Source of the DNA: Anaerolineae bacterium
GTDB lineage: Bacteria > Chloroflexota > Anaerolineae > Aggregatilineales > Phototrophicaceae
NCBI GenBank assembly: GCA_020849765.1
Contig: JADLAY010000035.1
Span: 1 to 64,000, forward strand
Direction of reading: 5' to 3'
DNA: 64,000 bases
Shown: one piece after another, positions 1 to 64,000 of the stretch
How the letters are laid out: every line of letters begins with the position of its first letter
Numbering within the stretch: position 1 is the first letter of the stretch
Position numbers and translations under genes: made by a program
Notes under the pieces: model-generated
What the model saw: the letters and a program-made list of their open reading frames with translations, nothing else
Told to the model about the DNA's origin: nothing
Databases searched by the model: none

Positions 1-448
1 CGACGTGAGCGAGGATGCCGTCAACGCCTTCGACGCGGCGGTCAATGGTGACGACCGGGATACCAGCGGCGATGGCAGTCTGCAGCGCCGGGGAGATGGC
101 ATCGACCTGGAGCGGCGAGATGACGATAGCATCGACGCCCTGGACGATGGCCGACTCGACGTCAGCGGTCTGCTTGGTGGCATCGTTCTCGCCGTCAAGC
201 TGGAGCAGTTCGATGTTGCCGATGGCTTCGGCTTCAGCAGCGATCTCGTTCTGCATGTGGACGAAGAACGGGAAGGCGAGGTCAGGCAGCGAGGCCATGA
301 TCGTCAACGGTTGATCATTCGGGCAGCTCGCGATTGCATCCGCGTACAGGTCGGTCGCACCTTCCTGCGCCAATACTGGGACTGCCACTGGAGTAATCAA
401 TGCCAGGAGGGCAATAACCCATAGTACAAGTTTCATTTTGCGAGACAT
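1..448 (-). CDS. Sugar ABC transporter substrate-binding protein (3' part outside window)
   Basis: Only the first 149 codons are present; the gene runs off the left edge. It starts at the ATG at 448-446, behind an AGGAG ribosome-binding site at 454-458. The start MSRKMKLVLWVIALLALITP is a signal peptide with a probable cleavage after VLAQ; there is no lipobox. The mature part (TIMASLPDLAFPFF, later GVDAIVISPLQVDAI and AAGIPVVTIDRRVEG) is the ribose/xylose-type periplasmic-binding fold (Peripla_BP_4, RbsB class). It is the last of three genes read in the order ATPase, permease, binding protein, so it should deliver a sugar to that importer. The sugar cannot be told from the sequence. Confidence 0.88.
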   Translation of the reverse strand, partial: MSRKMKLVLWVIALLALITPVAVPVLAQEGATDLYADAIASCPNDQPLTIMASLPDLAFPFFVHMQNEIAAEAEAIGNIELLQLDGENDATKQTADVESAIVQGVDAIVISPLQVDAISPALQTAIAAGIPVVTIDRRVEGVDGILAHV

Positions 449-534
449 ATCAGCTCCTAAGTGTCTACTGTAAATACGTCGTCATGCGCAAGCGGACAGG
501 CAATCAAACCATTCACGGACCTTTCTCCACGAGG

Positions 535-1599
535 TTAGGTTTGTTGACGTGACTTGATGAAGCGATCGAAGGCGACCGCCAGGATGATAATCACGCCGAC
601 GATGATCTGCTGGACATACGACTGCACGTTGAGCAGCGCTAGCCCATTGATGAGGACGCCGATCAGGAGTGCCCCGATCACCGTACCAGAGATGCCTCCT
701 TCACCGCCGAACAGGCTGGTGCCGCCGATGACGACCGCCGCGATGACGGTTAGCTCGTAGCCCATACCGGCGACAGCCTCGGATGAATTCAGACGCGCCG
801 AGAGCATGAAACCGGCCAGCCCGCTGAAGAAGCCGACAATCACGTAAACGCTGATCGTCAGCAGTTGGACGTTGAGGCCGGAAAGGCGCGCGGCTTCAGG
901 GTTGCCGCCGACGGCATAGATGTGCCGACCATACTGCGTGTAGCGCAGGACGATGTGGACGAGCAGCGCAAAGCCGAGGAAGATGATCACCGGTATCGGG
1001 ATGCCGATCGGTAACCCGCGCTCCGGCGTCAGGAACGGTAATTCAATGATGCCCTGCCCCCAATAGCGATAATCCTCGGTGAAACCGCTGATCGGGCCGC
1101 CGTTGGAGAGGATCAGCGTGGCGCCGCGCCAGATCGTCAAGCCGCCGAGCGTGACGACGAAAGCGGGGATGCCCATTTTCGTGATGACCAACCCCTGTAT
1201 CAGGCCGACCAGTGTGCCGACTACCAGTGCTGCAACCGCTGCCGTGCCCAGACCCAGGCCGACGGCCTCGGTCGTATCGAGCGACAGCGTATTCTGATTG
1301 GTGCCCTTGAAGACGATGGCGGCCACCATACCCGAAATCGCCAGCACCGAGCCGACCGACAGATCGATACCGCCGGTCAGGATGACGAACGTCATGCCGA
1401 GGGCGATCACGCCGGTGATCGAAACCTGCCGCAGGATGTTGAAGACGTTCAGCGGCGAGAGGAAACGCTCATTTTGCAGGGTGAAGAAAATGACGAGTGC
1501 AATCAGGAACAAGAGCGGAGCAAACTGACCGATCACCTTGGCAGCATCAAAGCTTTGACGTGGAGGTGTCGTTGTAGGGCGTGTCGTCGCCTCTGCCAT
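535..1599 (-). CDS. Ribose-type sugar ABC transporter permease
   Basis: A 354-residue polytopic membrane protein of the BPD_transp_2 family (RbsC/XylH class). The family signature GGIDLSVGSVLAISGM lies near residue 75. About eight to ten hydrophobic segments can be seen, with a charged N-terminus in the cytoplasm. It would form the membrane channel together with the double ATPase encoded 55 bases upstream and the binding protein 86 bases downstream, all on the same strand. The length is normal for the family (about 320-350). Substrate specificity is not visible. Confidence 0.93.
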   Translation of the reverse strand: MAEATTRPTTTPPRQSFDAAKVIGQFAPLLFLIALVIFFTLQNERFLSPLNVFNILRQVSITGVIALGMTFVILTGGIDLSVGSVLAISGMVAAIVFKGTNQNTLSLDTTEAVGLGLGTAAVAALVVGTLVGLIQGLVITKMGIPAFVVTLGGLTIWRGATLILSNGGPISGFTEDYRYWGQGIIELPFLTPERGLPIGIPIPVIIFLGFALLVHIVLRYTQYGRHIYAVGGNPEAARLSGLNVQLLTISVYVIVGFFSGLAGFMLSARLNSSEAVAGMGYELTVIAAVVIGGTSLFGGEGGISGTVIGALLIGVLINGLALLNVQSYVQQIIVGVIIILAVAFDRFIKSRQQT

Positions 1600-1654
1600 G
1601 AAAAATGCCTTTCTAAAACCAACCCCTGGTCAAGTAAGCCTGTGTCCAGGTTTT

Positions 1655-3196
1655 TTATTCAACAGGCTCTGCGATCGCGCCGAGTGTCATCAATTTCATC
1701 AAGGTTTCTTCGTCAGCGTCCTCACGGTTGACGACGCCTGTCACGCGCCCTTCGCGTACGGTGACAATCCGGTCGCTCATTCCCAGAATCTCTGGGAGTT
1801 CGGACGAAATCATGATGATCGCGATACCTTTTGCCGCCATGTCGTGCAGCAAAGCGTGAACTTCAGCCTTTGCGCCTACGTCGATGCCGCGTGTCGGCTC
1901 GTCGACGATCAGCAGTTTAGGTTGCAGCGCCATCCAGCGGGCGATGACGACCTTCTGCTGGTTACCGCCACTTAAATTGGAGACGTGCTGCTCCGGGCTT
2001 GCCATGCGGATGTTGAGCATCCGCTGGTATTCGTCGATGAGCTGACTTTCTTCACGAGCGCGGATGAAGCCGCCGGGCATGAGCAAATCAGGCAGGGCGG
2101 CGATGCTCATGTTTTCGCGCACGGCCAGCGCCAGGAACAGCGCCTGCTGTTTTCGATCTTCAGGGACAAGGCCGATCCCGTAGCGGATCGCATCCTGCGG
2201 GGAGCGGATTTGGGCCTCCTGGCCCTCGATCACGATCTCGCCGCTTTCAATCGGGTCAGCGCCGAAGATGACGCGGGCGATCTCGGTTCGGCCAGCGCCG
2301 ACCAACCCGGCGATGCCCAGGATCTCACCGCGCCGCACTTTCAGTGAGACGTCATGCAGGACGATGGCATGCGGATCGTAGCGGTTGATTTTGCGGCGCA
2401 GATTGCGCACCTCAAGCACGGTTTCGCCGCCGGTGGGGCGGCTGTGCTCGCCGCGATAAAGATCGTCGACGGGGCGCCCGACCATCATGCGAATGATGTC
2501 CTGGACAGTCACGTCGCTAACGTTGGCCTTGCCTGCGTTCTGACCATCCCGCAGCACCGTGATACGGTCGCACGTCTCCATCACCTCTTCCAGACGGTGG
2601 GTGATGAAGATCATGCTCAAGCCTTGTTCGCGCAGGTCACGCATGATTTTGAAGAGCTGCACGACCTCTTTTTCGCTCAACGCGGAGGTCGGCTCGTCCA
2701 TGATGATCAACCGTGACTTCATCGACAGCGCGCGCGCGATCTCGACCATCTGCTGTTCGGCGACGCTCAGATCGCGAACGAGCGTCATCGGATCGAGCGG
2801 GATGCCGAGGCGGTCGGTCAGCGCGCGCGTTTGCGCTGCCATCTGGCCCCAGCTCATGAAGATGCCGCGGCGCGGCTCACGCCCGATGAAGACGTTTTCT
2901 GCAATCGTCAACTGCGGCACCAGGTTGAATTCCTGGTAGATGGTGACGATGCCCAATTCTTGTGCTTTGTGTGGGTTCTCGATGTGAACCGGCTGCCCAT
3001 CGAGCTCGATGGTGCCTCCGTCGGGGCGGTGCGCGCCCGCGAGGATTTTGATCAGCGTGGACTTGCCCGCGCCGTTCTCACCCAGCAGGCCATGAATCTC
3101 GCCCGAAGCAATTTCGAGTGAGATGTCGTCAAGCGCCTGAACACCGGGAAAATGCTTGCTGATATTCTTGAGTTCTATTAACGGCGACATAAACAT
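1655..3196 (-). CDS. Sugar ABC transporter ATP-binding protein (two ABC domains)
   Basis: A 513-residue protein of the RbsA/MglA/XylG class with two fused ABC domains. Domain 1 has Walker A GENGAGKST near residue 40, signature LSVAEQQMVEIARAL and Walker B IIMDEPTSAL. Domain 2 has the degenerate P-loop usual for this family (GLVGAGRTEIAR), signature LSGGNQQKVVIARWM and Walker B LLIVDEPTRGID. It is the first gene of the importer operon. An ATG two codons downstream (3190) gives MSPLIELKN and better spacing to a weak GAGA, so either start is possible. Confidence 0.93.
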   Translation of the reverse strand: MFMSPLIELKNISKHFPGVQALDDISLEIASGEIHGLLGENGAGKSTLIKILAGAHRPDGGTIELDGQPVHIENPHKAQELGIVTIYQEFNLVPQLTIAENVFIGREPRRGIFMSWGQMAAQTRALTDRLGIPLDPMTLVRDLSVAEQQMVEIARALSMKSRLIIMDEPTSALSEKEVVQLFKIMRDLREQGLSMIFITHRLEEVMETCDRITVLRDGQNAGKANVSDVTVQDIIRMMVGRPVDDLYRGEHSRPTGGETVLEVRNLRRKINRYDPHAIVLHDVSLKVRRGEILGIAGLVGAGRTEIARVIFGADPIESGEIVIEGQEAQIRSPQDAIRYGIGLVPEDRKQQALFLALAVRENMSIAALPDLLMPGGFIRAREESQLIDEYQRMLNIRMASPEQHVSNLSGGNQQKVVIARWMALQPKLLIVDEPTRGIDVGAKAEVHALLHDMAAKGIAIIMISSELPEILGMSDRIVTVREGRVTGVVNREDADEETLMKLMTLGAIAEPVE

Positions 3197-3250
3197 TCAT
3201 TCTCAATCTAGTCAACTGCGACGATGATTCACAAATGTTGAATAAGTGAA

Positions 3251-3279
3251 ATTTTGTCATCCTCGCCAGTCCCTGTCAA
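3251..3279 (-). promoter_or_regulatory. Putative sigma-70 promoter of the sugar ABC operon
   Basis: On the minus strand there is a perfect -35 TTGACA (3279-3274), a 17-base spacer and CAAAAT (3256-3251) as a weak -10. The start site would be near 3244, leaving a leader of about 50 bases before the ATPase gene. The hexamer and spacing are seen directly; use as a promoter is inference. Confidence 0.5.
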
Positions 3280-3282
3280 GTA

Positions 3283-3295
3283 AACCGCACCGGTT
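3283..3295. promoter_or_regulatory. Inverted repeat next to the -35 box (possible operator)
   Basis: AACCG-CAC-CGGTT is a perfect 5-base inverted repeat ending four bases upstream of the -35 box of the sugar ABC operon. The position would suit an activator or a repressor. A second palindrome, TGACG-CA-CGTCA, lies further upstream at 3330-3341. No regulator gene is adjacent, so the binding protein is unknown. Confidence 0.3.
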
Positions 3296-3373
3296 CGCCG
3301 CTCAATATGAGGTTTTGATCGGTTCTTGGTGACGCACGTCATCTTGACAGGAGAATTATTGGTGAATGCGGCG

Positions 3374-3404
3374 AAAGGGCGGCCTCTCAGCGAGAAGTCG
3401 CCCT
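3374..3404 (-). terminator. Probable terminator of asnS
   Basis: Beginning 27 bases after the asnS stop, AGGGCGACTTCTC pairs with GAGAGGCCGCCCT around a GCT loop (13 positions, one mismatch, one G-T). Only three T residues follow, so it is a strong hairpin with a weak T tract. Confidence 0.5.
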
Positions 3405-3430
3405 GTTTGTGAAGAGGAGGCGCGTGAAGG

Positions 3431-4771
3431 TTAAGGATACTTGCGGTTCAACATGCGGGCATATGGAATCGCCTCGCGGACGTGTGGCAGGCCGCAGATC
3501 CACGTCACCGTGCGTTCAAGGCCGAGGCCGAAGCCCGCATGAGGCACGCTGCCATATTTGCGCAGATCCAGGTACCAGGCATACGCCTCGCGCGTGATGC
3601 CGATCGTCTCGATCCGCTGATCGATGAGCGCCGGATCGTAAATGCGCTCGCTGCCGCCGGTGATCTCGCCATAGCCTTCCGGAGCGAGCAGATCGACGCT
3701 GCGGCAGACTTCCGGTCGCCCGTCGACAGGCTGCATGTAGAACGCCTTGATCGCGCTCGGATAGTGGTAGACGAACACGGGCCGGTCGAACTGCTCGGCG
3801 ATGGCGGTTTCGTGCGGGCTGCCGAAGTCCTCGCCCCATTCGATTTGCAGGAGCTGCTTCTGTTCCGGATCATCGGTTTGCGCGGCCAGTGCTTTGAGCC
3901 GTTCGACCGCTTCGTCATAGGTGATGCGCGCGAACGGCGCTTTGATGCTTTCCAGCTTGCCCAGGTCGCGCTCGATGATGGCGAGTTCGTGCTGGTGCTT
4001 ATCCATGATGCGTGAGACGGCATAGGAGAGCAGTTGTTCTTCGACGTCCATCATCTCTTCGAGCGACATGAAGGCGACTTCCGGCTCCAGATGCCAGAAC
4101 TCCATCAGATGGCGGCGCGTCTTCGATTTCTCCGCGCGGAAGCTGGGCGAAAACGTGTAGACCTTGCCGAAGGCCATCATGTTGGCTTCGTTGTAAAGCT
4201 GGCCGGTCTGCGATAGATAGGCCGACTCGCCGAAGTAATCGATCGAGAACAGCGTGGTCGTCTCTTCACCGGCGGCGGGCGTCAGGATTGGCGTGTCGAC
4301 GCGCAGATAGCCGTGATCGTCCAGCCATTCGGTCAGCGCGCGCGCCAGCGTGGCGCGGATGCGCAGAATCGCCCACTGGCGCAGCGAACGCACCCACAGA
4401 TGGCGGTTGTCCATCAGGAATTCGACGCCGTGCTCTTTGGGCGTAATCGGGTATTCCTCGGCCATCTGGACGAGCTGCAGGCCCTGGATGCCGATCTCGT
4501 AACCGGCGGGAATGCTCTTCTTGGCCTTCTCGTTGACCTTGACCGTCCCGCTGACGATCACAGACGATTCTTGCGTCAGCTTGCTGGCAGTTTCGAACGT
4601 CGCCTCGTCCATATCCGGCTTGTAGGCCACGCACTGAACGATTCCGCTGCCATCACGCACCTGGATGAACTGGAGCTTGCCTTTATCCGTGCGGTCGTAA
4701 ACCCAGCCGCGCACCATCACTTCTTGTCCAACATGATCAGCGATCTCGCTGATGGAAATCACCTGTGCCAC
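3431..4771 (-). CDS. asnS: Asparagine--tRNA ligase
   Basis: A 446-residue class II aminoacyl-tRNA synthetase that charges tRNA-Asn with asparagine in the cytoplasm. The N-terminal OB-fold anticodon-binding domain (about residues 1-105, [20 protein letters not shown]) is followed by the catalytic domain. Motif 2 is [21 protein letters not shown]-like near residue 210, and motif 3 [20 protein letters not shown] is near the C-terminus. The REAIPYARM tail and the length fit AsnS rather than AspS. The start is GTG at 4771 behind GAGGA with about eight bases of spacing. The gene stands alone, divergent from the M24 peptidase. Confidence 0.96.
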
Positions 4772-4817
4772 GGTCTTTGTCCTCTATTCGGTTGCCATGG
4801 ATGCGATACTGTGCCGG

Positions 4818-4823
4818 ATTATA
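4818..4823 (-). promoter_or_regulatory. -10 element of the asnS promoter
   Basis: A perfect TATAAT on the minus strand, 47 bases upstream of the GTG start of asnS. No good -35 hexamer sits 16-18 bases upstream. On the other strand a CATAAT at 4869-4874 may serve the divergent peptidase gene. Confidence 0.45.
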
Positions 4824-4921
4824 GCATGTCGCTTCGGCCGCAGGTTCGTCGCTCGCCCTGGGCTATGGCATAATCAGCCATGCGACAAACGATGGCTCAT
4901 GCATTGAAGAAGGATGCCTGT

Positions 4922-6148
4922 ATGAAAGCTGACCTCGACCGCTTGATGGCGGCGCGCGATCTGACGGCGATTGTCGTCGATTGCAGCGATCATTTCAGCG
5001 CCGCGCGCGATTACCTGACCGGCGGTGTCAGTATCACGCAGGGCAAGGTGATCAAGACGGTCGGCGCGCCGCCAATTCTCGTCGTCAACGCCATGGAGAT
5101 CGAAGAAGCCAGGAAGAGCGGCCTGCAGGTCTATTCCTATTACGACCTGGGCTATGCTGAGCTGCTCAAGTCGCTCAACGGGGATCGCGACCGGGTCGCT
5201 GCGGCCTTCTGGATCAAATGCCTGGAAGCGGCGGGCGTCACCGGCGGCAAGGTCGGCGTCTACGGTGTGGGTGAGCTGAACACCATCCTCGATGTCGTGA
5301 GTCGTCTGAGCGCTGAGTACCCGGCCTATGAATTCGTCGGCGAGTCGGGCATGACCATCTTTCACGAGGCCTATCTGACCAAGGAGGCTGATGAGGTCGC
5401 GCGCATGCGCGGCATCGGCGAACGGGTCGGCAAGGTCTTGCAGGCGACCTGGGATTACATCGGGTCGCAGCGCGCCGACGGTGAGCAGGTCGTCAAAGCC
5501 GATGGCTCGCCGCTCACGATTGGCGACGTCAAGCGCTTTGTGCGCCGCACCCTGCTCGACCACGATCTCGAAGACACCGACATGATCTTCGCCCAGGGGC
5601 GCGACGCCGGTTTCCCACACAGCCGCGGCGAGAGCGATGAAGGCATCCGGCTCGGCCAGTCGATCGTGTTTGACCTGTTCCCGCGCGAAATCGGCGGCGG
5701 TTATCACCACGACTGCACGCGGACGTGGTGCGTGGGTTATGCGCCGGATGCCGTGCGCGAGGCTTACGACCAGGTCGCCGAGGCGTTCGATTTGTCCGTC
5801 GAAGTCATTCGTCCCGGCATGGGCGCCAAAGTCCCGCAGGAAGCTGTGCAAGAATACTTTGAAAAGCACGGTCACAAGACAACCCGCAGCGATCCGCAGA
5901 CGATGGAGGGCTACGTCCACAGCCTCGGCCATGGGTTGGGCATGATCGTGCATGAGCGTCCGCTGCTGAGCCATCTCTCGACCGATACGCTCCAGAAGGG
6001 CAACATCCTCACGATTGAGCCGGGGCTGTACTATCCCGAACGTGGCTTCGGTGTGCGCATCGAGGATACGTTCTATCTCAGTGAAGAGGGCGAGTTGATC
6101 TCGCTGACGCCATTCCACAAGGATCTGATCTTGCCCTTAAGCGGTTGA
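4922..6148 (+). CDS. M24-family metallopeptidase (Xaa-Pro peptidase-like)
   Basis: A 408-residue protein whose C-terminal half is the pita-bread M24 fold. All five metal ligands are in place: two Asp in FDLFPREIGGGYHHDCTRT, His in LGHGLGMIVHERP, Glu in LTIEPGLYYPE and Glu in VRIEDTFYL. The N-terminal half (about residues 1-170) looks like a creatinase N-domain. It therefore probably removes N-terminal residues before proline from small peptides, although creatinase-type or ectoine-type activity cannot be excluded. I prefer ATG 4922 over the upstream ATG at 4880, because GAAGGA precedes it by seven bases. The potassium channel gene follows after 22 bases, so the two may be co-transcribed. Confidence 0.88.
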   Translation: MKADLDRLMAARDLTAIVVDCSDHFSAARDYLTGGVSITQGKVIKTVGAPPILVVNAMEIEEARKSGLQVYSYYDLGYAELLKSLNGDRDRVAAAFWIKCLEAAGVTGGKVGVYGVGELNTILDVVSRLSAEYPAYEFVGESGMTIFHEAYLTKEADEVARMRGIGERVGKVLQATWDYIGSQRADGEQVVKADGSPLTIGDVKRFVRRTLLDHDLEDTDMIFAQGRDAGFPHSRGESDEGIRLGQSIVFDLFPREIGGGYHHDCTRTWCVGYAPDAVREAYDQVAEAFDLSVEVIRPGMGAKVPQEAVQEYFEKHGHKTTRSDPQTMEGYVHSLGHGLGMIVHERPLLSHLSTDTLQKGNILTIEPGLYYPERGFGVRIEDTFYLSEEGELISLTPFHKDLILPLSG

Positions 6149-6170
6149 GTCGATTGGGTCTCAGACACGA

Positions 6171-7235
6171 ATGCGCAAGATGACGCCGGAGCCGGACAGC
6201 ATTGTCAACTGGGTGCGCGTTACCTGGAACAATCCGGTGCGCCGGTTGCAGTTGGCGATCCTTGCGCTCGTGCTGCTGATCGTGTTCTCGACGGTGGGCT
6301 ACATCGTGATCGAGAAGATGTCGCCCATCGATGCACTGTACATGACCGCCATCACCATCACGACGGTCGGTTTTGGCGAAGTACGCCCCTTATCCCCGCT
6401 GGGGCGGATGTTCACCATCAGCGTGATCCTATTGGGCGTCGGCATCGCGACGACCGCTATCACCGAAGGCATACGCGTCGCGCTGGAGCCTGTGCTCTGG
6501 GTCGCGTTTCAGCGGCGGCGAATGGAGAAGATCGTGAACGGGCTGCAAAACCATTACCTTGTCTGTGGCTATGGGCGGGTGGGTCGCCAGGTGATCCGCG
6601 ATTTGCGTGCGCGCCGGGCCGACTTCGTCTTGATCGATTCGGACGAGGGCATTGAAGAACGCCTGCTGGAGTCACACATCCCGTTCGTCATCGGCGACGC
6701 GACCCGCGAGGAGACATTGATCGAGGCCGGGATCGAGCGGGCGCGCGGCCTGGTGACGGTGCTGACCAACGATGCCGACAACATCATGACCGTGCTGACG
6801 GCGCGCATGCTGCGCCCGGATCTGCTGATCATCTCGCGCGTCGTCCGGGCCGAATCGGAGCAAAAGCTGCGAGCGGTCGGCGCACATCAGGTCATCAATC
6901 CCTATCAGATCGGCGGGCATCGTGTCGCCCTCAGTCTCCTGCGCCCGGCGGTCAACGAATTCCTGCATCGTATCTTTCATTTCGACGAAAGCCCGTTCAT
7001 CGACATCGGGCAGATCACGCTGCAGGAGAACTCTCGCATCGTCGGCCAGACGATCATGACCTGCGACCTGCGTTCGAAGTATCAGGTCAATATCCTGGCG
7101 ATTCAGCAGGATAATGGCGAGATGATCATCACCCCGGCGCCGGACTATGTCTTGCGCATGGGCGAGACGCTCGTCATCATGGGACCGTCCGAGCAGGTCT
7201 ATCAACTAGAGCGCGAACGTCCCGAAAGCATCTGA
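6171..7235 (+). CDS. Potassium channel with TrkA-type regulatory domains
   Basis: A 354-residue ion channel of the two-TM plus RCK type (MthK/Kch-like). TM1 covers residues 26-48. The pore helix and selectivity filter AITITTVGFGEVRP carry the TVGFG motif, and TM2 follows (ISVILLGVGIATTAITEGI). A cytoplasmic TrkA-N Rossmann domain starts at YLVCGYGRVGRQV near residue 125 and has an acidic residue (LIDSDE) at the end of strand 2, which suggests NAD binding. A TrkA-C domain covers roughly residues 265-345. It would conduct potassium across the membrane, gated by a ligand at the RCK ring. An in-frame ATG at 6180 is an alternative start. Confidence 0.93.
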   Translation: MRKMTPEPDSIVNWVRVTWNNPVRRLQLAILALVLLIVFSTVGYIVIEKMSPIDALYMTAITITTVGFGEVRPLSPLGRMFTISVILLGVGIATTAITEGIRVALEPVLWVAFQRRRMEKIVNGLQNHYLVCGYGRVGRQVIRDLRARRADFVLIDSDEGIEERLLESHIPFVIGDATREETLIEAGIERARGLVTVLTNDADNIMTVLTARMLRPDLLIISRVVRAESEQKLRAVGAHQVINPYQIGGHRVALSLLRPAVNEFLHRIFHFDESPFIDIGQITLQENSRIVGQTIMTCDLRSKYQVNILAIQQDNGEMIITPAPDYVLRMGETLVIMGPSEQVYQLERERPESI

Positions 7236-7255
7236 TCATTCCTTGAACATTAATT

Positions 7256-7283
7256 TTGTGATTGCGAGAATTGCGGCTACAAT
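7256..7283 (+). promoter_or_regulatory. Promoter of the glycine-rich membrane protein gene
   Basis: TTGTGA (7256-7261), a 16-base spacer and TACAAT (7278-7283), about 25 bases upstream of a clear GGAGG. The region is A/T-rich compared with the flanks. The spacing supports a sigma-70 promoter. Confidence 0.5.
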
Positions 7284-7314
7284 GCGTATTGCAATGCATG
7301 TGGAGGTATAACCC

Positions 7315-7827
7315 ATGATGCATGATGTGGTTCTGGCGATTTTCCCCTCGCGCTCGACGTTGACCAAGGCGCTCGATCACTTGATTCATTCATCGGAAAT
7401 CGAGATCGAACGTGCGGCCGTCCTGACCAAAGCCGATTCGGGCGAATTGGTGGTCGTGGACGATGAAATCGGCCCGGAAGAAGGCGGGGTTGCTGGTGGG
7501 ACATTTGGCGCGGCTTTGGCGGCGTTGGGGATGGTGCAGCTCGGTGCGTTGGCATTGCCCGGCGTTGGGCCAATCCTGGCGATTGGGGTGGGTGTGTTGG
7601 CTGGTGGGGTGTTGGGCAACTTGACCGGGCGTTTTGCCGCAAATCTGCATGAGTCAGGTTTCGAGCAGGCGCACATCGAGCTGCTGACCGATCGGCTGCA
7701 GATGGGGCATCCGGCGCTCTTGTTGGACATTCGTGATGCCAACAAGAACATCGCCCAACTGCGCAAGACGCTGGCGTCGTACAATGCCGAAGTCGTCGAG
7801 CGAGTTCCGGTCACGGCTTCAGTCTAA
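7315..7827 (+). CDS. DUF1269/YflT-like glycine-rich membrane protein
   Basis: A 170-residue protein. Residues 1-60 form an alpha/beta domain (VLAIFPSRSTLTKALDHLI, then AAVLTKADSGELVVVDDE). A glycine-rich membrane hairpin follows at residues 62-105 (GGVAGGTFGAALAALGM, ILAIGVGVLAGGVLG), and then a second alpha/beta half with HIELLTDRLQMGHPALLLDI. This plan is typical of small stress-linked DUF1269-type proteins of unknown function. The start is supported by GGAGG seven bases upstream. It has its own promoter and a terminator 30 bases after the stop, so it is a single-gene unit. Confidence 0.75.
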   Translation: MMHDVVLAIFPSRSTLTKALDHLIHSSEIEIERAAVLTKADSGELVVVDDEIGPEEGGVAGGTFGAALAALGMVQLGALALPGVGPILAIGVGVLAGGVLGNLTGRFAANLHESGFEQAHIELLTDRLQMGHPALLLDIRDANKNIAQLRKTLASYNAEVVERVPVTASV

Positions 7828-7856
7828 AAGCACTTCAAAGTCAGATGACATCGAGG

Positions 7857-7878
7857 CGGGTTGCAAGACCCGTCTTTT
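7857..7878 (+). terminator. Rho-independent terminator
   Basis: CGGGT-TGCAAG-ACCCG forms a 5-base stem at 7857-7872, followed by TCTTTT. It lies 30 bases past the stop of the DUF1269-like gene. Confidence 0.65.
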
Positions 7879-7960
7879 GCTTCCCATCTTTTCGTCCAAT
7901 TGTGGTAAAACTTTCCGGCACTTTGCGGCGCAATATTGAAAATGATTTTGGAGCACACAA

Positions 7961-9736
7961 ATGGTGACTTACGCAGACAAGCCGTGGCTGAAGCATTACG
8001 ATTCGGACGTCCCCCAGTCTCTCCAGCCGTATCCCCAACATGGCGTGCACGAGTTCCTGCGCCAATCCGCACACGATAAGCCAGGACACGCCGCGCTGAT
8101 CACAACGGCGAAACTGCCGCTGCTGGGCCACGTGACCAGCCAGATGACCTACGCCGAATTGGACGCGGCCACCGATGCGCTGGCGGCAGGGCTGGTCGAC
8201 ATGGGCTTGAAGAAGGGCGATCGGGTCGCGCTGGTCATGCCGAACGTGGCGGCTTACGTGATCGGCTTCTTCGGGGCGCTGAAGGCGGGCGCGGTCGTCG
8301 CAGCGACGAACCCGACCTACCCGGCGGACAAGATGCAGTTTCAGATCAATGACTGCGACGCGGAATTCGTGATCACGATCTCGCTCTTCTACAACCAGCT
8401 CAAGCGGATTCAAGCGCAGACGCAGGTCAAGAGGATTATCGTCGCCAACGTCAAGGAGTATCTGCACCCGGCGGCGCGTGTGCTCTTCACCCTTGCGCGT
8501 GAGAAAAAGGACGGGCACTATCTCGAGTCGCTGGCGGCAGGCGATGTCTGGCTCAAGGACATCCTGGCGCGCTATGCCGGGCGCAAGCCGGACGTCGAGA
8601 TCTCCGGCGACGACCTCGCCATCTTCCAATATACCGGCGGCACAACCGGCGTCTCTAAGGGTGCCATGGGGCAGCACAAGGCGCTGGTCGCCAACACGCT
8701 GATGCTGCGCGCCTGGACGAGCGTGAACGACCCCGAACGTGGATACATCGATGCCAGCCAACTGCTGTTCCTGGGCGCGCTGCCGATGTTTCACGCCTTC
8801 GGCCTGATCGTCGTCTTGATTCAGGCGATCTCGCTTGGCTCGTCGGTGCTGCTGGTGCCCAACCCGCGCGACGTGGATGAGCTGGTCGACGTGATCGCGA
8901 CCTACAAGCCGGGCGTCTTTCTCGGCGTGCCTGCCATGTTCAATGCCGTCAACAATCACCCACGCGTGAAATCCGGCGAGGTGCGCATGGATTCGATCAC
9001 CATCGCGAGCAGCGGGGCTGCACCGCTGCCCCAGGCGGTCAAGCGCGAGTTCGAAGCGCATGGCGCGCGGCGGCTCTACGAAGGCTATGGCATGAGCGAA
9101 GCGCCGACCGCATCGCATGGCAATCCGCTGGTCGGCGAGAACCGGCCAGGCAGCATCGGGCTGCCACTGCCGGACATCGAGATCAAGATCGTCAGCCTGG
9201 ACGATGGCGTCACCGAAGTGCCGGTCGGCGAGGTGGGCGAACTGGCGATGAGCGGGCCGATCCTGATGCTCGGTTATCACAAGATGCCGACCGAGACGGC
9301 CAACATGCTGCGCGAGGAAAATGGCAAACGCTGGTTGTATACCGGCGATATCGCGCGTATGGATGAGGATGGCTTCTTCTATCTGGTCGACCGCAAGAAA
9401 GACATGGCGCTGATCGGCGGCTTCAACGTCTACCCGGCCAACATCGAGAATGTACTCAAGGATCATCCGGCGGTGCTCGAGGTCGGCGTGGCGTCTGTGC
9501 CGCATCCCGAAAAAGAGGGCCAGGAAATGCTCAAAGCCTGGGTGGTGCTCCAGGCGGATGCGGACGTCGACGAGCAAGCCTTGATCGAGCACTGTGCACG
9601 GCATCTTGCGCCCTATGAGGTGCCGCGCCGCTTTTCGTTCATCCAGGAATTGCCCAAGTCGATGGTCGGGAAAACGCTGCGCCGCGAACTCATTCAGATG
9701 GAGCTCGCGGCACGTGAGCAAGAGCTAAAGGGGTGA
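7961..9736 (+). CDS. Long-chain fatty acid--CoA ligase
   Basis: A 591-residue ANL-superfamily enzyme that activates fatty acids through an acyl-adenylate to acyl-CoA. The AMP-binding P-loop YTGGTTGVSKGAM is near residue 225, the A5 motif GYGMSEAPT near 380, the hinge motif YTGDIARMDEDGFFYLVDRK near 460 and the C-terminal lysine in KSMVGKTLRREL. The length and motifs match FadD-type medium/long-chain ligases. Chain length cannot be read from the sequence. Start ATG 7961 has GGAG nine bases upstream. It ends directly against the stop of the convergent oxidoreductase gene, with no intergenic base. Confidence 0.92.
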   Translation: MVTYADKPWLKHYDSDVPQSLQPYPQHGVHEFLRQSAHDKPGHAALITTAKLPLLGHVTSQMTYAELDAATDALAAGLVDMGLKKGDRVALVMPNVAAYVIGFFGALKAGAVVAATNPTYPADKMQFQINDCDAEFVITISLFYNQLKRIQAQTQVKRIIVANVKEYLHPAARVLFTLAREKKDGHYLESLAAGDVWLKDILARYAGRKPDVEISGDDLAIFQYTGGTTGVSKGAMGQHKALVANTLMLRAWTSVNDPERGYIDASQLLFLGALPMFHAFGLIVVLIQAISLGSSVLLVPNPRDVDELVDVIATYKPGVFLGVPAMFNAVNNHPRVKSGEVRMDSITIASSGAAPLPQAVKREFEAHGARRLYEGYGMSEAPTASHGNPLVGENRPGSIGLPLPDIEIKIVSLDDGVTEVPVGEVGELAMSGPILMLGYHKMPTETANMLREENGKRWLYTGDIARMDEDGFFYLVDRKKDMALIGGFNVYPANIENVLKDHPAVLEVGVASVPHPEKEGQEMLKAWVVLQADADVDEQALIEHCARHLAPYEVPRRFSFIQELPKSMVGKTLRRELIQMELAAREQELKG

Positions 9737-11035
9737 TTACGCCGTCACGAGGTTGAAGTGGCGCTGCTGCTCGGCATACAGCGTGTCGATCAGGCGGCCC
9801 TCCGGCAGTTCGATGTCGTCGAAGGTGAGCGAGGCGTCCTTGGGCACGTCACGTTTGAGGCGGCAGCCCTCGGCGATGCCGACCGGCAGCAGTCGCTCCT
9901 GCGCGACCACGTCGCTGTTTTCGGCCTGACCATACATGGTGTAGCCGCCGATGCAGTCGATTTCCTCGCCCGCCTTCAAATCTTTCTTGGCGGTGGCGAT
10001 CACTTCGACCATCGGCGCGCCCATCGGCTGGATAACCGGGTCGTTGAAGAGCACCGCGCGCGCGATCGAGGTCGGCACTTCGAAGTGGCACAGGTGATAG
10101 GGCGTGTAGAAGCTGTAGAGCGGGCCGGGGCCCATCTTGTAGTAGTTGAGATAGTGCCACTGCTTGGGGTTATCATGTGACGCGAGGACGAAGACGCCCG
10201 GCGCAGGCTTGGCGCCGACCACGTATTCGACGATGCCGCCGTTGGCGCGCAGCATGTCGATGTCGTAGCGCGTCGTCAGTTCGTCGATGTGGCCGTCGTG
10301 GTCGTAACCGAGCATACCACGCTGAGCGACCCGCATGCCGGTGGCGTTGGCGACCAGTGCCTGCTCGTAGGAGATCTTGGTGCCATCGGCGAAGCTGGTG
10401 ACCATCGTCGGCGTCTGGCCCCACTTCTTGGCGAAGCCTTCCTGCGTTGTCGGGTTGCGGTACTCGTCCTGCAAGCCCTTGATGTTGCCGATCAGCAGCG
10501 GCTCGAGGCCGATGCCCTTGACGTAGCGGTAGAGGTTCATCTCGACGCCCGGCTGATCGCCGTCACAGCCGGTCAGGATGACACCGGCGCGGTCGGCGTA
10601 GACTTTGAGCAGCGGCCCGACCGTACCATCCAGCTCGGCGTTCATCAGCACCATGTGTTTGTGATGCTCGATGGCGCGCATGACGATGTGAGCACCGAAT
10701 TCGATGGCGCCCGTCACTTCGACCAGACAGTCAATGTTGCCCGCCTCAGCCAGCAGCATCGCGTCGTCCGTGATGGCAGGACGATTGTTGTGGATGGCAT
10801 CTTCGAGCGCGGAAACGCTGGTGACCATCTCGGCCTCGTCCATGCCCGCGTCGCGGAAGGTATCGCCAGCTTTGCTGACCGTGCGATTGCTGATGGCGAC
10901 GAGCTGCATCCCCGGCGTCGATTCCGCGATCTGGATCGCGAGGCCGCGGCCCATGAAGCCCGCGCCGATCATGCCGACGCGAATCGGGTTACCGGCGTCT
11001 TGTCTGGCCTGCAACGCTTTGTCGATAATGAGCAT
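9737..11035 (-). CDS. SAF-domain oxidoreductase (COG4091 type, DXR-like candidate)
   Basis: A 432-residue protein. The N-terminal Rossmann domain (VGMIGAGFMGRGLA, about residues 17-160) resembles homoserine dehydrogenase. A substrate region follows with NAELDGTVGPLL and CDGDQPGVEMNLYRYV, and a C-terminal SAF domain covers about residues 340-425 (TAKKDLKAGEEID, ERLLPVGIAEGC). The COG4091 family includes DRL, an alternative 1-deoxyxylulose-5-phosphate reductoisomerase known from Brucella, but also members of unknown role. The gene follows rfbC with one base between, which points instead to nucleotide-sugar chemistry. The start at 11035 has GAAGGGA nine bases upstream. The two readings cannot be separated here. 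Confidence 0.72.
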   Translation of the reverse strand: MLIIDKALQARQDAGNPIRVGMIGAGFMGRGLAIQIAESTPGMQLVAISNRTVSKAGDTFRDAGMDEAEMVTSVSALEDAIHNNRPAITDDAMLLAEAGNIDCLVEVTGAIEFGAHIVMRAIEHHKHMVLMNAELDGTVGPLLKVYADRAGVILTGCDGDQPGVEMNLYRYVKGIGLEPLLIGNIKGLQDEYRNPTTQEGFAKKWGQTPTMVTSFADGTKISYEQALVANATGMRVAQRGMLGYDHDGHIDELTTRYDIDMLRANGGIVEYVVGAKPAPGVFVLASHDNPKQWHYLNYYKMGPGPLYSFYTPYHLCHFEVPTSIARAVLFNDPVIQPMGAPMVEVIATAKKDLKAGEEIDCIGGYTMYGQAENSDVVAQERLLPVGIAEGCRLKRDVPKDASLTFDDIELPEGRLIDTLYAEQQRHFNLVTA

Positions 11036-11036
11036 A

Positions 11037-11588
11037 TCAGTGTGTCCCTTCCGTCTTGACGGGTTGGTATGGCGCCCAGAGCAGATCTTTTTCGGAGATA
11101 ACGTCGACCGGCAGCGGCCATTCGATCTTGAAGGCCGGGTCGTCGTAGCGGACACCGGCTTCGTAGCCGGGGGTATAGAACTCGCTCACCTGGTACATCA
11201 ACTCGCAGTCGTCGGTCAGCGTCTGGTAGCCATGCGCGAACATGTCCGGGATATAGAGCGCGCGCCGGTTATCCGCGCTCAGTTCGATGCCGAAGTACTG
11301 CATGTACGTCGGTGAATCCGGGCGCAGGTCGACGATGACGTCGTAGATGGCGCCGCGGAAACAGCGCACGAGCTTGGTCTCCGTCACCGGGGGGAGCTGG
11401 TAGTGCATCCCGCGCAGCGTGCCGCGTTTGTGATTGAAGGCGATGTTGCATTGCGCGATGGTGGGATTCAGACCGTGATCTTCGAATTCATGCGCACAGA
11501 AGGCGCGGGCGAAGAATCCCCGGTCATCACTCCGTAGTTCCAGTTCAACGACGAAAGCACCGGCCAGCGGTGTTGGCGTGAAAAGCAT
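11037..11588 (-). CDS. rfbC: dTDP-4-dehydrorhamnose 3,5-epimerase family protein
   Basis: A 183-residue cupin of the RmlC family, the usual length. The catalytic histidine lies in KRGTLRGMHYQLPP (residues 52-65). The later signature IYDVIVDLRPDSPTYMQYFG and FAHGYQTLTDDCELMYQVSE contains the conserved HGY. RmlC isomerises dTDP-4-keto-6-deoxyglucose at C3 and C5 on the route to dTDP-rhamnose for surface glycans. rfbA, B and D are not in the window, so the exact sugar is uncertain. GAGGAGAC precedes the start. It is the first gene of a two-gene unit with the SAF oxidoreductase. Confidence 0.88.
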   Translation of the reverse strand: MLFTPTPLAGAFVVELELRSDDRGFFARAFCAHEFEDHGLNPTIAQCNIAFNHKRGTLRGMHYQLPPVTETKLVRCFRGAIYDVIVDLRPDSPTYMQYFGIELSADNRRALYIPDMFAHGYQTLTDDCELMYQVSEFYTPGYEAGVRYDDPAFKIEWPLPVDVISEKDLLWAPYQPVKTEGTH

Positions 11589-11650
11589 AAGTCTCCTCGA
11601 TGTGCTCTCTACTGCCTGTCAGATATGCACGATCACACAATAACACGGTG

Positions 11651-11676
11651 TGTTCATTCGAACATTATGGTGTTCG
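11651..11676. repeat. Three alternating TGTTC/GAACA half-sites upstream of rfbC
   Basis: TGTTC (11651-11655), GAACA (11660-11664) and TGTTC (11671-11675) alternate, giving TGTTC-ATTC-GAACA and CGAAC-N8-GTTCG inverted repeats. They lie 63-88 bases upstream of the rfbC start, where a regulator could bind. The rest of the 215-base gap (11589-11803) shows no gene. Confidence 0.35.
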
Positions 11677-11803
11677 CGACCTAAAGGCAACCTATCGCGC
11701 GGCCTTGCGCTCGCCGGTCGGCGCGGCTTTACGGATCGAGGTTCTCAGGAGGTGGTGCGTTGCTCCGACCTCGTTTCGCAGGCGATATGTCAGCGTCGGG
11801 CGT

Positions 11804-12178
11804 TCACGTACGCCCGTGATGGCGGACGCCGATGGCGCGCTCGATCGGGATGGTGAACAGGATGCCGCTGTTTGGCTCGGTCAGATCGCCGAGCACATTA
11901 CTCGTCTGGGCAATCAGGTCGTCGACCAGATCGTCATCCACGAGCGAGAAGATCATCTCGCCGCGCTCTTCCACATTCTCGATCAGTGCCGCCATGGCTG
12001 ATGCCATCGAGGCGACCATGCGCGGCAGTTCGATGTCGCCGCGTTCGAGTTCTCGCTGCAGCGTGTGCAGGCCGTGCGTGCGCAGGATCGTCACGCCCGG
12101 CGCACCGGCATCCTGCCAGGACTGCGCAACTTCCAGGCCGTGTTCAATCTTCGCGGTGATCAGGATGACGAGTTTCAT
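11804..12178 (-). CDS. PII-like signalling protein linked to the antiporter
   Basis: A 124-residue protein with the beta-alpha-beta pattern of small ferredoxin-like PII relatives: strand MKLVILITAKIE, helix HGLEVAQSWQDAG, strand GVTILRTHGLHTL, then helix PRMVASMASAMAALIENV, strand RGEMIFSLVDDD and helix DLVDDLIAQTSNVLG. It lacks the T-loop uridylylation motif of classical GlnB. The start overlaps the antiporter stop by four bases (ATGA), so translation is probably coupled. By analogy with other PII-like proteins encoded next to transporters, it may bind a nucleotide and control the antiporter. This role is inferred. Confidence 0.62.
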   Translation of the reverse strand: MKLVILITAKIEHGLEVAQSWQDAGAPGVTILRTHGLHTLQRELERGDIELPRMVASMASAMAALIENVEERGEMIFSLVDDDLVDDLIAQTSNVLGDLTEPNSGILFTIPIERAIGVRHHGRT

Positions 12179-13434
12179 GAGGCGCTCCCTACGGTGACTT
12201 TATCGGCAGGTGCGGCGTCTGCACGTCGTGGGAAAACCATGCGCACGAGTACAGGTGTGACCACGGTCGTGAGGAGAATGACGAAGAACAACGCGCCGAA
12301 CAGCGGATCGGTCGGCTGGAAGACGCGCGTTGAAAGCCCGAGCGAGGCGATAATCAGGCCGACTTCACCGCGCGAGATCATACAAACACCCAGGCGCAGC
12401 GATTCCTGCCGGTTGAAGCCGCCCAAAAGTGCGCCCGCGCCGCAGCCCCCGATCTTGCTGACGATGCCGATCAACAGCAGCATCAGGGCCAGCGGCAGCG
12501 CGCTCAGCGGGAAGGTACTGAGATCCGCCTGCAAACCGACGTCGACGAAGAAGATCGGCACCAGGAAGGCATAGGCAATCGACGAGGCCGACTCTTCGAT
12601 GATGTGGCGCAAATGCTCGCGCGCACGGCTGAAACCGACCCCGGCGATGAAGGCGCCGGTGATCGTCGCCACGCCGCCGAGTTCTTCGGCGCTCCAGGCA
12701 AAGATGAGCATGATGACCAGCGCCGACGCGGCGATACCGGCGGATTGGGCCAGGGCCGGTTGGTCGGAGATCCAATCGATGAAGCGCGGAATGCCGAACC
12801 ATGCAATCAGGAACGCGATGACGAGATAGGCCGACATGCGGACGACGATGCCGAGCAGCGCGCCGGCGTCTGCCTCGCCGCCGCTGGCGACGAGCGCCGT
12901 CGCGACCGAGACGAGGACGATCGCGAGTACGTCGTCGATCAGCGCCGTTGCCAGCAGGGCATTGCCTTCTTTGGTGCGCAGGAAGCCCAACTCTAGCAGC
13001 ACCTGCGCTGAGATGCTGACCGACGTCGCAGCCAGTGTGACGCCCGCAAACAGGGCAGGCTGCCAGCCATAGTTGAGCAGGAGCAAGAGCGGTAACGTCA
13101 GCGCCGCGGGCAGCAGCGCTCCGGCGACCCCGGCGAAGGCTGCCACCCGGCCCACCTTCGCCAACTCTTTCAGGTTGACTTCCAGGCCGACGATGAACAT
13201 CAGCAGCAGGACGCCGAGTTCGGCAAACTCGTAAATCGTCTCTTCGAGTTCGACGCCGTGGAAGATGTCCCAATGCAGCATGTTCAGCATCGTAGGGCCC
13301 AAGATGATGCCAATGACCAGCTCGCCCAGCACACGTGGCTGCCCCAGGCGACGCGCGATGGCCCCGGCGATGCGGGATGCGGCGATGATGATGCCGAGTG
13401 CCAGGAAAAGCGCAACGGCGGGGTTGGATTCCAT
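12175..13434 (-). CDS. CPA2-family cation:proton antiporter
   Basis: A 419-residue membrane protein with about 12-13 hydrophobic segments, the Na_H_Exchanger fold of the KefB/GerN class. Visible signatures are GELVIGIILGP near residue 38, LLLMFIVGLEVNLKEL near 78, and the ion-binding aspartate pair ALIDDVLAIVL near 165. There is no C-terminal TrkA-N domain, unlike KefB/KefC; the protein ends shortly after the last membrane segment. A separate cytoplasmic control protein would fit this, and the next gene, coupled by a four-base overlap, encodes a PII-like protein. The exported ion (Na or K) is not readable. Confidence 0.9.
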   Translation of the reverse strand: MESNPAVALFLALGIIIAASRIAGAIARRLGQPRVLGELVIGIILGPTMLNMLHWDIFHGVELEETIYEFAELGVLLLMFIVGLEVNLKELAKVGRVAAFAGVAGALLPAALTLPLLLLLNYGWQPALFAGVTLAATSVSISAQVLLELGFLRTKEGNALLATALIDDVLAIVLVSVATALVASGGEADAGALLGIVVRMSAYLVIAFLIAWFGIPRFIDWISDQPALAQSAGIAASALVIMLIFAWSAEELGGVATITGAFIAGVGFSRAREHLRHIIEESASSIAYAFLVPIFFVDVGLQADLSTFPLSALPLALMLLLIGIVSKIGGCGAGALLGGFNRQESLRLGVCMISRGEVGLIIASLGLSTRVFQPTDPLFGALFFVILLTTVVTPVLVRMVFPRRADAAPADKVTVGSAS

Positions 13435-13510
13435 ATCAGATGCCTCAGTTTATCCCCTACATCATTAGCACATCCGTCTTACTTTTGCAAACGTGACCAG
13501 GCGATGAACG

Positions 13511-13536
13511 GCTCGATCGAGCGGCTCTGCTATAAT
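13511..13536 (+). promoter_or_regulatory. -10 box with palindromic spacer upstream of FemAB no. 1
   Basis: A perfect TATAAT at 13531-13536 lies 45 bases before the start codon. No good -35 hexamer precedes it. Instead the spacer holds the perfect 12-base palindrome GCTCGATCGAGC (13511-13522). A regulator could sit there, or the promoter may depend on an extended -10 (TGC just before TATAAT). Confidence 0.45.
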
Positions 13537-13580
13537 GGAATGCCTGCCCCGGATGAGCGCAGAGCGCAAGGATATTCAGG

Positions 13581-14612
13581 TTGACTGCATCTCTGATCAA
13601 GCCGACTCGCGACCGTTGGGATGCCTTCGTCGCGGCTCAATCACGCGCTCATTTCCTGCAACTGTGGGGCTGGGGCGAGCAGAAACGCGCCTATGGCTGG
13701 GAGGTCGAGCGCGTGGCGCTGGAGCAGGATGAGCGCATGGTCGCCTGTGCGCAGATCCTCTTTCGTTCGCTGCCGCTGCGCAGCGGGACGATGGCTTACC
13801 TGGCGATGGGGCCGGTGCAGGCCGAAGGATTGGCTGAAGACGCACGCCGCGAGTTCTGGCGCGCGATCCACGACACCGTGCGCGGGCGTCGTGCCGCCTT
13901 CTTGAAGTGGGAGCCGGGCGTCTATCCGGCGGATCAGGCGCCGGATTGCGCTGCGCTGGGCTTTCGCCCCAGCCCGCAAACTGTGCAGCCGCCGCGCACG
14001 ATCATGATCGACATCGGCGGCGACGAAGAAGCCATCCTCGCGCGGATGAATCAGGGCACGCGGCGCAAGATCCGCCAGAGCCAGAAGAACGGCATTCGCT
14101 ACTCACAAGCGACCAAAGACGATGTGCACAAGTTCACCGACATGATGGCGGTGACGGGGTCGCGCAACGAATTCGGCGTTCACGAACCAGCCTACTACGC
14201 GCTCGCCTACGATCTGTTCGTGCCCGATCATGGTGCGATCTTCCTCGCCGAGCATGAAGACGATCTGCTGGCGGGCATCTTCGTCTTTGCCGCCGGCAGC
14301 ACAGCCTGGTATGTCTACGGCGCGTCGTCGAACGTCAAGCGCAACCTGATGGGCAGCTACGGCGTGCAGTGGGAAGCGATCCGCTGGGCGAAAGCGCGCG
14401 GCTGCACGACCTACGACATGTGGGGCATCCCTGATGAAGATGAGGCGACCTTAGAAGCGGCGTTCGAACAGCGCGACGATGGTCTGTGGGGCGTTTACGG
14501 CTTTAAGCGCGGCTGGGGCGGGCAGGTCATTCGCTCCGTCGGCGCCTGGGATCACGTCTACAATCCGCTTGTCTATAAGGCCTACGATCTCGTGCTCCAT
14601 GCGCGGGCGTAG
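13581..14612 (+). CDS. FemAB-family aminoacyltransferase (no. 1)
   Basis: A 343-residue protein with two GNAT-like halves, as in FemX/FemAB enzymes that add amino acids from aminoacyl-tRNA to the peptidoglycan stem peptide. Visible landmarks are QLWGWGEQKRAYGWEVERV near residue 27, MNQGTRRKIRQSQKNGIRY near 155 and the C-terminal block YDMWGIPDED and GVYGFKRGWGG. The start is TTG at 13581. Its register is supported by the paralogue at 24913, where the distance from start to the first conserved Trp is identical (13 residues). Which amino acid is added is unknown. Some family members act outside peptidoglycan. Confidence 0.85.
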   Translation: MTASLIKPTRDRWDAFVAAQSRAHFLQLWGWGEQKRAYGWEVERVALEQDERMVACAQILFRSLPLRSGTMAYLAMGPVQAEGLAEDARREFWRAIHDTVRGRRAAFLKWEPGVYPADQAPDCAALGFRPSPQTVQPPRTIMIDIGGDEEAILARMNQGTRRKIRQSQKNGIRYSQATKDDVHKFTDMMAVTGSRNEFGVHEPAYYALAYDLFVPDHGAIFLAEHEDDLLAGIFVFAAGSTAWYVYGASSNVKRNLMGSYGVQWEAIRWAKARGCTTYDMWGIPDEDEATLEAAFEQRDDGLWGVYGFKRGWGGQVIRSVGAWDHVYNPLVYKAYDLVLHARA

Positions 14613-14617
14613 CGCTT

Positions 14618-16438
14618 TCACGTGACGAGATGATTACCGTCGAGCGCGCGATCCAGATTGAAGGCCGCGCTGATCAGCCCCAGATGCGTGAAACCCTGCG
14701 GGAAGTTGCCCAGCGCCTCGCCATGCAAACCGGTTTGTTCCGCGTATAGTCCCAGATGATTGGCATAGCCGTGCATCCGCTCGAAGATCAAGCGGGCGCG
14801 GTCGGTCTTGCCTGCGCGCGTCAGCGCCTCGACCAGCCAGAAGGTACACATGTTGAAGGTGCCCTCTTCGCCGCGCAGCCCGTCGGGCGAGCGGTGCACG
14901 TTGTAGCGGTAGACCATTTCGCCAGCCATCAGCCCGCCGCGGTCGAAGGGCTTCATGATCGCCTCAATCGTGCTCAACATGCGGTTGTCGTCCGGTGCGA
15001 CGAAGAAGACGAGCGGCATGATCAGGTTGGCCGCGTCCAGCGTGTCGCCACCGTAATACTGCAAGAAGGCACCCCGCTCGGTACTCCAGCCATGCTGCAT
15101 GATCTGTTCGTAGATCTGATCGCGGTTCGCCAGCCAGCGGTCATGATGCGCCGGGAGCGAGCGTTTGGACGCCAGCCGCAGCCCACGATCGAGCGCGACC
15201 CAACTCATCAGCTTGGAGTAGACGAAGTCCTGCGGCTCGCTGCGCACCTCCCAGATGCCCAGATCTTTCTGCTGCCAGTGCTCGCAGACCCAATCGACGA
15301 CGCGGCGCACCTGCTGCCACAGGTCGTAGGAGACGAAGCGCACATATTTGTTGTACAGGTAGACCGAGTCCATCAGCGCGCCGTAGATATCCAGTTGAAG
15401 CTGTTTGTATGCCGCATTGCCGATGCGCACCGGCGACGATCCGCGATAGCCTTCCAGGTGATCGAGCGTCTCTTCGGTGATGACGTGGCGACCGTCAATG
15501 CCGTAGAGCGGCTGCATGGGCGTGTCGGGATCATGCTCGTAGATGCGCTGGTGCAGCCAATCCATGAAGCCGATGGCCTCGTCACGAAAGCCGATGCGCA
15601 TGAGGGCATAGAGCGTGAAGGCGCCGTCGCGCACCCAGGTGTAGCGATAATCCCAGTTGCGCTCGCCGCCGATCCCTTCCGGTAGGCTGGCGGTTGGCGC
15701 GGCGACAATGGCACCGGTCGGCTCGAATGTCAGCAGCTTGAGCGCCAGAGCCGACCGATAGACCGCTTCGCGCCAACGGCCCGTGTACGTGCACTGCCGC
15801 AGCCAGCGATGCCAGTAATCGACCGTGTTCTGGAACATCATCTCGCTAACCCCGATTGACAGCGGGACGGCGCAGCCGCCGCCACTTCGGATCTCGTCGA
15901 AGATGAAGACGGCGGTCTCCTCCTCGTTGAGCGTGAATTCCGCGGCCACGCCCTTGCCGCTGGCCTCTAACGGGATCTCGGTGGAAAGCCCCATGCTCAG
16001 TTCGGGCGTGTGGAATGCGGCCCCATTCTCGCTCAGGCGGAGTTCGTGCGTTGTGCGCGCATAGTTGAAAGCCGGTTCACAGATCACGCGAAATTGCATG
16101 GTACCTCGCGTCACGGTCACGCGCCGGATCACCTTTTGACGGTCATGCGGCAGCCCGACCGGCATGTAGTCCACCAATTCGCCCATGCCGTCCGGTGTCA
16201 GGAAGCGTGTGACGAGCACGTTCGTATCAGGCCAGTAGAATTGGCGACTGGTCGCTTTGTCGTCCGTCGGCGCAATCTGAAAGCGTCCACCCTTGCCATC
16301 ATCAAGGATGGCGGCGAAGACACTGGGTGAGTCAAAATAGGGGTAGCAAAACCAATCAATCGAGCCATTCATGCCGATCAGGGCGGCGGTGCGCATGTTG
16401 CCGATAATGCCGTAATTCTCAATCGGTTGGTAAGACAT
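14618..16438 (-). CDS. Glycoside hydrolase family 15 protein (trehalase/glucoamylase-like)
   Basis: A 606-residue protein. The N-terminal beta-sandwich begins [20 protein letters not shown], the typical GH15 entry. The (alpha/alpha)6 barrel follows, with [20 protein letters not shown], the catalytic-site block [32 protein letters not shown] and the base Glu in [17 protein letters not shown]. No signal peptide is seen, so it acts in the cytoplasm, either on trehalose or on alpha-glucans. MalQ elsewhere in the window suggests glycogen or maltodextrin turnover. I take ATG 16438 ([10 protein letters not shown]) because GGAGAA sits nine bases upstream; the longer frame adds an Arg/Ser-rich stretch unlike the family. 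Confidence 0.9.
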
Positions 16439-16558
16439 GAGCGAATTCTCCGCACAATGGACGATTGGGCGAGGTCGGGACGACATCCACGAGAAGCGTG
16501 GCATGCGTATGCTTGTAGGAATACTGTTTCAAAAGAACTTACCGTATAGGAGTGGGTG

Positions 16559-17131
16559 GTGCAAGACGAACGCGAGATGATTGACGCGCTGAAACAACGC
16601 GATCCCGCCGTGCTCTCCCAGATCTTCGAACATCATGCCGACCGCATTTACCGGCTGGCGGTGAGCTTGCTGCACGACGAACAGCAGGCGGATGGAGTGG
16701 TTCAGAATGCCTTCCTGGCATTGATTCGGCACGTCGACTCGTTTGAAGGCCGAGCAAGCGTAGGCACCTGGCTTTACCGCGTCGCCTATAATGATTGTCT
16801 GCATCGGATGCAAGCCCAGCAGCGCGTGGCAGACATCGCCGATGAAGAGGCGGACGAAGCGATGCCGGCCTGCTTCGTGGATTGGCAGAACATCCCGGAA
16901 GATGCGTTCGAGAGCGCCGAAGCGTCAGCGGAGATGAACCGCGCCATCGACACGCTGAAGCCGGACATGCGGGCTGTCTTCCTGCTGCGCGATGTCGAGC
17001 AGCTCTCGACCGCGGAGACGGCGCAGATCCTGGGGATCAGCAACGAGGCGGTCAAGGTGCGGCTGCATCGAGCACGGCTGGCACTGCGCGAACGACTGGC
17101 GGTCTATTTTGACGAGTGGGTGCGGGCATAG
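16559..17131 (+). CDS. ECF-type RNA polymerase sigma factor
   Basis: A protein of about 190 residues. Region 2 starts at LSQIFEHHADRIYRLAVSLL and continues EQQADGVVQNAFLALIRHVD and VGTWLYRVAYNDCL. Region 4 is near the C-terminus (LKPDMRAVFLLRDVEQLS, AQILGISNEAVKVRLHRARL). It directs RNA polymerase to a specific promoter set. GTG 16559 lies six bases after AGGAG; GTG 16556 and ATG 16577 are alternatives. The anti-sigma factor follows 13 bases after its stop, the usual arrangement for a signal-released sigma factor. Confidence 0.93.
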   Translation: MQDEREMIDALKQRDPAVLSQIFEHHADRIYRLAVSLLHDEQQADGVVQNAFLALIRHVDSFEGRASVGTWLYRVAYNDCLHRMQAQQRVADIADEEADEAMPACFVDWQNIPEDAFESAEASAEMNRAIDTLKPDMRAVFLLRDVEQLSTAETAQILGISNEAVKVRLHRARLALRERLAVYFDEWVRA

Positions 17132-17144
17132 GAGGAGGGCTACG

Positions 17145-17396
17145 ATGGAATGCCAGGAATTGGTGCGCTATCTATCGGACTTCATCGACCACAACCTCGA
17201 CGAAGAACTGATGCAGGCCGCGCGCGAACATCTCGCTACCTGCCAGAACTGCCACGTCGTCCTCGACTCGACGCAGAAGACGATCCTGCTCTACCGGCGG
17301 CGCGGCGAGCGCGAGAGCATGGCCCCACGTCGCCACGATGCGTTGTTCGCTCAGCTTACGGAAGCGCTGCAAAACAAGGACGATCAGTGCGACTGA
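17145..17396 (+). CDS. Zinc-binding (ZAS-type) anti-sigma factor
   Basis: An 83-residue protein with the ZAS signature: Cys3 in MECQEL, then H-x3-C-x2-C in REHLATCQNCH. It has no membrane segment, so it is a soluble anti-sigma factor, probably sensing redox state or zinc directly, as RsrA does. GGAGG lies nine bases before the ATG. It follows the ECF sigma gene on the same strand and presumably holds that sigma factor inactive. The C-terminal part (ALFAQLTEALQNK) is a short helix likely to contact the sigma factor. Confidence 0.85.
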   Translation: MECQELVRYLSDFIDHNLDEELMQAAREHLATCQNCHVVLDSTQKTILLYRRRGERESMAPRRHDALFAQLTEALQNKDDQCD

Positions 17397-17446
17397 TGTT
17401 GCCCGCAGTCATGATTCCTCTGATGCCTACGCTCGATCTGTAAGGT

Positions 17447-20329
17447 CTAATCCTGATCCTGGCGACGCTCGCGCCTTTTATCGAGCAGCCTGCTGGCGGT
17501 GGTGCCCTCTTCCTGGCGAGATGCAGAGGCTTCGGCATGGCCGCCCATGCCGCGCGCCGGTGGCGAGGCCGAGGGACGGCGCGGCTCCGGCGTATGCGAC
17601 TGGCGAGTCGTCTTGCGTTCGCGCAGGGCAGCAATCGTCGCCGATGGCGAGGTGTGCTGCTGCTCGATTTGCTGCTGCGCGCGCGCCTTGGCGCCCATCA
17701 GGCTCGACATGCGCTCACTGTTGGCATCGCCGCGCCCGGAGCGTGACAGCAGCTGGCGCAGGCGCTGCAGATCGCTGCGTGTGATCAGCAGGCGGCGCAC
17801 GGCAATATCAAACGGCAGCAGCAACGTCGCGAGCAGGAGCAGCCAGGGCGCGAGCGGCGTCAGGGCGGCGCTGGCGGCCAGATTGTGCGCGAAGACCGCA
17901 CCGGGATCGCCGAGCAGCGAGCGGCCTTGCGTCACGCCGGCCAGTTCGCCGAGCAGGGACGTGCCTTCATCCTGCGTGCGCACCGCGTATTCGGGCGAAT
18001 AGCTCAGCACCCAGCCGGTCGTCTGGTTGACGGCGGTGTCCTGTCCCTCGCCGGTCAGGCGCAGGAAGTAGGCACCTTCCTGGTTGGGCGTGAAGGCCGC
18101 CTCATAACGTCCCGGTGCCACCTGCTGAAGCGTGATCGCCTGTGCGCCCAATTCGGGGTCGACAATCGTCGTCTGGAGCTGCAAGCCGTTCAGGAAGCCG
18201 CCGTCCGCATCGCGCGCATCGACGACCACGCGCGCCTGTTCGCCATCGAGCACGACGCGCGCCTCGACGTTGTTCTCGGCCGTCTCGGTGATCGTCCACT
18301 GGACGACCTGGCTCCAGAAGCGCGCATAATCGTCCCAGCCGACCCAGTTGGACGCCCAGCGCGCGGTCGCATCGCTGGTGAAGGCGACGGCCCGGCCCAG
18401 GCCGAACTGCCACGTCGCCAGGATCGGGTCGGAGAACGGCTCCGGCGAGCGCAGGATCACCTGCGAGGTCTGTTTGGGCGTCGACGCGACGTAGCCGAGC
18501 AGCGGCGGCGCGCTGGTGATGCCGTTCATGATCGGGCTGTTGGCGCTCAAGAGCGGCACGAACGGATCTTCGACGATGTAGGCTCGGCTCGCCAGCACCG
18601 TCTCCGAGGCAAAGATCGTCGGGATCTGCTCGACGGTGGCGACCTCATGATAGTTACCGCCGCCGACCTGGGCCATCTCTTGCAGGAAGTTCACGCCGCC
18701 GCCGATCGAGATGATCGAGGTGGTCACGTCGTAATCCTGATAGAGCGTGGCTGCGCTGTCGACCAGGTTGCCGGGCGCTGCACCGCCATCTGTCAGCAGA
18801 ATGATGTGCTTGCGCGGCGCCTGATCTGCGATCATGGCTTGCGCTGCCAGGTTGTAGCCCGCCTGGATGTCTGTGCCGCCGCTGGCGCGCAGCGTGCCGA
18901 TCAGCGCCTGGAGACCGAGCCGGTCGTACACCGGCTGAATCTCGGCGATCCAGGACGCATCCGTATCGAAGGAAATGACGCCCGCGCGGTCGGTCGGCTG
19001 CAGGAAGTTGACCGAGCGAATCATCGCCTCCTTGGCGAGTTCGATGTTGGGGATGCCATTTGCCCCGCCGACGCCCATACTGCCGGAACGGTCGATTACG
19101 TAGGCGAGCGTCAATTGCGGCAAACGCTGCTGATCGCGGATTTGCATTTCGACGGGCAGCGCATCTTCCAGGGGAGTCTGGAAATAGCCGCCCGGCGCGT
19201 AACTCTCCGGGCCGCCGACGACCACCAGCCCGCCGCCGAGATCGCGCACGTAGGTGACGAGCGTCTGCATTCGTCGCTGCGTCAGGTCGGTCGCGGGCAC
19301 GTTCGCCAGGATGACGCTGTCATAGGAGGCCAGCGGCGCGATGCCGATCGGAAGCTGGCCTGGCGTGACTTGATCGACCGCGATGCCGACCTGGTTGAGC
19401 GCCTCGACCAGATACTGACCTTCTTCGGCATCCGGCGCGACGAGCAAGACGCGCGGCGGCCCGACGACCTCACTGAAGGCGGCAAGCTGGTTGTTTTGGT
19501 AGAAGGCGTCGCCCTGTGCCGGATCGACCAGCACCTGGAAATCGCGGAAGCCCGCGTCGCCGGATTGGAGCGTCACGGCGTAGTTGTTCTCACCCGCGCG
19601 CAGCGTCACGTCGTCGCGCAGGAGGATGGCACCGCTGGCGAGAATGGTGATCGTCGCGTTGGTGGCGCTTTCGGACTGCACCGTGAAGCTGAGATCGAAT
19701 TCCTGATTGGCGCCGACTTCCTGCGGCACGCGCACATCTGTGATCTGCACTTCCGGCGCGGGATCGCGGCTGAAGGGCACGTAGCTGATCTCGACGCCGG
19801 TGGCCGCAGCACGCTCAGCCGCGGCGCGCGCATCGCCGACCGTCTGCACGCCATCGCTCAAGATGACGATGCGGCGCGCGGCATCTGCCGGGAACAGGCC
19901 CAAACCGATGCGGATGGCTTCCGCCAGATCGGTGTTGCTCGTCACCGGGATTGAGCGCAGGCTGGGCAGTTCGCGCACGGCGCTCAGGGCGCGCTCGACC
20001 ACGGCATTCGCGCCGAAGACGACCACCGCGGCTTCATCATCCGGAGTCATGTTTTCGAGCGCAGTGCGCATGTAATCCAACTGCGCTTCTTGGGCTGTAG
20101 TGCTGATGCTATCGGATGCATCGACCAGGAAGACGACCGCCAGGCGGTTGGCCGAGCGCACAATGTGTGCCCCCGCCAGCGCCAGCACGACCAGCACGAC
20201 GATCAGGCTGCGCACGAGCAAACTGACGAGATCGCGCGAGCGCCGGTGCCGGATTCGAGGCAGACCCAGGTAGATGATGGGGATCAGGCACACTAGAAGC
20301 AAAAGCGCGAGCGGGGTGGTCAGTGTCAT
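17447..20329 (-). CDS. Large membrane protein with two von Willebrand A domains
   Basis: A 960-residue protein. N-terminal membrane segments (residues 5-23 and 38-55) precede a first VWA domain with MIDAS VDASDSIS near residue 70. A Rossmann/glutamine-amidotransferase-like segment follows (PPRVLLVAPDAEEGQYLVEA, then GGGLVVVGGPESYAPGG). A second VWA domain has MIDAS YVIDRSGSMG near residue 415. A beta-rich part (GRYEAAFTPNQEGAYFLRL), a C-terminal TM (WLLLLATLLLPFDIAV) and a charged, low-complexity tail complete it. The plan resembles BatA-like or YfbK-like surface VWA proteins, whose targets are mostly unknown. I prefer ATG 20329, which begins the first TM; a TTG at 20380 adds 17 residues. Confidence 0.85.
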   Translation of the reverse strand: MTLTTPLALLLLVCLIPIIYLGLPRIRHRRSRDLVSLLVRSLIVVLVVLALAGAHIVRSANRLAVVFLVDASDSISTTAQEAQLDYMRTALENMTPDDEAAVVVFGANAVVERALSAVRELPSLRSIPVTSNTDLAEAIRIGLGLFPADAARRIVILSDGVQTVGDARAAAERAAATGVEISYVPFSRDPAPEVQITDVRVPQEVGANQEFDLSFTVQSESATNATITILASGAILLRDDVTLRAGENNYAVTLQSGDAGFRDFQVLVDPAQGDAFYQNNQLAAFSEVVGPPRVLLVAPDAEEGQYLVEALNQVGIAVDQVTPGQLPIGIAPLASYDSVILANVPATDLTQRRMQTLVTYVRDLGGGLVVVGGPESYAPGGYFQTPLEDALPVEMQIRDQQRLPQLTLAYVIDRSGSMGVGGANGIPNIELAKEAMIRSVNFLQPTDRAGVISFDTDASWIAEIQPVYDRLGLQALIGTLRASGGTDIQAGYNLAAQAMIADQAPRKHIILLTDGGAAPGNLVDSAATLYQDYDVTTSIISIGGGVNFLQEMAQVGGGNYHEVATVEQIPTIFASETVLASRAYIVEDPFVPLLSANSPIMNGITSAPPLLGYVASTPKQTSQVILRSPEPFSDPILATWQFGLGRAVAFTSDATARWASNWVGWDDYARFWSQVVQWTITETAENNVEARVVLDGEQARVVVDARDADGGFLNGLQLQTTIVDPELGAQAITLQQVAPGRYEAAFTPNQEGAYFLRLTGEGQDTAVNQTTGWVLSYSPEYAVRTQDEGTSLLGELAGVTQGRSLLGDPGAVFAHNLAASAALTPLAPWLLLLATLLLPFDIAVRRLLITRSDLQRLRQLLSRSGRGDANSERMSSLMGAKARAQQQIEQQHTSPSATIAALRERKTTRQSHTPEPRRPSASPPARGMGGHAEASASRQEEGTTASRLLDKRRERRQDQD

Positions 20330-20482
20330 GTAGAAAGGGTTTCTAACCGACGTGCGAATAATATACCACAAACTGGCCAAGGGACGGGTTCAGATCCAGT
20401 GCGGGCGAAAGATTTATCGAACACCGCGCCTCTAATCTACCAGGGGGCGCTTCATTTGACCGCACATAACGGAATATCTGCG

Positions 20483-21088
20483 ATGATCGATTTCACTCAG
20501 TTGACCCAGCCAGAGGCCAGAATGCTCGATCTTGCCCGCCATGTCAGCGTCATGGATCTGGCAGAAGCGACCCACCGCAGCCTCGACACGCTGCTTGCGC
20601 TCATCCGCGAGGCGACCGACGCCATGATCGTCCACGCGCCTCACGATCCTCATGCGCACGATCCGTATGCCGTCGCGGGCGAAGAACACATCGGCTGGAC
20701 GCTGGGGCATCTCGTCGCGCACACCACGGCCACCAGCGAAGAATGGGCCGCCTACAGTTCGATTCTCGCGCGCGGCATCGTCTATCCACGCCAGCCGCGC
20801 CTGCGTTACGAAACGGCCTGGCGCGACATCGACACCCAGGCGAAAGCGATTCAGCGCCTGGAGGAGAGTCGGCGTATGCGCCTGGCTTACCTGCACACCT
20901 GGCCGGAGCGCCCGCAGCTCGACGTGCTGCTTGAGCTTTCCGAGCGCGCGCAGGAACGCTGGGGCGATATGAATGCCCCGGCAGCCTTCCTGTTCGGGCT
21001 GCGCCATGAGGTCAGCCATCACGATCAGGTGCGCGACGCGCTGCGGCAGGCCAGGCTCGCGCAAAGCCCCGCCTCGACCGGCGGCTAA
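20483..21088 (+). CDS. DinB-superfamily protein
   Basis: A 201-residue helical protein with the DinB/YfiT four-helix layout. Histidines in GWTLGHLVAHTTATSEEW and the C-terminal RHEVSHHDQV are placed as metal ligands usually are in this superfamily. Members include damage-inducible proteins and thiol-dependent transferases (for example mycothiol- or bacillithiol-dependent), so the reaction cannot be named. ATG 20483 has GGAAT upstream; a GTG at 20399 gives an unlikely extension. It diverges from the VWA gene. Confidence 0.72.
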   Translation: MIDFTQLTQPEARMLDLARHVSVMDLAEATHRSLDTLLALIREATDAMIVHAPHDPHAHDPYAVAGEEHIGWTLGHLVAHTTATSEEWAAYSSILARGIVYPRQPRLRYETAWRDIDTQAKAIQRLEESRRMRLAYLHTWPERPQLDVLLELSERAQERWGDMNAPAAFLFGLRHEVSHHDQVRDALRQARLAQSPASTGG

Positions 21089-21111
21089 ATATCCCGCTAA
21101 ACGGATTGCGC

Positions 21112-22017
21112 TCAGTCCTGAGGCACGGCTTCAAACCGGATCAGACCAAACTGGGGGACGGGCTTGCTTTCGGCGCCGGTCGAGTCGGTGAAGATCTCGT
21201 ACGGCGTCATAGTCTTGCTGACGACGACCCCGTAGCAGTGCGCCGCATCCTCAAAGCGAACCTGCCAGTGACCCTCGGTGTCCTGGTGTGCATCCGAAAA
21301 ATGGAAGGCATCCAGCGCCATGTTGCCCGTTTCCCGGCGCAGGTAATACTCCGCGGCCTGAGCGATCGGCTCGGAGGATGCGCGCCCACGCATACGCGAG
21401 AGCAGCACCTTGCCCGCCGCCGTGGCGTCGAACAGCGCGTCGACGTCGGCAGGAGTGACGCGTCCGTAGTAGATGCCATATGGGAAGGTGACGAGCGTCC
21501 CCGCGAACCGGTGCCCACCAATGTGATTTGACTGCCAGACGTGGCTGTCGCGGGCATGCAGCGCTTTGAATATCTCCAGGCCATAACGCGAGCAGCAGAC
21601 GTCGCGCCTGCCGTTGGTACACACGAGATAGAGCGGCTCCTGGACGGCCTCGCCCAGGTCGCTGCGGCCATCCGCAATCTCCGCCAGCGGCAGATCGATC
21701 AGCGCTTCATAGGCCGGCAGCGTGAAGCGTCGCACCCGATTGTCTTCGAAACCGCAGCGGATGATGTAGAGCGAGAGATCGGTCAGATCGGTCTTGTTAT
21801 GGCTGTGCCCGATCATCTGGACGCGAGGGGTCGCCATCAACGCCATCTGCGCGTCGACGTAGGCTTTGACCTCGGCTGGGATGGTGCTGTCGTCGTAAGC
21901 TTTTGCAGTCCAGGGACGCGGATACTCCAGGAGTATCCACGTCTCGGCGTGCGGCGCGGTTGCGAACAGATCTTCGTTGAGTTGTCGCGAATGTTCACAC
22001 GCGTAAAACTGCGGCAT
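21112..22017 (-). CDS. Sucrase/ferredoxin-like (thioredoxin-like [2Fe-2S]) protein
   Basis: A 301-residue protein of the Suc_Fer-like family. The C-terminal half is a thioredoxin-like ferredoxin domain with cysteines in CTNGRRDVCCSRYG near residue 133 and the H-x3-H motif in NHIGGHRFAGTLVTF. In the related Apd1/Aim32 proteins, two Cys and two His bind a [2Fe-2S] cluster, so a cluster is likely here. The physiological electron partner is unknown. Its start codon directly abuts the stop of the M20 hydrolase gene, so the two are probably translated together. Confidence 0.8.
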   Translation of the reverse strand: MPQFYACEHSRQLNEDLFATAPHAETWILLEYPRPWTAKAYDDSTIPAEVKAYVDAQMALMATPRVQMIGHSHNKTDLTDLSLYIIRCGFEDNRVRRFTLPAYEALIDLPLAEIADGRSDLGEAVQEPLYLVCTNGRRDVCCSRYGLEIFKALHARDSHVWQSNHIGGHRFAGTLVTFPYGIYYGRVTPADVDALFDATAAGKVLLSRMRGRASSEPIAQAAEYYLRRETGNMALDAFHFSDAHQDTEGHWQVRFEDAAHCYGVVVSKTMTPYEIFTDSTGAESKPVPQFGLIRFEAVPQD

Positions 22018-23253
22018 CTAGGCGCCCTGTTGCTGGATCCAGCGCATGGCCTTAGCGGCGAGCTTATCCATCGCCTCAACCGACATCGCGATGTGTTCCT
22101 CTTTGGTATCTTCGATCTTGTTGTGCGAGATGCCGTGGAGGCTTTGCGTGAACATCATGACGGTCGGGATGCCGATGCGGGCGACTTCCGCCGCGTCATG
22201 CAGTGGACCGCTGGGCAGACGGTGGGAGACACCGGCGGTTTCTATGATCGCTTCGTCGCACAGCTCGATCAGATCCGGGTGGAACAGGATCGGGTGAATC
22301 TGCCAGAGCAGACTCCACTCGACGCCGATGTTCTCTTCCTGGGCGAACTTCTGGCTCGCTTCACGCGCCTCGCGGTACATGTTGGCCAGCCCATCCGCGT
22401 CCAGATGGCGCTGGTCGAGCGTCATATCCGCCTGGGCGACGACAGAGGTGACGATGCCGGGCTTCGTCTCCACGCGCCCGACCGTGCAGACGCCGCCATA
22501 CTTCACGCCGATCTCGCGGACGGCGAGGTGCAGCTTGGAGACACCACCGAGCGCATCACGGCGGCGGTTCATCGGTGTCGAGCCGGAGTGCGCTGCCTGG
22601 CCGGTGAAGCGGATGCCATGGCGTTCGACGCCGAAGGTGCCGAGCACGACACCGAGCGGCAGATCCATGTCGAGCAGCACCGGGCCTTGCTCAATGTGCA
22701 GTTCCAGGTAGGCGGCAGCATTGGCAAGCTGCTTGTGTGATTCTTTGACCGTGTCCAGATTCAGCCCGAATTCCTTGATCGCATCCGATAGCAAGATGCC
22801 ATCCTTGTCTTTCAGGCCGCGCAGATCGTCCGGGTTCATCGTCCCGGAGCAGGCGCTGCTGCCGAACAGACTGCGCCCAAAGCGCGCGCCTTCCTCATCC
22901 GCCCAATCGACGACGCGCACGGTTACCGGGGGTGTCCCCTGACTGGCGATATTGCGCAGGACTTCCAGGGCGGCCATCACGTTCATGGCGCCGTCGAGCC
23001 AGCCGCCGTTGGGCACGGAATCGATGTGCCCGCCGAGCAAGAGTTCCTTTTCCGATTGCCCGCGCAGGGTTGTCCAGGTGTTGCCTGCCTCGTCGACTTC
23101 GTATTCGACCGGCAGCCCCTCCAGTTTGCTCTTGTACCACTCGCGCGCCTTGGCCCACGTCTGCGTGAAGGCGACGCGCTGAGCGCCGTTCTCATCTGCC
23201 GTGAGCGCCCGCAATTCCTTGAGTTCGTCAATCGTTCGTTGAGGATTCAACAT
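22018..23253 (-). CDS. M20-family amidohydrolase (N-carbamoyl amino acid hydrolase type)
   Basis: A 411-residue zinc enzyme of the hydantoinase/carbamoylase family. The metal-site blocks are GGHIDSVPNGGWLDGAMNV near residue 78, VDWADEEGARFGRSLFGSSA near 115 and YLELHIEQGPVL near 185. A lid dimerisation domain covers about residues 205-325, and the fold ends with LHDAAEVARIGIPTVMMFTQ, which holds another ligand region. It may cleave N-carbamoyl amino acids, allantoate or ureidoglycolate; the family does not allow a choice. It precedes the ferredoxin-like gene with no gap. Confidence 0.87.
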   Translation of the reverse strand: MLNPQRTIDELKELRALTADENGAQRVAFTQTWAKAREWYKSKLEGLPVEYEVDEAGNTWTTLRGQSEKELLLGGHIDSVPNGGWLDGAMNVMAALEVLRNIASQGTPPVTVRVVDWADEEGARFGRSLFGSSACSGTMNPDDLRGLKDKDGILLSDAIKEFGLNLDTVKESHKQLANAAAYLELHIEQGPVLLDMDLPLGVVLGTFGVERHGIRFTGQAAHSGSTPMNRRRDALGGVSKLHLAVREIGVKYGGVCTVGRVETKPGIVTSVVAQADMTLDQRHLDADGLANMYREAREASQKFAQEENIGVEWSLLWQIHPILFHPDLIELCDEAIIETAGVSHRLPSGPLHDAAEVARIGIPTVMMFTQSLHGISHNKIEDTKEEHIAMSVEAMDKLAAKAMRWIQQQGA

Positions 23254-23392
23254 GGCTCACACCCCTGCAAGGATAAGTAAGAATTGTGCGTTGAAGTTGA
23301 GAGATTACCCGTTCGCTGTAGCTGCGTCAAACGGGGTGCTTGCGGGTTTTTGAGTGTGGTTTGAGTGGGCCGTGGTCAGGGGAACTACGCAG

Positions 23393-23428
23393 CAAACACC
23401 GCAGGCGAGACTGGAATCGTCTGCGGTG
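23393..23428 (-). terminator. Probable terminator of the VOC gene
   Basis: CACCGCAG pairs perfectly with CTGCGGTG (8 bases, 16-base loop), beginning 18 bases after the stop on the minus strand and followed by TTTGCT. The rest of the gap 23254-23445 holds no gene. Confidence 0.5.
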
Positions 23429-23445
23429 CTCGTGTGCGCGGGCGC

Positions 23446-23817
23446 TTACGATGTGCGCTGCACCATGGAGAATTCGTTGCCGTCCGGATCGGTGAAGCGT
23501 GCTTCGACGCCGCCCCAGGGCTGCTCGGTTGGCGCCTGTGTGAAGTTGACGCCCTGAGCGGCCAGCCGAGTGTGGTCGCCGCGCACGTCGCTGGTATCGA
23601 AGATCATGCCGGTCGAACCGCCGTGGAGATCCATGCCCGGCCACGGCAGCTGCAGGCTGATCGACGTTTCGGCGCCTGCCGGGGCGACTTCAACCCAGCG
23701 GAACTGCGGCATCGGCAAATCGATCTTCTTTTCCAGGCCGAGCTTGCCGACGTAGAAATCAAGGGCTTTGTCCTGGTCGCTGACGAAGATCGTCGTCACT
23801 TGAATACGGTTGATCAT
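23446..23817 (-). CDS. VOC (glyoxalase/bleomycin resistance) family protein
   Basis: A 123-residue single-domain protein with paired beta-alpha-beta-beta-beta modules (VTTIFVSDQDKALDFYVGKL, later AQGVNFTQAPTEQPWGG and ARFTDPDGNEFSMVQ). The C-terminal Glu in DPDGNEF is a usual metal ligand. The substrate is not predictable. ATG 23817 is preceded by GGAG at ten bases. It lies 42 bases downstream of the SRPBCC gene on the same strand and may belong to the ArsR-controlled unit. Confidence 0.85.
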   Translation of the reverse strand: MINRIQVTTIFVSDQDKALDFYVGKLGLEKKIDLPMPQFRWVEVAPAGAETSISLQLPWPGMDLHGGSTGMIFDTSDVRGDHTRLAAQGVNFTQAPTEQPWGGVEARFTDPDGNEFSMVQRTS

Positions 23818-23859
23818 GGTCGTGTGTCTCCTCATCGGGTGAGTGCGAGATGTCAGGCA

Positions 23860-24297
23860 TCACGATTCAGTTATCTCTGCTTGTGCCAGTCGATCGAGCA
23901 GCGGCGGAAGCTGCGCCAGGAAACGGCCCCAGCCGGAACCGATGATGAAGCTGACGGCCGCATCAGTCAGGCCGGTGAAGCCGGTATGTTCCAGGCGGAG
24001 CAGCGTGCCTCCCTCCTGCGCGATCAACAGCCAGCGCACGGTCGTCTTGCGCTTCATGAAACCGCCGATAAAGCTGTAGATCAGTTCGTGAGGGGCGTCG
24101 ACGAGGATGACTTCGCAGTTGAGGGTGCCGTCAAAGCCGGGACCGGGATCGGTGTGGAAGGTGAACTTGTGGCCGACCTCTGGTTTGAAGTCGTTCGTCA
24201 TGTACCACGCCGCCAGCGCGTCAGGGTCGGTCAGCGCCTTCCAGACGCGCTCCGGCGGATGCGGGTAGAAGCGTTCGAATTTCAGGTCGCGCTTCAT
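23860..24297 (-). CDS. SRPBCC (AHSA1-like) domain protein
   Basis: A 145-residue START/SRPBCC fold: RDLKFERFYPHPPERVWKAL at the start, KFTFHTDPGPGFDGTLNCEV in the sheet, and the long C-terminal helix. It probably binds a hydrophobic ligand in the cavity; no catalytic residue is evident. ATG 24297 overlaps the arsR stop by one base (TGATG); GTG 24300 is equally possible. ArsR-SRPBCC gene pairs are common, and the ArsR protein usually controls the pair. Confidence 0.85.
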   Translation of the reverse strand: MKRDLKFERFYPHPPERVWKALTDPDALAAWYMTNDFKPEVGHKFTFHTDPGPGFDGTLNCEVILVDAPHELIYSFIGGFMKRKTTVRWLLIAQEGGTLLRLEHTGFTGLTDAAVSFIIGSGWGRFLAQLPPLLDRLAQAEITES

Positions 24298-24650
24298 CAC
24301 GACTTCTCCTGCTCGTCCTGCGCCGCCATCTCATCCAGATAGTCACCAAGCGCGTCGAGTTTCTGCTGCCAGAAATGCTCATACTGCCCGATCCAGCGCG
24401 CGATCTCGTTCAGGTTGTCAGGCCGGAGCTGGTAATAATGCTCCCGCCCGCGCTTTTCCATCGATACCAGCCCGCTGTCCATCAGAATGCCCAGATGCTG
24501 GCTGATGGCCGAGCGCGAGACATCGAACGGAGCGGAAAGGGCAGTAACCGTCATATCCCCTTGCAGAAGCGTATCTAGAATTTGCCTGCGAACAGGGTGA
24601 GCGATGGCGGCGAAGATATCCGTATCCACCTGGCCTGTGGTTTTGCGCAT
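24297..24650 (-). CDS. ArsR-family transcriptional repressor
   Basis: A 117-residue winged-helix protein: AAIAHPVRRQILDTLLQGDM, recognition-helix region SRSAISQHLGILMDSGLV and wing KRGREHYYQL. It carries no cysteine-rich metal-binding motif, so it is not a classical arsenic or zinc sensor and more likely senses an organic ligand or acts constitutively. Two matching 16-base operator candidates overlap its own promoter, which supports autoregulation. The SRPBCC gene and perhaps the VOC gene are in the same unit. Confidence 0.9.
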   Translation of the reverse strand: MRKTTGQVDTDIFAAIAHPVRRQILDTLLQGDMTVTALSAPFDVSRSAISQHLGILMDSGLVSMEKRGREHYYQLRPDNLNEIARWIGQYEHFWQQKLDALGDYLDEMAAQDEQEKS

Positions 24651-24685
24651 GATAAGGTTATCGTCCCGCCGATCTCTGTGTATGT

Positions 24686-24738
24686 GTGAGCTATAGCTTA
24701 CGCAATTGAGTATACGTGAGCTATTGCTAACGTGTCAA
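24686..24738 (-). promoter_or_regulatory. arsR promoter with two operator copies
   Basis: On the minus strand, TTGACA (24738-24733) and TATACT (24714-24709) are 18 bases apart. A 16-base imperfect palindrome of form GTGAGCTATNGCTNAC occurs twice on the plus strand: 24716-24731, entirely between the -35 and -10 boxes, and 24686-24701, at the expected start site. The copies start exactly 30 bases apart, about three helical turns. Confidence 0.75.
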
Positions 24739-24838
24739 GATCGAAGTCCGGCATGTTTTCGTGACCGACTCAAGCCCCATTCGGCCTCGGAAGTCGTCAT
24801 GTACAAACGGCGAACGATGACCGATACTCCGGGGGGCG

Positions 24839-24900
24839 ACCCGCTGGCTTCTAGCGGGTGGCTGCTCTGTGATGGACATAGGGCGGGAGGCAGGCTCCCG
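24839..24900 (+). other. Two hairpins in the leader of FemAB no. 2
   Basis: ACCCGCT pairs with AGCGGGT (24839-24859) and CGGGAG with CTCCCG (24884-24900). The second ends 12 bases before the preferred TTG start. If the longer frame from 24817 were translated, they would fall inside a non-conserved N-terminal extension. Confidence 0.45.
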
Positions 24901-24912
24901 AAAAGTGACGAC

Positions 24913-25980
24913 TTGCTGACGACAACACCCATCACCCATCGAGATGAGTGGAATGCGCTCCTGCGCAGCTTGCCCTATGCCCACATCTTACAGACCTGGG
25001 AATGGGGTGAGTTCAAACGCCAGACGACCGGCTGGCAGCCGCGACGCCTGATGTTCAAGCAAGCGGATCAACTGGTCGCGCTGGCTTCGATTGGCGTGCG
25101 CAGTGTGGGCCCGCTGAAGATCATGTACGCGCCCAAAGGGCCGGTTTTCGCAAGTGACGATCCGGCGACCTGGTCGCTGGTGCTCGATCATCTGGCGCAG
25201 ATGGCGCGGCGCGAACGCGTCATCTGGCTCAAGATCGACCCCGACGTGGCGCTGGCAACCGGGACGCCCGGCGAAGCGGACGATCAGGCAGAAGCGGCGG
25301 GCACGGCCCTGGTCGGCGCGTTGAAGGCGCGCGGCTGGCGCTTCTCGGCGGATCAAATCCAGTTTCGCAACACCATCCTGATCGATCTGCAGCGGAGCGA
25401 GGATGACATCCTCGCGGCCATGAGCCAGAACACGCGGCGCAAGATTCGCATCGCCGAGCGTGAAGGTGTGCGTGTGCGCGCCGGGACGACCGCCGACTTG
25501 CCCATCCTGTACGATCTGTATCGCATCACCGCGGCGCGCGACGGCTTTCTGATCCGCCCACCTTCCTATTACGAGCTGGAGTGGCGCGCGCTGATGGAGC
25601 AGGGGCTGGCGCATGCGCTGATCGCCGAGATCGACGAGCAGCCAGTCGGCCACGTGATCCTGTTTCACTTCGGGCGCAAGTGCTGGTACTTCACCGGTGC
25701 GTCCTCCAATGAGCAGCGCGACAAGATGCCAAATTACTTGCTCCAATGGGAGGCGATGCGCTGGGCAAAAGCCCAGGGCTATGCCCTCTACGATATGTGG
25801 GGTGCGCCGACAAACTTCGACGAAAGCGACCCGCTGTGGGGTGTCTACGGCTTTAAACGCGGCTTCCGCGGCGTTGTCACCCGCTACGTCGGCGCCTGGG
25901 ATTACGCCCCATCTGATCTCCTCTATCGCCTATACACCGATGCCATGCCGCGCGTCAGGCGCTGGCTGCGTCGCAAGTGA
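24913..25980 (+). CDS. FemAB-family aminoacyltransferase (no. 2)
   Basis: A 355-residue paralogue of the protein at 13581. Shared landmarks are ILQTWEWGEFKRQTTGWQ, MSQNTRRKIRIAEREGVRV, YLLQWEAMRWAKAQGYALYD and GVYGFKRGFRGV. The frame is open back to 24706, but I choose TTG 24913: from there MLTTTPITHRDEW aligns residue for residue with the start of no. 1. The ribosome-binding site is weak. It differs from no. 1 in an insertion of about 12 residues near residue 118 (TGTPGEADDQAEAAG). The two enzymes may add different residues or act one after the other. The next gene follows after 15 bases. Confidence 0.83.
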   Translation: MLTTTPITHRDEWNALLRSLPYAHILQTWEWGEFKRQTTGWQPRRLMFKQADQLVALASIGVRSVGPLKIMYAPKGPVFASDDPATWSLVLDHLAQMARRERVIWLKIDPDVALATGTPGEADDQAEAAGTALVGALKARGWRFSADQIQFRNTILIDLQRSEDDILAAMSQNTRRKIRIAEREGVRVRAGTTADLPILYDLYRITAARDGFLIRPPSYYELEWRALMEQGLAHALIAEIDEQPVGHVILFHFGRKCWYFTGASSNEQRDKMPNYLLQWEAMRWAKAQGYALYDMWGAPTNFDESDPLWGVYGFKRGFRGVVTRYVGAWDYAPSDLLYRLYTDAMPRVRRWLRRK

Positions 25981-25995
25981 GCTATAATAAGGCCC

Positions 25996-27282
25996 ATGTT
26001 TCAACCACGCTTCCTGGTGACTATCGTCATTGCCGTCTTGACGGCCATCGTCGCGTGCTCGCCGCAGTTGAGCGGCTCGCCGACGGCTGTGGCCGATGCG
26101 ACGGATGTACCTCCTGTCACACCCACCGCGCCAACCGCGACGCTGACGCCCACCGCTCGCCCCAATCTGACGCTGCGCTTCTGGCTGCCGGATAGCCTGG
26201 CCGGGCTGGACAGCGTGGATGCGGGCGACGTGCTGTCTGAGCAGATCAGTGAATTCGAGCAGGCGTTTCCCAATATCCAGGTCGAGCTGAGGCTGCGTGC
26301 GGCCAATGGCACCGGCGGCATCCTGGAGACGATCCGAGCGGCAGCGCAGGTCGCACCGGGCGCGCTCCCAGACGTCACGCTGATGCGCTTGCAGGATTTC
26401 CGGGCGGCGGTGCAAGAAGGGCTGCTGCAGCCGCTAAGCGAGAGCGATCTGGTCGTCGGCGATGATGACTTCATGCCCGCCGTCGCGGCTTTGGGGCAGA
26501 TCGACGGGCAGTGGCTCGGCGTGCCGAGCACGCTCGAAGTGCTGCACGTGGCTTACCAGCCGACGGACGAGCCGGTTGCGGGCTGGCGCTTCGATCAAGT
26601 GCTGACGGCGCACACGCCGCTGCTGTTCCCCGGCATGTCCAGCAATGGCCTCAGCCCGGTGTTCTTGCTGCAATATCTGGTGGCCGTCGGCGAGGGTACT
26701 GATCCGGCGACACTGCCGGTCGATGAGACCGCCTTGCGCGCCACGCTGCGATTCTACGAGCGTGCCGCGTCAGACGAGTTGGTCACGCCGACGGTTCTGG
26801 AATACGACGCGCCGGAACGCTATCCCGATGCGCTGGATGGCGACATCCCGGCGGTGGTCTCGTCGAGCCTATATCTGCAGTTCGTCAGCGAGGGGCAGCC
26901 GCTAGACCTGGGCTACATCCCTACGACGACGGGCGAGCCTGCCACGACACTCGACGGCTGGTTGTGGGTCGTCGTCAGAAGTGGTAACGATCAACAGTCG
27001 GCGGCGCTGCGCTTCATCAACTGGATGATGTCGACTGAGCGTCAGGTCGCCTACCACCAGGCGATTCACATGCTGCCCGCAACGCGCGCCGCTCAACGCC
27101 AGCTTGACCCGGATTACGCGACCTTTGTCGAAACGCTGCTGCAGAAGGCGATTCCGCTCTTACCGGAGATCACCAACAATCTCACAGCGCGTGCCTTCCA
27201 AACCGCTTTTGCAGCGGTCATCAACGGGCAAAGCACGGCTGCGGATGCGCTGAGCGCTGCACTGTCCCAGGTGGGCGGCTAA
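25996..27282 (+). CDS. Sugar-type ABC substrate-binding lipoprotein (orphan)
   Basis: A 428-residue protein with a lipoprotein signal (hydrophobic LVTIVIAVLTAIVAC, lipobox IVAC at residue 21), then a Thr/Pro-rich linker (TDVPPVTPTAPTATLTPTA) and a family 1 solute-binding fold (ISEFEQAFPNIQVELRLR, LPDVTLMRLQDFRAAVQEGL, GWLWVVVRSGNDQQ). It would be anchored outside the membrane and capture a sugar. No permease or ATPase gene is adjacent. A TATAAT at 25983-25988 lies only eight bases before the ATG, so a leaderless transcript is possible; AAGG at 25989-25992 is close for a ribosome-binding site. Confidence 0.85.
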   Translation: MFQPRFLVTIVIAVLTAIVACSPQLSGSPTAVADATDVPPVTPTAPTATLTPTARPNLTLRFWLPDSLAGLDSVDAGDVLSEQISEFEQAFPNIQVELRLRAANGTGGILETIRAAAQVAPGALPDVTLMRLQDFRAAVQEGLLQPLSESDLVVGDDDFMPAVAALGQIDGQWLGVPSTLEVLHVAYQPTDEPVAGWRFDQVLTAHTPLLFPGMSSNGLSPVFLLQYLVAVGEGTDPATLPVDETALRATLRFYERAASDELVTPTVLEYDAPERYPDALDGDIPAVVSSSLYLQFVSEGQPLDLGYIPTTTGEPATTLDGWLWVVVRSGNDQQSAALRFINWMMSTERQVAYHQAIHMLPATRAAQRQLDPDYATFVETLLQKAIPLLPEITNNLTARAFQTAFAAVINGQSTAADALSAALSQVGG

Positions 27283-27438
27283 CGGCAAAAATCAGAAGCC
27301 AATGTGAGTAAAACCGGATACCAACATTTTTTACGCAATTCATGCTTTGTGGTGATCTGGAATTTACTCATTTTGCGTATTCTTGAAGCATAACCCACCC
27401 ACACGCGCAAAGCTTCCGCGACGTGTTAAAGGCAGAGT

Positions 27439-27669
27439 ATGATCGCCGATCCCGGCCTACAGGCCTCAAACCCAACGAATGTTCCTTCATATCCCTTGAG
27501 TGTTTTAGATTACTGTCCGAGTTGTGGCAAACGAAGCTTGTTTGTGTATTGCGGCACGCAGCAGTTTCCCCGACGAGTCGCGGCGCTGGCGGGGCTGCCA
27601 TCGGAAGTGCATCTCTACAACTGCACGCATTGTAACAGCACAATCAGCCACATCACCCTGAAGGGCTAA
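27439..27669 (+). CDS. Small zinc-ribbon protein
   Basis: A 76-residue protein with two Cys pairs, CPSCGK near residue 26 and CTHC near residue 62, spaced as in a zinc ribbon. The ordered strands FVYCGTQQFPRRV and EVHLYNCTHCNSTIS fit that fold. No function is recognised; a nucleic-acid or protein-binding role is the usual guess. AAAGGCAG precedes the ATG. The 156-base gap upstream (27283-27438) is A/T-rich and holds no other gene. Confidence 0.6.
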   Translation: MIADPGLQASNPTNVPSYPLSVLDYCPSCGKRSLFVYCGTQQFPRRVAALAGLPSEVHLYNCTHCNSTISHITLKG

Positions 27670-27731
27670 TACCCCTAGAGCCCACGTGGCTGATGGCCAG
27701 ACTTTTGGTTTGCCGATTTCTGTGGCGCGGC

Positions 27732-28715
27732 TCAGTTATTCCAATCGCCAAAACGACGCACATTGCCCCGATTCTGTGACCCGCTACGCGGGTCCCTTTC
27801 TACCGGGTGCTGGCGGCCACCGCCCGCGAGGGCGCGCTTGGCCTTCTGCACGTCGTTCTCGTGCTTGAGCAGCACGGTGAGCGTGGTTTCCAGCGTCTCT
27901 TTGTCCAGGTTATCCGCGTTGAGCATGACCAACGCGCGCGCCCAGTCGATCGTCTCCGAAACGCTTGGATGCTTCTTCAGATCCATCTCGCGCAGGCCCT
28001 GGACGATCTCCACGGCTTGCTGCGCCAGCTTGGCATTGAGTTCCGGCACGCGCATACGGACGATATTCGTTTCCGTTTCGCTGTTCGGGTAGTCGATGAA
28101 GAGATAGAGACAGCGGCGTTTCAACGCTTCGGAGAGTTCGCGTGTGTTGTTGCTCGTCAGGACGACGATCGGTTGGTGCTTGGCCTTGATGGTGCCGATT
28201 TCCGGGACGGTGACCTGGAAGTCGCTCAGGACTTCGAGCAGGAACGCCTCGAACTCGGCATCGGCGCGGTCGATCTCATCGATCAGCAGCACGACCGGCT
28301 CATCGGCGGTGATCGCCTGGAGCAGCGGGCGCGCGAGCAGGAAGCGCTCGGAGAAGAAGACATCCTCTTCCTGCGACAAGCGATCCGCCGCCGCGGTGAG
28401 GCTCTGGGCATCCGCCAGCAGTTGGCTCAGCTTATCGCGCAGCAGCTGCGTGTAGAGCATTTGCTTGGCGTACTCCCACTCGTAGAGTGCCTTGCTCTCA
28501 TCCAGGCCTTCGTAGCACTGCAAACGGATCAAGCGCTTGCCGGTGACGCCCGACCATGCTTTCGCCAGTTCGGTTTTGCCCACGCCTGCCGGCCCCTCGG
28601 CAAGGACAGGCTTCCCCAGTTTTTCCGCCAGGAACATGACAGTCGCGATTTCGTTAGTTGCGACGTACTGCTGTTCACTCAGGTCGCGAAGGACCTGACC
28701 GATGTTATTCTGCAT
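27732..28715 (-). CDS. MoxR-type AAA ATPase
   Basis: A 327-residue AAA protein: Walker A EGPAGVGKTELAK near residue 40, Walker B VVLLIDEIDRAD near 140, sensor 1 VVLTSNNTRELSEALKRR near 180, and the C-terminal lid. The sequence is of the CoxD-like MoxR branch. MoxR proteins remodel or insert metal into partner complexes, usually with a VWA protein encoded next door. No such partner adjoins this gene. The last 30 residues (from GGGRQHPVERDPRSG) are charged and probably disordered. AGGA eight bases upstream supports the start. Confidence 0.9.
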   Translation of the reverse strand: MQNNIGQVLRDLSEQQYVATNEIATVMFLAEKLGKPVLAEGPAGVGKTELAKAWSGVTGKRLIRLQCYEGLDESKALYEWEYAKQMLYTQLLRDKLSQLLADAQSLTAAADRLSQEEDVFFSERFLLARPLLQAITADEPVVLLIDEIDRADAEFEAFLLEVLSDFQVTVPEIGTIKAKHQPIVVLTSNNTRELSEALKRRCLYLFIDYPNSETETNIVRMRVPELNAKLAQQAVEIVQGLREMDLKKHPSVSETIDWARALVMLNADNLDKETLETTLTVLLKHENDVQKAKRALAGGGRQHPVERDPRSGSQNRGNVRRFGDWNN

Positions 28716-28813
28716 GATCGCTATTCCTGTTCAACTCAGACCTAAGAGGGAGCCACTTGCGGAACACTGACGTTGTACATCGGCCCTGCGCAAGCTGCAA
28801 AGTCTCTCATCTG

Positions 28814-29575
28814 CTAGCTGGCGTCGAGCTGTTCGTCCGTTTTGCCGAAACGGCGCTTGCGCTCGCCATAAGCGATGAGGGCTTTGCCCAATTCACTTTC
28901 GTCGAAATCGGGCCAGTAAGTGGGGGTGGTATAGAGTTCGGAGTAAGCGCCCTGCCAGATCAGGAAATTGCTGATGCGCAATTCGCCGCTGGTGCGAATG
29001 ATCAGGTCAGGGTCGGGCAGATCGCTGGTGTAAAGATAACGGCTGATCAACGCTTCGTTGATGTCTTCGGCGGGCACCTGGTCGGCCACGATCCGGCGTA
29101 CGGCATGGACGATTTCGTCGCGCCCGCCGTAGTTGAAAGCGACGTTCAAAATCAACTGTGTATTGTTGCGCGTGTACTCGCAGGCGTATTTGATCTTGCG
29201 CTGGAGGATGGGCGCGATGCCGCTCAATTCGCCGATGTGCCGGATCTGCACGCCGTTGCGATGCAGTTCATCCAACTCGCGGTCGATGACACCCTCAAGG
29301 ATGCGCATCAACATCTGCACTTCGGCACGTGGCCGCGCCCAATTTTCCGTCGAGAAGGCGTAAATGGTCAGGATCTTGACGCCGAATTTCACACACGACC
29401 GCAGGATGCGGCGCAGATTTTCGGTGCCTTGCCGGTGCCCTTCCGTGCGCGGTAGACCATGCGCCTTGGCCCAGCGGCCATTGCCATCCATGATGATGGC
29501 AACGTGATGCGGCGCCTGATCTTTAGGCAACGGCAGTTCGCTAGTCTCCAGACCATCTCGTGTCAACGCGACCAT
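28814..29575 (-). CDS. uppS: Isoprenyl (undecaprenyl) diphosphate synthase
   Basis: A 253-residue cis-prenyltransferase. The catalytic Asp lies in [18 protein letters not shown] near residue 28, followed by [24 protein letters not shown] near 92, [13 protein letters not shown] near 167 and the C-terminal [17 protein letters not shown]. It makes the C55 lipid carrier used in cell-wall and surface-glycan assembly, from FPP and IPP. It starts four bases after the frr stop, so the two are co-transcribed, as in many bacteria. Confidence 0.96.
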
Positions 29576-29579
29576 GCAG

Positions 29580-30137
29580 TTATACCTCTAGGATTTCTTT
29601 TTCTTTTCGCTCGCCGAGCGACTCGATCTCGCTGATGTACTTGTCGGTGAGCTTTTGAATCTCATCCTGACCGCGTTTCGCTTCGTCTTCCGAGACCAGC
29701 TTCTCTTTTTCGAATTCCTTCGTGTCGTCATTGGCGTGGCGGCGGATGTTGCGGATGGCCACCCGCGCATCTTCCATCCGTTTGTGCACGAGCTTGACCA
29801 ATTCCTGACGACGTTCGCGCGTCAGCGCCGGCATATTCAGGCGGATGATGTCGCCGTCGACGGCGGGGGTAATGTGAATATCCGACTCGCGAATCGCTTT
29901 TTCAATGGATTTCAGCGCAGACTTATCATAAGGCCGAATCATGATTTGCATGGGTTCAGGTGTCGAGACGGTCGCCAACTGCTTGAGTGTCGTGGGCGTG
30001 CCGTAGTAATCGATCGTGAGCCGGTCGACCAGTGACGGGCTGGCGCGTCCACCGCGAATACCCTGCAAATCGGACTCGTAGACCGCCAGGGCGGATTTCA
30101 TTTTGTTGGTGCATTCTTTGAGAATATCGTCAATCAT
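29580..30137 (-). CDS. frr: Ribosome recycling factor
   Basis: A 185-residue protein, exactly the common RRF length when started at ATG 30137 ([13 protein letters not shown]). It shows the two-domain RRF pattern: coiled-coil domain I ([20 protein letters not shown]) and the hinge and domain II ([20 protein letters not shown]), then [20 protein letters not shown]. It splits the post-termination ribosome together with EF-G. An AAGGAGG at 30171-30178 is too far from this start (33 bases) but could serve a TTG at 30155; six extra residues would not change function. Confidence 0.96.
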
Positions 30138-30229
30138 GGTGTCATATGAGCGCAACGAACTAACAGCGCTCCCTCCTTGTGAGTTGGTGTAATAAGCCCA
30201 TTATGGAGAGACTTTCGCTCTTAATCATA

Positions 30230-30269
30230 CACTGCCTCAGTGCATAAGCCTCAATTTTCATGAAAATTG
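30230..30269. repeat. Palindromes in the rlmB-frr gap
   Basis: An 18-base perfect palindrome, CAATTTTCATGAAAATTG (30252-30269), begins six bases after the rlmB stop. A second hairpin, CACTG-CCT-CAGTG (30230-30242), lies next to it. On the minus strand a TTGAGG and a TATGAT further down could form the frr promoter around these elements. Confidence 0.5.
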
Positions 30270-30274
30270 GGCAC

Positions 30275-31039
30275 TCAGGCGTGTGCCCAACCTTCCCATC
30301 CGCGCGCGCGCCAGGCGCTGTATAGAGCGACCGATCCGGCTGTCGCCACGTTCAAACTGGCGACGTTTCCACGCATGGGCAGGCACAGGACGAGGTCGCA
30401 CGTGTCACGCACCAACCGGCGCATGCCTTCGCCCTCACTGCCGAGCACCAGCCCCAGGCTCATGTTCAGATCAGTCTTATCGATCGTCGGCACGTTCGGC
30501 CCGATATCCAGGCCGATCATCCAGACGTCGTTCTCTTTGAGTTCCTTCATCGTCTGGCTCAAGTTGACGACCTGGACGACGTTGAGATGCTCAATTGCGC
30601 CGGAAGATGCGTTGACGACCGCCGGTGTGACGGCCACGCCGCGCCGCTCCTGCATGATGACACCGTGGATGCCCACCGCATCGGCGACGCGCATGAGCGC
30701 GCCGACGTTCTGCGGATCTTTGAGCAGGTCAAGCAGCAGGATGAATGGCTTTTCGTTGCGCTTCTTGCTGACGTCGAGCACGGTTTCGAGATCGACGTAG
30801 GGGTAAGAGCTGGCGCGCAGTACCATGTTCTGGTGATTGGCCCCCTGAGCAATGTCGTCGATGATGCGCCGGGGCACTCGTTTGACCGGCACACCGCGAT
30901 CGTTGGCCGTCGAGAGGATCTCGGCGACCAACCCCTTCTCTTCGACACTGTCCGTCAGCAGTAGTTGATCCAGCTTGCGCCTGCCTGCGCGCAGGCATTC
31001 CATGATCGCCCAATGACTATAGATGAACTCGACCGCCAT
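30275..31039 (-). CDS. rlmB: 23S rRNA 2'-O-ribose methyltransferase (RlmB/TrmH family)
   Basis: A 254-residue SPOUT methyltransferase. The N-terminal substrate-binding domain (VEFIYSHWAIMECLRAGRRK) precedes the knotted catalytic domain with its three motifs: LLDLLKDPQNVGALMRVADA near residue 105, GLVLGSEGEGMRRLV near 195 and LPMRGNVASLNVATAGSVAL near 220. It probably methylates G2251 of 23S rRNA from S-adenosylmethionine. ATG 31039 is 13 bases after the cysS stop. The cysS-rlmB order is widely conserved; the mrnC gene often between them is missing. Confidence 0.9.
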   Translation of the reverse strand: MAVEFIYSHWAIMECLRAGRRKLDQLLLTDSVEEKGLVAEILSTANDRGVPVKRVPRRIIDDIAQGANHQNMVLRASSYPYVDLETVLDVSKKRNEKPFILLLDLLKDPQNVGALMRVADAVGIHGVIMQERRGVAVTPAVVNASSGAIEHLNVVQVVNLSQTMKELKENDVWMIGLDIGPNVPTIDKTDLNMSLGLVLGSEGEGMRRLVRDTCDLVLCLPMRGNVASLNVATAGSVALYSAWRARGWEGWAHA

Positions 31040-31052
31040 ATTCGTTATCTCA

Positions 31053-32495
31053 CTACCCGGCTTTCCAAACCGTGCCATCGGCGCGGTCTTCCAGGATGAT
31101 GCCAATCTTGGCTAATTCGTCGCGGATGCGATCGCTTTCGGCCCAGTTCTTGTTGGCACGCGCCTGCGCGCGCATGTTGATCAACATCTCGACCAGCGCA
31201 TCTTCGCGATGACTGTCGGCGGCAACCTGATCGCCTTTCGGCAGGATGCCCAGGACGTCCCCGGCCAGGGACGTATAGGTCTCGTCAATGGCTTTGACGA
31301 CGTCGAGCGCGACCGACGTACCGCTGTTGAGCAGCGTGTTGACCTCGCGCGTGAGCTCCTGCAGCGCCGCAATGGCGATCGGTGCGTTGAAGTCGTCGTC
31401 CATGGCCGCGGCGAAGGCGGTCTTGGTTTGTTCGAGCTGTGCCAGAATGCCATTGCCATCGCCGCCGGTCGGCGCGGTATTGAGCGCGCGGCGCGTCAGG
31501 CGCACGGCGTTGTAGATGCGTTCCCAGCCTTTGGCCGCGGCACTCAGGGCGTCATCGCTGAAGTCAATCGGGTTGCTGTAATGCGCACTGAGCACGAAGG
31601 TGCGGACGACCTCCGGGCTGTGGCGCTGGAGCACGTCGGTGACGGTGGTGAAGTTGCCCAGGCTCTTCGACATCTTGACGCCATCGACCGTCAGGCTGCC
31701 AACGAGCAGCCAGTAGCGCGCGAAGATCGCATCGTTGGCGCATTCGCTCTGCGCGATCTCGCTTTCGTTGTGCGGGAACATGTTATCGACGCCGCCGCCA
31801 TGGATGTCGAAGGTCGCGCCGAGATATTTCTTCGACATGGCCGAGCACTCAATGTGCCAGCCGGGGAAACCTTCACCCCAGGGGCTTTCCCAGCGCAGAA
31901 TGTGCTCCGGCTCGGCGCGCTTCCACAGGGCGAAGTCTTCAGGATTGCGCTTTTCGCCGCGCTCGGCGACGCGCCCGCCGCTTTCCTGGTCGTCGACACG
32001 ACGATTGCTCAGCTTGCCGTAATCGGGGTCGGTCGTGACGTCGAAATAGACACTGCCGTTGACCTCGTAGGCATTGCCCTTTTCGAGCAGCGTTTCGATC
32101 ATCTTGATCTGTTCGGGCACGTGCCCGCTGGCGCGCGGCGAAATATCCGGGCGGGTCACGCCCAGGGCATCCATCGCCGCGAAGTAACGGCGCGTGTAGG
32201 TCTCCACGATCTGCATTGGCTTCGCGTGCAGTTGCCCGGCCTTCTTGAGGATGCGATCCTCGCCGCTTTCGAGCAGGTGGCCGACGTCGGTGATGTTCTG
32301 CACGTAGAGCACGTCGTAGCCACTCTTGCGCAGCCAGCGCACGATGACATCGAAGTTGACGTAAGTTTTGGCATGACCGATGTGCGAGTCGTCATAGACG
32401 GTCGGGCCGCAGACGTACATCCCTACGCGTCCCGGTTCGATGGGTACGAATTCCTGTTTCTCTCGTCCAAGAACGTTATAAACACGCAGCGTCAT
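31053..32495 (-). CDS. cysS: Cysteine--tRNA ligase
   Basis: A 480-residue class I synthetase. [20 protein letters not shown] contains the first zinc-ligand Cys and the HIGH motif. Further zinc-site residues lie in [14 protein letters not shown] and [12 protein letters not shown], and KMSKSLGNF is near residue 275. The C-terminal helical anticodon-binding domain ends with [20 protein letters not shown]. It is the first gene of the cysS-rlmB unit and has a recognisable promoter. Confidence 0.97.
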
Positions 32496-32540
32496 GCAAT
32501 GTATCCTGACTTCCTGAGTGAGCTCTCTCGATTGAACGTC

Positions 32541-32568
32541 ATTCTAGCGTAGAATTTACGTGCATCAA
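32541..32568 (-). promoter_or_regulatory. cysS promoter with palindromic -10 region
   Basis: TTGATG (32568-32563), a 16-base spacer and TAGAAT (32546-32541) on the minus strand, giving a leader of about 40 bases. The -10 box is one arm of the perfect inverted repeat ATTCTA-GCG-TAGAAT (32541-32555). Confidence 0.55.
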
Positions 32569-32645
32569 CAGGCCACTGGCCCCATTGTGCCAGATGGGCA
32601 TGCCCGCCATCGGCTCTGTTGTGCGTGCGGAAACCCGATGTTGCG

Positions 32646-33095
32646 CTACTTGGTGTAGTCTGTCGGATTGCCCTGACTGCCTTTTTTGCCATCCGGCCAG
32701 GTCGTCTTTTCGTTGAAGCGAACGTTGGTGACGTTGGCACCTTTCATGTTCGCGTTGGTCAGGTTGGCATCGTTCAGGGTGACGCCGGTCAAGTTGGTGT
32801 TGGTCAGGCGGGCGCTGGTCAAATCGACGCCGGTCAAAATCGCGCCAGTGAGATTGGCCGTGTCGAAATCACAGCCGACGGCTTTGCCCACTGTCATGTC
32901 GACGTAGGTTACGTTGGCGAGCCGCAAAATCGCCTCGCGCAGGTTGACCCCCTGCATTCTGGCCCCACGGAGATTAGCACCCGTCATGTCCATGCGCGTC
33001 ATATCGAGCATGGTGAGATCAAGACCCGCCAACCGCGGATTGGAGCCGGCCGACACGAGCGCGAGGGCAAGTTCTTTGCGTGTAATCTCAGGCAT
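32646..33095 (-). CDS. Pentapeptide-repeat protein
   Basis: A 149-residue protein; from about residue 25 it consists of five-residue repeats of the form (A/V)(N/D)(L/M)xx, for example MTGANLRGARMQGVNLREA and LTNTNLTGVTLNDANLTNA. These form a right-handed square beta helix. The N-terminus (MPEITRKELALALVSAGS) is a short cap. The role is unknown; some family members bind gyrase or DNA-like surfaces. Its start overlaps the epimerase stop by eight bases, so it is co-translated with that gene. Confidence 0.85.
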   Translation of the reverse strand: MPEITRKELALALVSAGSNPRLAGLDLTMLDMTRMDMTGANLRGARMQGVNLREAILRLANVTYVDMTVGKAVGCDFDTANLTGAILTGVDLTSARLTNTNLTGVTLNDANLTNANMKGANVTNVRFNEKTTWPDGKKGSQGNPTDYTK

Positions 33096-34065
33096 GATTC
33101 ATTAGCTCCCGTTGATAGGCAATTATTTGATCGATCGTCTCATCGAGCGAAAACGTCGGTTGCCAGCCAATGGCGTTATGAATCTTGGCCAGGCTGGGCA
33201 CACGGCGACGAAAGTCCTCAAAGCCGGCTTCATATGCCTGATCGTAAGGGACGAAGCGAAGTTCTGAACGACTGCTCGCTCGCTCTTGAACGCGCTGTGC
33301 CAGATCGCGGATGGTGATCTCTTCCGTGCTGCCGACGTTGAACACTTCCCCTTCCACGCCCTGCGCATCCGCCAGGGTGACGACGGCGCGGATGACATCG
33401 TGCACGTTGCAGAAACAGCGCTGCTGTTCGCCGTCGCCGTAAATCTGAATGGGGTCACCGGCTATCGCCCAGCGCACGAAACGCGGGAGCACCATCCCAT
33501 ATTGCCCGCTCTGGCGCGGGCCGACCGTGTTGAACAGACGGACGATGACGACCGGTAGATCCATCTCCTTGTGATAGGCGAGGGCGAGGAACTCATCGAC
33601 CATCTTGGAGGCGGCGTAGCTCCAGCGGCTGCGGATGGTTGGGCCGAGCACGGTGTCGTCATCTTCCTGGAAGGGGAAGCGCACGCCTTTGCCGTAGACC
33701 TCGCTCGTCGAGGTGATGAGCGTCTTCTTGCGGTAGCGGCGCGCCGTTTGCAGGACGATCTCCGTGCCACCGATGTTCGTCTCAATCGTCTCGGTCGGGC
33801 TGTTGATGATCCGTTGGACGCCGACGGCGGCAGCCAGGTGATAGATGATGTCGCATTCGCTCACCAATCGATCCATGACCGTCAGGTTGCGGATGTCTTC
33901 AATGGCGAAGCGGAAATGCGGGTTTTTCGTCAGGTGGGCAATGTTCTCGAAGCGGCCCGTGGTCAGGTTATCGATGACGGTCACTTGCTGCCCGGCATTC
34001 AATAATGCTTCCGCAAGATGACTGCCGACGAAGCCTGCACCGCCGGTAATGAGCGCGTGGATCAT
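33088..34065 (-). CDS. NAD-dependent nucleotide-sugar epimerase/dehydratase
   Basis: A 325-residue extended SDR. The NAD-binding motif is TGGAGFVGSHLAEAL, the catalytic Ser/Thr region is LITSTSEVYGKG, and the YxxxK motif is in WSYAASKMVDEF near residue 152. Sugar-binding features are RLFNTVGPRQ and YGDGEQQRCFCNVHDVIRAV. It is probably a UDP-sugar 4-epimerase or a UDP-glucuronate decarboxylase-like enzyme supplying surface glycan precursors; sequence alone does not decide. It leads the pentapeptide-repeat gene, overlapping it by eight bases. Confidence 0.87.
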   Translation of the reverse strand: MIHALITGGAGFVGSHLAEALLNAGQQVTVIDNLTTGRFENIAHLTKNPHFRFAIEDIRNLTVMDRLVSECDIIYHLAAAVGVQRIINSPTETIETNIGGTEIVLQTARRYRKKTLITSTSEVYGKGVRFPFQEDDDTVLGPTIRSRWSYAASKMVDEFLALAYHKEMDLPVVIVRLFNTVGPRQSGQYGMVLPRFVRWAIAGDPIQIYGDGEQQRCFCNVHDVIRAVVTLADAQGVEGEVFNVGSTEEITIRDLAQRVQERASSRSELRFVPYDQAYEAGFEDFRRRVPSLAKIHNAIGWQPTFSLDETIDQIIAYQRELMNHA

Positions 34066-34183
34066 AGAATTTCAGTGCTTGTACATCGATAAATAACACG
34101 ATCATGATAACAGAATTGGCAAGACGCGACAAAGGTACGATCTGGTGCGGACGTTCGCGTGTTACACTAGACTCATGAGGATT

Positions 34184-34197
34184 TGAAAACGTTTCCG
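34184..34197. promoter_or_regulatory. LacI-family-type operator upstream of the galactokinase-like gene
   Basis: TGAAAACGTTTCCG matches the LacI/GalR/CcpA-type operator pattern TGWAARCGYTWNCW at all but the last base. It lies 16 bases upstream of the GTG start and 16 bases downstream of a possible -10 box, TACACT (34163-34168). No regulator gene is nearby. Confidence 0.4.
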
Positions 34198-34212
34198 TGA
34201 AGCGAGGGCGGT

Positions 34213-34683
34213 GTGATCTTTTCAACGCAGAGTGATCCGCCAGTGCATTTGTTGGCCGGGTTTGCTCGATTCCTGCCGGATAAAACCCCAGAGCTGGTGC
34301 TCCAGGCTCCGGGACGCGCTCTGTGGGCGGCGGTGGCCCGGCGCACGGACGATTACTTCAGCGTGGCCAGCGTCGAGTCGGATGCGCGCGCATCATTCAG
34401 CTACCAGAGTGCCAAAGCCCGGCGTACCCTGCTGCGGCGTCCGCTGCCGAGCTGGGTGCGCTACGGTGCGGGGATGCTGATTCTGCTCTCCAACGAAGGC
34501 CTGGACATAAGCGGGTTCGATGCAGTGGTCGCGGGCGGCGAAAACGACGAGGCGCGCTACGAATATGCAGTCGGGTTGGCGTTTGGCGCCATCTATTACA
34601 CGCTGAGCGGCAAACCCTACACCGAGGACAAACTGGTCGACCTGGCCGAGCGCGTGCGCCGCGAGTACGTTCAGGTGATATGA
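34213..34683 (+). CDS. Degenerate galactokinase-like (GHMP N-domain) protein
   Basis: A 156-residue protein that I align by eye to the N-terminal half of galactokinases. HLLAGFARFLPDK sits where NLIGEHTDYN is expected, ALWAAVARRTDDYFSVAS resembles the strand region after it, SWVRYGAGMLILLSNEGLDI resembles WADYVRGVAWAL..G, and FDAVVAGG..AVGLAFGAIYYTLSG resembles the segment around the GHMP P-loop. The phosphate-binding PxGAGLSSSA loop is absent, replaced by ENDEARYE, and the C-terminal domain is missing. It is probably not a kinase; binding or regulation is possible. The start is GTG 34213 with GAGGGCG upstream. Confidence 0.5.
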   Translation: MIFSTQSDPPVHLLAGFARFLPDKTPELVLQAPGRALWAAVARRTDDYFSVASVESDARASFSYQSAKARRTLLRRPLPSWVRYGAGMLILLSNEGLDISGFDAVVAGGENDEARYEYAVGLAFGAIYYTLSGKPYTEDKLVDLAERVRREYVQVI

Positions 34684-34741
34684 AAAGGACGTGCACACTG
34701 GCACGTCCGCACGTCCTTATCCCAAGTGAGCAAGTCTGGTA

Positions 34742-35209
34742 TTAGGCCTCTTTGCCGGTTGCGGCGGCGACCGCCAGTCGCACGCTGTCTTCCGGCTTGA
34801 CGTTGATGCGCGAGTCGGTCACATGGCCGCTCTCGTCCATCACCCAGTGCGAGCGCACGGTGCCCATGTACGTCTTGCCGTAATTCGTCTTTTCCCCCCA
34901 CGCGCCCCAAGCTTCCAGCACCTTGTGATCCGGGTCGGAGAGCAGGTCGTAAGGCAGGTTCTCTTTCTGCTTCCACTTGAGCAGATCTTTCGGCTCATCC
35001 GTGCTGATACCGAGGACGACCGCGCCTTCCACCTGCAGGTTGGGGAAGTTATCGCGGAAGCCGCAGGCCTGCTTCGTGCAGCCGGGCGTATCCGCACGCG
35101 GGAACGCGAACAGGATGACCTTCTTACCGCGGAGGTCGCTCAATTTGACCGGGTTGCCATCCTGATTTGGCAGCTCGAAATCGGGGGCCATTTCGCCAAT
35201 CACCGGCAT
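34742..35209 (-). CDS. Thiol peroxiredoxin, BCP type (copy A)
   Basis: A 155-residue thioredoxin-fold protein, MPVIGEMAPDFELPNQDG at the start. The peroxidatic Cys is in DTPGCTKQACGFRD (TPGC) and a second Cys five residues later is placed as the atypical resolving cysteine. It reduces peroxides at the expense of thioredoxin. ATG 35209 lies seven bases after AGGAG. Its neighbour at 35298 is a close paralogue on the same strand. Confidence 0.92.
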   Translation of the reverse strand: MPVIGEMAPDFELPNQDGNPVKLSDLRGKKVILFAFPRADTPGCTKQACGFRDNFPNLQVEGAVVLGISTDEPKDLLKWKQKENLPYDLLSDPDHKVLEAWGAWGEKTNYGKTYMGTVRSHWVMDESGHVTDSRINVKPEDSVRLAVAAATGKEA

Positions 35210-35297
35210 ATCCATACTCCTCATGTGATGCGCAGTGCGTCAGACAAAGCTTCAATCGGCAAGCAACGGCAGTCGCAGTCAGGCTGCTGATCGCCGT

Positions 35298-35777
35298 CTA
35301 GATAGCATTGCGAAGGGGCGGCAGCGTGCCCAGAACGCGGAGTGCCTCGTGCACCGCTCCCATGGGGATGCCGATCTTTTCCTCGATGAGGATGCCGTTT
35401 TCGTCAATCACCCACAGCGAGTGCGCGGTGAGCGGCAGCCTGAGCAGGCCGAGCATGGATGCGCCGTAAGCGCCCCATGGCTTCAGCATGGCAAGATCCG
35501 GATCCGAGAGCAGATCGTAGGGCAGGTTGCGATTGCGCTTGAACTGGGTCAGCGCTTGCTGCGAGTCCGAACTGATGGTCAGCACGACGGCGTCAGCATC
35601 GCTCAGGTCATCGAACTCGTCACGAAAAGCGCACGCCTGCGCCGTACAGCCGGGCGTGCCCGCTTTGGTAAAGGCGAACAAGATGACACGTTTGCCGCGG
35701 AAGTCGCTCAAGCGAACGAGCTTGCCATCTTGATTGGGTAATTCGAAGTCGGGGGCGGGTTCGCCAATTTGTGGCAT
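35298..35777 (-). CDS. Thiol peroxiredoxin, BCP type (copy B)
   Basis: A 159-residue protein beginning MPQIGEPAPDFELPNQDGK, with the active site GTPGCTAQACAFRD. Both the peroxidatic and the atypical resolving cysteine are present. It is the upstream member of a tandem pair; the downstream copy shares the N-terminal 60 residues closely but diverges after about residue 90. ATG 35777 is preceded by GAGGA at six bases. The pair probably arose by local duplication. Confidence 0.92.
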   Translation of the reverse strand: MPQIGEPAPDFELPNQDGKLVRLSDFRGKRVILFAFTKAGTPGCTAQACAFRDEFDDLSDADAVVLTISSDSQQALTQFKRNRNLPYDLLSDPDLAMLKPWGAYGASMLGLLRLPLTAHSLWVIDENGILIEEKIGIPMGAVHEALRVLGTLPPLRNAI

Positions 35778-35906
35778 ATGCATCCTCGTCAATCTTTAGG
35801 CTTGAACCTACTTTACCGCGCGTTGATGAGTGTGGCTTTAGACATCCATTGGATGCGGACAAAATCTGCCTGACCTACGCCCGCGCCGTGTGGTATCGTT
35901 GTGCGC

Positions 35907-37736
35907 ATGAGCCAGACTTTCCTCAGGCGTCATCGCGCCTTTCTCACCAGTGTTGCCCTGCTCGCCATTCTGCTCGTCATCTATTTGCCCACTCTGCAAA
36001 CGATCCCGAACGGCAGCGAACACTACTATATGATCGACGTCGGCGAGACGCAGATCGTCCTCAACGTCTGGGGCACGCTGCACGCGACTGGCTATCCGCT
36101 GTACGTGATAGCTGGCAGCGCGATCGTGGCCGTGCTGCGCGGGCTGGGCATTAGCCCGGTGACCGCGCCCGCGCTCGTCTCGCTGATCTGGGGGCTGGCC
36201 GCGCTGACGTTGTTCTATGCGCTGTTGGTACGCCTGACGAAGCGTGTCTTGCTCTCCGCAATGGCGGTGCTGCTGTTCGGCCTCATGCGCACTGTCTGGA
36301 TTCATCACGCCATCGCCGAAATCTACACCTTCGGCCTGCTGATCGGTCTGGGGCTGTTGGCGCTTGCTTTGTGGCAGCCGCCGGTCAAGCACCGGCTGTA
36401 CTGGCTGGCCTTGCTCGGTGGCCTCGGCGTGGCTCATCACCGGGCCATCGCCATGATGATCCCGGCGCTCTTATTCGCCGTCTATCCTGATTTTCGCACG
36501 CAGGGGCGCAAACTCCCGCGCACGCTGGTGATCTGCCTGCTGCTGGGGCTGATCGGCTTTCTGCCGTATGCCTACCTGATGTTGCGTGCGAATGCCGGTG
36601 CCGCCTGGGTCTATGGTTCACCGGGCACGCTGGCCGGGCTATGGGATCAATTCACCGGACGCGAGGCCGCCCGTTTCATCGGCGCACCGGGGTCGCTCGA
36701 GGCGTTCTTCGCCAACGTCAACCTGGTCAACAACGTGCTCGTGACCGATGCGACGCTGCCGGGCATCCTCGCCGGAATCGCCGGGCTAATCCTCGGGAGC
36801 CTGCGCAAAGAGCGGCGCACGCTCGCACTGACGATGATCCTTAGTGGCCTGGCCGCGCTGCTTTTTCACTACGTCTTTTATACGGACATCCTCTCGGCGC
36901 TGATTCTGCCGGTCTTACTCAGCGTGGCGGCGGGTTGGCTGCTGCTGGCGGATGCTCTGATCGACACGCCACGGCTGGTCTCGCTGCCGGTGCCGGAGGC
37001 GCTCGGCGTCGTCGCCGCGGCTTTCGCCGTCGCCCTCTTCAACAGCAATCATGATTTTATTCAGACTTTGACGACTGACCCGACCGGCCAGGAGACAATT
37101 GCACTGGCCCAGGAAACGCCGCCCGGCAGCGCCTTGATGCTGGCCTGGGGGCCGCGCCATTTCGCGGTCGGGCTGGCGCGTGATGTGCTGGGCGAACTGC
37201 CGGACGTCGAACTGGTCGATCACAAGACTGATTTCGCCACGTTGGTCGCGCGCAAACCGCTGGTGACGCCTGCCTTCACCTTCTACGCGCAGCCGGTGTC
37301 ATGGTGGGAAGCGCAGCTCGGTGAGCCGGTCTACTTGCGGACGGTCTCACCCGATCTGGTCGAAATTGCGACGGCGCCGGAGATCGTCGCTGACGCCGGG
37401 CCATTAGGCGCGCAGACTTCGCAGATTGTGTGCGATGTTGATAGTATTTTGTTGCAGGTCGATTGGTACACGCCGACGGTGCCTGAGCGCGATTTGAGTG
37501 TCTTCGTCCATCTGCTCGACGCAAGCGGCACCATCATTGCCCAGGCCGATCAGGCTGCGCCGGTCTATGGCTGGCGGCCCCTGACGACGTGGCAGGCGGG
37601 GGAAATTGTGCCCGATATGTATGCGCTGCCGAACCTAGATAATGAGGCAGCGATCCGCTTTGGACTATACGCCCAGCGTGCGGACGGCAGTTTTGAGAAT
37701 GTGATTGAAGAGGAACTTTCGGCGGACTGCCCATGA
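35907..37736 (+). CDS. DUF2723 family membrane protein (glycosyltransferase-like)
   Basis: A 609-residue polytopic protein. TM1 (FLTSVALLAILLVIYLP) is followed by a loop with the acidic patch YYMIDVGETQIVLNVWG and HATGYPLYVIAG, a pattern shared with DUF2723/TMEM260-type GT-C mannosyltransferases. About ten more membrane segments run to residue 385; the rest is a soluble beta-rich domain (VDWYTPTVPERDLSVFVHLL). It may transfer a sugar from a lipid carrier to secreted protein or glycan, an inference from the fold class. The next gene starts inside its stop codon. Confidence 0.75.
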   Translation: MSQTFLRRHRAFLTSVALLAILLVIYLPTLQTIPNGSEHYYMIDVGETQIVLNVWGTLHATGYPLYVIAGSAIVAVLRGLGISPVTAPALVSLIWGLAALTLFYALLVRLTKRVLLSAMAVLLFGLMRTVWIHHAIAEIYTFGLLIGLGLLALALWQPPVKHRLYWLALLGGLGVAHHRAIAMMIPALLFAVYPDFRTQGRKLPRTLVICLLLGLIGFLPYAYLMLRANAGAAWVYGSPGTLAGLWDQFTGREAARFIGAPGSLEAFFANVNLVNNVLVTDATLPGILAGIAGLILGSLRKERRTLALTMILSGLAALLFHYVFYTDILSALILPVLLSVAAGWLLLADALIDTPRLVSLPVPEALGVVAAAFAVALFNSNHDFIQTLTTDPTGQETIALAQETPPGSALMLAWGPRHFAVGLARDVLGELPDVELVDHKTDFATLVARKPLVTPAFTFYAQPVSWWEAQLGEPVYLRTVSPDLVEIATAPEIVADAGPLGAQTSQIVCDVDSILLQVDWYTPTVPERDLSVFVHLLDASGTIIAQADQAAPVYGWRPLTTWQAGEIVPDMYALPNLDNEAAIRFGLYAQRADGSFENVIEEELSADCP

Positions 37737-38545
37737 GAAGACAGCTTAGCACGGTCGGCATCCTTCTGGCGTTGTGCCTCGGCGCCTGCCAGACCGCTCC
37801 CAGCGCCACGCCCGATCCTTTCGCGGGGGTCGTGGAGGCCAAGCTCCTCGCGACGGTTGGGCTCACGGCGACGCCCGGTGAAGCAGAACGTCAGGCGACG
37901 GCAGCGGCGGTCGCGCAGCAGCCGGACATCATTCGCTCGACGCCCGTGCCCTCGCCGACACCCTACATCGGCGTCTTCCTGGGCGAGATCGGCGATTCGG
38001 TCGCGCCACAGCCCGCGCTCGATTCAGCTATCTTCATCACAGCCGCTCCGCTGACCGCTGCGACAGTCACTGCCGAAAGCTGCGTCAATGTCCCCGATGT
38101 GCGCTTCGGCACGGCATGGCAAGCGGAACCCGCCATCACATCCGCCTTGGGCTGCGCCGGGGAACCCGCCGTTAGTTTTGACGGCACGACGCAGATCTTC
38201 GAGAACGGCTTCATGGTCTTCATCCCCGGTGGCGAGATCTGGGCGATAGCGCCGGAAGTGCCGTCCGGGCGCTACTGGTATACGGCGGAGACGCCGCCCC
38301 CGCCACCGGAAGATATCCTCGCCCCGGAGGGGCTGCGGGTGCCGACGTTGGGTTTTGGAGCTGTGTGGGCGTCGCTGCCGAGCCTGCGCCAGACTCTCGG
38401 TTTTGCGCGCACCGATGAAAGCGCTGCGTCGGTGGTCGTTCAGCGTTTCATCGGCGGCACGTTGATGTTCGATGCCAGCGCCGGGCAGACGTTCGCCTTG
38501 CTCGGCAACAATCAGACGCAGGGGGCAGTCTATGGCCCTTATTGA
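37733..38545 (+). CDS. Lipoprotein with two LGFP-like repeats
   Basis: A 270-residue protein with a lipoprotein signal ([10 protein letters not shown], lipobox LGAC at residue 19). A Thr/Ala/Pro-rich stretch leads to two similar modules of about 55-60 residues. The first is [20 protein letters not shown] with [20 protein letters not shown] (about 115-180), and the second is [20 protein letters not shown] with [12 protein letters not shown] (about 205-265). These resemble LGFP-like repeats thought to bind cell-surface glycans. It overlaps the DUF2723 gene by four bases (ATGA), and its 3' end overlaps gatB by seven bases on the opposite strand. Confidence 0.7.
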
Positions 38546-39993
38546 TTGCGCAGTGCCTGGAGCTTCTGCGTCAGCAGTTCACGCACGACCTGCGGATTGC
38601 CGCGGCCTTTGAGCGCGCCCATGACCATGCCCATGATCGGCCCGAACAGCTTGTCTTCGCCCGCTGCGTAACGATCGAGCATGTCGCCTGCGCCCGCCAG
38701 TGCTTCGTCGATGGCGCCGCTGATGGCGTCCGTATCACTCACCTGTGCCAGACCCTTCTCTTTCACGATCTGATCGGGGTCGCCGCCGCTATCCCACATC
38801 TCGACGATCAGGGTCGCCGCGGTGTTCTTGTTGATCGTCCCGGCGTCGACGAGCTTGGCCAGTTTCGCCAGATTTGCGGCTGTGACGCGCGTTGGGATGT
38901 CCTCGCGCTCGATGCTGTCGCGGTTGCACAGGGCGAACAGGCTGCCGAGCAGCAGGTTGGCGGTCGTCTTCGCCTGAGCGCCCGCGGCCAGCACGTCCTC
39001 ATAATAGTGCGCGACGGCCTGCTCGACCGTGATCGTGTGCGCATCGTAATGGCTGAGGCCGAGCTCTTGCATGAAGCGGTCGCGCTTCACGTCCGGCAGT
39101 TCCGGCAGCCCACCGCGCACGCTCTCGACCCATTCCCAGCTGATCTCCAGGATAGGCAGGTCGGGTTCGGGGAAGTAGCGATATTCGTCTGCGCTCTCTT
39201 TGTAGCGCTGGACGACGGTGCGCTGGCGATTCTCGTCCCAGCCCATGGTCGCCTGGCGCACACCCTCGCCGTTCTCCCACGCTTTGATCTGGCGCTCGAT
39301 TTCGTAGTCGATCGAACGGTAGAGGCTGCGGATGCTGTTGAGATTCTTGACTTCGGTGCGCGTGCGGAAGCCGGTGTCATCCTTGTGCATAACGCTGACG
39401 TTGGCTTCCAGACGGAGGACGCCCTTACTCATATCGCCGCTGTTGACGCCCAGGTATTGCAGGATGCTGCGCAGCTTGCGTGCGTAGGCCTCGGCCTCTT
39501 CCGCGCTGTGGATGTCCGGCTCGGTGACGATCTCGAGCAGGGGGACGCCGGCGCGGTTGTAATCGACCAGGCTGTCGTCGTTGATGTGAGTCAGCTTGCC
39601 CGTGTCTTCTTCCAGGTGCGCGCGGCGAATGCGGATGTGCCGGGTCTCTCCGTTGTTCAGTTCGATGTCGACCCAGCCATTGACGCACAGCGGGCGGTCG
39701 TACTGGCTGATCTGGTAGCCCTTAGGCAGGTCCGGATAGAAGTAGCTCTTGCGCGCAAATTGGTTGACGGGCGGGATCTCGCAGTTGAGGGCCAGCCCGA
39801 CCATCATGGCGTATTCGACCGCCTGCATGTTGATGACGGGGAGCGTGCCGGGCAGTCCGAGCGATACCGGGTCGACGGCCGTATTCGGCGCAGCGGTCAC
39901 GCTGTCCACGACCGGACAATTCGAGAACATCTTGCTCTGGGTAAGCAGTTCGGCGTGAATCTCTAAGCCGATAATCGGTTTCCAATCGGACAT
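38539..39993 (-). CDS. gatB: Aspartyl/glutamyl-tRNA amidotransferase subunit B
   Basis: A 484-residue GatB. The signature [20 protein letters not shown] is at the N-terminus, followed by [40 protein letters not shown] and [11 protein letters not shown]. The C-terminal YqeY-like helical tail (about 335-484) ends with [20 protein letters not shown], which touches the tRNA. It is the kinase/tRNA-binding part of the GatCAB complex that makes Gln-tRNA or Asn-tRNA from misacylated tRNA. I use ATG 39993 (AGGTG eight bases upstream) over ATG 39999. gatA and gatC are not in the window. Confidence 0.96.
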
Positions 39994-40133
39994 GTCCATG
40001 GCACCTGTCGCATCGTGATTAGTGAGTGAAGAATGCTCAGAACTATACCACACAAACAGGCGTGGGGCGGGGCATAAATCCACATGGGCGAGATGCGGGA
40101 TGTGGTGTTTTTCAGACGAAGTTGAGCGGCCTG

Positions 40134-40958
40134 CTAACCCTCAATCGCCTTCAGAATCTGCTCGTATTCCGGTTGTTCAAGCAGTGCCCGGCGCATGTAA
40201 TCCTGCATCGGTTCGCTGGCACGCTCCATGGCCGCCCGGCACAGCTTCAACGCTGCATCATGATCGCCGCGCTCCCAGGCGATCAGCCCGCGGTTGAACG
40301 GAATCATCTGGTCGGTGGGTGTCAGCAGCCCGGCGGATGCGTAATCAGCGTCAGCGAATTCCAGTTGGCCGTTGCGACGCTGAGCGTCAGCGCGGGCGAG
40401 CAGCAGTCGAGCGCGGAAGCCATCGACAAAGCGATCGTCGGGTGTGGTCGTATCGGTCAGCATGGTCAGCGAATCGCTGTAGGAACGAGCGGCCAGTCCA
40501 TAGTCACCCGCCTGCGCAGCGATGTCGCCCATCCACTGCATCCAGCGCCAGGTCTTCGGCTGCTTGCGCGCGAGTTCCAGTGCGGAGTGCGTGTCACCGC
40601 GCGTCAGCAGCAAGCGCACGTGCTGTTCGGTCAGGCGATTGCGCTCGGTTGGCCCGCCAGCCAGATCGGTCGCTACCATCATGGCGCGAATCGCCGCCGC
40701 GAAATCGCTGAGCTGCTCGAAGATGATCGACTGCTCGACGTAATCGGCACTGGTCGGGTCGCTCAAACGCTCCAGGTCGAGCGCCGCGGCGCGCAGATGC
40801 TCTTCGTCGTTCAGTCGGCGGTAGATGGCCGCGCGCAGGCGCAGCGCTTCGTCCTCTGCATCCCCCGCGATCGCTTCGTCCAGGGTGGTCAACGCCTGGT
40901 CGAGTTCCCCTGCATCAATAAACGCCTGTGCTTTTTCAAGCGGCGTGTACGTCGTCAT
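40134..40958 (-). CDS. TPR-like helical repeat protein
   Basis: A 274-residue helical protein. TPR-like pairs are visible at the start ([20 protein letters not shown]), near residue 70 ([21 protein letters not shown]), around 115 ([19 protein letters not shown]) and near 240 ([20 protein letters not shown]). It is a protein-interaction scaffold of unknown partner. The start overlaps the stop of the histidine kinase gene by four bases, so the two are translationally coupled, and the kinase is the obvious candidate partner. Confidence 0.8.
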
Positions 40959-43360
40959 GCTTCTGCCTCCGTCAGTGTGTAGGCTTCGGACATGAGTTGA
41001 GGCAGAACGATAATAAAAGTGCTGCCTTGCCCCAATGTGCTGCTCACGTGGATTTCACCCCCGTGAAGCTGAATAATCTCACGCGCAATACTCAAGCCCA
41101 GACCTGTCCCCTGAACTTCGCTGGGCACGCGGAAAAACGGCTGGAAGACACTTTCCAGGTTTTCTTCGGAAATGCCGATGCCGTTGTCTTCGATCTCGAT
41201 CCTGGCGCAGGTGCCGAGCAAGGCATCGACGTTGTTCGGCAGCAGGCGCGCGGTAATCGTACCACCAGGCGCTGTGTAATTAATGGCGTTGATCAGCAGG
41301 TTGGTGATGACCTGGGCCAGACGCTTGTTATCGACGTAGGCCATGACGGGTGCGTCAGGTGTTTCATGGCGCAGTGTGATCGACTTGCGTTCCGCTTCTG
41401 CTCCCTGAAGATCGACCAGACCGGAAATGAACGGCCCCAGGTCGACATTCTGGCGATTCAGACTCATCAGGCTGCGCTCCAGGCGCGAGAGATCGAGCAT
41501 ATCCTCGACCAGTTCGCGCATGTTATCGACGACGGCCTCAAGCACGCCCAGATGATCGGCGGCCTTTTCCGGCTGCCGCCTCAGCAGGTAGAGACGGGTC
41601 TTCGCGTTCGTCAGCGGGGTGCGCAGCTCGTGCGAGGCATGGGCGACAAAGCGCGATCGCTGCTCAGCCAGAGCCTTCTCTTTGCTGATGTCACGCGCGA
41701 CGCCGACGAGGCCGATCAGCGTTCCTTGTGGATCGACCAGCCGTGCAGCGGAAATACTCGCCAGGAAGTAAGTGCCGTCCTTGCGCGGCACGTGAGCTTC
41801 AATCTGCCAGCGCGCCTGATTGCTCAGTCGCTTGACCACCGAGCGTGCCACGTCCGCAAATTTCTGCCCGTTCTGATCCTGCTGCATGAAGATCGGCGGG
41901 GCATCAACCAGCCATTCGTCGTCTTCGTAACCGGTCAGCGCGATCAAGGCTGCGTTGACGAAACGGACGCGCATACTGCCATTCACAGGCTCGGCGTAGA
42001 TGACTCCCTCCGTCATCGAGTCGAGGATGGCGTTGAGCTGGGCGCGCTCGTGCTCCAGTTCGGCGGTGCGCTCGCGGACGCGCGCCTCGAGCCGGGCGGC
42101 CTGATCGTTGATGCGGCGGTACATATCCGCATTGTTGAGCGCGATCGCGGCCTGATCGGCGAAAGCTTGCAGTCGCTCCGAATCGGCATCTGTGTATACG
42201 TTCGGCTGTTCGCTGTCAACATTCAGGAAGCCGATGGTGCGATTGCCCAGGTGAATCGGCGCGGTAATGTGCGAGCGAATCCATTCAAAGCCAGGGACAC
42301 GCTCCCAACGCGATTCCTTCTGCACGTCCGGGATGATGATGGGCGTGCCGGTTTCGATGACGATGCTCATGGTGTAGGTGGTGTCGATCGGCAAGCGGAG
42401 GTTTTCGATGATCGACATCTCAGCGCCGAGATCGCCGTAACCTTCGAGACGGCGTGTGCGCGCAACGCTGCCATCGACCAGCATGATGCTGGCGCCTCTG
42501 AACTCGATGATGTGCTGCATGTTGGCGAAAATGCGGTTGAGCACTTCGTCATGATCGAGGGTCTTGACGATGTCGGCAGCAATTTCGCGCAGCGCCTCGG
42601 CCATGGCTCGCTGGCGCGTCTCGGCGACCTGAGCCAGCTTTCGTTTGGTGACGTCGTGGATGATCATGCAGACGTAGCGCTGATCGCCGACTTCAATCGG
42701 CCCACTGAAGACAGCGATGTCGCGGCATTCCCCGTTGGCGAGGCGATGGCGCAGCGTGATATTGGTCGTCTGCAGCGGTTCCGTGTTTTTCTGCGCCGGG
42801 GCATCCAGGTCGGCCAATGACATCGTCATCAACTGCTTCTGTGGATAGCCGTAAAAGGCGTAGGCGGCGCGGTTTGCGTCGACGATGTTGCCCGTTTGCG
42901 GGTCGACCAGCAGCATGACGGCGCGTGATTCGTGAAACAGTTGGTGCGCACGCCGCTGGCTCTCGACCAGTTCCTGGCGTTGTTCCGCCATTTCGGCGAG
43001 ACGGCGAACACGATTGCGCAGAATGGCTTCGTGCGTGGGAAATAGACAGACGTCATCCGCACCGGCTTCGAATGCGGCGTCGATCCAGTTCGAATCCTGC
43101 GCGCCCACCATCAAGACCGGGATGGCAGCAGTCTGCTTGCCCGCCTTGATATGCGCGCACAGCTCAATTCCATCCCCATCGCTCAGGTTGTGACCCAGAA
43201 GGACGAGTGGAACCGGATAAGAATTGAGGATTTGCAGCGCCTTAGCTCCGTTCGATGTTCCGAACAGTTTCAATCCTTCATTGGAAAGCCAGGCGCGGAT
43301 GTCTGATAGTCGCTGATCGTCTCCATCCACAACAAGGATGGGCTTCTCTTGTAAATGCAA
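40955..43360 (-). CDS. Hybrid sensor histidine kinase with pseudo-receiver, PAS and GAF domains
   Basis: An 801-residue cytoplasmic protein with no clear TM segment. Residues 1-115 are a receiver-like domain, then a PAS domain (about 140-265, ANRAAYAFYGYPQKQL), a GAF domain (about 290-430, ITAPIHLGNRTIGFLNVDSE), a coiled linker, a second PAS (about 450-565) and HisKA with FVAHASHELRTPLTNAK. HATPase_c carries LLINAINYTAPGG, IEDNGIGISEENL and GTGLGLSIARE. In the receiver the acidic pocket is present (D12, D14, D15), but the phospho-acceptor Asp is Gly56, the conserved Thr is Gly86 and the Lys is Phe107. The start is TTG 43360 with AGGTG upstream. It is coupled to the TPR gene. Confidence 0.92.
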   Translation of the reverse strand: MHLQEKPILVVDGDDQRLSDIRAWLSNEGLKLFGTSNGAKALQILNSYPVPLVLLGHNLSDGDGIELCAHIKAGKQTAAIPVLMVGAQDSNWIDAAFEAGADDVCLFPTHEAILRNRVRRLAEMAEQRQELVESQRRAHQLFHESRAVMLLVDPQTGNIVDANRAAYAFYGYPQKQLMTMSLADLDAPAQKNTEPLQTTNITLRHRLANGECRDIAVFSGPIEVGDQRYVCMIIHDVTKRKLAQVAETRQRAMAEALREIAADIVKTLDHDEVLNRIFANMQHIIEFRGASIMLVDGSVARTRRLEGYGDLGAEMSIIENLRLPIDTTYTMSIVIETGTPIIIPDVQKESRWERVPGFEWIRSHITAPIHLGNRTIGFLNVDSEQPNVYTDADSERLQAFADQAAIALNNADMYRRINDQAARLEARVRERTAELEHERAQLNAILDSMTEGVIYAEPVNGSMRVRFVNAALIALTGYEDDEWLVDAPPIFMQQDQNGQKFADVARSVVKRLSNQARWQIEAHVPRKDGTYFLASISAARLVDPQGTLIGLVGVARDISKEKALAEQRSRFVAHASHELRTPLTNAKTRLYLLRRQPEKAADHLGVLEAVVDNMRELVEDMLDLSRLERSLMSLNRQNVDLGPFISGLVDLQGAEAERKSITLRHETPDAPVMAYVDNKRLAQVITNLLINAINYTAPGGTITARLLPNNVDALLGTCARIEIEDNGIGISEENLESVFQPFFRVPSEVQGTGLGLSIAREIIQLHGGEIHVSSTLGQGSTFIIVLPQLMSEAYTLTEAEA

Positions 43361-43410
43361 GGTGACACCTGAACAATTGGAGCGTTGTCGGGTGTTCGAC
43401 CGCCAGGTCG

Positions 43411-43439
43411 ATGATACTCAAATATCATTATCAGGGCAA
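43411..43439 (-). promoter_or_regulatory. Promoter of the histidine kinase-TPR operon
   Basis: TTGCCC (43439-43434), a 17-base spacer and TATCAT (43416-43411) on the minus strand, about 50 bases before the TTG start. CGACC-GCCA-GGTCG (43398-43411) could fold in the leader. Confidence 0.5.
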
Positions 43440-43492
43440 AAACGACGGCGAGAGCATAAGGAATCAATGCTGTGGCGGGCGCAGATGATCAT

Positions 43493-43525
43493 AAGAAAGC
43501 GATCACATGCTCACAATGTGATCGC
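43493..43525 (-). terminator. Rho-independent terminator of the aminotransferase gene
   Basis: GCGATCACAT pairs perfectly with ATGTGATCGC around a 7-base loop, followed on the minus strand by TTTCTT. It begins 42 bases after the aminotransferase stop. Confidence 0.8.
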
Positions 43526-43566
43526 CTCGTCTGCAGACTGTTGGTTTCGCTGGCGGTGGCTGACTC

Positions 43567-44727
43567 TCAGCCGTGCTGGAGCATGAAGCGATGCATGCGC
43601 TCCAGCGCGCGTTCGATGTTCTCGTCACTGTTGGCATAGCTGGCGCGGATGAAACCGGCGCCGCTTGCGCCGAACGCGCTGCCCGGCACGACAGCGACGC
43701 GCGCATCCAGCAACAAACGCTCGCAGAATTCCTCGTCCGTCATGCCTGTGACGCGAATATCGGGAAACGCATAGAACGCGCCGCGCGGCTCAAAGCAGGT
43801 CAGACCGATCTGGTTGAAGCCATCGACGATCAATTTGCGGCGGCGATCATACTGCGATTGCATGTGCTGCACGTCGTCTTCGCCATGTTCGAGCGCTTCC
43901 AGAGCTGCGCGCTGACCCATGGTCGGCGCGGACATGATCAGGTACTGATGCAGTTTGAAGATGGCTTCCATCAGATAATGTGGCGCGGTCACGTAACCGA
44001 TGCGCCAACCGGTCATCGCGAAGGCCTTGCTCATGCCGCTGAGCACGATCGTGCGCTCGTACATGCCGGGCAGCGTCGCGAAGTTGATGTGATCGATGCC
44101 GTAGACGAGCCGCTCGTAGATCTCGTCCGAGATGACGACGAGATCGTACTTCTCCGCGATGGCGGCGACCTGCTGCATGTGTTCGCAGGTCAGCACAGCG
44201 CCGGTGGGGTTGTTGGGGTAGCTGATGAGGATGGCTTTCGTGCGTGGCGTGATCACCTGCTCAAGCGCTTCGCTGGTGACCTGGAATTCGTGCTCGACGC
44301 TGGTATGTACGGGAACCGGAACGCCGCCGACCATTTCCACGGCCGCCGCATTCGAGACGAAACATGGCTCGACAACCAGCACTTCATCGCCCGGCTCGAC
44401 GACCGCCTTGAGCGCCAACCAGAGACCTTCGCTGACGCCGACCGTGACCAGTACTTCGGTCTTCGGGTCATAATTCAGCCGGTAGAGGCGGTGAACGTAA
44501 TCGCTGATTGCGCGCCGCAGTTCGATCAGGCCCGCGTTGGCTGTGTAGCCGGTTTCGCCGCGCCGCATCGAATCGATGCCTGCATCCATGATGTGATTGG
44601 GCGTCACAAAGTTCGGTTCGCCGATGCCCAGGGTCACCACGTCGTCCATCGTAGCGGCGATGTCGAAGTACTTACGAATGCCTGACGGACGCAGTTCCTG
44701 GATTTTGGTGGCGACGAAGTTACGCAT
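43567..44727 (-). CDS. Class I/II pyridoxal-phosphate aminotransferase
   Basis: A 386-residue fold type I enzyme. The N-terminal VVTLGIGEPNFVTP and ILISYPNNPTGAVLTCEH (with the Asn contacting PLP) are typical of the AspC/MalY-related branch. VVISDEIYERLVYG carries the Asp that binds the pyridine nitrogen, and IVLSGMSKAFAMTGWRIGY carries the PLP lysine and the following Arg region. It probably transfers amino groups between amino acids and 2-oxoglutarate; the substrate (aspartate, aromatic or alanine) is unclear. ATG 44727 is used because AGGG precedes it and the longer frame adds a non-conserved stretch. Confidence 0.9.
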   Translation of the reverse strand: MRNFVATKIQELRPSGIRKYFDIAATMDDVVTLGIGEPNFVTPNHIMDAGIDSMRRGETGYTANAGLIELRRAISDYVHRLYRLNYDPKTEVLVTVGVSEGLWLALKAVVEPGDEVLVVEPCFVSNAAAVEMVGGVPVPVHTSVEHEFQVTSEALEQVITPRTKAILISYPNNPTGAVLTCEHMQQVAAIAEKYDLVVISDEIYERLVYGIDHINFATLPGMYERTIVLSGMSKAFAMTGWRIGYVTAPHYLMEAIFKLHQYLIMSAPTMGQRAALEALEHGEDDVQHMQSQYDRRRKLIVDGFNQIGLTCFEPRGAFYAFPDIRVTGMTDEEFCERLLLDARVAVVPGSAFGASGAGFIRASYANSDENIERALERMHRFMLQHG

Positions 44728-44847
44728 GGTGATGCCCTGGTTGCAAAAGTGCCAAAAAAGCTCCACGAATTATGCATGAATAAACCAAAACAACATCGCC
44801 CATTTGGTAGCAAATTTGCACCCTCTGATCCGACACTGTGTACGAAA

Positions 44848-45324
44848 CTACGCCTCCAGGCCAAAGACGACGCGGAACCGTTCGCAGACGACGGGCATGT
44901 CTTCCTGAGGCGTCCGGCCGATGGCTGTGCACTCGCGCGTGAAGAAGCGCCAGTGAGCGTCGCGCCAATACGCCAGCGAGCGGTCGCCTTCGCCTTCGTC
45001 ATAGGCGAACTCGGCTTCGACCTGATCGAACGGCCTGACCCTGATTTCCGTCGTCTGAATAATACACATTGGTGCATGTTCGCCATCCAGAATGACGCTG
45101 TAGCCGCCGACCGGCGGGATCGAGCTGCCTTCATGCTCATAGGTCCAGACCAGACTGGCGGTCGCTGATTTGATGCCCGACTTGACCAGCGCGCCCAACC
45201 CATCCGCCATGGCGGCGCTGTCGCCAAACGCCCACGCTTCGTAGACGGTGGGGCGCGATTCGTCAGGCAGAGTGACGAGGAAGGCCTGCCAGTAGGCTTC
45301 GATGTGGTCGGATGGAATTGTCAC
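44848..45324 (-). CDS. ASCH-domain protein
   Basis: A 158-residue protein of the ASCH fold (PUA-like beta barrel). The family motif G-x-K-x-x-T occurs in VKSGIKSATASLVW near residue 50, followed by VILDGEHAPMCIIQTTEIRV and AYWRDAHWRFFTREC. Such proteins are proposed to bind RNA or act on nucleosides; one relative is a pyrophosphohydrolase-like amidase of modified cytidine. The start overlaps the GT2 stop by four bases, so it is co-translated with that glycosyltransferase. Confidence 0.85.
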   Translation of the reverse strand: MTIPSDHIEAYWQAFLVTLPDESRPTVYEAWAFGDSAAMADGLGALVKSGIKSATASLVWTYEHEGSSIPPVGGYSVILDGEHAPMCIIQTTEIRVRPFDQVEAEFAYDEGEGDRSLAYWRDAHWRFFTRECTAIGRTPQEDMPVVCERFRVVFGLEA

Positions 45325-46199
45325 GGACTGGTTCTCCTTGTGCGGGTGTCATCTGGTGGGCGTATGCGCCAGCGGAGCGCCATGCCCCAGTAGAGCGGGC
45401 GAGACAGCAGCCACAGCAGCAGGCTTGGCGCGCGTCCATAACGTTTGCGCATGAAGGTCATCATGTCGCGGTAGTAGATGGCGATGGCGCCCCAGCTTCG
45501 CGTCGACGATTTTTCACGGTGGGTGATGTACGTCTCCGCCAGGAAGCGGAATTTGCGCCCGGTAAAGCGGTGCGCGAGATCGTCTTCGGGAAAATAGAGC
45601 TGCAGGTCGCCGTCGTATTCCAGTTCGCCGCGGCGCATTAGCGTGCAGGAGCCCGGCATGGTCTCGATATCGTGATCGCGGTCGCGGCGCCAGCTCGCAT
45701 ACCAGTGGGCGGACTCGGCAGTCCGTTTGGCGCCGGGCAGCAGCCAGCCGAGAAAGGTGTGCGTGAGCAGCAGGTACTCAAATGTGATCCTGCGCGAGCA
45801 GGTGCGCTGTATATTGCCATCCGGGTAGCGGAGCTGCATGGTCACCCCGGCGTAATCCGGGTGCGACTCGATGAAGCTCATCATGGTGGCGAGTGAGTCC
45901 GGCTGGACAACGGTATCAGGATTGAGCAGCAGCACGTACTCCCCCTGGGCGGCGGCAATGCCGGCGTTGTTGCCCGCGCAGTACCAGAGGTTCCGTTCCG
46001 GTTCGATCAACTTGACTTCGCCGAACTCCGCACGCACCATGGCTGCGCTATCATCTTTGGAATCATTGTCCACGACGATGATCTCCGCCTTAAGCGTGCT
46101 GCCGCGCAGGGCTTGCAAGCAGGCGCGCAGATCTTCGCGCGTGTTATAGTTCACAATGACGACCGATAAGCTGTTCACGACTTGACGAACCTTTAGCAT
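45321..46199 (-). CDS. Family 2 glycosyltransferase (rhamnosyltransferase-like)
   Basis: A 292-residue GT-A enzyme. LSVVIVNYNTREDLRACLQA opens the fold, IIVVDNDSKDDSAAMVRAEF and YVLLLNPDTVVQPDSLATMM contain the nucleotide and metal (N-P-D) positions, and a basic helix near FPEDDLAHRFTGRKFRFL completes the acceptor site. There is a weak hydrophobic patch near the C-terminus (LLLWLLSRPLYWGMAL) that may touch the membrane. It resembles WbbL-type rhamnosyltransferases and would add a sugar to a surface glycan. The start ATG 46199 is the first after the stop-free region that matches the family; a longer open frame upstream is ignored. Confidence 0.87.
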   Translation of the reverse strand: MLKVRQVVNSLSVVIVNYNTREDLRACLQALRGSTLKAEIIVVDNDSKDDSAAMVRAEFGEVKLIEPERNLWYCAGNNAGIAAAQGEYVLLLNPDTVVQPDSLATMMSFIESHPDYAGVTMQLRYPDGNIQRTCSRRITFEYLLLTHTFLGWLLPGAKRTAESAHWYASWRRDRDHDIETMPGSCTLMRRGELEYDGDLQLYFPEDDLAHRFTGRKFRFLAETYITHREKSSTRSWGAIAIYYRDMMTFMRKRYGRAPSLLLWLLSRPLYWGMALRWRIRPPDDTRTRRTSP

Positions 46200-46241
46200 G
46201 TCCCATATGCGCGCGCCTGACGGCGGCGGAGCCTCATTATC

Positions 46242-47096
46242 ATGCCCCAAACGCTCTACGAATATGGTGGATCTGGCCCGGTTATTCACATGGCGATCGC
46301 CAACGGCTTTCCGCCGGAGACCTATGCCCCGCTGCTGGCGCCGCTGACCGCACACTACCGCGTGATCAGCCTGCCGCCGCGCGCGCTGTGGAGCGATCCG
46401 CCGCCGCCAGACACGACGCGCTCCTGGAGCGATCTGGCGGACGACCTGCTGGCGGGGCTGCGCGGTCAGGACATCGACAATGTGATCGCCATCGGCCATT
46501 CGTTCGGTGCAGTGGCGTCGCTGGTCGCTGCTGCACGCGAGCCGTCTCGCTTTCGCGGGCTGGTCATGCTCGACCCGACGATCTTCACATCCAGGCAGTT
46601 CTTTGCCCTGCGCCTGATGCAGACGTTCGGCCTGCAGCAGCGGATGCCATTGGTCGAAATGGCACTCAACCGGCGCACGCACTTCGAGAGTACGGACGCC
46701 GCATTTGAGTACTGGCGCCAGAAGCGGCTGTTCAAGGATTGGCCTGACGATATGCTGCGGCTGTATGCCAACAGCATGACGCGTCCCGCTTCCGAAGGGG
46801 ACGGGGTCGAACTGACCTGGTCGTCCGCCTGGGAGGTGCGCTATTACGCGACAGTGCTGACATCGACCTGGCGCTACGTGCGCCAGGTGCGTGGCAAACT
46901 GCCCATCCTCACCATCCGAGCCGGGAATAGCAGCACGGTATCGCTTGCGGTGGCCGCGCGTTTGCGCCAGCAGTTACCGGAGATGACTTACGCCGAAGTT
47001 CCCGATCACGGCCATCTGTTCCCACAGACAGCACCCGATGAGACGCGGCAGTTGATCAGCGGGTGGCTGCAAGAAATAGAACGTCGCGGAAAATGA
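46242..47096 (+). CDS. Alpha/beta hydrolase
   Basis: A 284-residue alpha/beta fold enzyme. The nucleophile elbow is AIGHSFGAVASL near residue 87, an Asp follows strand 6-7 (RGLVMLDPTIF, or the later LTIRAGNSSTV), and the catalytic His is in VPDHGHLFPQ near the C-terminus. The oxyanion region is AIANGFPPE. The substrate is unknown. The 3' end overlaps the convergent TSUP gene by 41 bases. Confidence 0.85.
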   Translation: MPQTLYEYGGSGPVIHMAIANGFPPETYAPLLAPLTAHYRVISLPPRALWSDPPPPDTTRSWSDLADDLLAGLRGQDIDNVIAIGHSFGAVASLVAAAREPSRFRGLVMLDPTIFTSRQFFALRLMQTFGLQQRMPLVEMALNRRTHFESTDAAFEYWRQKRLFKDWPDDMLRLYANSMTRPASEGDGVELTWSSAWEVRYYATVLTSTWRYVRQVRGKLPILTIRAGNSSTVSLAVAARLRQQLPEMTYAEVPDHGHLFPQTAPDETRQLISGWLQEIERRGK

Positions 47097-47856
47097 AGTA
47101 AATCCCGACGAAGAACAAGAAGATGCCGTAGATGCGCTTGATCGTCTTCGAGGGCAGACCGAGTGCGATGCGGGCACCAGCAAAAGCACCGACGATCAGG
47201 CCGATCGCGACTGGCGCAGCCACACCCACTTCAAGCAGCCCATTCTGATAATAGACAATGGCGCCACCCAGACTGACGGGCAGCAGCAGCGTCGCCAGGG
47301 ATGTCCCGGCAGCGGTCTTCTGGTCGAACTTGAGCAGGCCGACGAGCGCGGGCACGATGATCACGCCACCGCCAATGCCGAACATGCCGGAGGCGATACC
47401 CGCGATGACACCCAGCACCACAAACCAGTACCACGCCATATTGCGTGGTTCTTCCGGCGCGGCAGCAACTGTCTTCTGGTTGCGCATTTCCGCCAGCCAT
47501 TTGCGCGGCTCGACAAAGCGCCAGCTTGCGTAGAGCAGGAAGACGCCGTAGATCTGGCGCAGCGTGTCTGAAGGCAGACTGACGGCGATGTTGGCGCCAG
47601 CGATGGCGCCGAGGATAAGGCCTACGGCGATCCAGGCCGCTGCACGGATGTTGATCTTTTCCGCGCGGTAATATTCCATGACAGCGAAAAGGCCGACCGG
47701 CATCAATAAGGCGCCCAACGACGTCCCGGTAGCGCGTTGGAGGGCAAAGCCCATCACGGTGACCAGCACCGGGACAATAATCACCCCTCCGCCGATCCCG
47801 AACATTCCTGATGCAATGCCGGCGACGAAGCCCAAGATGAAGAGTGCAATTGGCAT
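47056..47856 (-). CDS. TSUP (TauE/SafE) family transporter
   Basis: A 266-residue protein with about eight TM segments in two homologous halves; the repeated motif GIASGMFGIGGGVIIVP occurs near residues 14 and 154. The family exports or imports sulfite, sulfonates or other organic anions. The substrate is not predictable. The stop lies three bases before the GT2 gene frame on the same strand, and the 3' end overlaps the hydrolase gene. Confidence 0.9.
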   Translation of the reverse strand: MPIALFILGFVAGIASGMFGIGGGVIIVPVLVTVMGFALQRATGTSLGALLMPVGLFAVMEYYRAEKINIRAAAWIAVGLILGAIAGANIAVSLPSDTLRQIYGVFLLYASWRFVEPRKWLAEMRNQKTVAAAPEEPRNMAWYWFVVLGVIAGIASGMFGIGGGVIIVPALVGLLKFDQKTAAGTSLATLLLPVSLGGAIVYYQNGLLEVGVAAPVAIGLIVGAFAGARIALGLPSKTIKRIYGIFLFFVGIYFIFRDVLFLAATR

Positions 47857-47859
47857 TAC

Positions 47860-49332
47860 TCAAACTCGATTCTGTAACTGGGGCGTGTGGCGGTTCGCTT
47901 TGCGCATGGCAAGCTGATCCAGAATGCCCCACAGGGAAACCATCCCGAAGGCGAGGCCATATAATAGCAGATAGGGGACGACGGCGGGCAATCTGTGGAG
48001 GGCGATCCAGGCACCCCACATAGCGTAGAGGGAGAGGAACGCTTCCACGTAGGCGGTGCTGTCGAGCGAGAGGGCGTATTCATTCTGCTGCCAATGGTGC
48101 GCGAATTTTGGCGTGCGGCGGAATTCGACGCGGCGGCTTACGAGGCCTTCGATGGCGGCCACGGCGTTGCTGTAGGCCATACCGGTGCCCAGGACCAGCA
48201 GAATTGGGAAGGCGAGCAGGCGTTTGCGCCAATCGACGTAGAGATCATACTGGCTGATGACGAAAACGAGCGGCGGTGCCAGTCCGGCCAGGCCGAGGAT
48301 GCCGAGGTTGAGCGATTGAAGCTGGTTATTCAACAGCAGGATCGGCGTGAGCACGACGAGCAGCACGATCAGGGGGTGCACCATGTACTGGGCCAGATGA
48401 ACCGTTGCCATCAGGCGCTGTATGAGAGACAGCCTGCGGTTGCTCCAGACAGGGAAGAACAGCAAGCGCAAACATTGCGATCCGCCCTTGGCCCAGCGCG
48501 ACTGCTGCTGCTTGTAGGCCGCAATCTGAGGTGGCAGTTCGCCAGGCACGACGACATCGGGCAGATAGAGGCATTCCCAACCGCCGAGCTGTGCCCGATA
48601 GCTTAAGTCGAGATCTTCGGTCAGCGTGGTCGACTGCCAACCGCCGACCTCTTGTATCGCCTTGACGCGCCAGACACCGGCACTGCCGTTGAAGTTCATC
48701 AAGAACCCGGCCCGGTTGCGCGCCGTTTGTTCAACCACGAAGTGACCATCGAGCGCGAGGGTCTGGCCGCGCGTCAATAAATTGTCGAAAGGATTGAGAT
48801 GCCCCCAACGACCCTGGACGAGTGCCAGGCGTGGATTGTGGACGAGATGGGGGATAGTGCTCTTCAGAAATTCGACCGAGGGGATGAAATCTGCGTCGAG
48901 CACGACGACGAACTCGACATCCAGCAGGGTGAGGCCATAAGCGAGGGCACCGGCCTTGAAACCGTCACGGCGTTCACGGCGCACGTGGGTGATCTGGACG
49001 CCACGCTCACGGAGTTCCGCAACCTTACGGGCGACTACCTCAACAGTTGTATCGGTCGAGTCGTCAAGCACCTGGATGGAAAGTTTGTCAGGCGGATAGT
49101 CAAGCGAAGAGACGGCATCAAGCAAGCGCTCGACGACGTAGCGCTCATTGAAGATGGGCAGTTGAACGGCGACTCGCGGCCAGTCCTCAACATCGGGAAT
49201 GGCTATCTGTTGCCGGCGATAAACCAGATAAACCATTAAGAGCAGAAAGGTACCCAACGCATAAGCTGTCAGCAGGATCGCACATAGCACGTAGAGCCCG
49301 GTCAGCAGCGAGAATAGAGTCATAGACATCAT
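47860..49332 (-). CDS. Family 2 glycosyltransferase (processive, CslA-like)
   Basis: A 490-residue membrane GT2. An N-terminal TM (LCAILLTAYALGTFLLLMVYL) leads to the catalytic domain: D in VLDDSTDTTVEV, DxD in VVVLDADFIPSVEF, TEDLDLSYRAQLGGW and the product-binding QxxRW in QQSRWAKGGSQ. Four C-terminal TM segments form the channel. The pattern is that of beta-glycan synthases related to mannan/glucomannan synthases. It may make or export an extracellular polysaccharide. It precedes the TSUP gene by three bases on the same strand. Confidence 0.9.
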   Translation of the reverse strand: MMSMTLFSLLTGLYVLCAILLTAYALGTFLLLMVYLVYRRQQIAIPDVEDWPRVAVQLPIFNERYVVERLLDAVSSLDYPPDKLSIQVLDDSTDTTVEVVARKVAELRERGVQITHVRRERRDGFKAGALAYGLTLLDVEFVVVLDADFIPSVEFLKSTIPHLVHNPRLALVQGRWGHLNPFDNLLTRGQTLALDGHFVVEQTARNRAGFLMNFNGSAGVWRVKAIQEVGGWQSTTLTEDLDLSYRAQLGGWECLYLPDVVVPGELPPQIAAYKQQQSRWAKGGSQCLRLLFFPVWSNRRLSLIQRLMATVHLAQYMVHPLIVLLVVLTPILLLNNQLQSLNLGILGLAGLAPPLVFVISQYDLYVDWRKRLLAFPILLVLGTGMAYSNAVAAIEGLVSRRVEFRRTPKFAHHWQQNEYALSLDSTAYVEAFLSLYAMWGAWIALHRLPAVVPYLLLYGLAFGMVSLWGILDQLAMRKANRHTPQLQNRV

Positions 49333-49442
49333 CAGGTGGGTACTGCACAGATGAGATGAAGTCTATCAAACCAAAATTTGTTCTTGCAAGCCCAGAGGTG
49401 CTATGCGCGTGGAATTGAGCTAAGTTGCACAGCCCAGACAAC

Positions 49443-49478
49443 AAAAAACGCCGAGGCGCAATAAACCGCCCGGCGTTT
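49443..49478 (-). terminator. Rho-independent terminator
   Basis: On the minus strand AACGCCGGGCG pairs with CGCCTCGGCGTT (one bulged base), then TTTTTT. It begins 26 bases after the stop of the 56-residue membrane protein and separates it from the GT2 gene. The flanking gap 49333-49503 otherwise shows nothing. Confidence 0.85.
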
Positions 49479-49503
49479 GAAAAGCTCGAGGAATGAGTTC
49501 TGC

Positions 49504-49674
49504 TTAACGCACAGGAATTTCTTGCGTTTCCAGCTGGCTCACGTAGCGAGAGAAGTCGGACAGGTATTCCGGCTGGACAGTGCGGGACTGCGCAGCGAAC
49601 ATTTTGCCGACCAGCAAGCTCACGGGCACCGAAACAACGAACCACACCAGAACGATTTTGAGAAGAATTTCCAT
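49504..49674 (-). CDS. Small single-pass membrane protein (56 residues)
   Basis: A short gene with all signals: ATG at 49674-49672, GAGGA seven bases upstream, its own promoter (49754-49783) and a terminator 26 bases after the stop. The protein is MEILLKIVLVWFVVSVPVSL (one hydrophobic segment, residues 3-22), then a charged, Gln-rich tail with FSRYVSQLETQ. The tail probably faces the cytoplasm or wall side. No family is recognised. Confidence 0.65.
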   Translation of the reverse strand: MEILLKIVLVWFVVSVPVSLLVGKMFAAQSRTVQPEYLSDFSRYVSQLETQEIPVR

Positions 49675-49753
49675 TGTCTATTCCTCGCGCTTTCAAACGA
49701 TGATCTCAGCTTAATTGAGAAACTCGTGATTTGTTCCTTGAGATCTATGGAAC

Positions 49754-49783
49754 ATTATATATAAATTCATTGAGATTTGTGAA
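49754..49783 (-). promoter_or_regulatory. Promoter of the small membrane protein gene
   Basis: TTCACA (49783-49778), an 18-base spacer and a perfect TATAAT (49759-49754), with a leader of about 70 bases. The region is the most A/T-rich in this part of the window. Confidence 0.6.
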
Positions 49784-49805
49784 AGGAATAAAGTACTGTT
49801 TTCGC

Positions 49806-49858
49806 GGTGATTATGATCACCTCGGTGAGAAAGCCCTATTTTGCCCCTCACCGAGGGG
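49806..49858. repeat. Nested inverted repeats between two minus-strand genes
   Basis: Three perfect elements overlap: GGTGAT-TATG-ATCACC (49806-49821), the 10-base repeat CCTCGGTGAG (49820-49829) matched by CTCACCGAGG (49847-49856), and CCCCTC-ACC-GAGGGG (49844-49858). The pairings exclude each other in part, and no T tract follows. Confidence 0.6.
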
Positions 49859-49870
49859 AAAATCACGCCT

Positions 49871-50476
49871 TTAGCCGCCCAAAAGGCCGCCTAAACCGCG
49901 CGCAAGATCATCCATACCAAAGCCATCATTGCCGCCAATTCCGCCGCCAGACTGCCCGCCAATAATTGAGGAAATGGCACTTCCTAAAGGTTCCGGCAAG
50001 TGTTCGCCCAAAAATTGAACGACGGTCTCAACGATCTGTGTAGCAATTTCAGGTGAGACGCCCGCCGCGCCGACCACGCTCTGGATCAAGCTGTCCAGGT
50101 TGAGGCCGCCGCTGCCACCGAGCATATTCAGGATGTCATCCAGGCCAAAGCCCGCCTGACCGCCATCCGCGCTCGTGGCGCCGCCCAACAGTCCACCAAG
50201 GAGATCATCCAGACCAGCGCCCTGGCCGCCGCTGCTCTGCGACCCACCGAGCAGGCCGCCCAGCATGCCCAACGCATCGTCCATATTGATGCCGCTGCCC
50301 CCGGTCGACGCGCTGGCAGAGGATGTAGGTTGATTGCCCGACAACAGGCCACCGATGGCATCGGCGACCGGCGGCGGGAAGTTGCTCCTGAAGGAATTGT
50401 TCAAGCCCGCCACAGCCTGCTGTGCCTGGGCTTCCGAAATACCCGTCCGTTGAGACACCTGCTTGATGATTTCCAC
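49871..50476 (-). CDS. Glycine-rich protein with duplicated helical ends (DUF937-like)
   Basis: A 201-residue protein. An N-terminal module of about 37 residues (TGISEAQAQQAVAGLNNSF then PPPVADAIGGLLSG) is repeated near the C-terminus (AGVSPEIATQIVETVVQFL then PEPLGSAISSIIGG), aligning without gaps. Between and after them lies a Gly/Ser-rich region with at least four units of the type MDDALGMLGGLLGG, LDDLLGGLLGG, LDDILNMLGG and MDDLARGLGGLLGG. The composition suggests self-assembly or a disordered linker. The function is unknown. No signal peptide is seen. Confidence 0.7.
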   Translation of the reverse strand: MEIIKQVSQRTGISEAQAQQAVAGLNNSFRSNFPPPVADAIGGLLSGNQPTSSASASTGGSGINMDDALGMLGGLLGGSQSSGGQGAGLDDLLGGLLGGATSADGGQAGFGLDDILNMLGGSGGLNLDSLIQSVVGAAGVSPEIATQIVETVVQFLGEHLPEPLGSAISSIIGGQSGGGIGGNDGFGMDDLARGLGGLLGG

Positions 50477-50631
50477 CTGTGCTCCCTCTTGCTCTTTGCC
50501 AAGCGCGCGGAACTATAGCCGAAGAATCAGCATTAGACAATTCACAACATCCATTGTGTGTGGAGGAGGATTGTGCAGCCCGGTTACTTAAGCAGGATAG
50601 AGGATGTGGGGATTCTTTCTGTAGTCGAGGA

Positions 50632-50657
50632 GGCGGGCGGCCACTGCGCCGTCCGCC
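50632..50657. other. Strong hairpin after dnaN
   Basis: GGCGGGCGGC pairs with GCCGTCCGCC around CACTGC (ten pairs, one G-T), beginning 18 bases after the dnaN stop. No T tract follows on either strand, so factor-dependent termination or transcript stabilisation is more likely than an intrinsic terminator. The rest of the gap 50477-50674 holds no gene. Confidence 0.45.
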
Positions 50658-50674
50658 ATCATGGATTGTCGCCG

Positions 50675-51808
50675 CTAACGCTGAACGGCCATCGGCATCA
50701 GCACGTAGATGAAGTTGTCCGTGCCATCGGGCCGCATCACGCCGGGATGTGACGCGCCGTTGCTCTGCAGGACGACCCGCTCATCCTGGATGACGGCGAG
50801 CGCATCGATCAAGTATCGGATGTTGAAGTTGGCTTCCAACGGCTCGCCCTCGACAGAGGCATCGACCATGCCTTCGTTATCGCCGCGCTCGGCACTCTTG
50901 CCGATCACGGTGACTTCGCCCGGCTCGCTCACGTTGCTGGGTGGTCGCACGAAGACGCGCGCGCTGTTGTTGCTATCGCGGGCGAAGATCTCGGCGCGTT
51001 TGCAGGCGCGCAGCAGATCGTCGGTGTAGACGACCATGCTGGTGCTGTACGAACGCGGGATGATGGTCGAGAAGTCCGGGAACTTGCCTTCGAGGATTTG
51101 TGACGCGACGACCGTATTCTTGATGTAGAACATGACCAGGTCGCGTTTGCCCGGCAGGGTGATGCCGACGGCATCTTCATCATCACCGATAATGCGCGCG
51201 ACTTCCAGCATCGAGCGGGCGGGGATGACGATATCGCGCGATTTGTCGAAGTGCTGCTCAATTGCCGCTGTGCGCACGGCCAGACGATAGCCATCTGCCG
51301 CCGCCATCGTCAGCACGTTGCCGTCGAACTGGGTGTAGATGCCGGTCAGGATCGGGCGGTTGTCGTCTTTGGCCGCGGCAAAAGCCGTTTGGTTGATCAT
51401 GTCGCGCAGGATGCGACCGGGAATCATGACGTCCGGCTCCATCTCTTCCGGAATCGGTGGGAATTCGCTGGCACTGATGCCCTTGATATCCGACCGTGTG
51501 GCGCCGCAGACGACGCGCACCGACTGCGTCGCGCTGTCGAGCTGCAAACTGACGCTCTCCGGCGAGAGATTGCTGACCAATTCGACGAACGTCTTAGCCG
51601 GGAGTGTGATCTCACCCGGCTGGTTCACCCGCGCCCCAATGTAGCTGACGATGGTCAGTTCAAGATTGGTGGCCGCCAGTTTGAGCCGTGCGTCTTCCGT
51701 CGAAAGCAGCACGTTCGCAAGCACCGGCAGGGTGGGCCGGCTATCAACCGCTTTGCTCACGATGCTCAAGCCCCTGGCAAGTTGCTCCTGCAAGACTGAT
51801 ACGAACAT
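50675..51808 (-). CDS. dnaN: DNA polymerase III sliding clamp (beta subunit)
   Basis: A 377-residue clamp with three repeated domains. Landmarks are SIVSKAVDSRPTLPVLANVL at the start, ISASEFPPIPEEME near residue 120, ILTGIYTQFDGNVLTMAAAD near 158, EGKFPDFSTIIPRSYST near 240 and the C-terminal YVLMPMAVQR, the expected end. It tethers DNA polymerase to DNA as a ring. ATG 51808 is chosen for GGGAG nine bases upstream. It sits next to ychF rather than dnaA. Confidence 0.96.
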   Translation of the reverse strand: MFVSVLQEQLARGLSIVSKAVDSRPTLPVLANVLLSTEDARLKLAATNLELTIVSYIGARVNQPGEITLPAKTFVELVSNLSPESVSLQLDSATQSVRVVCGATRSDIKGISASEFPPIPEEMEPDVMIPGRILRDMINQTAFAAAKDDNRPILTGIYTQFDGNVLTMAAADGYRLAVRTAAIEQHFDKSRDIVIPARSMLEVARIIGDDEDAVGITLPGKRDLVMFYIKNTVVASQILEGKFPDFSTIIPRSYSTSMVVYTDDLLRACKRAEIFARDSNNSARVFVRPPSNVSEPGEVTVIGKSAERGDNEGMVDASVEGEPLEANFNIRYLIDALAVIQDERVVLQSNGASHPGVMRPDGTDNFIYVLMPMAVQR

Positions 51809-51891
51809 ACTGCTTGTCTCCCACTTCGCCTGGGTCATTTATCGAATATATGTGCAACAGTATAGCGCAGAACCCGCCTGAGTTGTACGTT

Positions 51892-52965
51892 TTAGCTGCT
51901 GTGCCGTATGTGCAGGATGTCCCCATCCTTGACGATGTATTCGCGCCCTTCCAGGCGCAATTTACCCGCCGACTTGATGGCGTTTTCGCTGCCAAGTTCC
52001 ATCAACTCATCGTAGTGGAAGACCTCTGCGCGGATGAAGCCCTTCTGCAGATCGGAGTGAATGACACCGGCGGCTTCGGGCGCCGTTGCGCCGGAGGGCA
52101 TCCGCCACGCACGCACCTCGTCTTCGCCGACTGTGAAGAACGAGTCGTAGGCCAGCAGTTCGTAGGAGAGGCGCACGACGCGATCGGCGCTGAGTTCGGT
52201 GATGCCGTACTCCTCCATGAAGATGGCCGCATCTTCCGGGTCAAGCTGGCTCAACTCGGATTCGATTTTGCCCTGCAGGTTGATGATGTTGCTGCGTTTG
52301 TGATCGTACTTGAGCGCATAGTCGCGCATCTCGTCGCCCTGGTTGAGCACGATCAGCATCGGTTTAAGCGAGAGCAAGCCGAAGCCACGTACCGATTTGA
52401 GCTCGACATCCGTCAGGTCGAGGTCGCGCAGCGGCGTATCCTGTTCGAGCGTCGTCTTCAGGCGTTCGAGCAGTTCGGCCTCGTCGGCGGTCGCTTTCTC
52501 CAGCGTGCGGCCTTTACGCCGCTGCTCCTCAGCGATCTTTTCCAGCCGCGACTCGATCATGACCAGGTCGGAGAGCAGGAATTCGCCTTCGATGATATCG
52601 AGGTCGCGCTGCGGATCGACGGTATCGTACGGATGCGGGATGTTATCGTCGACGAAGGCGCGCAGCACGTGCACCAGGCCATCGACCTGCGCCAGCTCAT
52701 TGCGGAACTGCCCTTTGAGTCCGCCTTCCGCAACGCCCTTCTCCAGCCCGCCGATGTCGACGTAGGTGACCTGCGTGTAGATCGTCTTCTTCGGGTTGTA
52801 CATCGCGCTCAAACGGTCGACGCGCTCGTCCGGCACGCTGACGACGGCGGTATGCACTTCGAACTGGCCGCTGGTGGCCGCGCCGGTCGGGAGATTGCCT
52901 TTTGTCAGTGCGTTGAAAATCGTCGTTTTGCCGCTGTTGGGTAAGCCAATGATGCCCAGTCGCAT
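51892..52965 (-). CDS. ychF: YchF/Ola1-type translation-associated ATPase
   Basis: A 357-residue Obg-family P-loop protein. Walker A is GLPNSGKTTIFNAL at residue 7, the G3-like DIGG lies in QVTYVDIGGLEKGVAEG, and LIVLNQGDEM replaces the GTP-specific NKxD motif, which agrees with ATP use. The C-terminal TGS domain holds FFTVGEDEVRAWRMPSG, SDLQKGFIRAEVFHYDEL and GREYIVKDGDILHIRHS. It binds ribosomes and affects stress responses. ATG 52965 is preferred over the longer frame because the family begins MRLGIIGLPN. Confidence 0.95.
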   Translation of the reverse strand: MRLGIIGLPNSGKTTIFNALTKGNLPTGAATSGQFEVHTAVVSVPDERVDRLSAMYNPKKTIYTQVTYVDIGGLEKGVAEGGLKGQFRNELAQVDGLVHVLRAFVDDNIPHPYDTVDPQRDLDIIEGEFLLSDLVMIESRLEKIAEEQRRKGRTLEKATADEAELLERLKTTLEQDTPLRDLDLTDVELKSVRGFGLLSLKPMLIVLNQGDEMRDYALKYDHKRSNIINLQGKIESELSQLDPEDAAIFMEEYGITELSADRVVRLSYELLAYDSFFTVGEDEVRAWRMPSGATAPEAAGVIHSDLQKGFIRAEVFHYDELMELGSENAIKSAGKLRLEGREYIVKDGDILHIRHSS

Positions 52966-53094
52966 AGTTGTAATCACACCTCTCGCTATTGCCAAAGTGA
53001 GGCTAGTATACAGATTGCCGGGAAGTGATAGGAGTCCTGAAGTCTTTTGTTTATTTTGTTGTGAAATTCGATCAACGAATTCCTCGCGCAGGTG

Positions 53095-53131
53095 TTCTAT
53101 TTGCGCTATACTCTGATATACTGGCCATACT
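53095..53131 (+). promoter_or_regulatory. Cluster of -10-like boxes upstream of the 79-residue gene
   Basis: TATACT occurs at 53107-53112 and 53117-53122, and CATACT at 53126-53131. TTCTAT at 53095-53100 is 16 bases upstream of the second TATACT. The true start site cannot be chosen by eye. Confidence 0.35.
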
Positions 53132-53184
53132 ATGGAATTTGCTTATTCAACCCGAATTCATAGGTAATCAGAAGCGAGGATGGG

Positions 53185-53424
53185 ATGGTACCGTCCAAGA
53201 ACCGATCAGATGTCACATCAGAAACCGGACAAATTCCGCGCCATTTGATGGAAGCGTATCGCGACGCGGCAGACGCGCTACGTGAATCTGCGGAACAGGG
53301 CGACTCGGCGAGCATCACGGGTGTCTTCAAGATGCGCAAGCGGGCTGAGGGTGATGACCAGACCGATGATGGCGATCACGACTCGCCTGCTGCGGGCAAT
53401 ATTGTCGAGCCTGCACAGCAGTAA
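53185..53424 (+). CDS. Small hydrophilic protein of unknown function
   Basis: A 79-residue protein, MVPSKNRSDVTSETGQIPRH then a helix HLMEAYRDAADALRESAEQG, ending in an acidic, Gly/Asp-rich tail (EGDDQTDDGDHDSP). No family is recognised. GAGGA four bases before the ATG, promoter-like boxes upstream and a terminator 30 bases after the stop support a real gene. An ATG five bases earlier is out of frame. Confidence 0.5.
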   Translation: MVPSKNRSDVTSETGQIPRHLMEAYRDAADALRESAEQGDSASITGVFKMRKRAEGDDQTDDGDHDSPAAGNIVEPAQQ

Positions 53425-53455
53425 ATCCGTCTATATGAGGCCATAATCTGAATTG

Positions 53456-53476
53456 CCACGCTCAGGCGTGGACTTT
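53456..53476 (+). terminator. Rho-independent terminator
   Basis: CCACGC-TCAG-GCGTGG (53456-53471) followed by ACTTTTTG. It lies 31 bases after the stop of the 79-residue gene and before thpR. Confidence 0.7.
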
Positions 53477-53500
53477 TTGTTTGTACAAAGCACGTTTCTT

Positions 53501-54055
53501 ATGCCTCGTCTTTTCATCGGCATCGAACTACCGGAACCCGTCAAAGATCTGCTCACCCATGTTCGTGGGGATATTGACGGCGCCAGTTGGTCAAAACGCT
53601 CCACCTATCACGTCACCCTGCGCTTTCTGGGCGATCAAGTGCCGTCCGCTCAGGTCGCGCCGATCACGACCGCGCTGAATGACGTGCGCTTTGAATCCTT
53701 CGAACTGCTCGTGCAGGGCGTCGGGCGCTTCCCACCCAATTCGAAGCGGGCTGCGCGCGTGTTGTGGGCGGGGATTGCCGCGCCCCGCGCGCTGGATACG
53801 CTTTATGCCCAGATCGAACGGGCGTTGATCCCCGTCGGCTTCCCGGCAGAAGATCGCAGCTTTCATCCTCACGTGACGCTGGCACGCCTTCGCGAGTCGA
53901 GACCCGATCCTGCTGTCGACCAATTCCTGGATCACTGGCACGACCTGGCAAGCGATCCGACCCTGGTCGATCGCTTCGTGCTCTACGAGAGTGTGCTCGC
54001 GCCGGGCGGCCCGCAATACACCGCCAGAGCCATCTTCAAAGCGACCAACAACTAG
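53501..54055 (+). CDS. thpR: RNA 2',3'-cyclic phosphodiesterase (2H superfamily)
   Basis: A 184-residue protein with two HxTx motifs, YHVTLRFLG near residue 34 and HPHVTLARL near residue 127, the paired catalytic histidines of the 2H superfamily. The start PRLFIGIELPEPVKDLL and the length match ThpR (LigT-like), which opens 2',3'-cyclic phosphate ends of RNA. ATG 53501 is the natural start; an open frame to 53453 crosses the terminator hairpin. Confidence 0.93.
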   Translation: MPRLFIGIELPEPVKDLLTHVRGDIDGASWSKRSTYHVTLRFLGDQVPSAQVAPITTALNDVRFESFELLVQGVGRFPPNSKRAARVLWAGIAAPRALDTLYAQIERALIPVGFPAEDRSFHPHVTLARLRESRPDPAVDQFLDHWHDLASDPTLVDRFVLYESVLAPGGPQYTARAIFKATNN

Positions 54056-54144
54056 CCTCTCGCTCGATCTCAAGTGATGAAGCCGCCTGCAAAGGTAATA
54101 ATAAGTAATGGCGATCATCGAATCGATCGACAGGGGAAGTCACC

Positions 54145-55392
54145 GTGATCGAAGTTTATCTACAGCAACTGAAGAGCAAAGATGCCGCGCGGCGACGAGA
54201 AGCTATCGTTGCACTGGGCAAATCGAATGATCCTGCTGCTTTGCAACCGCTGGCGGACATCTATCGCAACGATCCCGATCCGGCGCTGCGCGATCTGGCG
54301 CTCAAAGCGGGCCGGTATCTGCGCCAGCACATGTCCCAGGCTGGTGGCTCAGCCGGAGCATTGGCGGCTGCCTCGTCGACGGCAAGCAACCGTTTGAAGG
54401 AAGAGCTTTCACACTATGAGACGGAACAACCGGCAGCAGCGAGGCACCATCTGCCACAACGCCGGGCGGTGCCTCCGGCAGACGTCACGCGCAGCAAGAG
54501 CTACGTCGACGAGGCGCTCTCACACAACATGGATGGCGACAATGGGCGCGCGTTGAAGGCGCTGCGTAAGGCGTTGGAACTCAACCCGAATATCATGGAC
54601 GACGCGTTTTTCGTCAGCGTCGCCGGCGCAGTTACGGGCGACTCAGGGCAGGCGGCCATCGACTTCATCCTCGATCAGCAGCAGGCGAAAGAGTTCGTCA
54701 AAGAGAGCAAACGCCAGCAAAAATCGGTCGAGACGGCCAGACATCTCGAAACCGCCGAGAAATCCCACTGGAGTGGGGTCGTGCTGGAATTGGTCATCTT
54801 CATGCTCATCAACGTGCTGGGCACGGTCATCACGTTCGTCATCTTCACGGAGAGCATCTCCAACCTGTCAGCGGATTCCGGCATGCTGGCGCCACAGCAA
54901 ACCAGTGAACTGCAATCGATGGTGTCTTCGGTCACCATCATGTCGTCCGTCATCGTCGGCGTGGTCTCGGCAATCGGCAGCGCGGTCAGTCTGTTCATTC
55001 AGGGCACGGCGATCCATCTGGTGGCAACCATGATCTTCCAGGGCAAGGGGACGATGCGCTACATGCTCGACCGGCTGTTCGGGCTGTATAACAAACAACT
55101 GCCCATCCTCTACGCACTGGGCATCGCCTCGGTCTGGATCACTTTTGCCGCAGGTTCTCCGATTTTCAGTGGGCTGCTGGGCTTCATCACCGCAATTATC
55201 GGCCTGCGCATCCTGTTCAAGGCCTCCAGCCTGACTTCGGAAGCCTACAACTTCAGTTCGGGCAGCGGCTGTCTGACCAACGTGTTCGCGCTTGGGTTGT
55301 TGTGGTTGATCACGGCTGTGATCGGGTTTGTCTTTGGCAACGTCCTGTTCGGGGCTTTCTTCTCCGGGATGAGCAATTTCCCGCTCTCGTGA
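54145..55392 (+). CDS. HEAT/TPR protein with a Yip1-like membrane domain
   Basis: A 415-residue protein. Residues 1-65 form HEAT-type helices (QQLKSKDAARRREAIVALGK, ALQPLADIYRNDPDPALRDL). A linker follows, then a TPR-like pair near 120-155 (GDNGRALKALRKALELNPN) and a helical segment rich in Gln/Lys. From residue 210 five hydrophobic segments form a Yip1-type membrane domain (VLELVIFMLINVLGTVITFV, AIHLVATMIFQGKG, TNVFALGLLWLITAVIGFVF). The function is unknown; the cytoplasmic part is probably a docking surface. The start is GTG 54145 with AGGGGAA upstream. Confidence 0.75.
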   Translation: MIEVYLQQLKSKDAARRREAIVALGKSNDPAALQPLADIYRNDPDPALRDLALKAGRYLRQHMSQAGGSAGALAAASSTASNRLKEELSHYETEQPAAARHHLPQRRAVPPADVTRSKSYVDEALSHNMDGDNGRALKALRKALELNPNIMDDAFFVSVAGAVTGDSGQAAIDFILDQQQAKEFVKESKRQQKSVETARHLETAEKSHWSGVVLELVIFMLINVLGTVITFVIFTESISNLSADSGMLAPQQTSELQSMVSSVTIMSSVIVGVVSAIGSAVSLFIQGTAIHLVATMIFQGKGTMRYMLDRLFGLYNKQLPILYALGIASVWITFAAGSPIFSGLLGFITAIIGLRILFKASSLTSEAYNFSSGSGCLTNVFALGLLWLITAVIGFVFGNVLFGAFFSGMSNFPLS

Positions 55393-55493
55393 ACGCGTGT
55401 TTCGAGGAAACGCTGTGATTGCCATGTAAAAAGGAAGATTGCCGGGATCACTACCCGGCATCATCGTTGGCAGCATGGGAAATATCGGAACGC

Positions 55494-56375
55494 ATGAACA
55501 GTCCGAACGGTTTGATGACACGACGCAAATTCCTTCAACTGACGGGGGCAGGCCTGGCGCTGGCCGCGACGGGCGGGGCAGGCTATGTCTATGCCAGCCG
55601 CATCGAGCCAGAACGATTGGTCGTTGAACACATCAGCTTGAGCCTGCCGCGGCTCGACCCGGCCTTCGATGGTTATCGCCTCGTTCAAATCAGTGACATC
55701 CACATGGATCACCGGCACATGACGCGCGACCGGCTGCTGGGGATCGTCTCCCTCGTCAACGCGCAGCAGCCGGATTTCGTCGTCATGACGGGCGATTTCG
55801 TCACGCGCGGCAAGGCGGCGGATTACGCCGAAAGCATCGTGCCGTCCCTGCGTGAACTGCGCGCACGCGATGGCATAGCTGCTGTCCTGGGCAATCACGA
55901 TCACTGGGTCAGTGCCGCCGCCGTGCGCCAGATGATAAGTGCGTCAAACCTGATCGACCTCAACAATCGTGCGCACAGCGTTACGCGCGGGGGTGCGCAG
56001 TTGCACATCAGCGGCGTCGACGACGTGTGGGAAAACCAGCACCGTCTGAATCAGGTGCTCGACGCGCTGCCTGCTGACGGAGCGGCGATCCTGCTCGCGC
56101 ATGAGCCGGACTTCGCCGACGAGAGCGCTGCGACCGAGCGCTTCGATTTGCAGCTTTCGGGTCACACACATGGCGGTCAATGCGTCCTGCCGGGCGGCGG
56201 CATGCCGATCTTGCCGGAGCTTGGGCATAAGTATCCGAGCGGCCTGTATCAGGTCGGCGACATGTGGCAATACACCAACCGCGGGTTAGGCATGACGTGG
56301 TTCCCACAGGTGCGCTTCAACTGCCGCCCCGAAATCAGCGTCTTCACGCTGCACTCGGCGACGCAGCCTGCATAA
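55494..56375 (+). CDS. Tat-exported metallophosphoesterase (YaeI-like)
   Basis: A 293-residue protein. The twin-arginine signal MTRRKFLQLTGAGLALAATG lies at residues 8-27. The metallophosphoesterase fold has all metal-site blocks: ISDIHMDHRH (D-x-H), VVMTGDFVTRG (GD), VLGNHDHW (GNHD), ILLAHEPDF and SGHTHGGQ (GHTH). It may hydrolyse phosphodiesters or UDP-2,3-diacylglucosamine-like substrates outside the membrane. ATG 55494 has CGGA upstream; ATG 55515 would still keep the RR motif. Confidence 0.92.
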   Translation: MNSPNGLMTRRKFLQLTGAGLALAATGGAGYVYASRIEPERLVVEHISLSLPRLDPAFDGYRLVQISDIHMDHRHMTRDRLLGIVSLVNAQQPDFVVMTGDFVTRGKAADYAESIVPSLRELRARDGIAAVLGNHDHWVSAAAVRQMISASNLIDLNNRAHSVTRGGAQLHISGVDDVWENQHRLNQVLDALPADGAAILLAHEPDFADESAATERFDLQLSGHTHGGQCVLPGGGMPILPELGHKYPSGLYQVGDMWQYTNRGLGMTWFPQVRFNCRPEISVFTLHSATQPA

Positions 56376-56420
56376 GGTCGCTCTACCCGAAGCGCGCATC
56401 CGGCCATTACAATCGCAGGC

Positions 56421-57410
56421 ATGAACTTTCCACAGAAACTCAACGTCCTGGAATTGTCCTGGCCGACCGACTGGCTGCCCATTTTCGGTCGCGAGCGCCC
56501 GCTCATCCTTGAGATCGGTTTTGGCCGCGGGGCGTTCCTGCGGCATCTGGCGCAGACGTATCCCGAACATAACGTCATCGGCATCGAGATCTCCAATCGC
56601 TGCCTGACACACGTCGAATCGATGATTGCACGCGAGGGTCTGACGAATGCACGCGCCATCTACGCGATGGCGGAGACGGCATTGCATCACATGTTCACCC
56701 CTGCATCGCTGGCACAGGTGTACGTCAATTTCCCCGATCCATGGTTTCGCACCAAGCACAGCCATCGCCGCTTGATGCAGCGTGACACCCTGGATGTGAT
56801 CGTCAACCGGCTGCAGCCTGGCGGCTCGTTTTACCTGGCGACGGACATCCTCGAGTATGCCGAGATGAGCCACGAGCTGCTGGCAGAGACGCCCGGCCTG
56901 GATAATCAGCTCGCCACACCCTGGGCCGGGGAACTGCCAGGGCGCATCGTGACCAAGTACGAGTCGAAAGCCCGCCGCGAGGGACGTGATTGCTATTACT
57001 TCGCCTACCGGCGCAATCAGCAGACGCCGCCGCCCGCCGCCGTCATTCAGGAACTGCCTATGCCACACCTCGTCTTCCAGAGTTCGATCGCGCTGGACGA
57101 TGTCGCAGCCCGCTTCGAGCCGTATCAAACCCAGCCTGTCGAAGGGACTTACGTGCATTTCATGCGCGTCTGGCACTCAGAGCATCATCTGCTTTTCGAA
57201 ACGCATGTCAAAGAACCCACCATCGAACAGCGCTTCGCCTTGACCCTGAGTGCGCGCGCCGACAGTCAGTTCACGCTGCAGTTGAGTACCCTGGGCCATC
57301 CGCGACCGACCGAGGGCATCCACATGGCGGTGAAGTTGCTCGGCGATTGGCTGCTGGCGCTCGATCCAGATGCGCGCGTGGTCATACGCAAGCTGCAGGA
57401 GGATGCGTAG
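56421..57410 (+). CDS. trmB: tRNA (guanine46-N7)-methyltransferase with C-terminal extension
   Basis: A 329-residue protein. Residues 1-205 are TrmB: SAM-binding LEIGFGRGAFLRHLAQTYPE, IGIEISNRCL and the family signature VYVNFPDPWFRTKHSHRRLM. The final 120 residues form a separate alpha/beta domain (VFQSSIALDDVAARFEPYQT, HHLLFETHVKEPTIEQRFAL, GIHMAVKLLGDWLLALDPDA). Bacterial TrmB is usually 210-240 residues; a C-terminal extension is known in Aquifex aeolicus. It methylates G46 in tRNA variable loops. It precedes malQ on the same strand. Confidence 0.92.
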   Translation: MNFPQKLNVLELSWPTDWLPIFGRERPLILEIGFGRGAFLRHLAQTYPEHNVIGIEISNRCLTHVESMIAREGLTNARAIYAMAETALHHMFTPASLAQVYVNFPDPWFRTKHSHRRLMQRDTLDVIVNRLQPGGSFYLATDILEYAEMSHELLAETPGLDNQLATPWAGELPGRIVTKYESKARREGRDCYYFAYRRNQQTPPPAAVIQELPMPHLVFQSSIALDDVAARFEPYQTQPVEGTYVHFMRVWHSEHHLLFETHVKEPTIEQRFALTLSARADSQFTLQLSTLGHPRPTEGIHMAVKLLGDWLLALDPDARVVIRKLQEDA

Positions 57411-57494
57411 CAAGGCGGTCGGACTGCCAAACATCTGCCGGATCAGGTACACTACAGCCATAACGATTGGCGTTTTGTGACCAGGATTGATCCT

Positions 57495-59030
57495 ATGCAA
57501 TTTGCACGCTCCAACGGTGTGTTGCTTCATCCCACCTCGTTGCCTGGCCGCTTTGGCGTGGGCGACCTTGGCGATTGGTCTTTTCGCTTTGTCGACTTCC
57601 TGGCGGAAACAGCGCAGTCTCTATGGCAGATGCTGCCGCTGGGGCCGACCGGGTACGCGGACTCCCCTTATCAATCGCTGTCGACATTTGCGGGCAATCC
57701 TCTGCTGATCAGCCTGGAGCGGCTGGCCGAAGTTGGCTGGCTGACGACGGCAGATCTGGCGGACGTGCCGGAATTCCCACGCCATCGTGTCGATTATGGC
57801 TGGGTCATTCCGTATCGCATGAAGATGCTCAACCGGGCTTATGTGCGCTTTTCGACCTCAGCACAGGCTGAGCAGCACGATGCGTTCCAAGTTTGGTGCG
57901 CCGATAATGCTTACTGGCTGGATGATTTCGCCTTGTTTGTCGCCCTCAAAGAAGCTTATTCGCTGCGGCCATGGGTCGAATGGGAAAAAGGTGAGGCGCT
58001 GCGCGAACCGGTCGCCATGGCGGCAGCCAGGGCCAAGCATGCCGACAAGGTCACTGAGCAGAAGTTCCGGCAGTGGGTTTTCCATATGCAATGGTTCGCA
58101 CTGAAAGCCTATGCCAATGAGAAGGGTATCCGGCTGATCGGCGATATTCCGATCTTCGTCGCACACGACAGCAGCGACGTCTGGGCCGCCCGCGACCTGT
58201 TCTATCTGGACGAGATGGGCAACCCGACGGTCATTGCCGGGGTGCCGCCGGATTATTTCAGCGAGACGGGCCAGCGTTGGGGCAATCCGCTCTACCGTTG
58301 GGATCGCATGGCGCAGAACGGCTTCCAATGGTGGACGAACCGGCTAAAGGCCGTCCTGAACGTGTTCGATATCGTCCGCATCGATCATTTCCGCGGTTTC
58401 GAAGCTTACTGGGAGATCCCTGCCAGCGAGGCGACCGCTGTTAACGGCCGCTGGGTGCCGGCTCCAGGGCAGAAGCTGTTCGAGACGGTGCTGGATCGGC
58501 TCGGTGATCTGCCGATCATCGCCGAAGACCTGGGAGTGATCACACGAGGTGTGGAAGCGCTGCGCGATGGTTTCGGCCTGCCAGGGATGAAAGTGCTGCA
58601 ATTCGCCTGGGGTGATCAGAGCGGTACGAACGTGTTCCTCCCTCATAATTACACGCCCAACTGCATCGTCTATACCGGCACGCATGATAACAATACGACG
58701 GTGGGTTGGTGGAACGGCAGTGAGGCCACGCTGGCGATCAAAGAGCATCTGGGGCGCTACGTCAATCATTACGTGACCGAGATCAACTGGGAAATGATTC
58801 GCCTCGCCATGGGATCGGTCGCACGCATGTGCGTGTTCCCGCTGCAGGATCTGCTCGGTCTGGGCGCAGAGGCGCGTATGAATACGCCCGGCGTCGAAAG
58901 CGGCAACTGGACGTGGCGCATGACGGAAGATCAGTTCAACTGGCTGCCGCGCGAGCGTCTGCGCGATCTCACGCATTTCTATGCGCGCAATCCTGGGGCG
59001 ATCGTCGCGCCACCGGATCACAGCCGTTAG
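57495..59030 (+). CDS. malQ: 4-alpha-glucanotransferase
   Basis: A 511-residue GH77 enzyme. The start RSNGVLLHPTSLPGRFGVGD is typical of short MalQ. The three catalytic acids lie in IVRIDHFRGFEAYW (Asp, nucleophile), LPIIAEDLGVITRGVEALRD (Glu) and VYTGTHDNNTTVGW (Asp). It moves maltosyl units between alpha-glucans in the cytoplasm, for glycogen or maltodextrin use. ATG 57495 is used; a GTG six codons upstream is possible. With the GH15 enzyme it points to alpha-glucan turnover. Confidence 0.96.
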   Translation: MQFARSNGVLLHPTSLPGRFGVGDLGDWSFRFVDFLAETAQSLWQMLPLGPTGYADSPYQSLSTFAGNPLLISLERLAEVGWLTTADLADVPEFPRHRVDYGWVIPYRMKMLNRAYVRFSTSAQAEQHDAFQVWCADNAYWLDDFALFVALKEAYSLRPWVEWEKGEALREPVAMAAARAKHADKVTEQKFRQWVFHMQWFALKAYANEKGIRLIGDIPIFVAHDSSDVWAARDLFYLDEMGNPTVIAGVPPDYFSETGQRWGNPLYRWDRMAQNGFQWWTNRLKAVLNVFDIVRIDHFRGFEAYWEIPASEATAVNGRWVPAPGQKLFETVLDRLGDLPIIAEDLGVITRGVEALRDGFGLPGMKVLQFAWGDQSGTNVFLPHNYTPNCIVYTGTHDNNTTVGWWNGSEATLAIKEHLGRYVNHYVTEINWEMIRLAMGSVARMCVFPLQDLLGLGAEARMNTPGVESGNWTWRMTEDQFNWLPRERLRDLTHFYARNPGAIVAPPDHSR

Positions 59031-59071
59031 CCAGCGCAGATTGCCACGCTGGTGATCTGAAGCGGTGAACT

Positions 59072-60271
59072 CTATAGGTCGTAGGCAACGTCCACGGCGC
59101 GACCGCTCCTGGACGATTTCAGGATCGCGTCACAGATGACGGCGTTCTTGTAGCCATCGACAAAATCGGCACCCCAGGGTATGACATCCCATTTGCCGAC
59201 GATGGCACCAAAAAAGTGGTGGAACTCGTGGACGAACGTGTGCACCCAGCCGATGACGTGTCCACGGGGCCACCAGTTCTCCCAATAGGGATGGTAGGCC
59301 TCTGTCACCAACACGTTGTGAAAACCACGCGTTTCTTTGGGTTCTTCGTCGGCCCAGTAAACGTCTAAAGCATTCAGTTTTTCCAGATCAAAACGAAGCG
59401 TACCCTTCTCGGCATTGATTTCAATGCAGTTGTAATTCTTGCGCCCGTGACACATACGGGATGCTTCAAGTGTGCCGAGTGCGCCATTCTCGAATTCGAC
59501 CCACGCAACAAACGCATCGTCCACATCGACCGAGCCACTGACGCTGCCATCCAGGCGTGGACGCTGCTCAATGAACGTTCGGGTCATGCCGGAAACACGC
59601 TTCGGTTCGCCTACCAGGAAGCGCCCCAGGTCAATGATGTGAGCGCCGAGGTCGCCGAGCGCGCCGCTGCCCGCAGTTTTCTTATCCTGGCGCCACGTCT
59701 TGGGAGCCGTTGGGTCGGCAAGCCGTTCTTGCAGGTAGACGGCGCGGAAGTGGTAGATGCGCCCCAACGCGCCGCTGTCGATCAGCTTCTTGGCCTGGAC
59801 GATCGCCGGGACAAAGCGGTAGTTGAAGGCGACCATGTGCTTGACGCCTGCTTTCTGAACCGCCTCGAGCATCCGGCGCGCTTCTGCTGCCGAGCGGGCC
59901 AGCGGCTTCTCACAGATCACGTGCTTGCCGTGCTCAGCCGCATAGATGCACGGTGTCGCGTGGACGTCATTGGAAGCGCCGTTATCGAACACGTGCACGT
60001 TGCGATTGCGGATCATGCGCCGCCAATCTGTGTAGGCACGCTCGTAGCCATAGCGGCGGGCGGCTTCCTGAACGGCTTCCTCGTTGCGCCCGGCAATGCC
60101 TACCAGCCGGGGCATGGCCACCGGGGGATACATCATGTAGGGCAGTATCTTGAAGGCGTTGCTGTGGGCTTTGCCCATAAAGGCATGCCCTAGAATGCCA
60201 ATCCCTAATTCGGGAATCTCTCCTTCCTTCAGCTCGCTCACCGTCTTTGTGATATCTGCTTGTTCAGCCAT
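59072..60271 (-). CDS. Gfo/Idh/MocA family oxidoreductase
   Basis: A 399-residue protein. The NAD(P)-binding Rossmann domain begins ELGIGILGHAFMGKAHSNAF, the catalytic lysine block is VICEKPLARSAAEARRML near residue 120, and the C-terminal alpha/beta domain has YRFVPAIVQAKKLIDSGAL and LGDLGAHIIDLGRFLVGEPK (His in the active site). It oxidises or reduces a sugar or inositol-like substrate that is not identifiable. A perfect AAGGAGG precedes the ATG. The gene is single, with the convergent malQ downstream. Confidence 0.92.
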   Translation of the reverse strand: MAEQADITKTVSELKEGEIPELGIGILGHAFMGKAHSNAFKILPYMMYPPVAMPRLVGIAGRNEEAVQEAARRYGYERAYTDWRRMIRNRNVHVFDNGASNDVHATPCIYAAEHGKHVICEKPLARSAAEARRMLEAVQKAGVKHMVAFNYRFVPAIVQAKKLIDSGALGRIYHFRAVYLQERLADPTAPKTWRQDKKTAGSGALGDLGAHIIDLGRFLVGEPKRVSGMTRTFIEQRPRLDGSVSGSVDVDDAFVAWVEFENGALGTLEASRMCHGRKNYNCIEINAEKGTLRFDLEKLNALDVYWADEEPKETRGFHNVLVTEAYHPYWENWWPRGHVIGWVHTFVHEFHHFFGAIVGKWDVIPWGADFVDGYKNAVICDAILKSSRSGRAVDVAYDL

Positions 60272-60576
60272 AAAACCTCCTTCACGCCGTAACAGGATAG
60301 AGACAATTCTTGTCTGCTCTCCGCGGTCACTATGCGGTCTTATAAGGCAGTAAATGGATGACTACTCAGTCTCAAATATCATTGTGAGAGATTAGCGTAA
60401 CGATTCATATTTTGATAGTTCATCGGGGGATTGATCGGACGTAATGGTGGGTCGCCACATGGAAGAAGGTGGAATAGCGACCGTGTATGGCGCAATGCGC
60501 TCTCAAGGGTTTGGCGAACGGTCATCCATTACGATCAAAACGGTCACCGATAGACGAGACCTGTCAGGATCGTACG
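60272..60576. other. 305-base intergenic region
   Basis: The longest gene-free stretch. It holds a perfect SD for the oxidoreductase gene (60275-60281), TCTCA-N10-TGAGA (60370-60389) and two ACGGTCA repeats near 60525-60546. I find no tRNA, small RNA or terminator, and no convincing reading frame. Confidence 0.4.
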
Positions 60577-60783
60577 ATGCAGAATCCGCCTGCCATCCAT
60601 GCTATAGACGCCGTAGAGGTGCCACGCCAACCAACGCTGGCGAAGCTGTTAGCTGCCATATTGCATTATCTGTCGCTGTTGGCAGTGCGCTGGCCGCGCG
60701 CGACATTGATCGTCTCGCTGGCGTTGTGGCTCGTCTACGGCTGGCTGATAGGCAACCATTTGCTCAGCGTGCTCGCGCGTTGA
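60577..60783 (+). CDS. Small single-pass membrane protein
   Basis: A 68-residue protein starting MQNPPAIHAIDAVEVPRQ, with one hydrophobic segment (about residues 43-63, ATLIVSLALWLVYGWLIGNH) near the C-terminus, so it may be a tail-anchored protein. AGGA lies six to eight bases before the ATG. No family is recognised. An upstream open frame (from 60487) is unlikely to be used. Confidence 0.5.
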   Translation: MQNPPAIHAIDAVEVPRQPTLAKLLAAILHYLSLLAVRWPRATLIVSLALWLVYGWLIGNHLLSVLAR

Positions 60784-60920
60784 CGCTCATGTATCAGCGT
60801 GTTAACATCCACTAACGTTTCATTATCCATTCACCGTGCTTGAATCGCATTATCCCTACGCGGTGATACGTCAACTAACTCACGTCATTCATTTATGTGG
60901 AGTTAGGGGGAACTGTCCTT

Positions 60921-61985
60921 ATGTCTGTTGAATTCACCTTCCGTATGATCGGCATGGTGATATGTGCGCTCTTGGGAGCACGCTTCGGCCTGGATGCTGC
61001 CGTTTCGGTGGGGCTGCCGCCCGACGTGTCTTCTTTGTTATTCGCGCTCATCGGCGTGCTGTTCGGCCTGATCATGACGCCCTATTTCACCGTGCGCCCT
61101 GTGCGCGCCATCAGCAAAACGATCAATGGGATGCCGGTCGAGGTCGTCTTTATGGCGATCGTCGGCACGTTGATCGGCTTGCTGTTGGGGCTGCTGTTTG
61201 CCTACCCGCTCTCGGCGTTGGAACAACCTCTGGGCGGAATATTGCCTCCCGTGGCCTCGGTCGTGTTCGCCTATCTCGGCCTGACATTATTCACCGTGCG
61301 CTCGCGCGAGTTCTGGGCCTTCTTGACGGACTGGCTCGGCATTGGGCGGCGGCGCGCCTTTGCGGGCATGGGCATGGAGCGCCAGCTTCTGCTCGATACG
61401 AGCGTGTTGATCGACGGGCGCATCGTCGATATCGCCAAGACGGGCTTTGTCGGGGGCACGTTGGTCGTGCCACGCTTCGTCGTCCAGGAGTTGCAGCGCG
61501 TCGCCGATTCGTCGGATACGCAGCGACGCAATCGTGGCCGCCGCGGGGTCGATAAGCTCAAGGAACTCCAGCGTGAGACGTTGGTGTCGTTCAAGATCAT
61601 CGACGACGATATCGAAGGCGTGGATGAAGTCGACGACAAGCTGATCGCGCTGGCGCTCAAGCTCAACGCGCCAATTGTCACGATCGACTTTCCACTCAAC
61701 CGCGTGGCTGAGGCGCAGGGCGCGCAGGTCTTGAACATCAACCTGCTCGCCAATGCGGTGCGCTCGGTTTACATCCCCGGCGAGACGTTTGCGCTGCGCA
61801 TCATTCAAGAGGGCAAGGAGTCCGGCCAGGGTGTGGGCTACCTCGAAGATGGCACCATGGTCATTGTCGAGAATGGCCGCCAATACATGGATCGCACCCT
61901 GTACGTGACGGTGACCAAGCTGATCAATAAGGAGACGGGGCGCATCATCTTCGCCTCGCCGGAGATGACGGCGCCGCGCAGCTAG
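60921..61985 (+). CDS. Membrane-anchored PIN-TRAM nuclease-like protein (YacL type)
   Basis: A 354-residue protein. Four TM segments (about 5-25, 36-55, 74-98 and 103-125) lead into a PIN domain with acidic residues LLDTSVLIDGRIVDIAKTG, FVVQELQRVADSSD, DEVDDKLIALAL and IVTIDFPLNRVAEAQG, the usual metal site. A C-terminal TRAM domain ends GVGYLEDGTMVIVENGRQYM, DRTLYVTVTKLINKETGRII. The YacL/TRAM proteins are widespread; their target RNA is unclear. SD GGGGGA precedes the ATG at nine bases. Its 3' end overlaps the convergent membrane gene by four bases. Confidence 0.93.
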   Translation: MSVEFTFRMIGMVICALLGARFGLDAAVSVGLPPDVSSLLFALIGVLFGLIMTPYFTVRPVRAISKTINGMPVEVVFMAIVGTLIGLLLGLLFAYPLSALEQPLGGILPPVASVVFAYLGLTLFTVRSREFWAFLTDWLGIGRRRAFAGMGMERQLLLDTSVLIDGRIVDIAKTGFVGGTLVVPRFVVQELQRVADSSDTQRRNRGRRGVDKLKELQRETLVSFKIIDDDIEGVDEVDDKLIALALKLNAPIVTIDFPLNRVAEAQGAQVLNINLLANAVRSVYIPGETFALRIIQEGKESGQGVGYLEDGTMVIVENGRQYMDRTLYVTVTKLINKETGRIIFASPEMTAPRS

Positions 61986-63616
61986 GGGACGCCGTAGATG
62001 CGATAGCCATCTGCATCGTAGAGCAGTTCCAGATCAGTTGCCCACTGTGGCTGCTCAGGGTTGGGACTGTCGAGTGTTTGCTCCGTCGGCCCGTAGAAGA
62101 TATAGCGAATGTTGACGGACGCGTAGAGTGCCGACCGTTCATCTTCATCCAGTTGATCGCTGAAGAAGCGCTGCACCAGCGCTTCTTTTTCGTCCGCGCG
62201 CAGTGTCTCCGGCCCATGGCCGACATAGGGTCGTAGATTGGTATAGGCCGGGAGCTGATTGCCCGTCAGCTTCGCCGAGAGCGCGACCGCATCCGCTGGC
62301 GCATGTTGATTGAGCCAATCATAGGCGGCCAACTCGTCCGTTGGGATGTGCGTTGGAGGGCTACCGCCTGAAGCGCCCAGGCTTAGCGTGAGCAGCAGGA
62401 CGAGGCTGCTCAGGCTGGCGAGCATCAGTACTGCGTTTCGTATTCGTGCACGTCGACGTGGGCGCAGACGTCGCAGCAGCCGCGCCAACCCATGGGCTGC
62501 GAGAATCGCCAGCGGTACAATTACGGCCTCGGCGGTGCGGCGCTGGACGTTGATCGGCAGGTAGACCAGGATTGGCACAATCGCCACCCAGGCGAGCAAG
62601 AGGGCATAGCGAGGCTGCCTGATTCCTCGCCGCCATGCCCAACGCACGGCCAGGAAGCCCAAAACGATGAAGATGCTGTACGCGACCAGATATTGCAGCG
62701 GATGCGGCGATGGCAGCAGGTTCTGTGCTGACCAGGCGGCGAAGATCTCGTTGCGCGAGAAGGCCACGGTGTAGTAGGCGAACAGGGGCAATGTCAAGCT
62801 TGCAACCAGGCCGCCGCGTAGGGCGAGCGTCCACGGAAACGCGCGCCGCCGCAGCCAGAGGGTCAGTCCCCAGGCGCCCAGGATGCAGTAGATGACGGCC
62901 AGGTAAAACGGCACGGCCAGCCCGACCAGCCACCAGCAGATGCTCGCGCCGAGAGTATACACGATCCAACGTGGCTGGTTCGGCTCGATGGCGCGGAACA
63001 GCAGCAGCAATCCACCCAGAAGCGCCGCGCGCGCCAGCGCCAGATGTGGCAGTGAGAGCAGAAGCACAAACGAGAAGCCTTCGGGAATGAAGAACTCCGG
63101 CGGCAGGCTGCCAAGCCAGTTGTTGTTGACGAAGGTCAGCAGCCAGCCGAAGCCGCCGCCGAGCGTTGCCAGGATCAAGGCGGTCATACGCTGCCTAGGC
63201 GAGTTCAGGAATTCGGCGATGAACTGGTAGAGCACGCCGATCAGGAGCAGATCGAAAGCGATGCGCATGAGGTGATACGTCGCGACGAGCGCGGGAAACA
63301 ATGCCGGGCTATCAGACGAGATGAAGCGTCCAACGACCTGTCCTGGCAGGATGTAGGGCAGGAAGACCAGGGCGACCGCGTCGCTCGGCTCCGGCGTGTA
63401 GAACAGATAGAAATCCCAGATGCCACGTGCGCCGAGCCGCATCTTGCCGATGTACGAATAGAAATCTTCGGTGCCGAGGACTGCGCCGCTGAAGACGTGC
63501 CGGTCAGTTTGCGCGAGCCAACCCGCGAGATAGGGCAGCATCGTCAAGCCGATCAGCATCAGCGCGAACATCAGAACGCGCCGCCATTCCTGCGGGGTGA
63601 TCGGGATGGGTTTCAT
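61982..63616 (-). CDS. Polytopic membrane protein, glycosyltransferase-like (GT-C)
   Basis: A 544-residue protein with about 12 TM segments and a C-terminal soluble domain of about 120 residues (DELAAYDWLNQHAPADAVAL, PYVGHGPETLRADEKEALVQ, NIRYIFYGPTEQTL). The loop LGTEDFYSYIGKMRLGARGI after TM1 carries an acidic residue as in GT-C enzymes, but the family signature is not clear enough to assign. Similar proteins are common in Chloroflexota and may move lipid-linked sugars. The sequence has no catalytic motif that I can confirm. Confidence 0.65.
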   Translation of the reverse strand: MKPIPITPQEWRRVLMFALMLIGLTMLPYLAGWLAQTDRHVFSGAVLGTEDFYSYIGKMRLGARGIWDFYLFYTPEPSDAVALVFLPYILPGQVVGRFISSDSPALFPALVATYHLMRIAFDLLLIGVLYQFIAEFLNSPRQRMTALILATLGGGFGWLLTFVNNNWLGSLPPEFFIPEGFSFVLLLSLPHLALARAALLGGLLLLFRAIEPNQPRWIVYTLGASICWWLVGLAVPFYLAVIYCILGAWGLTLWLRRRAFPWTLALRGGLVASLTLPLFAYYTVAFSRNEIFAAWSAQNLLPSPHPLQYLVAYSIFIVLGFLAVRWAWRRGIRQPRYALLLAWVAIVPILVYLPINVQRRTAEAVIVPLAILAAHGLARLLRRLRPRRRARIRNAVLMLASLSSLVLLLTLSLGASGGSPPTHIPTDELAAYDWLNQHAPADAVALSAKLTGNQLPAYTNLRPYVGHGPETLRADEKEALVQRFFSDQLDEDERSALYASVNIRYIFYGPTEQTLDSPNPEQPQWATDLELLYDADGYRIYGVP

Positions 63617-63674
63617 AGGTACGACGTGAAAGCGAACATCACCTGTAATGTTCTCATGCTACATCGTCAGCCGC

Positions 63675-63702
63675 AGCGCTGGCGTAAAGATGCCCCAGCG
63701 CT
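63675..63702. other. Hairpin at the end of the SDR gene
   Basis: AGCGCTGG pairs perfectly with CCAGCGCT around a 12-base loop; it overlaps the first stop-codon base of the SDR gene. No T tract follows, so it may stabilise the mRNA end. Confidence 0.35.
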
Positions 63703-64000
63703 TATATCAGGTATTCGCCGCCGTCGATGCGGATGGTGACACCGGAGAGCCAGTCTTCGCTGCACAGGTAGGCCACGGCTCTGGCCACATCTTCGCCTGC
63801 GCCCAGACGCTGCAAGGGCACTGTCTCCGCGCCGGCTTCCCAGTCATCCTGTGCATAATCCGGCGGTTTGAGCACTTTACCGGGGATGATGGCGTTGACG
63901 CGGATATTCTCCGGGCCGAAGGTCACCGCGCTAACCTGGCTCAACATGTGCAGCGCCGCCTTGCTGATGCCGTGATGGGCATAGGCGGGCCACGGCTCGA
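63702..64000 (-). CDS. Short-chain dehydrogenase/reductase (5' part outside window)
   Basis: The last 99 residues of an SDR. The NIRVNAIIPGKVLKPP block, the LSQVSAVTFGPE helix, EDVARAVAYLCSEDWLSGVT and the C-terminal IRIDGGEYLI are typical of the family. The active-site K is in HHGISKAALHM; four residues before it, where the catalytic Tyr normally sits, there is His (with Tyr at position -7). The N-terminal NAD(P)-binding half is not in the window. Confidence 0.85.
   Translation of the reverse strand, partial: EPWPAYAHHGISKAALHMLSQVSAVTFGPENIRVNAIIPGKVLKPPDYAQDDWEAGAETVPLQRLGAGEDVARAVAYLCSEDWLSGVTIRIDGGEYLI

Follow-up and report, generated by a model that had tools for sequence, protein, structure and literature searches.

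Among the closest described systems, CikA and KaiA of Synechococcus are signalling proteins with pseudo-receiver folds; CikA is a kinase whose pseudo-receiver is C-terminal, and KaiA is not a kinase and has a C-terminal domain following the pseudo-receiver. The pseudo-receiver of CikA binds KaiB and quinones according to a 2025 perspective (PMC12632262), in which the phosphate-free switching of bacterial pseudo-receivers is also termed a mystery. In case of ShkA from Caulobacter, the pseudo-receiver lies within the histidine kinase, preceded by the ATPase and followed by a true receiver at the C terminus, where it binds c-di-GMP on beta5-alpha5, and it has been proposed as a kinase input domain (PMC7010744). 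FrzS of Myxococcus, the pseudo-receiver of which is bound by the TPR protein SgmX, is described as a receiver with a coiled coil and no kinase (PMC11580455), and the output of PleD from Caulobacter (receiver-PsR-GGDEF) is a cyclase (PMC12632262). The literature on pseudo-receivers (PsR) and aspartate-less receivers (ALR) drawn upon here comprises PMC12632262, PMC4395418, PMC7010744 and PMC11580455. Pseudo-receiver input domains of kinases are thus already known, and the interesting part of the present study is their repeated loss of catalytic residues. Our literature search found no paper combining Chloroflexi, pseudo-receiver and histidine kinase, and none combining histidine kinase, 'TPR protein' and pseudo-receiver.

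The window analysed here is a stretch of 64,000 nucleotides from an Anaerolineae bacterium, and it encodes a sensor histidine kinase with the following features.

40955..43360, minus strand: sensor histidine kinase, pseudo-receiver-PAS-GAF-PAS-HisKA-HATPase_c, 801 aa, TTG start
43007..43339, minus strand: pseudo-receiver domain, residues 8-118 (Pfam PF00072, alignment register, AlphaFold2 model)
43193-43195, minus strand: codon of Gly56, the acceptor position (alignment register)
43103-43105, minus strand: codon of Gly86 (alignment register)
43040-43042, minus strand: codon of Phe107 (alignment register)
42959..43030, minus strand: helix alpha5 of the pseudo-receiver, extending into the linker towards PAS, residues 111-134 (model secondary structure)
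42797..42946, minus strand: first PAS, residues 139-188, as matched by PAS_8, the domain being probably longer (Pfam)
42137..42559, minus strand: GAF, residues 268-408 (Pfam)
41687..42040, minus strand: second PAS, residues 441-558 (Pfam)
41477..41662, minus strand: HisKA, residues 567-628, with SHELRTPL at 576-583 (His577) (Pfam and motif)
40997..41332, minus strand: HATPase_c, residues 677-788 (Pfam and motifs)

The kinase core reads as intact from its motifs, with the phospho-acceptor His of HisKA and NLLINAINYT (687), DNGIGI (725) and GTGLGLSI (751) in HATPase_c, which we take to be the N, G1 and G2 boxes. No hydrophobic segment was found in the kinase, the highest 19-residue Kyte-Doolittle mean being 1.09, so that the absence of a transmembrane segment proposed in the earlier note holds and the enzyme is predicted to be soluble. 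By Pfam, no receiver is present at the C terminus, the sole receiver match being N-terminal. Moreover, the 104-kb contig C35 contains no other PF00072 match, and therefore no linked response regulator was found.

The N-terminal domain matched Response_reg (PF00072) over residues 8-118 with 46.8 bits against a cut-off of 30.2. Its register was examined by 28 pairwise alignments to intact receivers from its own genome (28 of 30 were used; L099 and L123 were excluded). The acceptor Asp was aligned with Gly56 in 27/28 alignments and with a gap in the remaining one, hence a shift of register restoring an acceptor Asp, on which the earlier reading would have failed, is ruled out (Asp in 0/28). The receiver Thr fell on Gly86 (18), Val85 (8) or Met84 (2) and never on Ser/Thr, and the receiver Lys on Phe107 (23), a gap (4) or His110 (1) and never on Lys; the receiver-like N terminus with Gly56, Gly86 and Phe107 is thereby corroborated. 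The claim that the acidic pocket is kept stands for one half, as DD1 corresponds to Asp12 in 27/28 alignments, but not for DD2, which corresponds to Gly13 in 24/28 and to Asp14 or Asp15 in only 4/28. PF00072 matches in the genome number 119, the window domain included, and among the 35 weakest others the acceptor Asp is present in 34 and all five residues in 23; as these weak matches retain the acceptor Asp, the catalytic loss in the window domain is beyond chance.

The AlphaFold2 model of the domain, built from an input alignment that contained the 28 intact receivers, shows a (beta-alpha)5 fold with pLDDT 95.8. The closest structure is PleD 9g86 (Z 22.0, rmsd 1.4, 131 aligned residues), with several receivers tied within 1, and PleD is also the leading profile match. 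From these residues and the predicted fold, the window domain is read as a true pseudo-receiver, i.e. a receiver fold devoid of phospho-chemistry.

The related kinases comprised 37 ORFs of the same Anaerolineae family (BLAST E < 1e-30) among the loci fetched, of which L061-L088 and L126-L145 were taken around TPR homologues and L089-L094 around kinases. A receiver-like N-terminal domain was found in 26/37. The 11 ORFs excluded from the receiver alignment were L065 (cut by the contig start), L081 and L087_3529 (fragments), L073, L131, L133, L134 and L135 (N terminus hydrophobic by eye), L079 and L088 (beginning at PAS) and L093, which has an apparent half receiver at its start, lies outside the neighbourhood and has no TPR gene within 4.3 kb downstream. 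L094, a long branch with no adjoining aminotransferase or TPR gene, is counted in the 26 and was dropped for the 25-row set; L082 and L087, with short or broken frames, belong to the 26 and are absent from the 27-row tree, and L148-L150 are not among the 26. Weak members are L086 (receiver profile E 0.055), L070 (missed by Pfam at 0.01) and L136 (28.6 bits, below the cut-off of 30.2). The kinases of G019, G029 and G016, labelled non-syntenic in the synteny tree, also have N-terminal receiver-like domains.

None of the 26 retains four or five of the catalytic residues (DD1 in 6, DD2 in 9, Asp in 12, Thr/Ser in 7 and Lys in 2), which rules out an intact receiver as the usual state of the family, and none retains the metal triad (0/25 with L094 left out). 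Judged by these alignments, the degraded receiver is common to the related kinases found and is not an accident of the window gene; a recent private decay is ruled out, G013 and the wider family being equally degraded. Since the acceptor Asp is retained in 12/26 and, by eye, in three further kinases, weak phosphorylation is possible in some relatives. For the window domain itself, continued phosphorylation or modification at a different residue might be imagined from this retention and from Asp12, Asp14 and Asp15, which are still there; however, it lacks the acceptor, the Thr, the Lys and, in most alignments, DD2, and such a weak receiver is extremely improbable. The earlier statement that ordinary phosphorylation of the domain is impossible finds good support in its own residues and in 25 relatives, none with an intact site.

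On the kinase-core tree, 7 changes are required to explain where the acceptor is present or absent, at least 5 of them forced by supported branches, and a single clean origin of the Asp loss is unsupported; the label is mildly scattered, as 50/500 shuffles need as few changes. A single-clade origin of the syntenic kinases was also rejected, the tree requiring 6 changes of the synteny label with at least 3 forced. Compared with intact receivers, variability rises by 2.55 bits in the five catalytic columns and by a mean of 0.36 in the 106 others, and least in alpha1 (0.05), alpha5 (0.05) and alpha4 (0.12); the contrast between front and back is weak (permutation p 0.043) and sets relatives from many genomes against paralogues of one genome.

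The domain is absent from at least 7 related kinases (L073, L079, L088, L131, L133, L134 and L135), and hence the kinase can do without it. This absence would suit a functionless, decaying passenger, as would the broken or short kinase frames in G007 and G010 and the comparison of the window kinase (G000) with G013, where the receiver is the least conserved annotated domain (57.7% amino acid identity against 66-94%). However, both genes are 2,406 nt long, and pN of the receiver is 0.238 against a saturated pS of 0.787, which indicates that the domain is constrained; dN/dS ratios were dropped in favour of pN and pS because the short linker is the one part of the kinase in which synonymous sites are not saturated. 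Further, the fold is confidently predicted (with intact receivers in the alignment), and, even as its catalytic columns drift, the domain has persisted across large distances in 26 related kinases, so that a passenger is very unlikely.

The kinase gene is accompanied by the following neighbours.

40134..40958, minus strand: TPR protein, 274 aa, 16 helices in the model (Pfam and structure model)
40955..40958, minus strand: ATGA, 4 nt shared by the kinase stop and the TPR start
43567..44766, minus strand: aminotransferase ORF upstream of the kinase, a recurrent neighbour (NCBIfam matches of the G013 homologue, sub-cut-off in the rows shown)
38539..40083, minus strand: gatB ORF downstream, a recurrent neighbour (NCBIfam GatB match of the G013 homologue over the cut-off)

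The TPR protein was matched by TPR_16 (37.0 bits, cut-off 32.7) and TPR_2 (30.3, cut-off 27), the remaining TPR models being below their cut-offs. Its model (pLDDT 95.0; CTPR 8chy match with Z 21.1, rmsd 5.1 and 245 aligned residues) and these profiles fit a superhelix of tandem helix-turn-helix repeats. The suggested translational coupling is borne out as far as the TPR gene begins with an ATG lying across the kinase stop, and the coupling itself is deduced from that arrangement. The aminotransferase gene precedes 19/26 receiver-bearing kinases, and a TPR gene lies downstream of 22/26, a count biased upwards as many loci were fetched for the TPR gene; in the subset from the kinase-similarity search a TPR-type gene occurs with 12/16 (short in G011 and G010) and is absent with G003, G008, G009 and G024. 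Read from gene order, the link of kinase and TPR genes is real.

This linkage, the 4-nt overlap at six loci (L061, L062, L065, L074, L086 and L095), the SgmX-FrzS precedent in Myxococcus (PMC11580455 and PMC12632262, in the parts drawn upon) and the presence of FrzS 2i6f among the Foldseek matches of the pseudo-receiver model (rank 16) would agree with a TPR protein that binds the pseudo-receiver and gates the kinase. Against it, a TPR gene also follows six receiver-less kinases (L131, L133, L134 and L135, found via the TPR gene, and L073 and L079, also present in the kinase search); a rule tying TPR presence to the pseudo-receiver is rejected, and on present evidence the TPR protein is not specifically its partner. 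Many TPR homologues have no adjoining kinase, the receiver-bearing kinases of G003, G009 and G008 have no TPR gene in the downstream DNA read, and identity to G013 is far higher for the TPR protein (88%) than for the receiver, which makes such gating quite unlikely.

The chances are evenly balanced that the pseudo-receiver serves as an N-terminal input module which works independently of phosphorylation, by dimerising or docking, and which the long alpha5 helix connects to PAS. We infer this input role, the side involved and the path of the signal as follows. The alpha4-beta5-alpha5 side would dimerise or dock a partner; dimer interfaces of pseudo-receivers include part of this surface, four named proteins excepted, in the relevant part of PMC12632262. 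The state of the domain may then pass through the alpha5/linker helix to PAS-GAF-PAS and set the autophosphorylation of HisKA, from which a response regulator from another locus would receive the phosphate. The TPR protein encoded alongside would probably serve as a scaffold, either for the kinase or for other proteins of the locus, rather than as a dedicated partner of the pseudo-receiver.

By the precedent of ShkA, CikA and FrzS, ligand or partner binding by the pseudo-receiver is a reasonable proposal. It could be a small-molecule sensor like ShkA (c-di-GMP) or CikA (quinone), as pseudo-receivers have been proposed to form a broad group of input domains in kinases (PMC12632262 and PMC7010744). 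However, the old active-site columns are nearly unconstrained (3.67 bits of variability in the Lys column across relatives), and a single shared ligand in that pocket is disfavoured because it should fix some residues; a ligand on another face, or ligands differing between relatives, could still fit. Overall, a small-molecule sensor is rather unlikely.

Returning to the phosphorylation-free input module, a broader reading is possible, if tentative: a kinase family, largely tied to one gene neighbourhood of the Anaerolineae family, has a front-end switch in which selection gave up the phosphate chemistry several times independently and preserved the alpha1/alpha4/alpha5 frame, and which responds to the state of a protein, be it its own dimer or the TPR and coiled-coil proteins encoded alongside, rather than to phosphate. 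If true, this would provide a natural replicate series for the passage from receiver to pure protein-protein switch; if only ordinary, a well-defined set of N-terminal pseudo-receiver kinases from a little-studied bacterial class. The several separate losses and the domain-less relatives offer ready-made comparisons in which the domain can be swapped, deleted or dimerised in one kinase background.

In comparison to the known PsR/ALR domains, the window domain is alike in its PF00072 match and in the loss of the acceptor Asp and other catalytic residues, Gly making up 11% of acceptor substitutions in the portion of the ALR survey drawn upon. The present family is more degraded, as a basic residue at the Lys position is found in 5/25 against 70% in that survey, and the Y-T pair in 0/25 (L094 left out) against 47% in the PsR survey and 28/28 of our intact receivers. 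Like ShkA, the window protein has a pseudo-receiver within a histidine kinase, but at the N terminus, with PAS-GAF-PAS before HisKA; the N-terminal position likewise differs from CikA, and unlike KaiA the pseudo-receiver is followed by PAS-GAF-PAS-HisKA-HATPase. In case of FrzS-SgmX, the likeness is a pseudo-receiver plus a TPR protein, here known from gene linkage which also occurs without the pseudo-receiver. In PleD, the leading structural and profile match, the matched part is the first, true receiver.

The sensor histidine kinase is encoded in a pair with a TPR protein, and the features concerned are as follows.

40955-43360, minus strand: kinase ORF, TTG start, 801 aa
Residues 8-118 of the kinase: Response_reg domain, N-terminal in the Pfam-type domain order
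40134-40958, minus strand, as the kinase: TPR protein, 274 aa

The Response_reg domain is followed by PAS, GAF, PAS, HisKA and HATPase_c domains, and all the motifs of the kinase core are intact (SHELRTPL at 576, NLLINAINYT at 687, DNGIGI at 725 and GTGLGLSI at 751). As the earlier note had claimed, no transmembrane segment is seen in the 801-residue protein; the predicted kinase is soluble and complete in its motifs. The ATG of the TPR gene and the kinase stop codon share 4 nt, with an aminotransferase gene upstream and gatB downstream of the pair, all on one strand. A second receiver domain was not found on the contig, which makes the kinase a likely orphan, with its response regulator encoded elsewhere.

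The residue register of the N-terminal domain was taken from 28 intact receivers encoded in this genome. When checked for a register shift, the acceptor column fell on Gly56 with 27 of them, on a gap with one and never on an Asp. The Lys column fell on Phe107 in 23 (gap in 4, His110 in 1) and the Thr column on Gly86 in 18 (Val85 in 8, Met84 in 2), which bears out the residues first read at these three sites. The acidic pocket had also been described as kept; this is right for its first position (Asp12 in 27, Asp14 in 1), but the second falls on Gly13 in 24 (Asp14 in 3, Asp15 in 1), the sole error of that reading on residues. By this alignment the acceptor, Thr and Lys are missing from the domain, and the second pocket acid is most likely missing too. 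As a control, 34 of the 35 weakest-scoring other receiver matches in the genome retain the Asp and 23 retain all five residues, the matches read being these 35 and the best 30, the two ends of the ranking. Apart from the kinase's own domain, seven weak matches in this genome (L153-L155, L157, L158, L160 and L187) retain one to three of the five residues, the acceptor Asp still being present in six.

An AlphaFold2 model, built from an alignment of 57 sequences (the 28 intact receivers and 29 receiver-like domains from the kinase set, its own included), has a pLDDT of 95.8 and the order beta1-alpha1 to beta5-alpha5, with alpha5 spanning 111-134 and extending towards the PAS domain. The best aligned solved structures are receivers, including PleD (9g86; Z 22.0, rmsd 1.4, 131 aligned) and the Chloroflexus protein Caur_3799 (3t6k; Z 21.4, rmsd 1.2, 121 aligned), and FrzS (2i6f) stands at rank 16 among the Foldseek matches. 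The model supports a receiver fold without proving it, because the intact receivers in the alignment push towards such a fold.

Relatives of the kinase and TPR protein were sought in 61 genomes, and TPR relatives afterwards in 98 genomes of the family; G013 and G012 are relatives placed in the same genus as this genome. The recurrent order is aminotransferase, kinase, (coiled-coil), TPR and gatB, with members absent here and there. A receiver-like N terminus is present in 26 of 37 kinase-related ORFs; an aminotransferase lies upstream in 19 of these 26, and 24 have it and/or a TPR-type gene, the exceptions, as far as the DNA was read, being L092 and L094. Among the 26, DD1 is retained in 6, DD2 in 9, Asp in 12, Thr/Ser in 7 and Lys in 2; two domains retain none of the five residues, 13 one, 10 two and one three. 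With L094 excluded as an odd row, neither a complete metal triad nor the Y-T pair occurs in any of 25 relatives, and the Lys site is basic in 5. PMC12632262 puts D, T and K at an average of about 65% apiece among pseudo-receivers, and the Y-T pair at 47%; a survey of aspartate-less receivers has a basic Lys site in 70% (PMC4395418). The counts here are lower, and therefore the pseudo-receivers of this family are degraded beyond the published averages. Three more kinases outside the neighbourhood (in G019, G029 and G016) begin with a receiver-like domain; by eye all have D at the acceptor, and that of G029 also K at the Lys site.

Other forms of the locus were also observed. In three genera the kinase ahead of the TPR gene is a very long pseudo-receiver version of 1,509-1,582 aa (L074, L129, L132), and in part of one genus, g13, the syntenic kinase (L133, L134, L135, L131, L073) has by eye a hydrophobic N-terminal region and no pseudo-receiver there. 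Decay or assembly error may account for two overlapping kinase frames with a short TPR gene in G010 (L087:3529-5975), and for a short kinase with a stop inside the TPR frame in G007 (L082:3628-4953).

A tree of 27 kinase cores, 15 with the acceptor Asp and 12 without it, requires 7 changes of this state, at least 5 of them forced by well-supported branches, and does not support a single event; with shuffled labels the mean was 9.2 changes, and 50 of the 500 shuffles went as low as 7. We infer that these changes are losses, not gains. The kinase genes of this genome and G013 are equal in length. Among their annotated domains the receiver has the lowest identity (57.7%; HisKA 93.5%), with pN 0.238 and pS 0.787 (saturated). 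The sequences show that the pseudo-receiver is under constraint. Compared with intact receivers, variability rose by 2.55 bits in the five catalytic columns and by 0.36 on average in the 106 others, 4 of the latter being at least as relaxed as the least-relaxed catalytic column. By structural element, relaxation is greatest in the loop after beta3 (beta3-alpha3, 1.28) and in the beta5-alpha5 stretch containing the Lys site (1.29), and smallest in alpha1 (0.05), alpha5 (0.05) and alpha4 (0.12). It is also smaller in the C-terminal part than in the N-terminal part (permutation p 0.043), a weak result since relatives are compared with paralogues. Pro81 (24 of 26), Gly100 (25), Asp103 (22) and Arg117 (23) stand out as conserved.

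In 22 of the 26 receiver-bearing kinases a TPR-type gene of the same strand follows at a distance of up to 1.1 kb (short at L090 and L087), most of these loci having been fetched for holding one; among the 16 also listed by the kinase search it is present in 12 and absent in 4 (G003, G008, G009, G024). The TPR protein might bind the pseudo-receiver, as SgmX, a TPR protein, is able to bind the pseudo-receiver of FrzS (PMC11580455), but this is improbable here, the TPR gene being present next to receiver-less kinases as well. Six such kinases have it: L073 and L079, listed by the kinase search too, and L131, L133, L134 and L135, found via the TPR gene. In G001 a receiver-less kinase lies almost at the end of its contig, and the last DNA of that contig holds a TPR fragment. 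On this evidence the link is a property of the kinase or the locus, not of the pseudo-receiver. L093, a kinase without a complete receiver outside the neighbourhood, has no TPR gene. The present locus lacks a protein that in relatives often directly precedes the TPR gene; it is some 210-230 aa long, with a few longer ORFs (L063:5112-5813, L034, L066, L073, L078, L081, L126, L128, L131, L133-L135, L139, L142-L145); the L063 copy had no Pfam or NCBIfam match, and 'coiled-coil' is named from its look.

The residues needed for phosphate chemistry are, on the alignment evidence, missing from the domain. It may instead act as a constitutive or partner-set dimerising or docking module through alpha4-beta5-alpha5, its state being read by PAS-GAF-PAS along alpha5 and the linker. 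Pseudo-receiver dimers involve part of the alpha4-beta5-alpha5 face, save in four named proteins (PMC12632262); by the same source, ShkA and CikA are kinases whose autophosphorylation is inhibited by their pseudo-receivers, and c-di-GMP lifts the inhibition in ShkA. According to a proposal in PMC7010744, pseudo-receivers form a large class of kinase input domains that has gone unrecognised. The present protein is a pseudo-receiver kinase of an already known kind; what is unusual is the history of its family.
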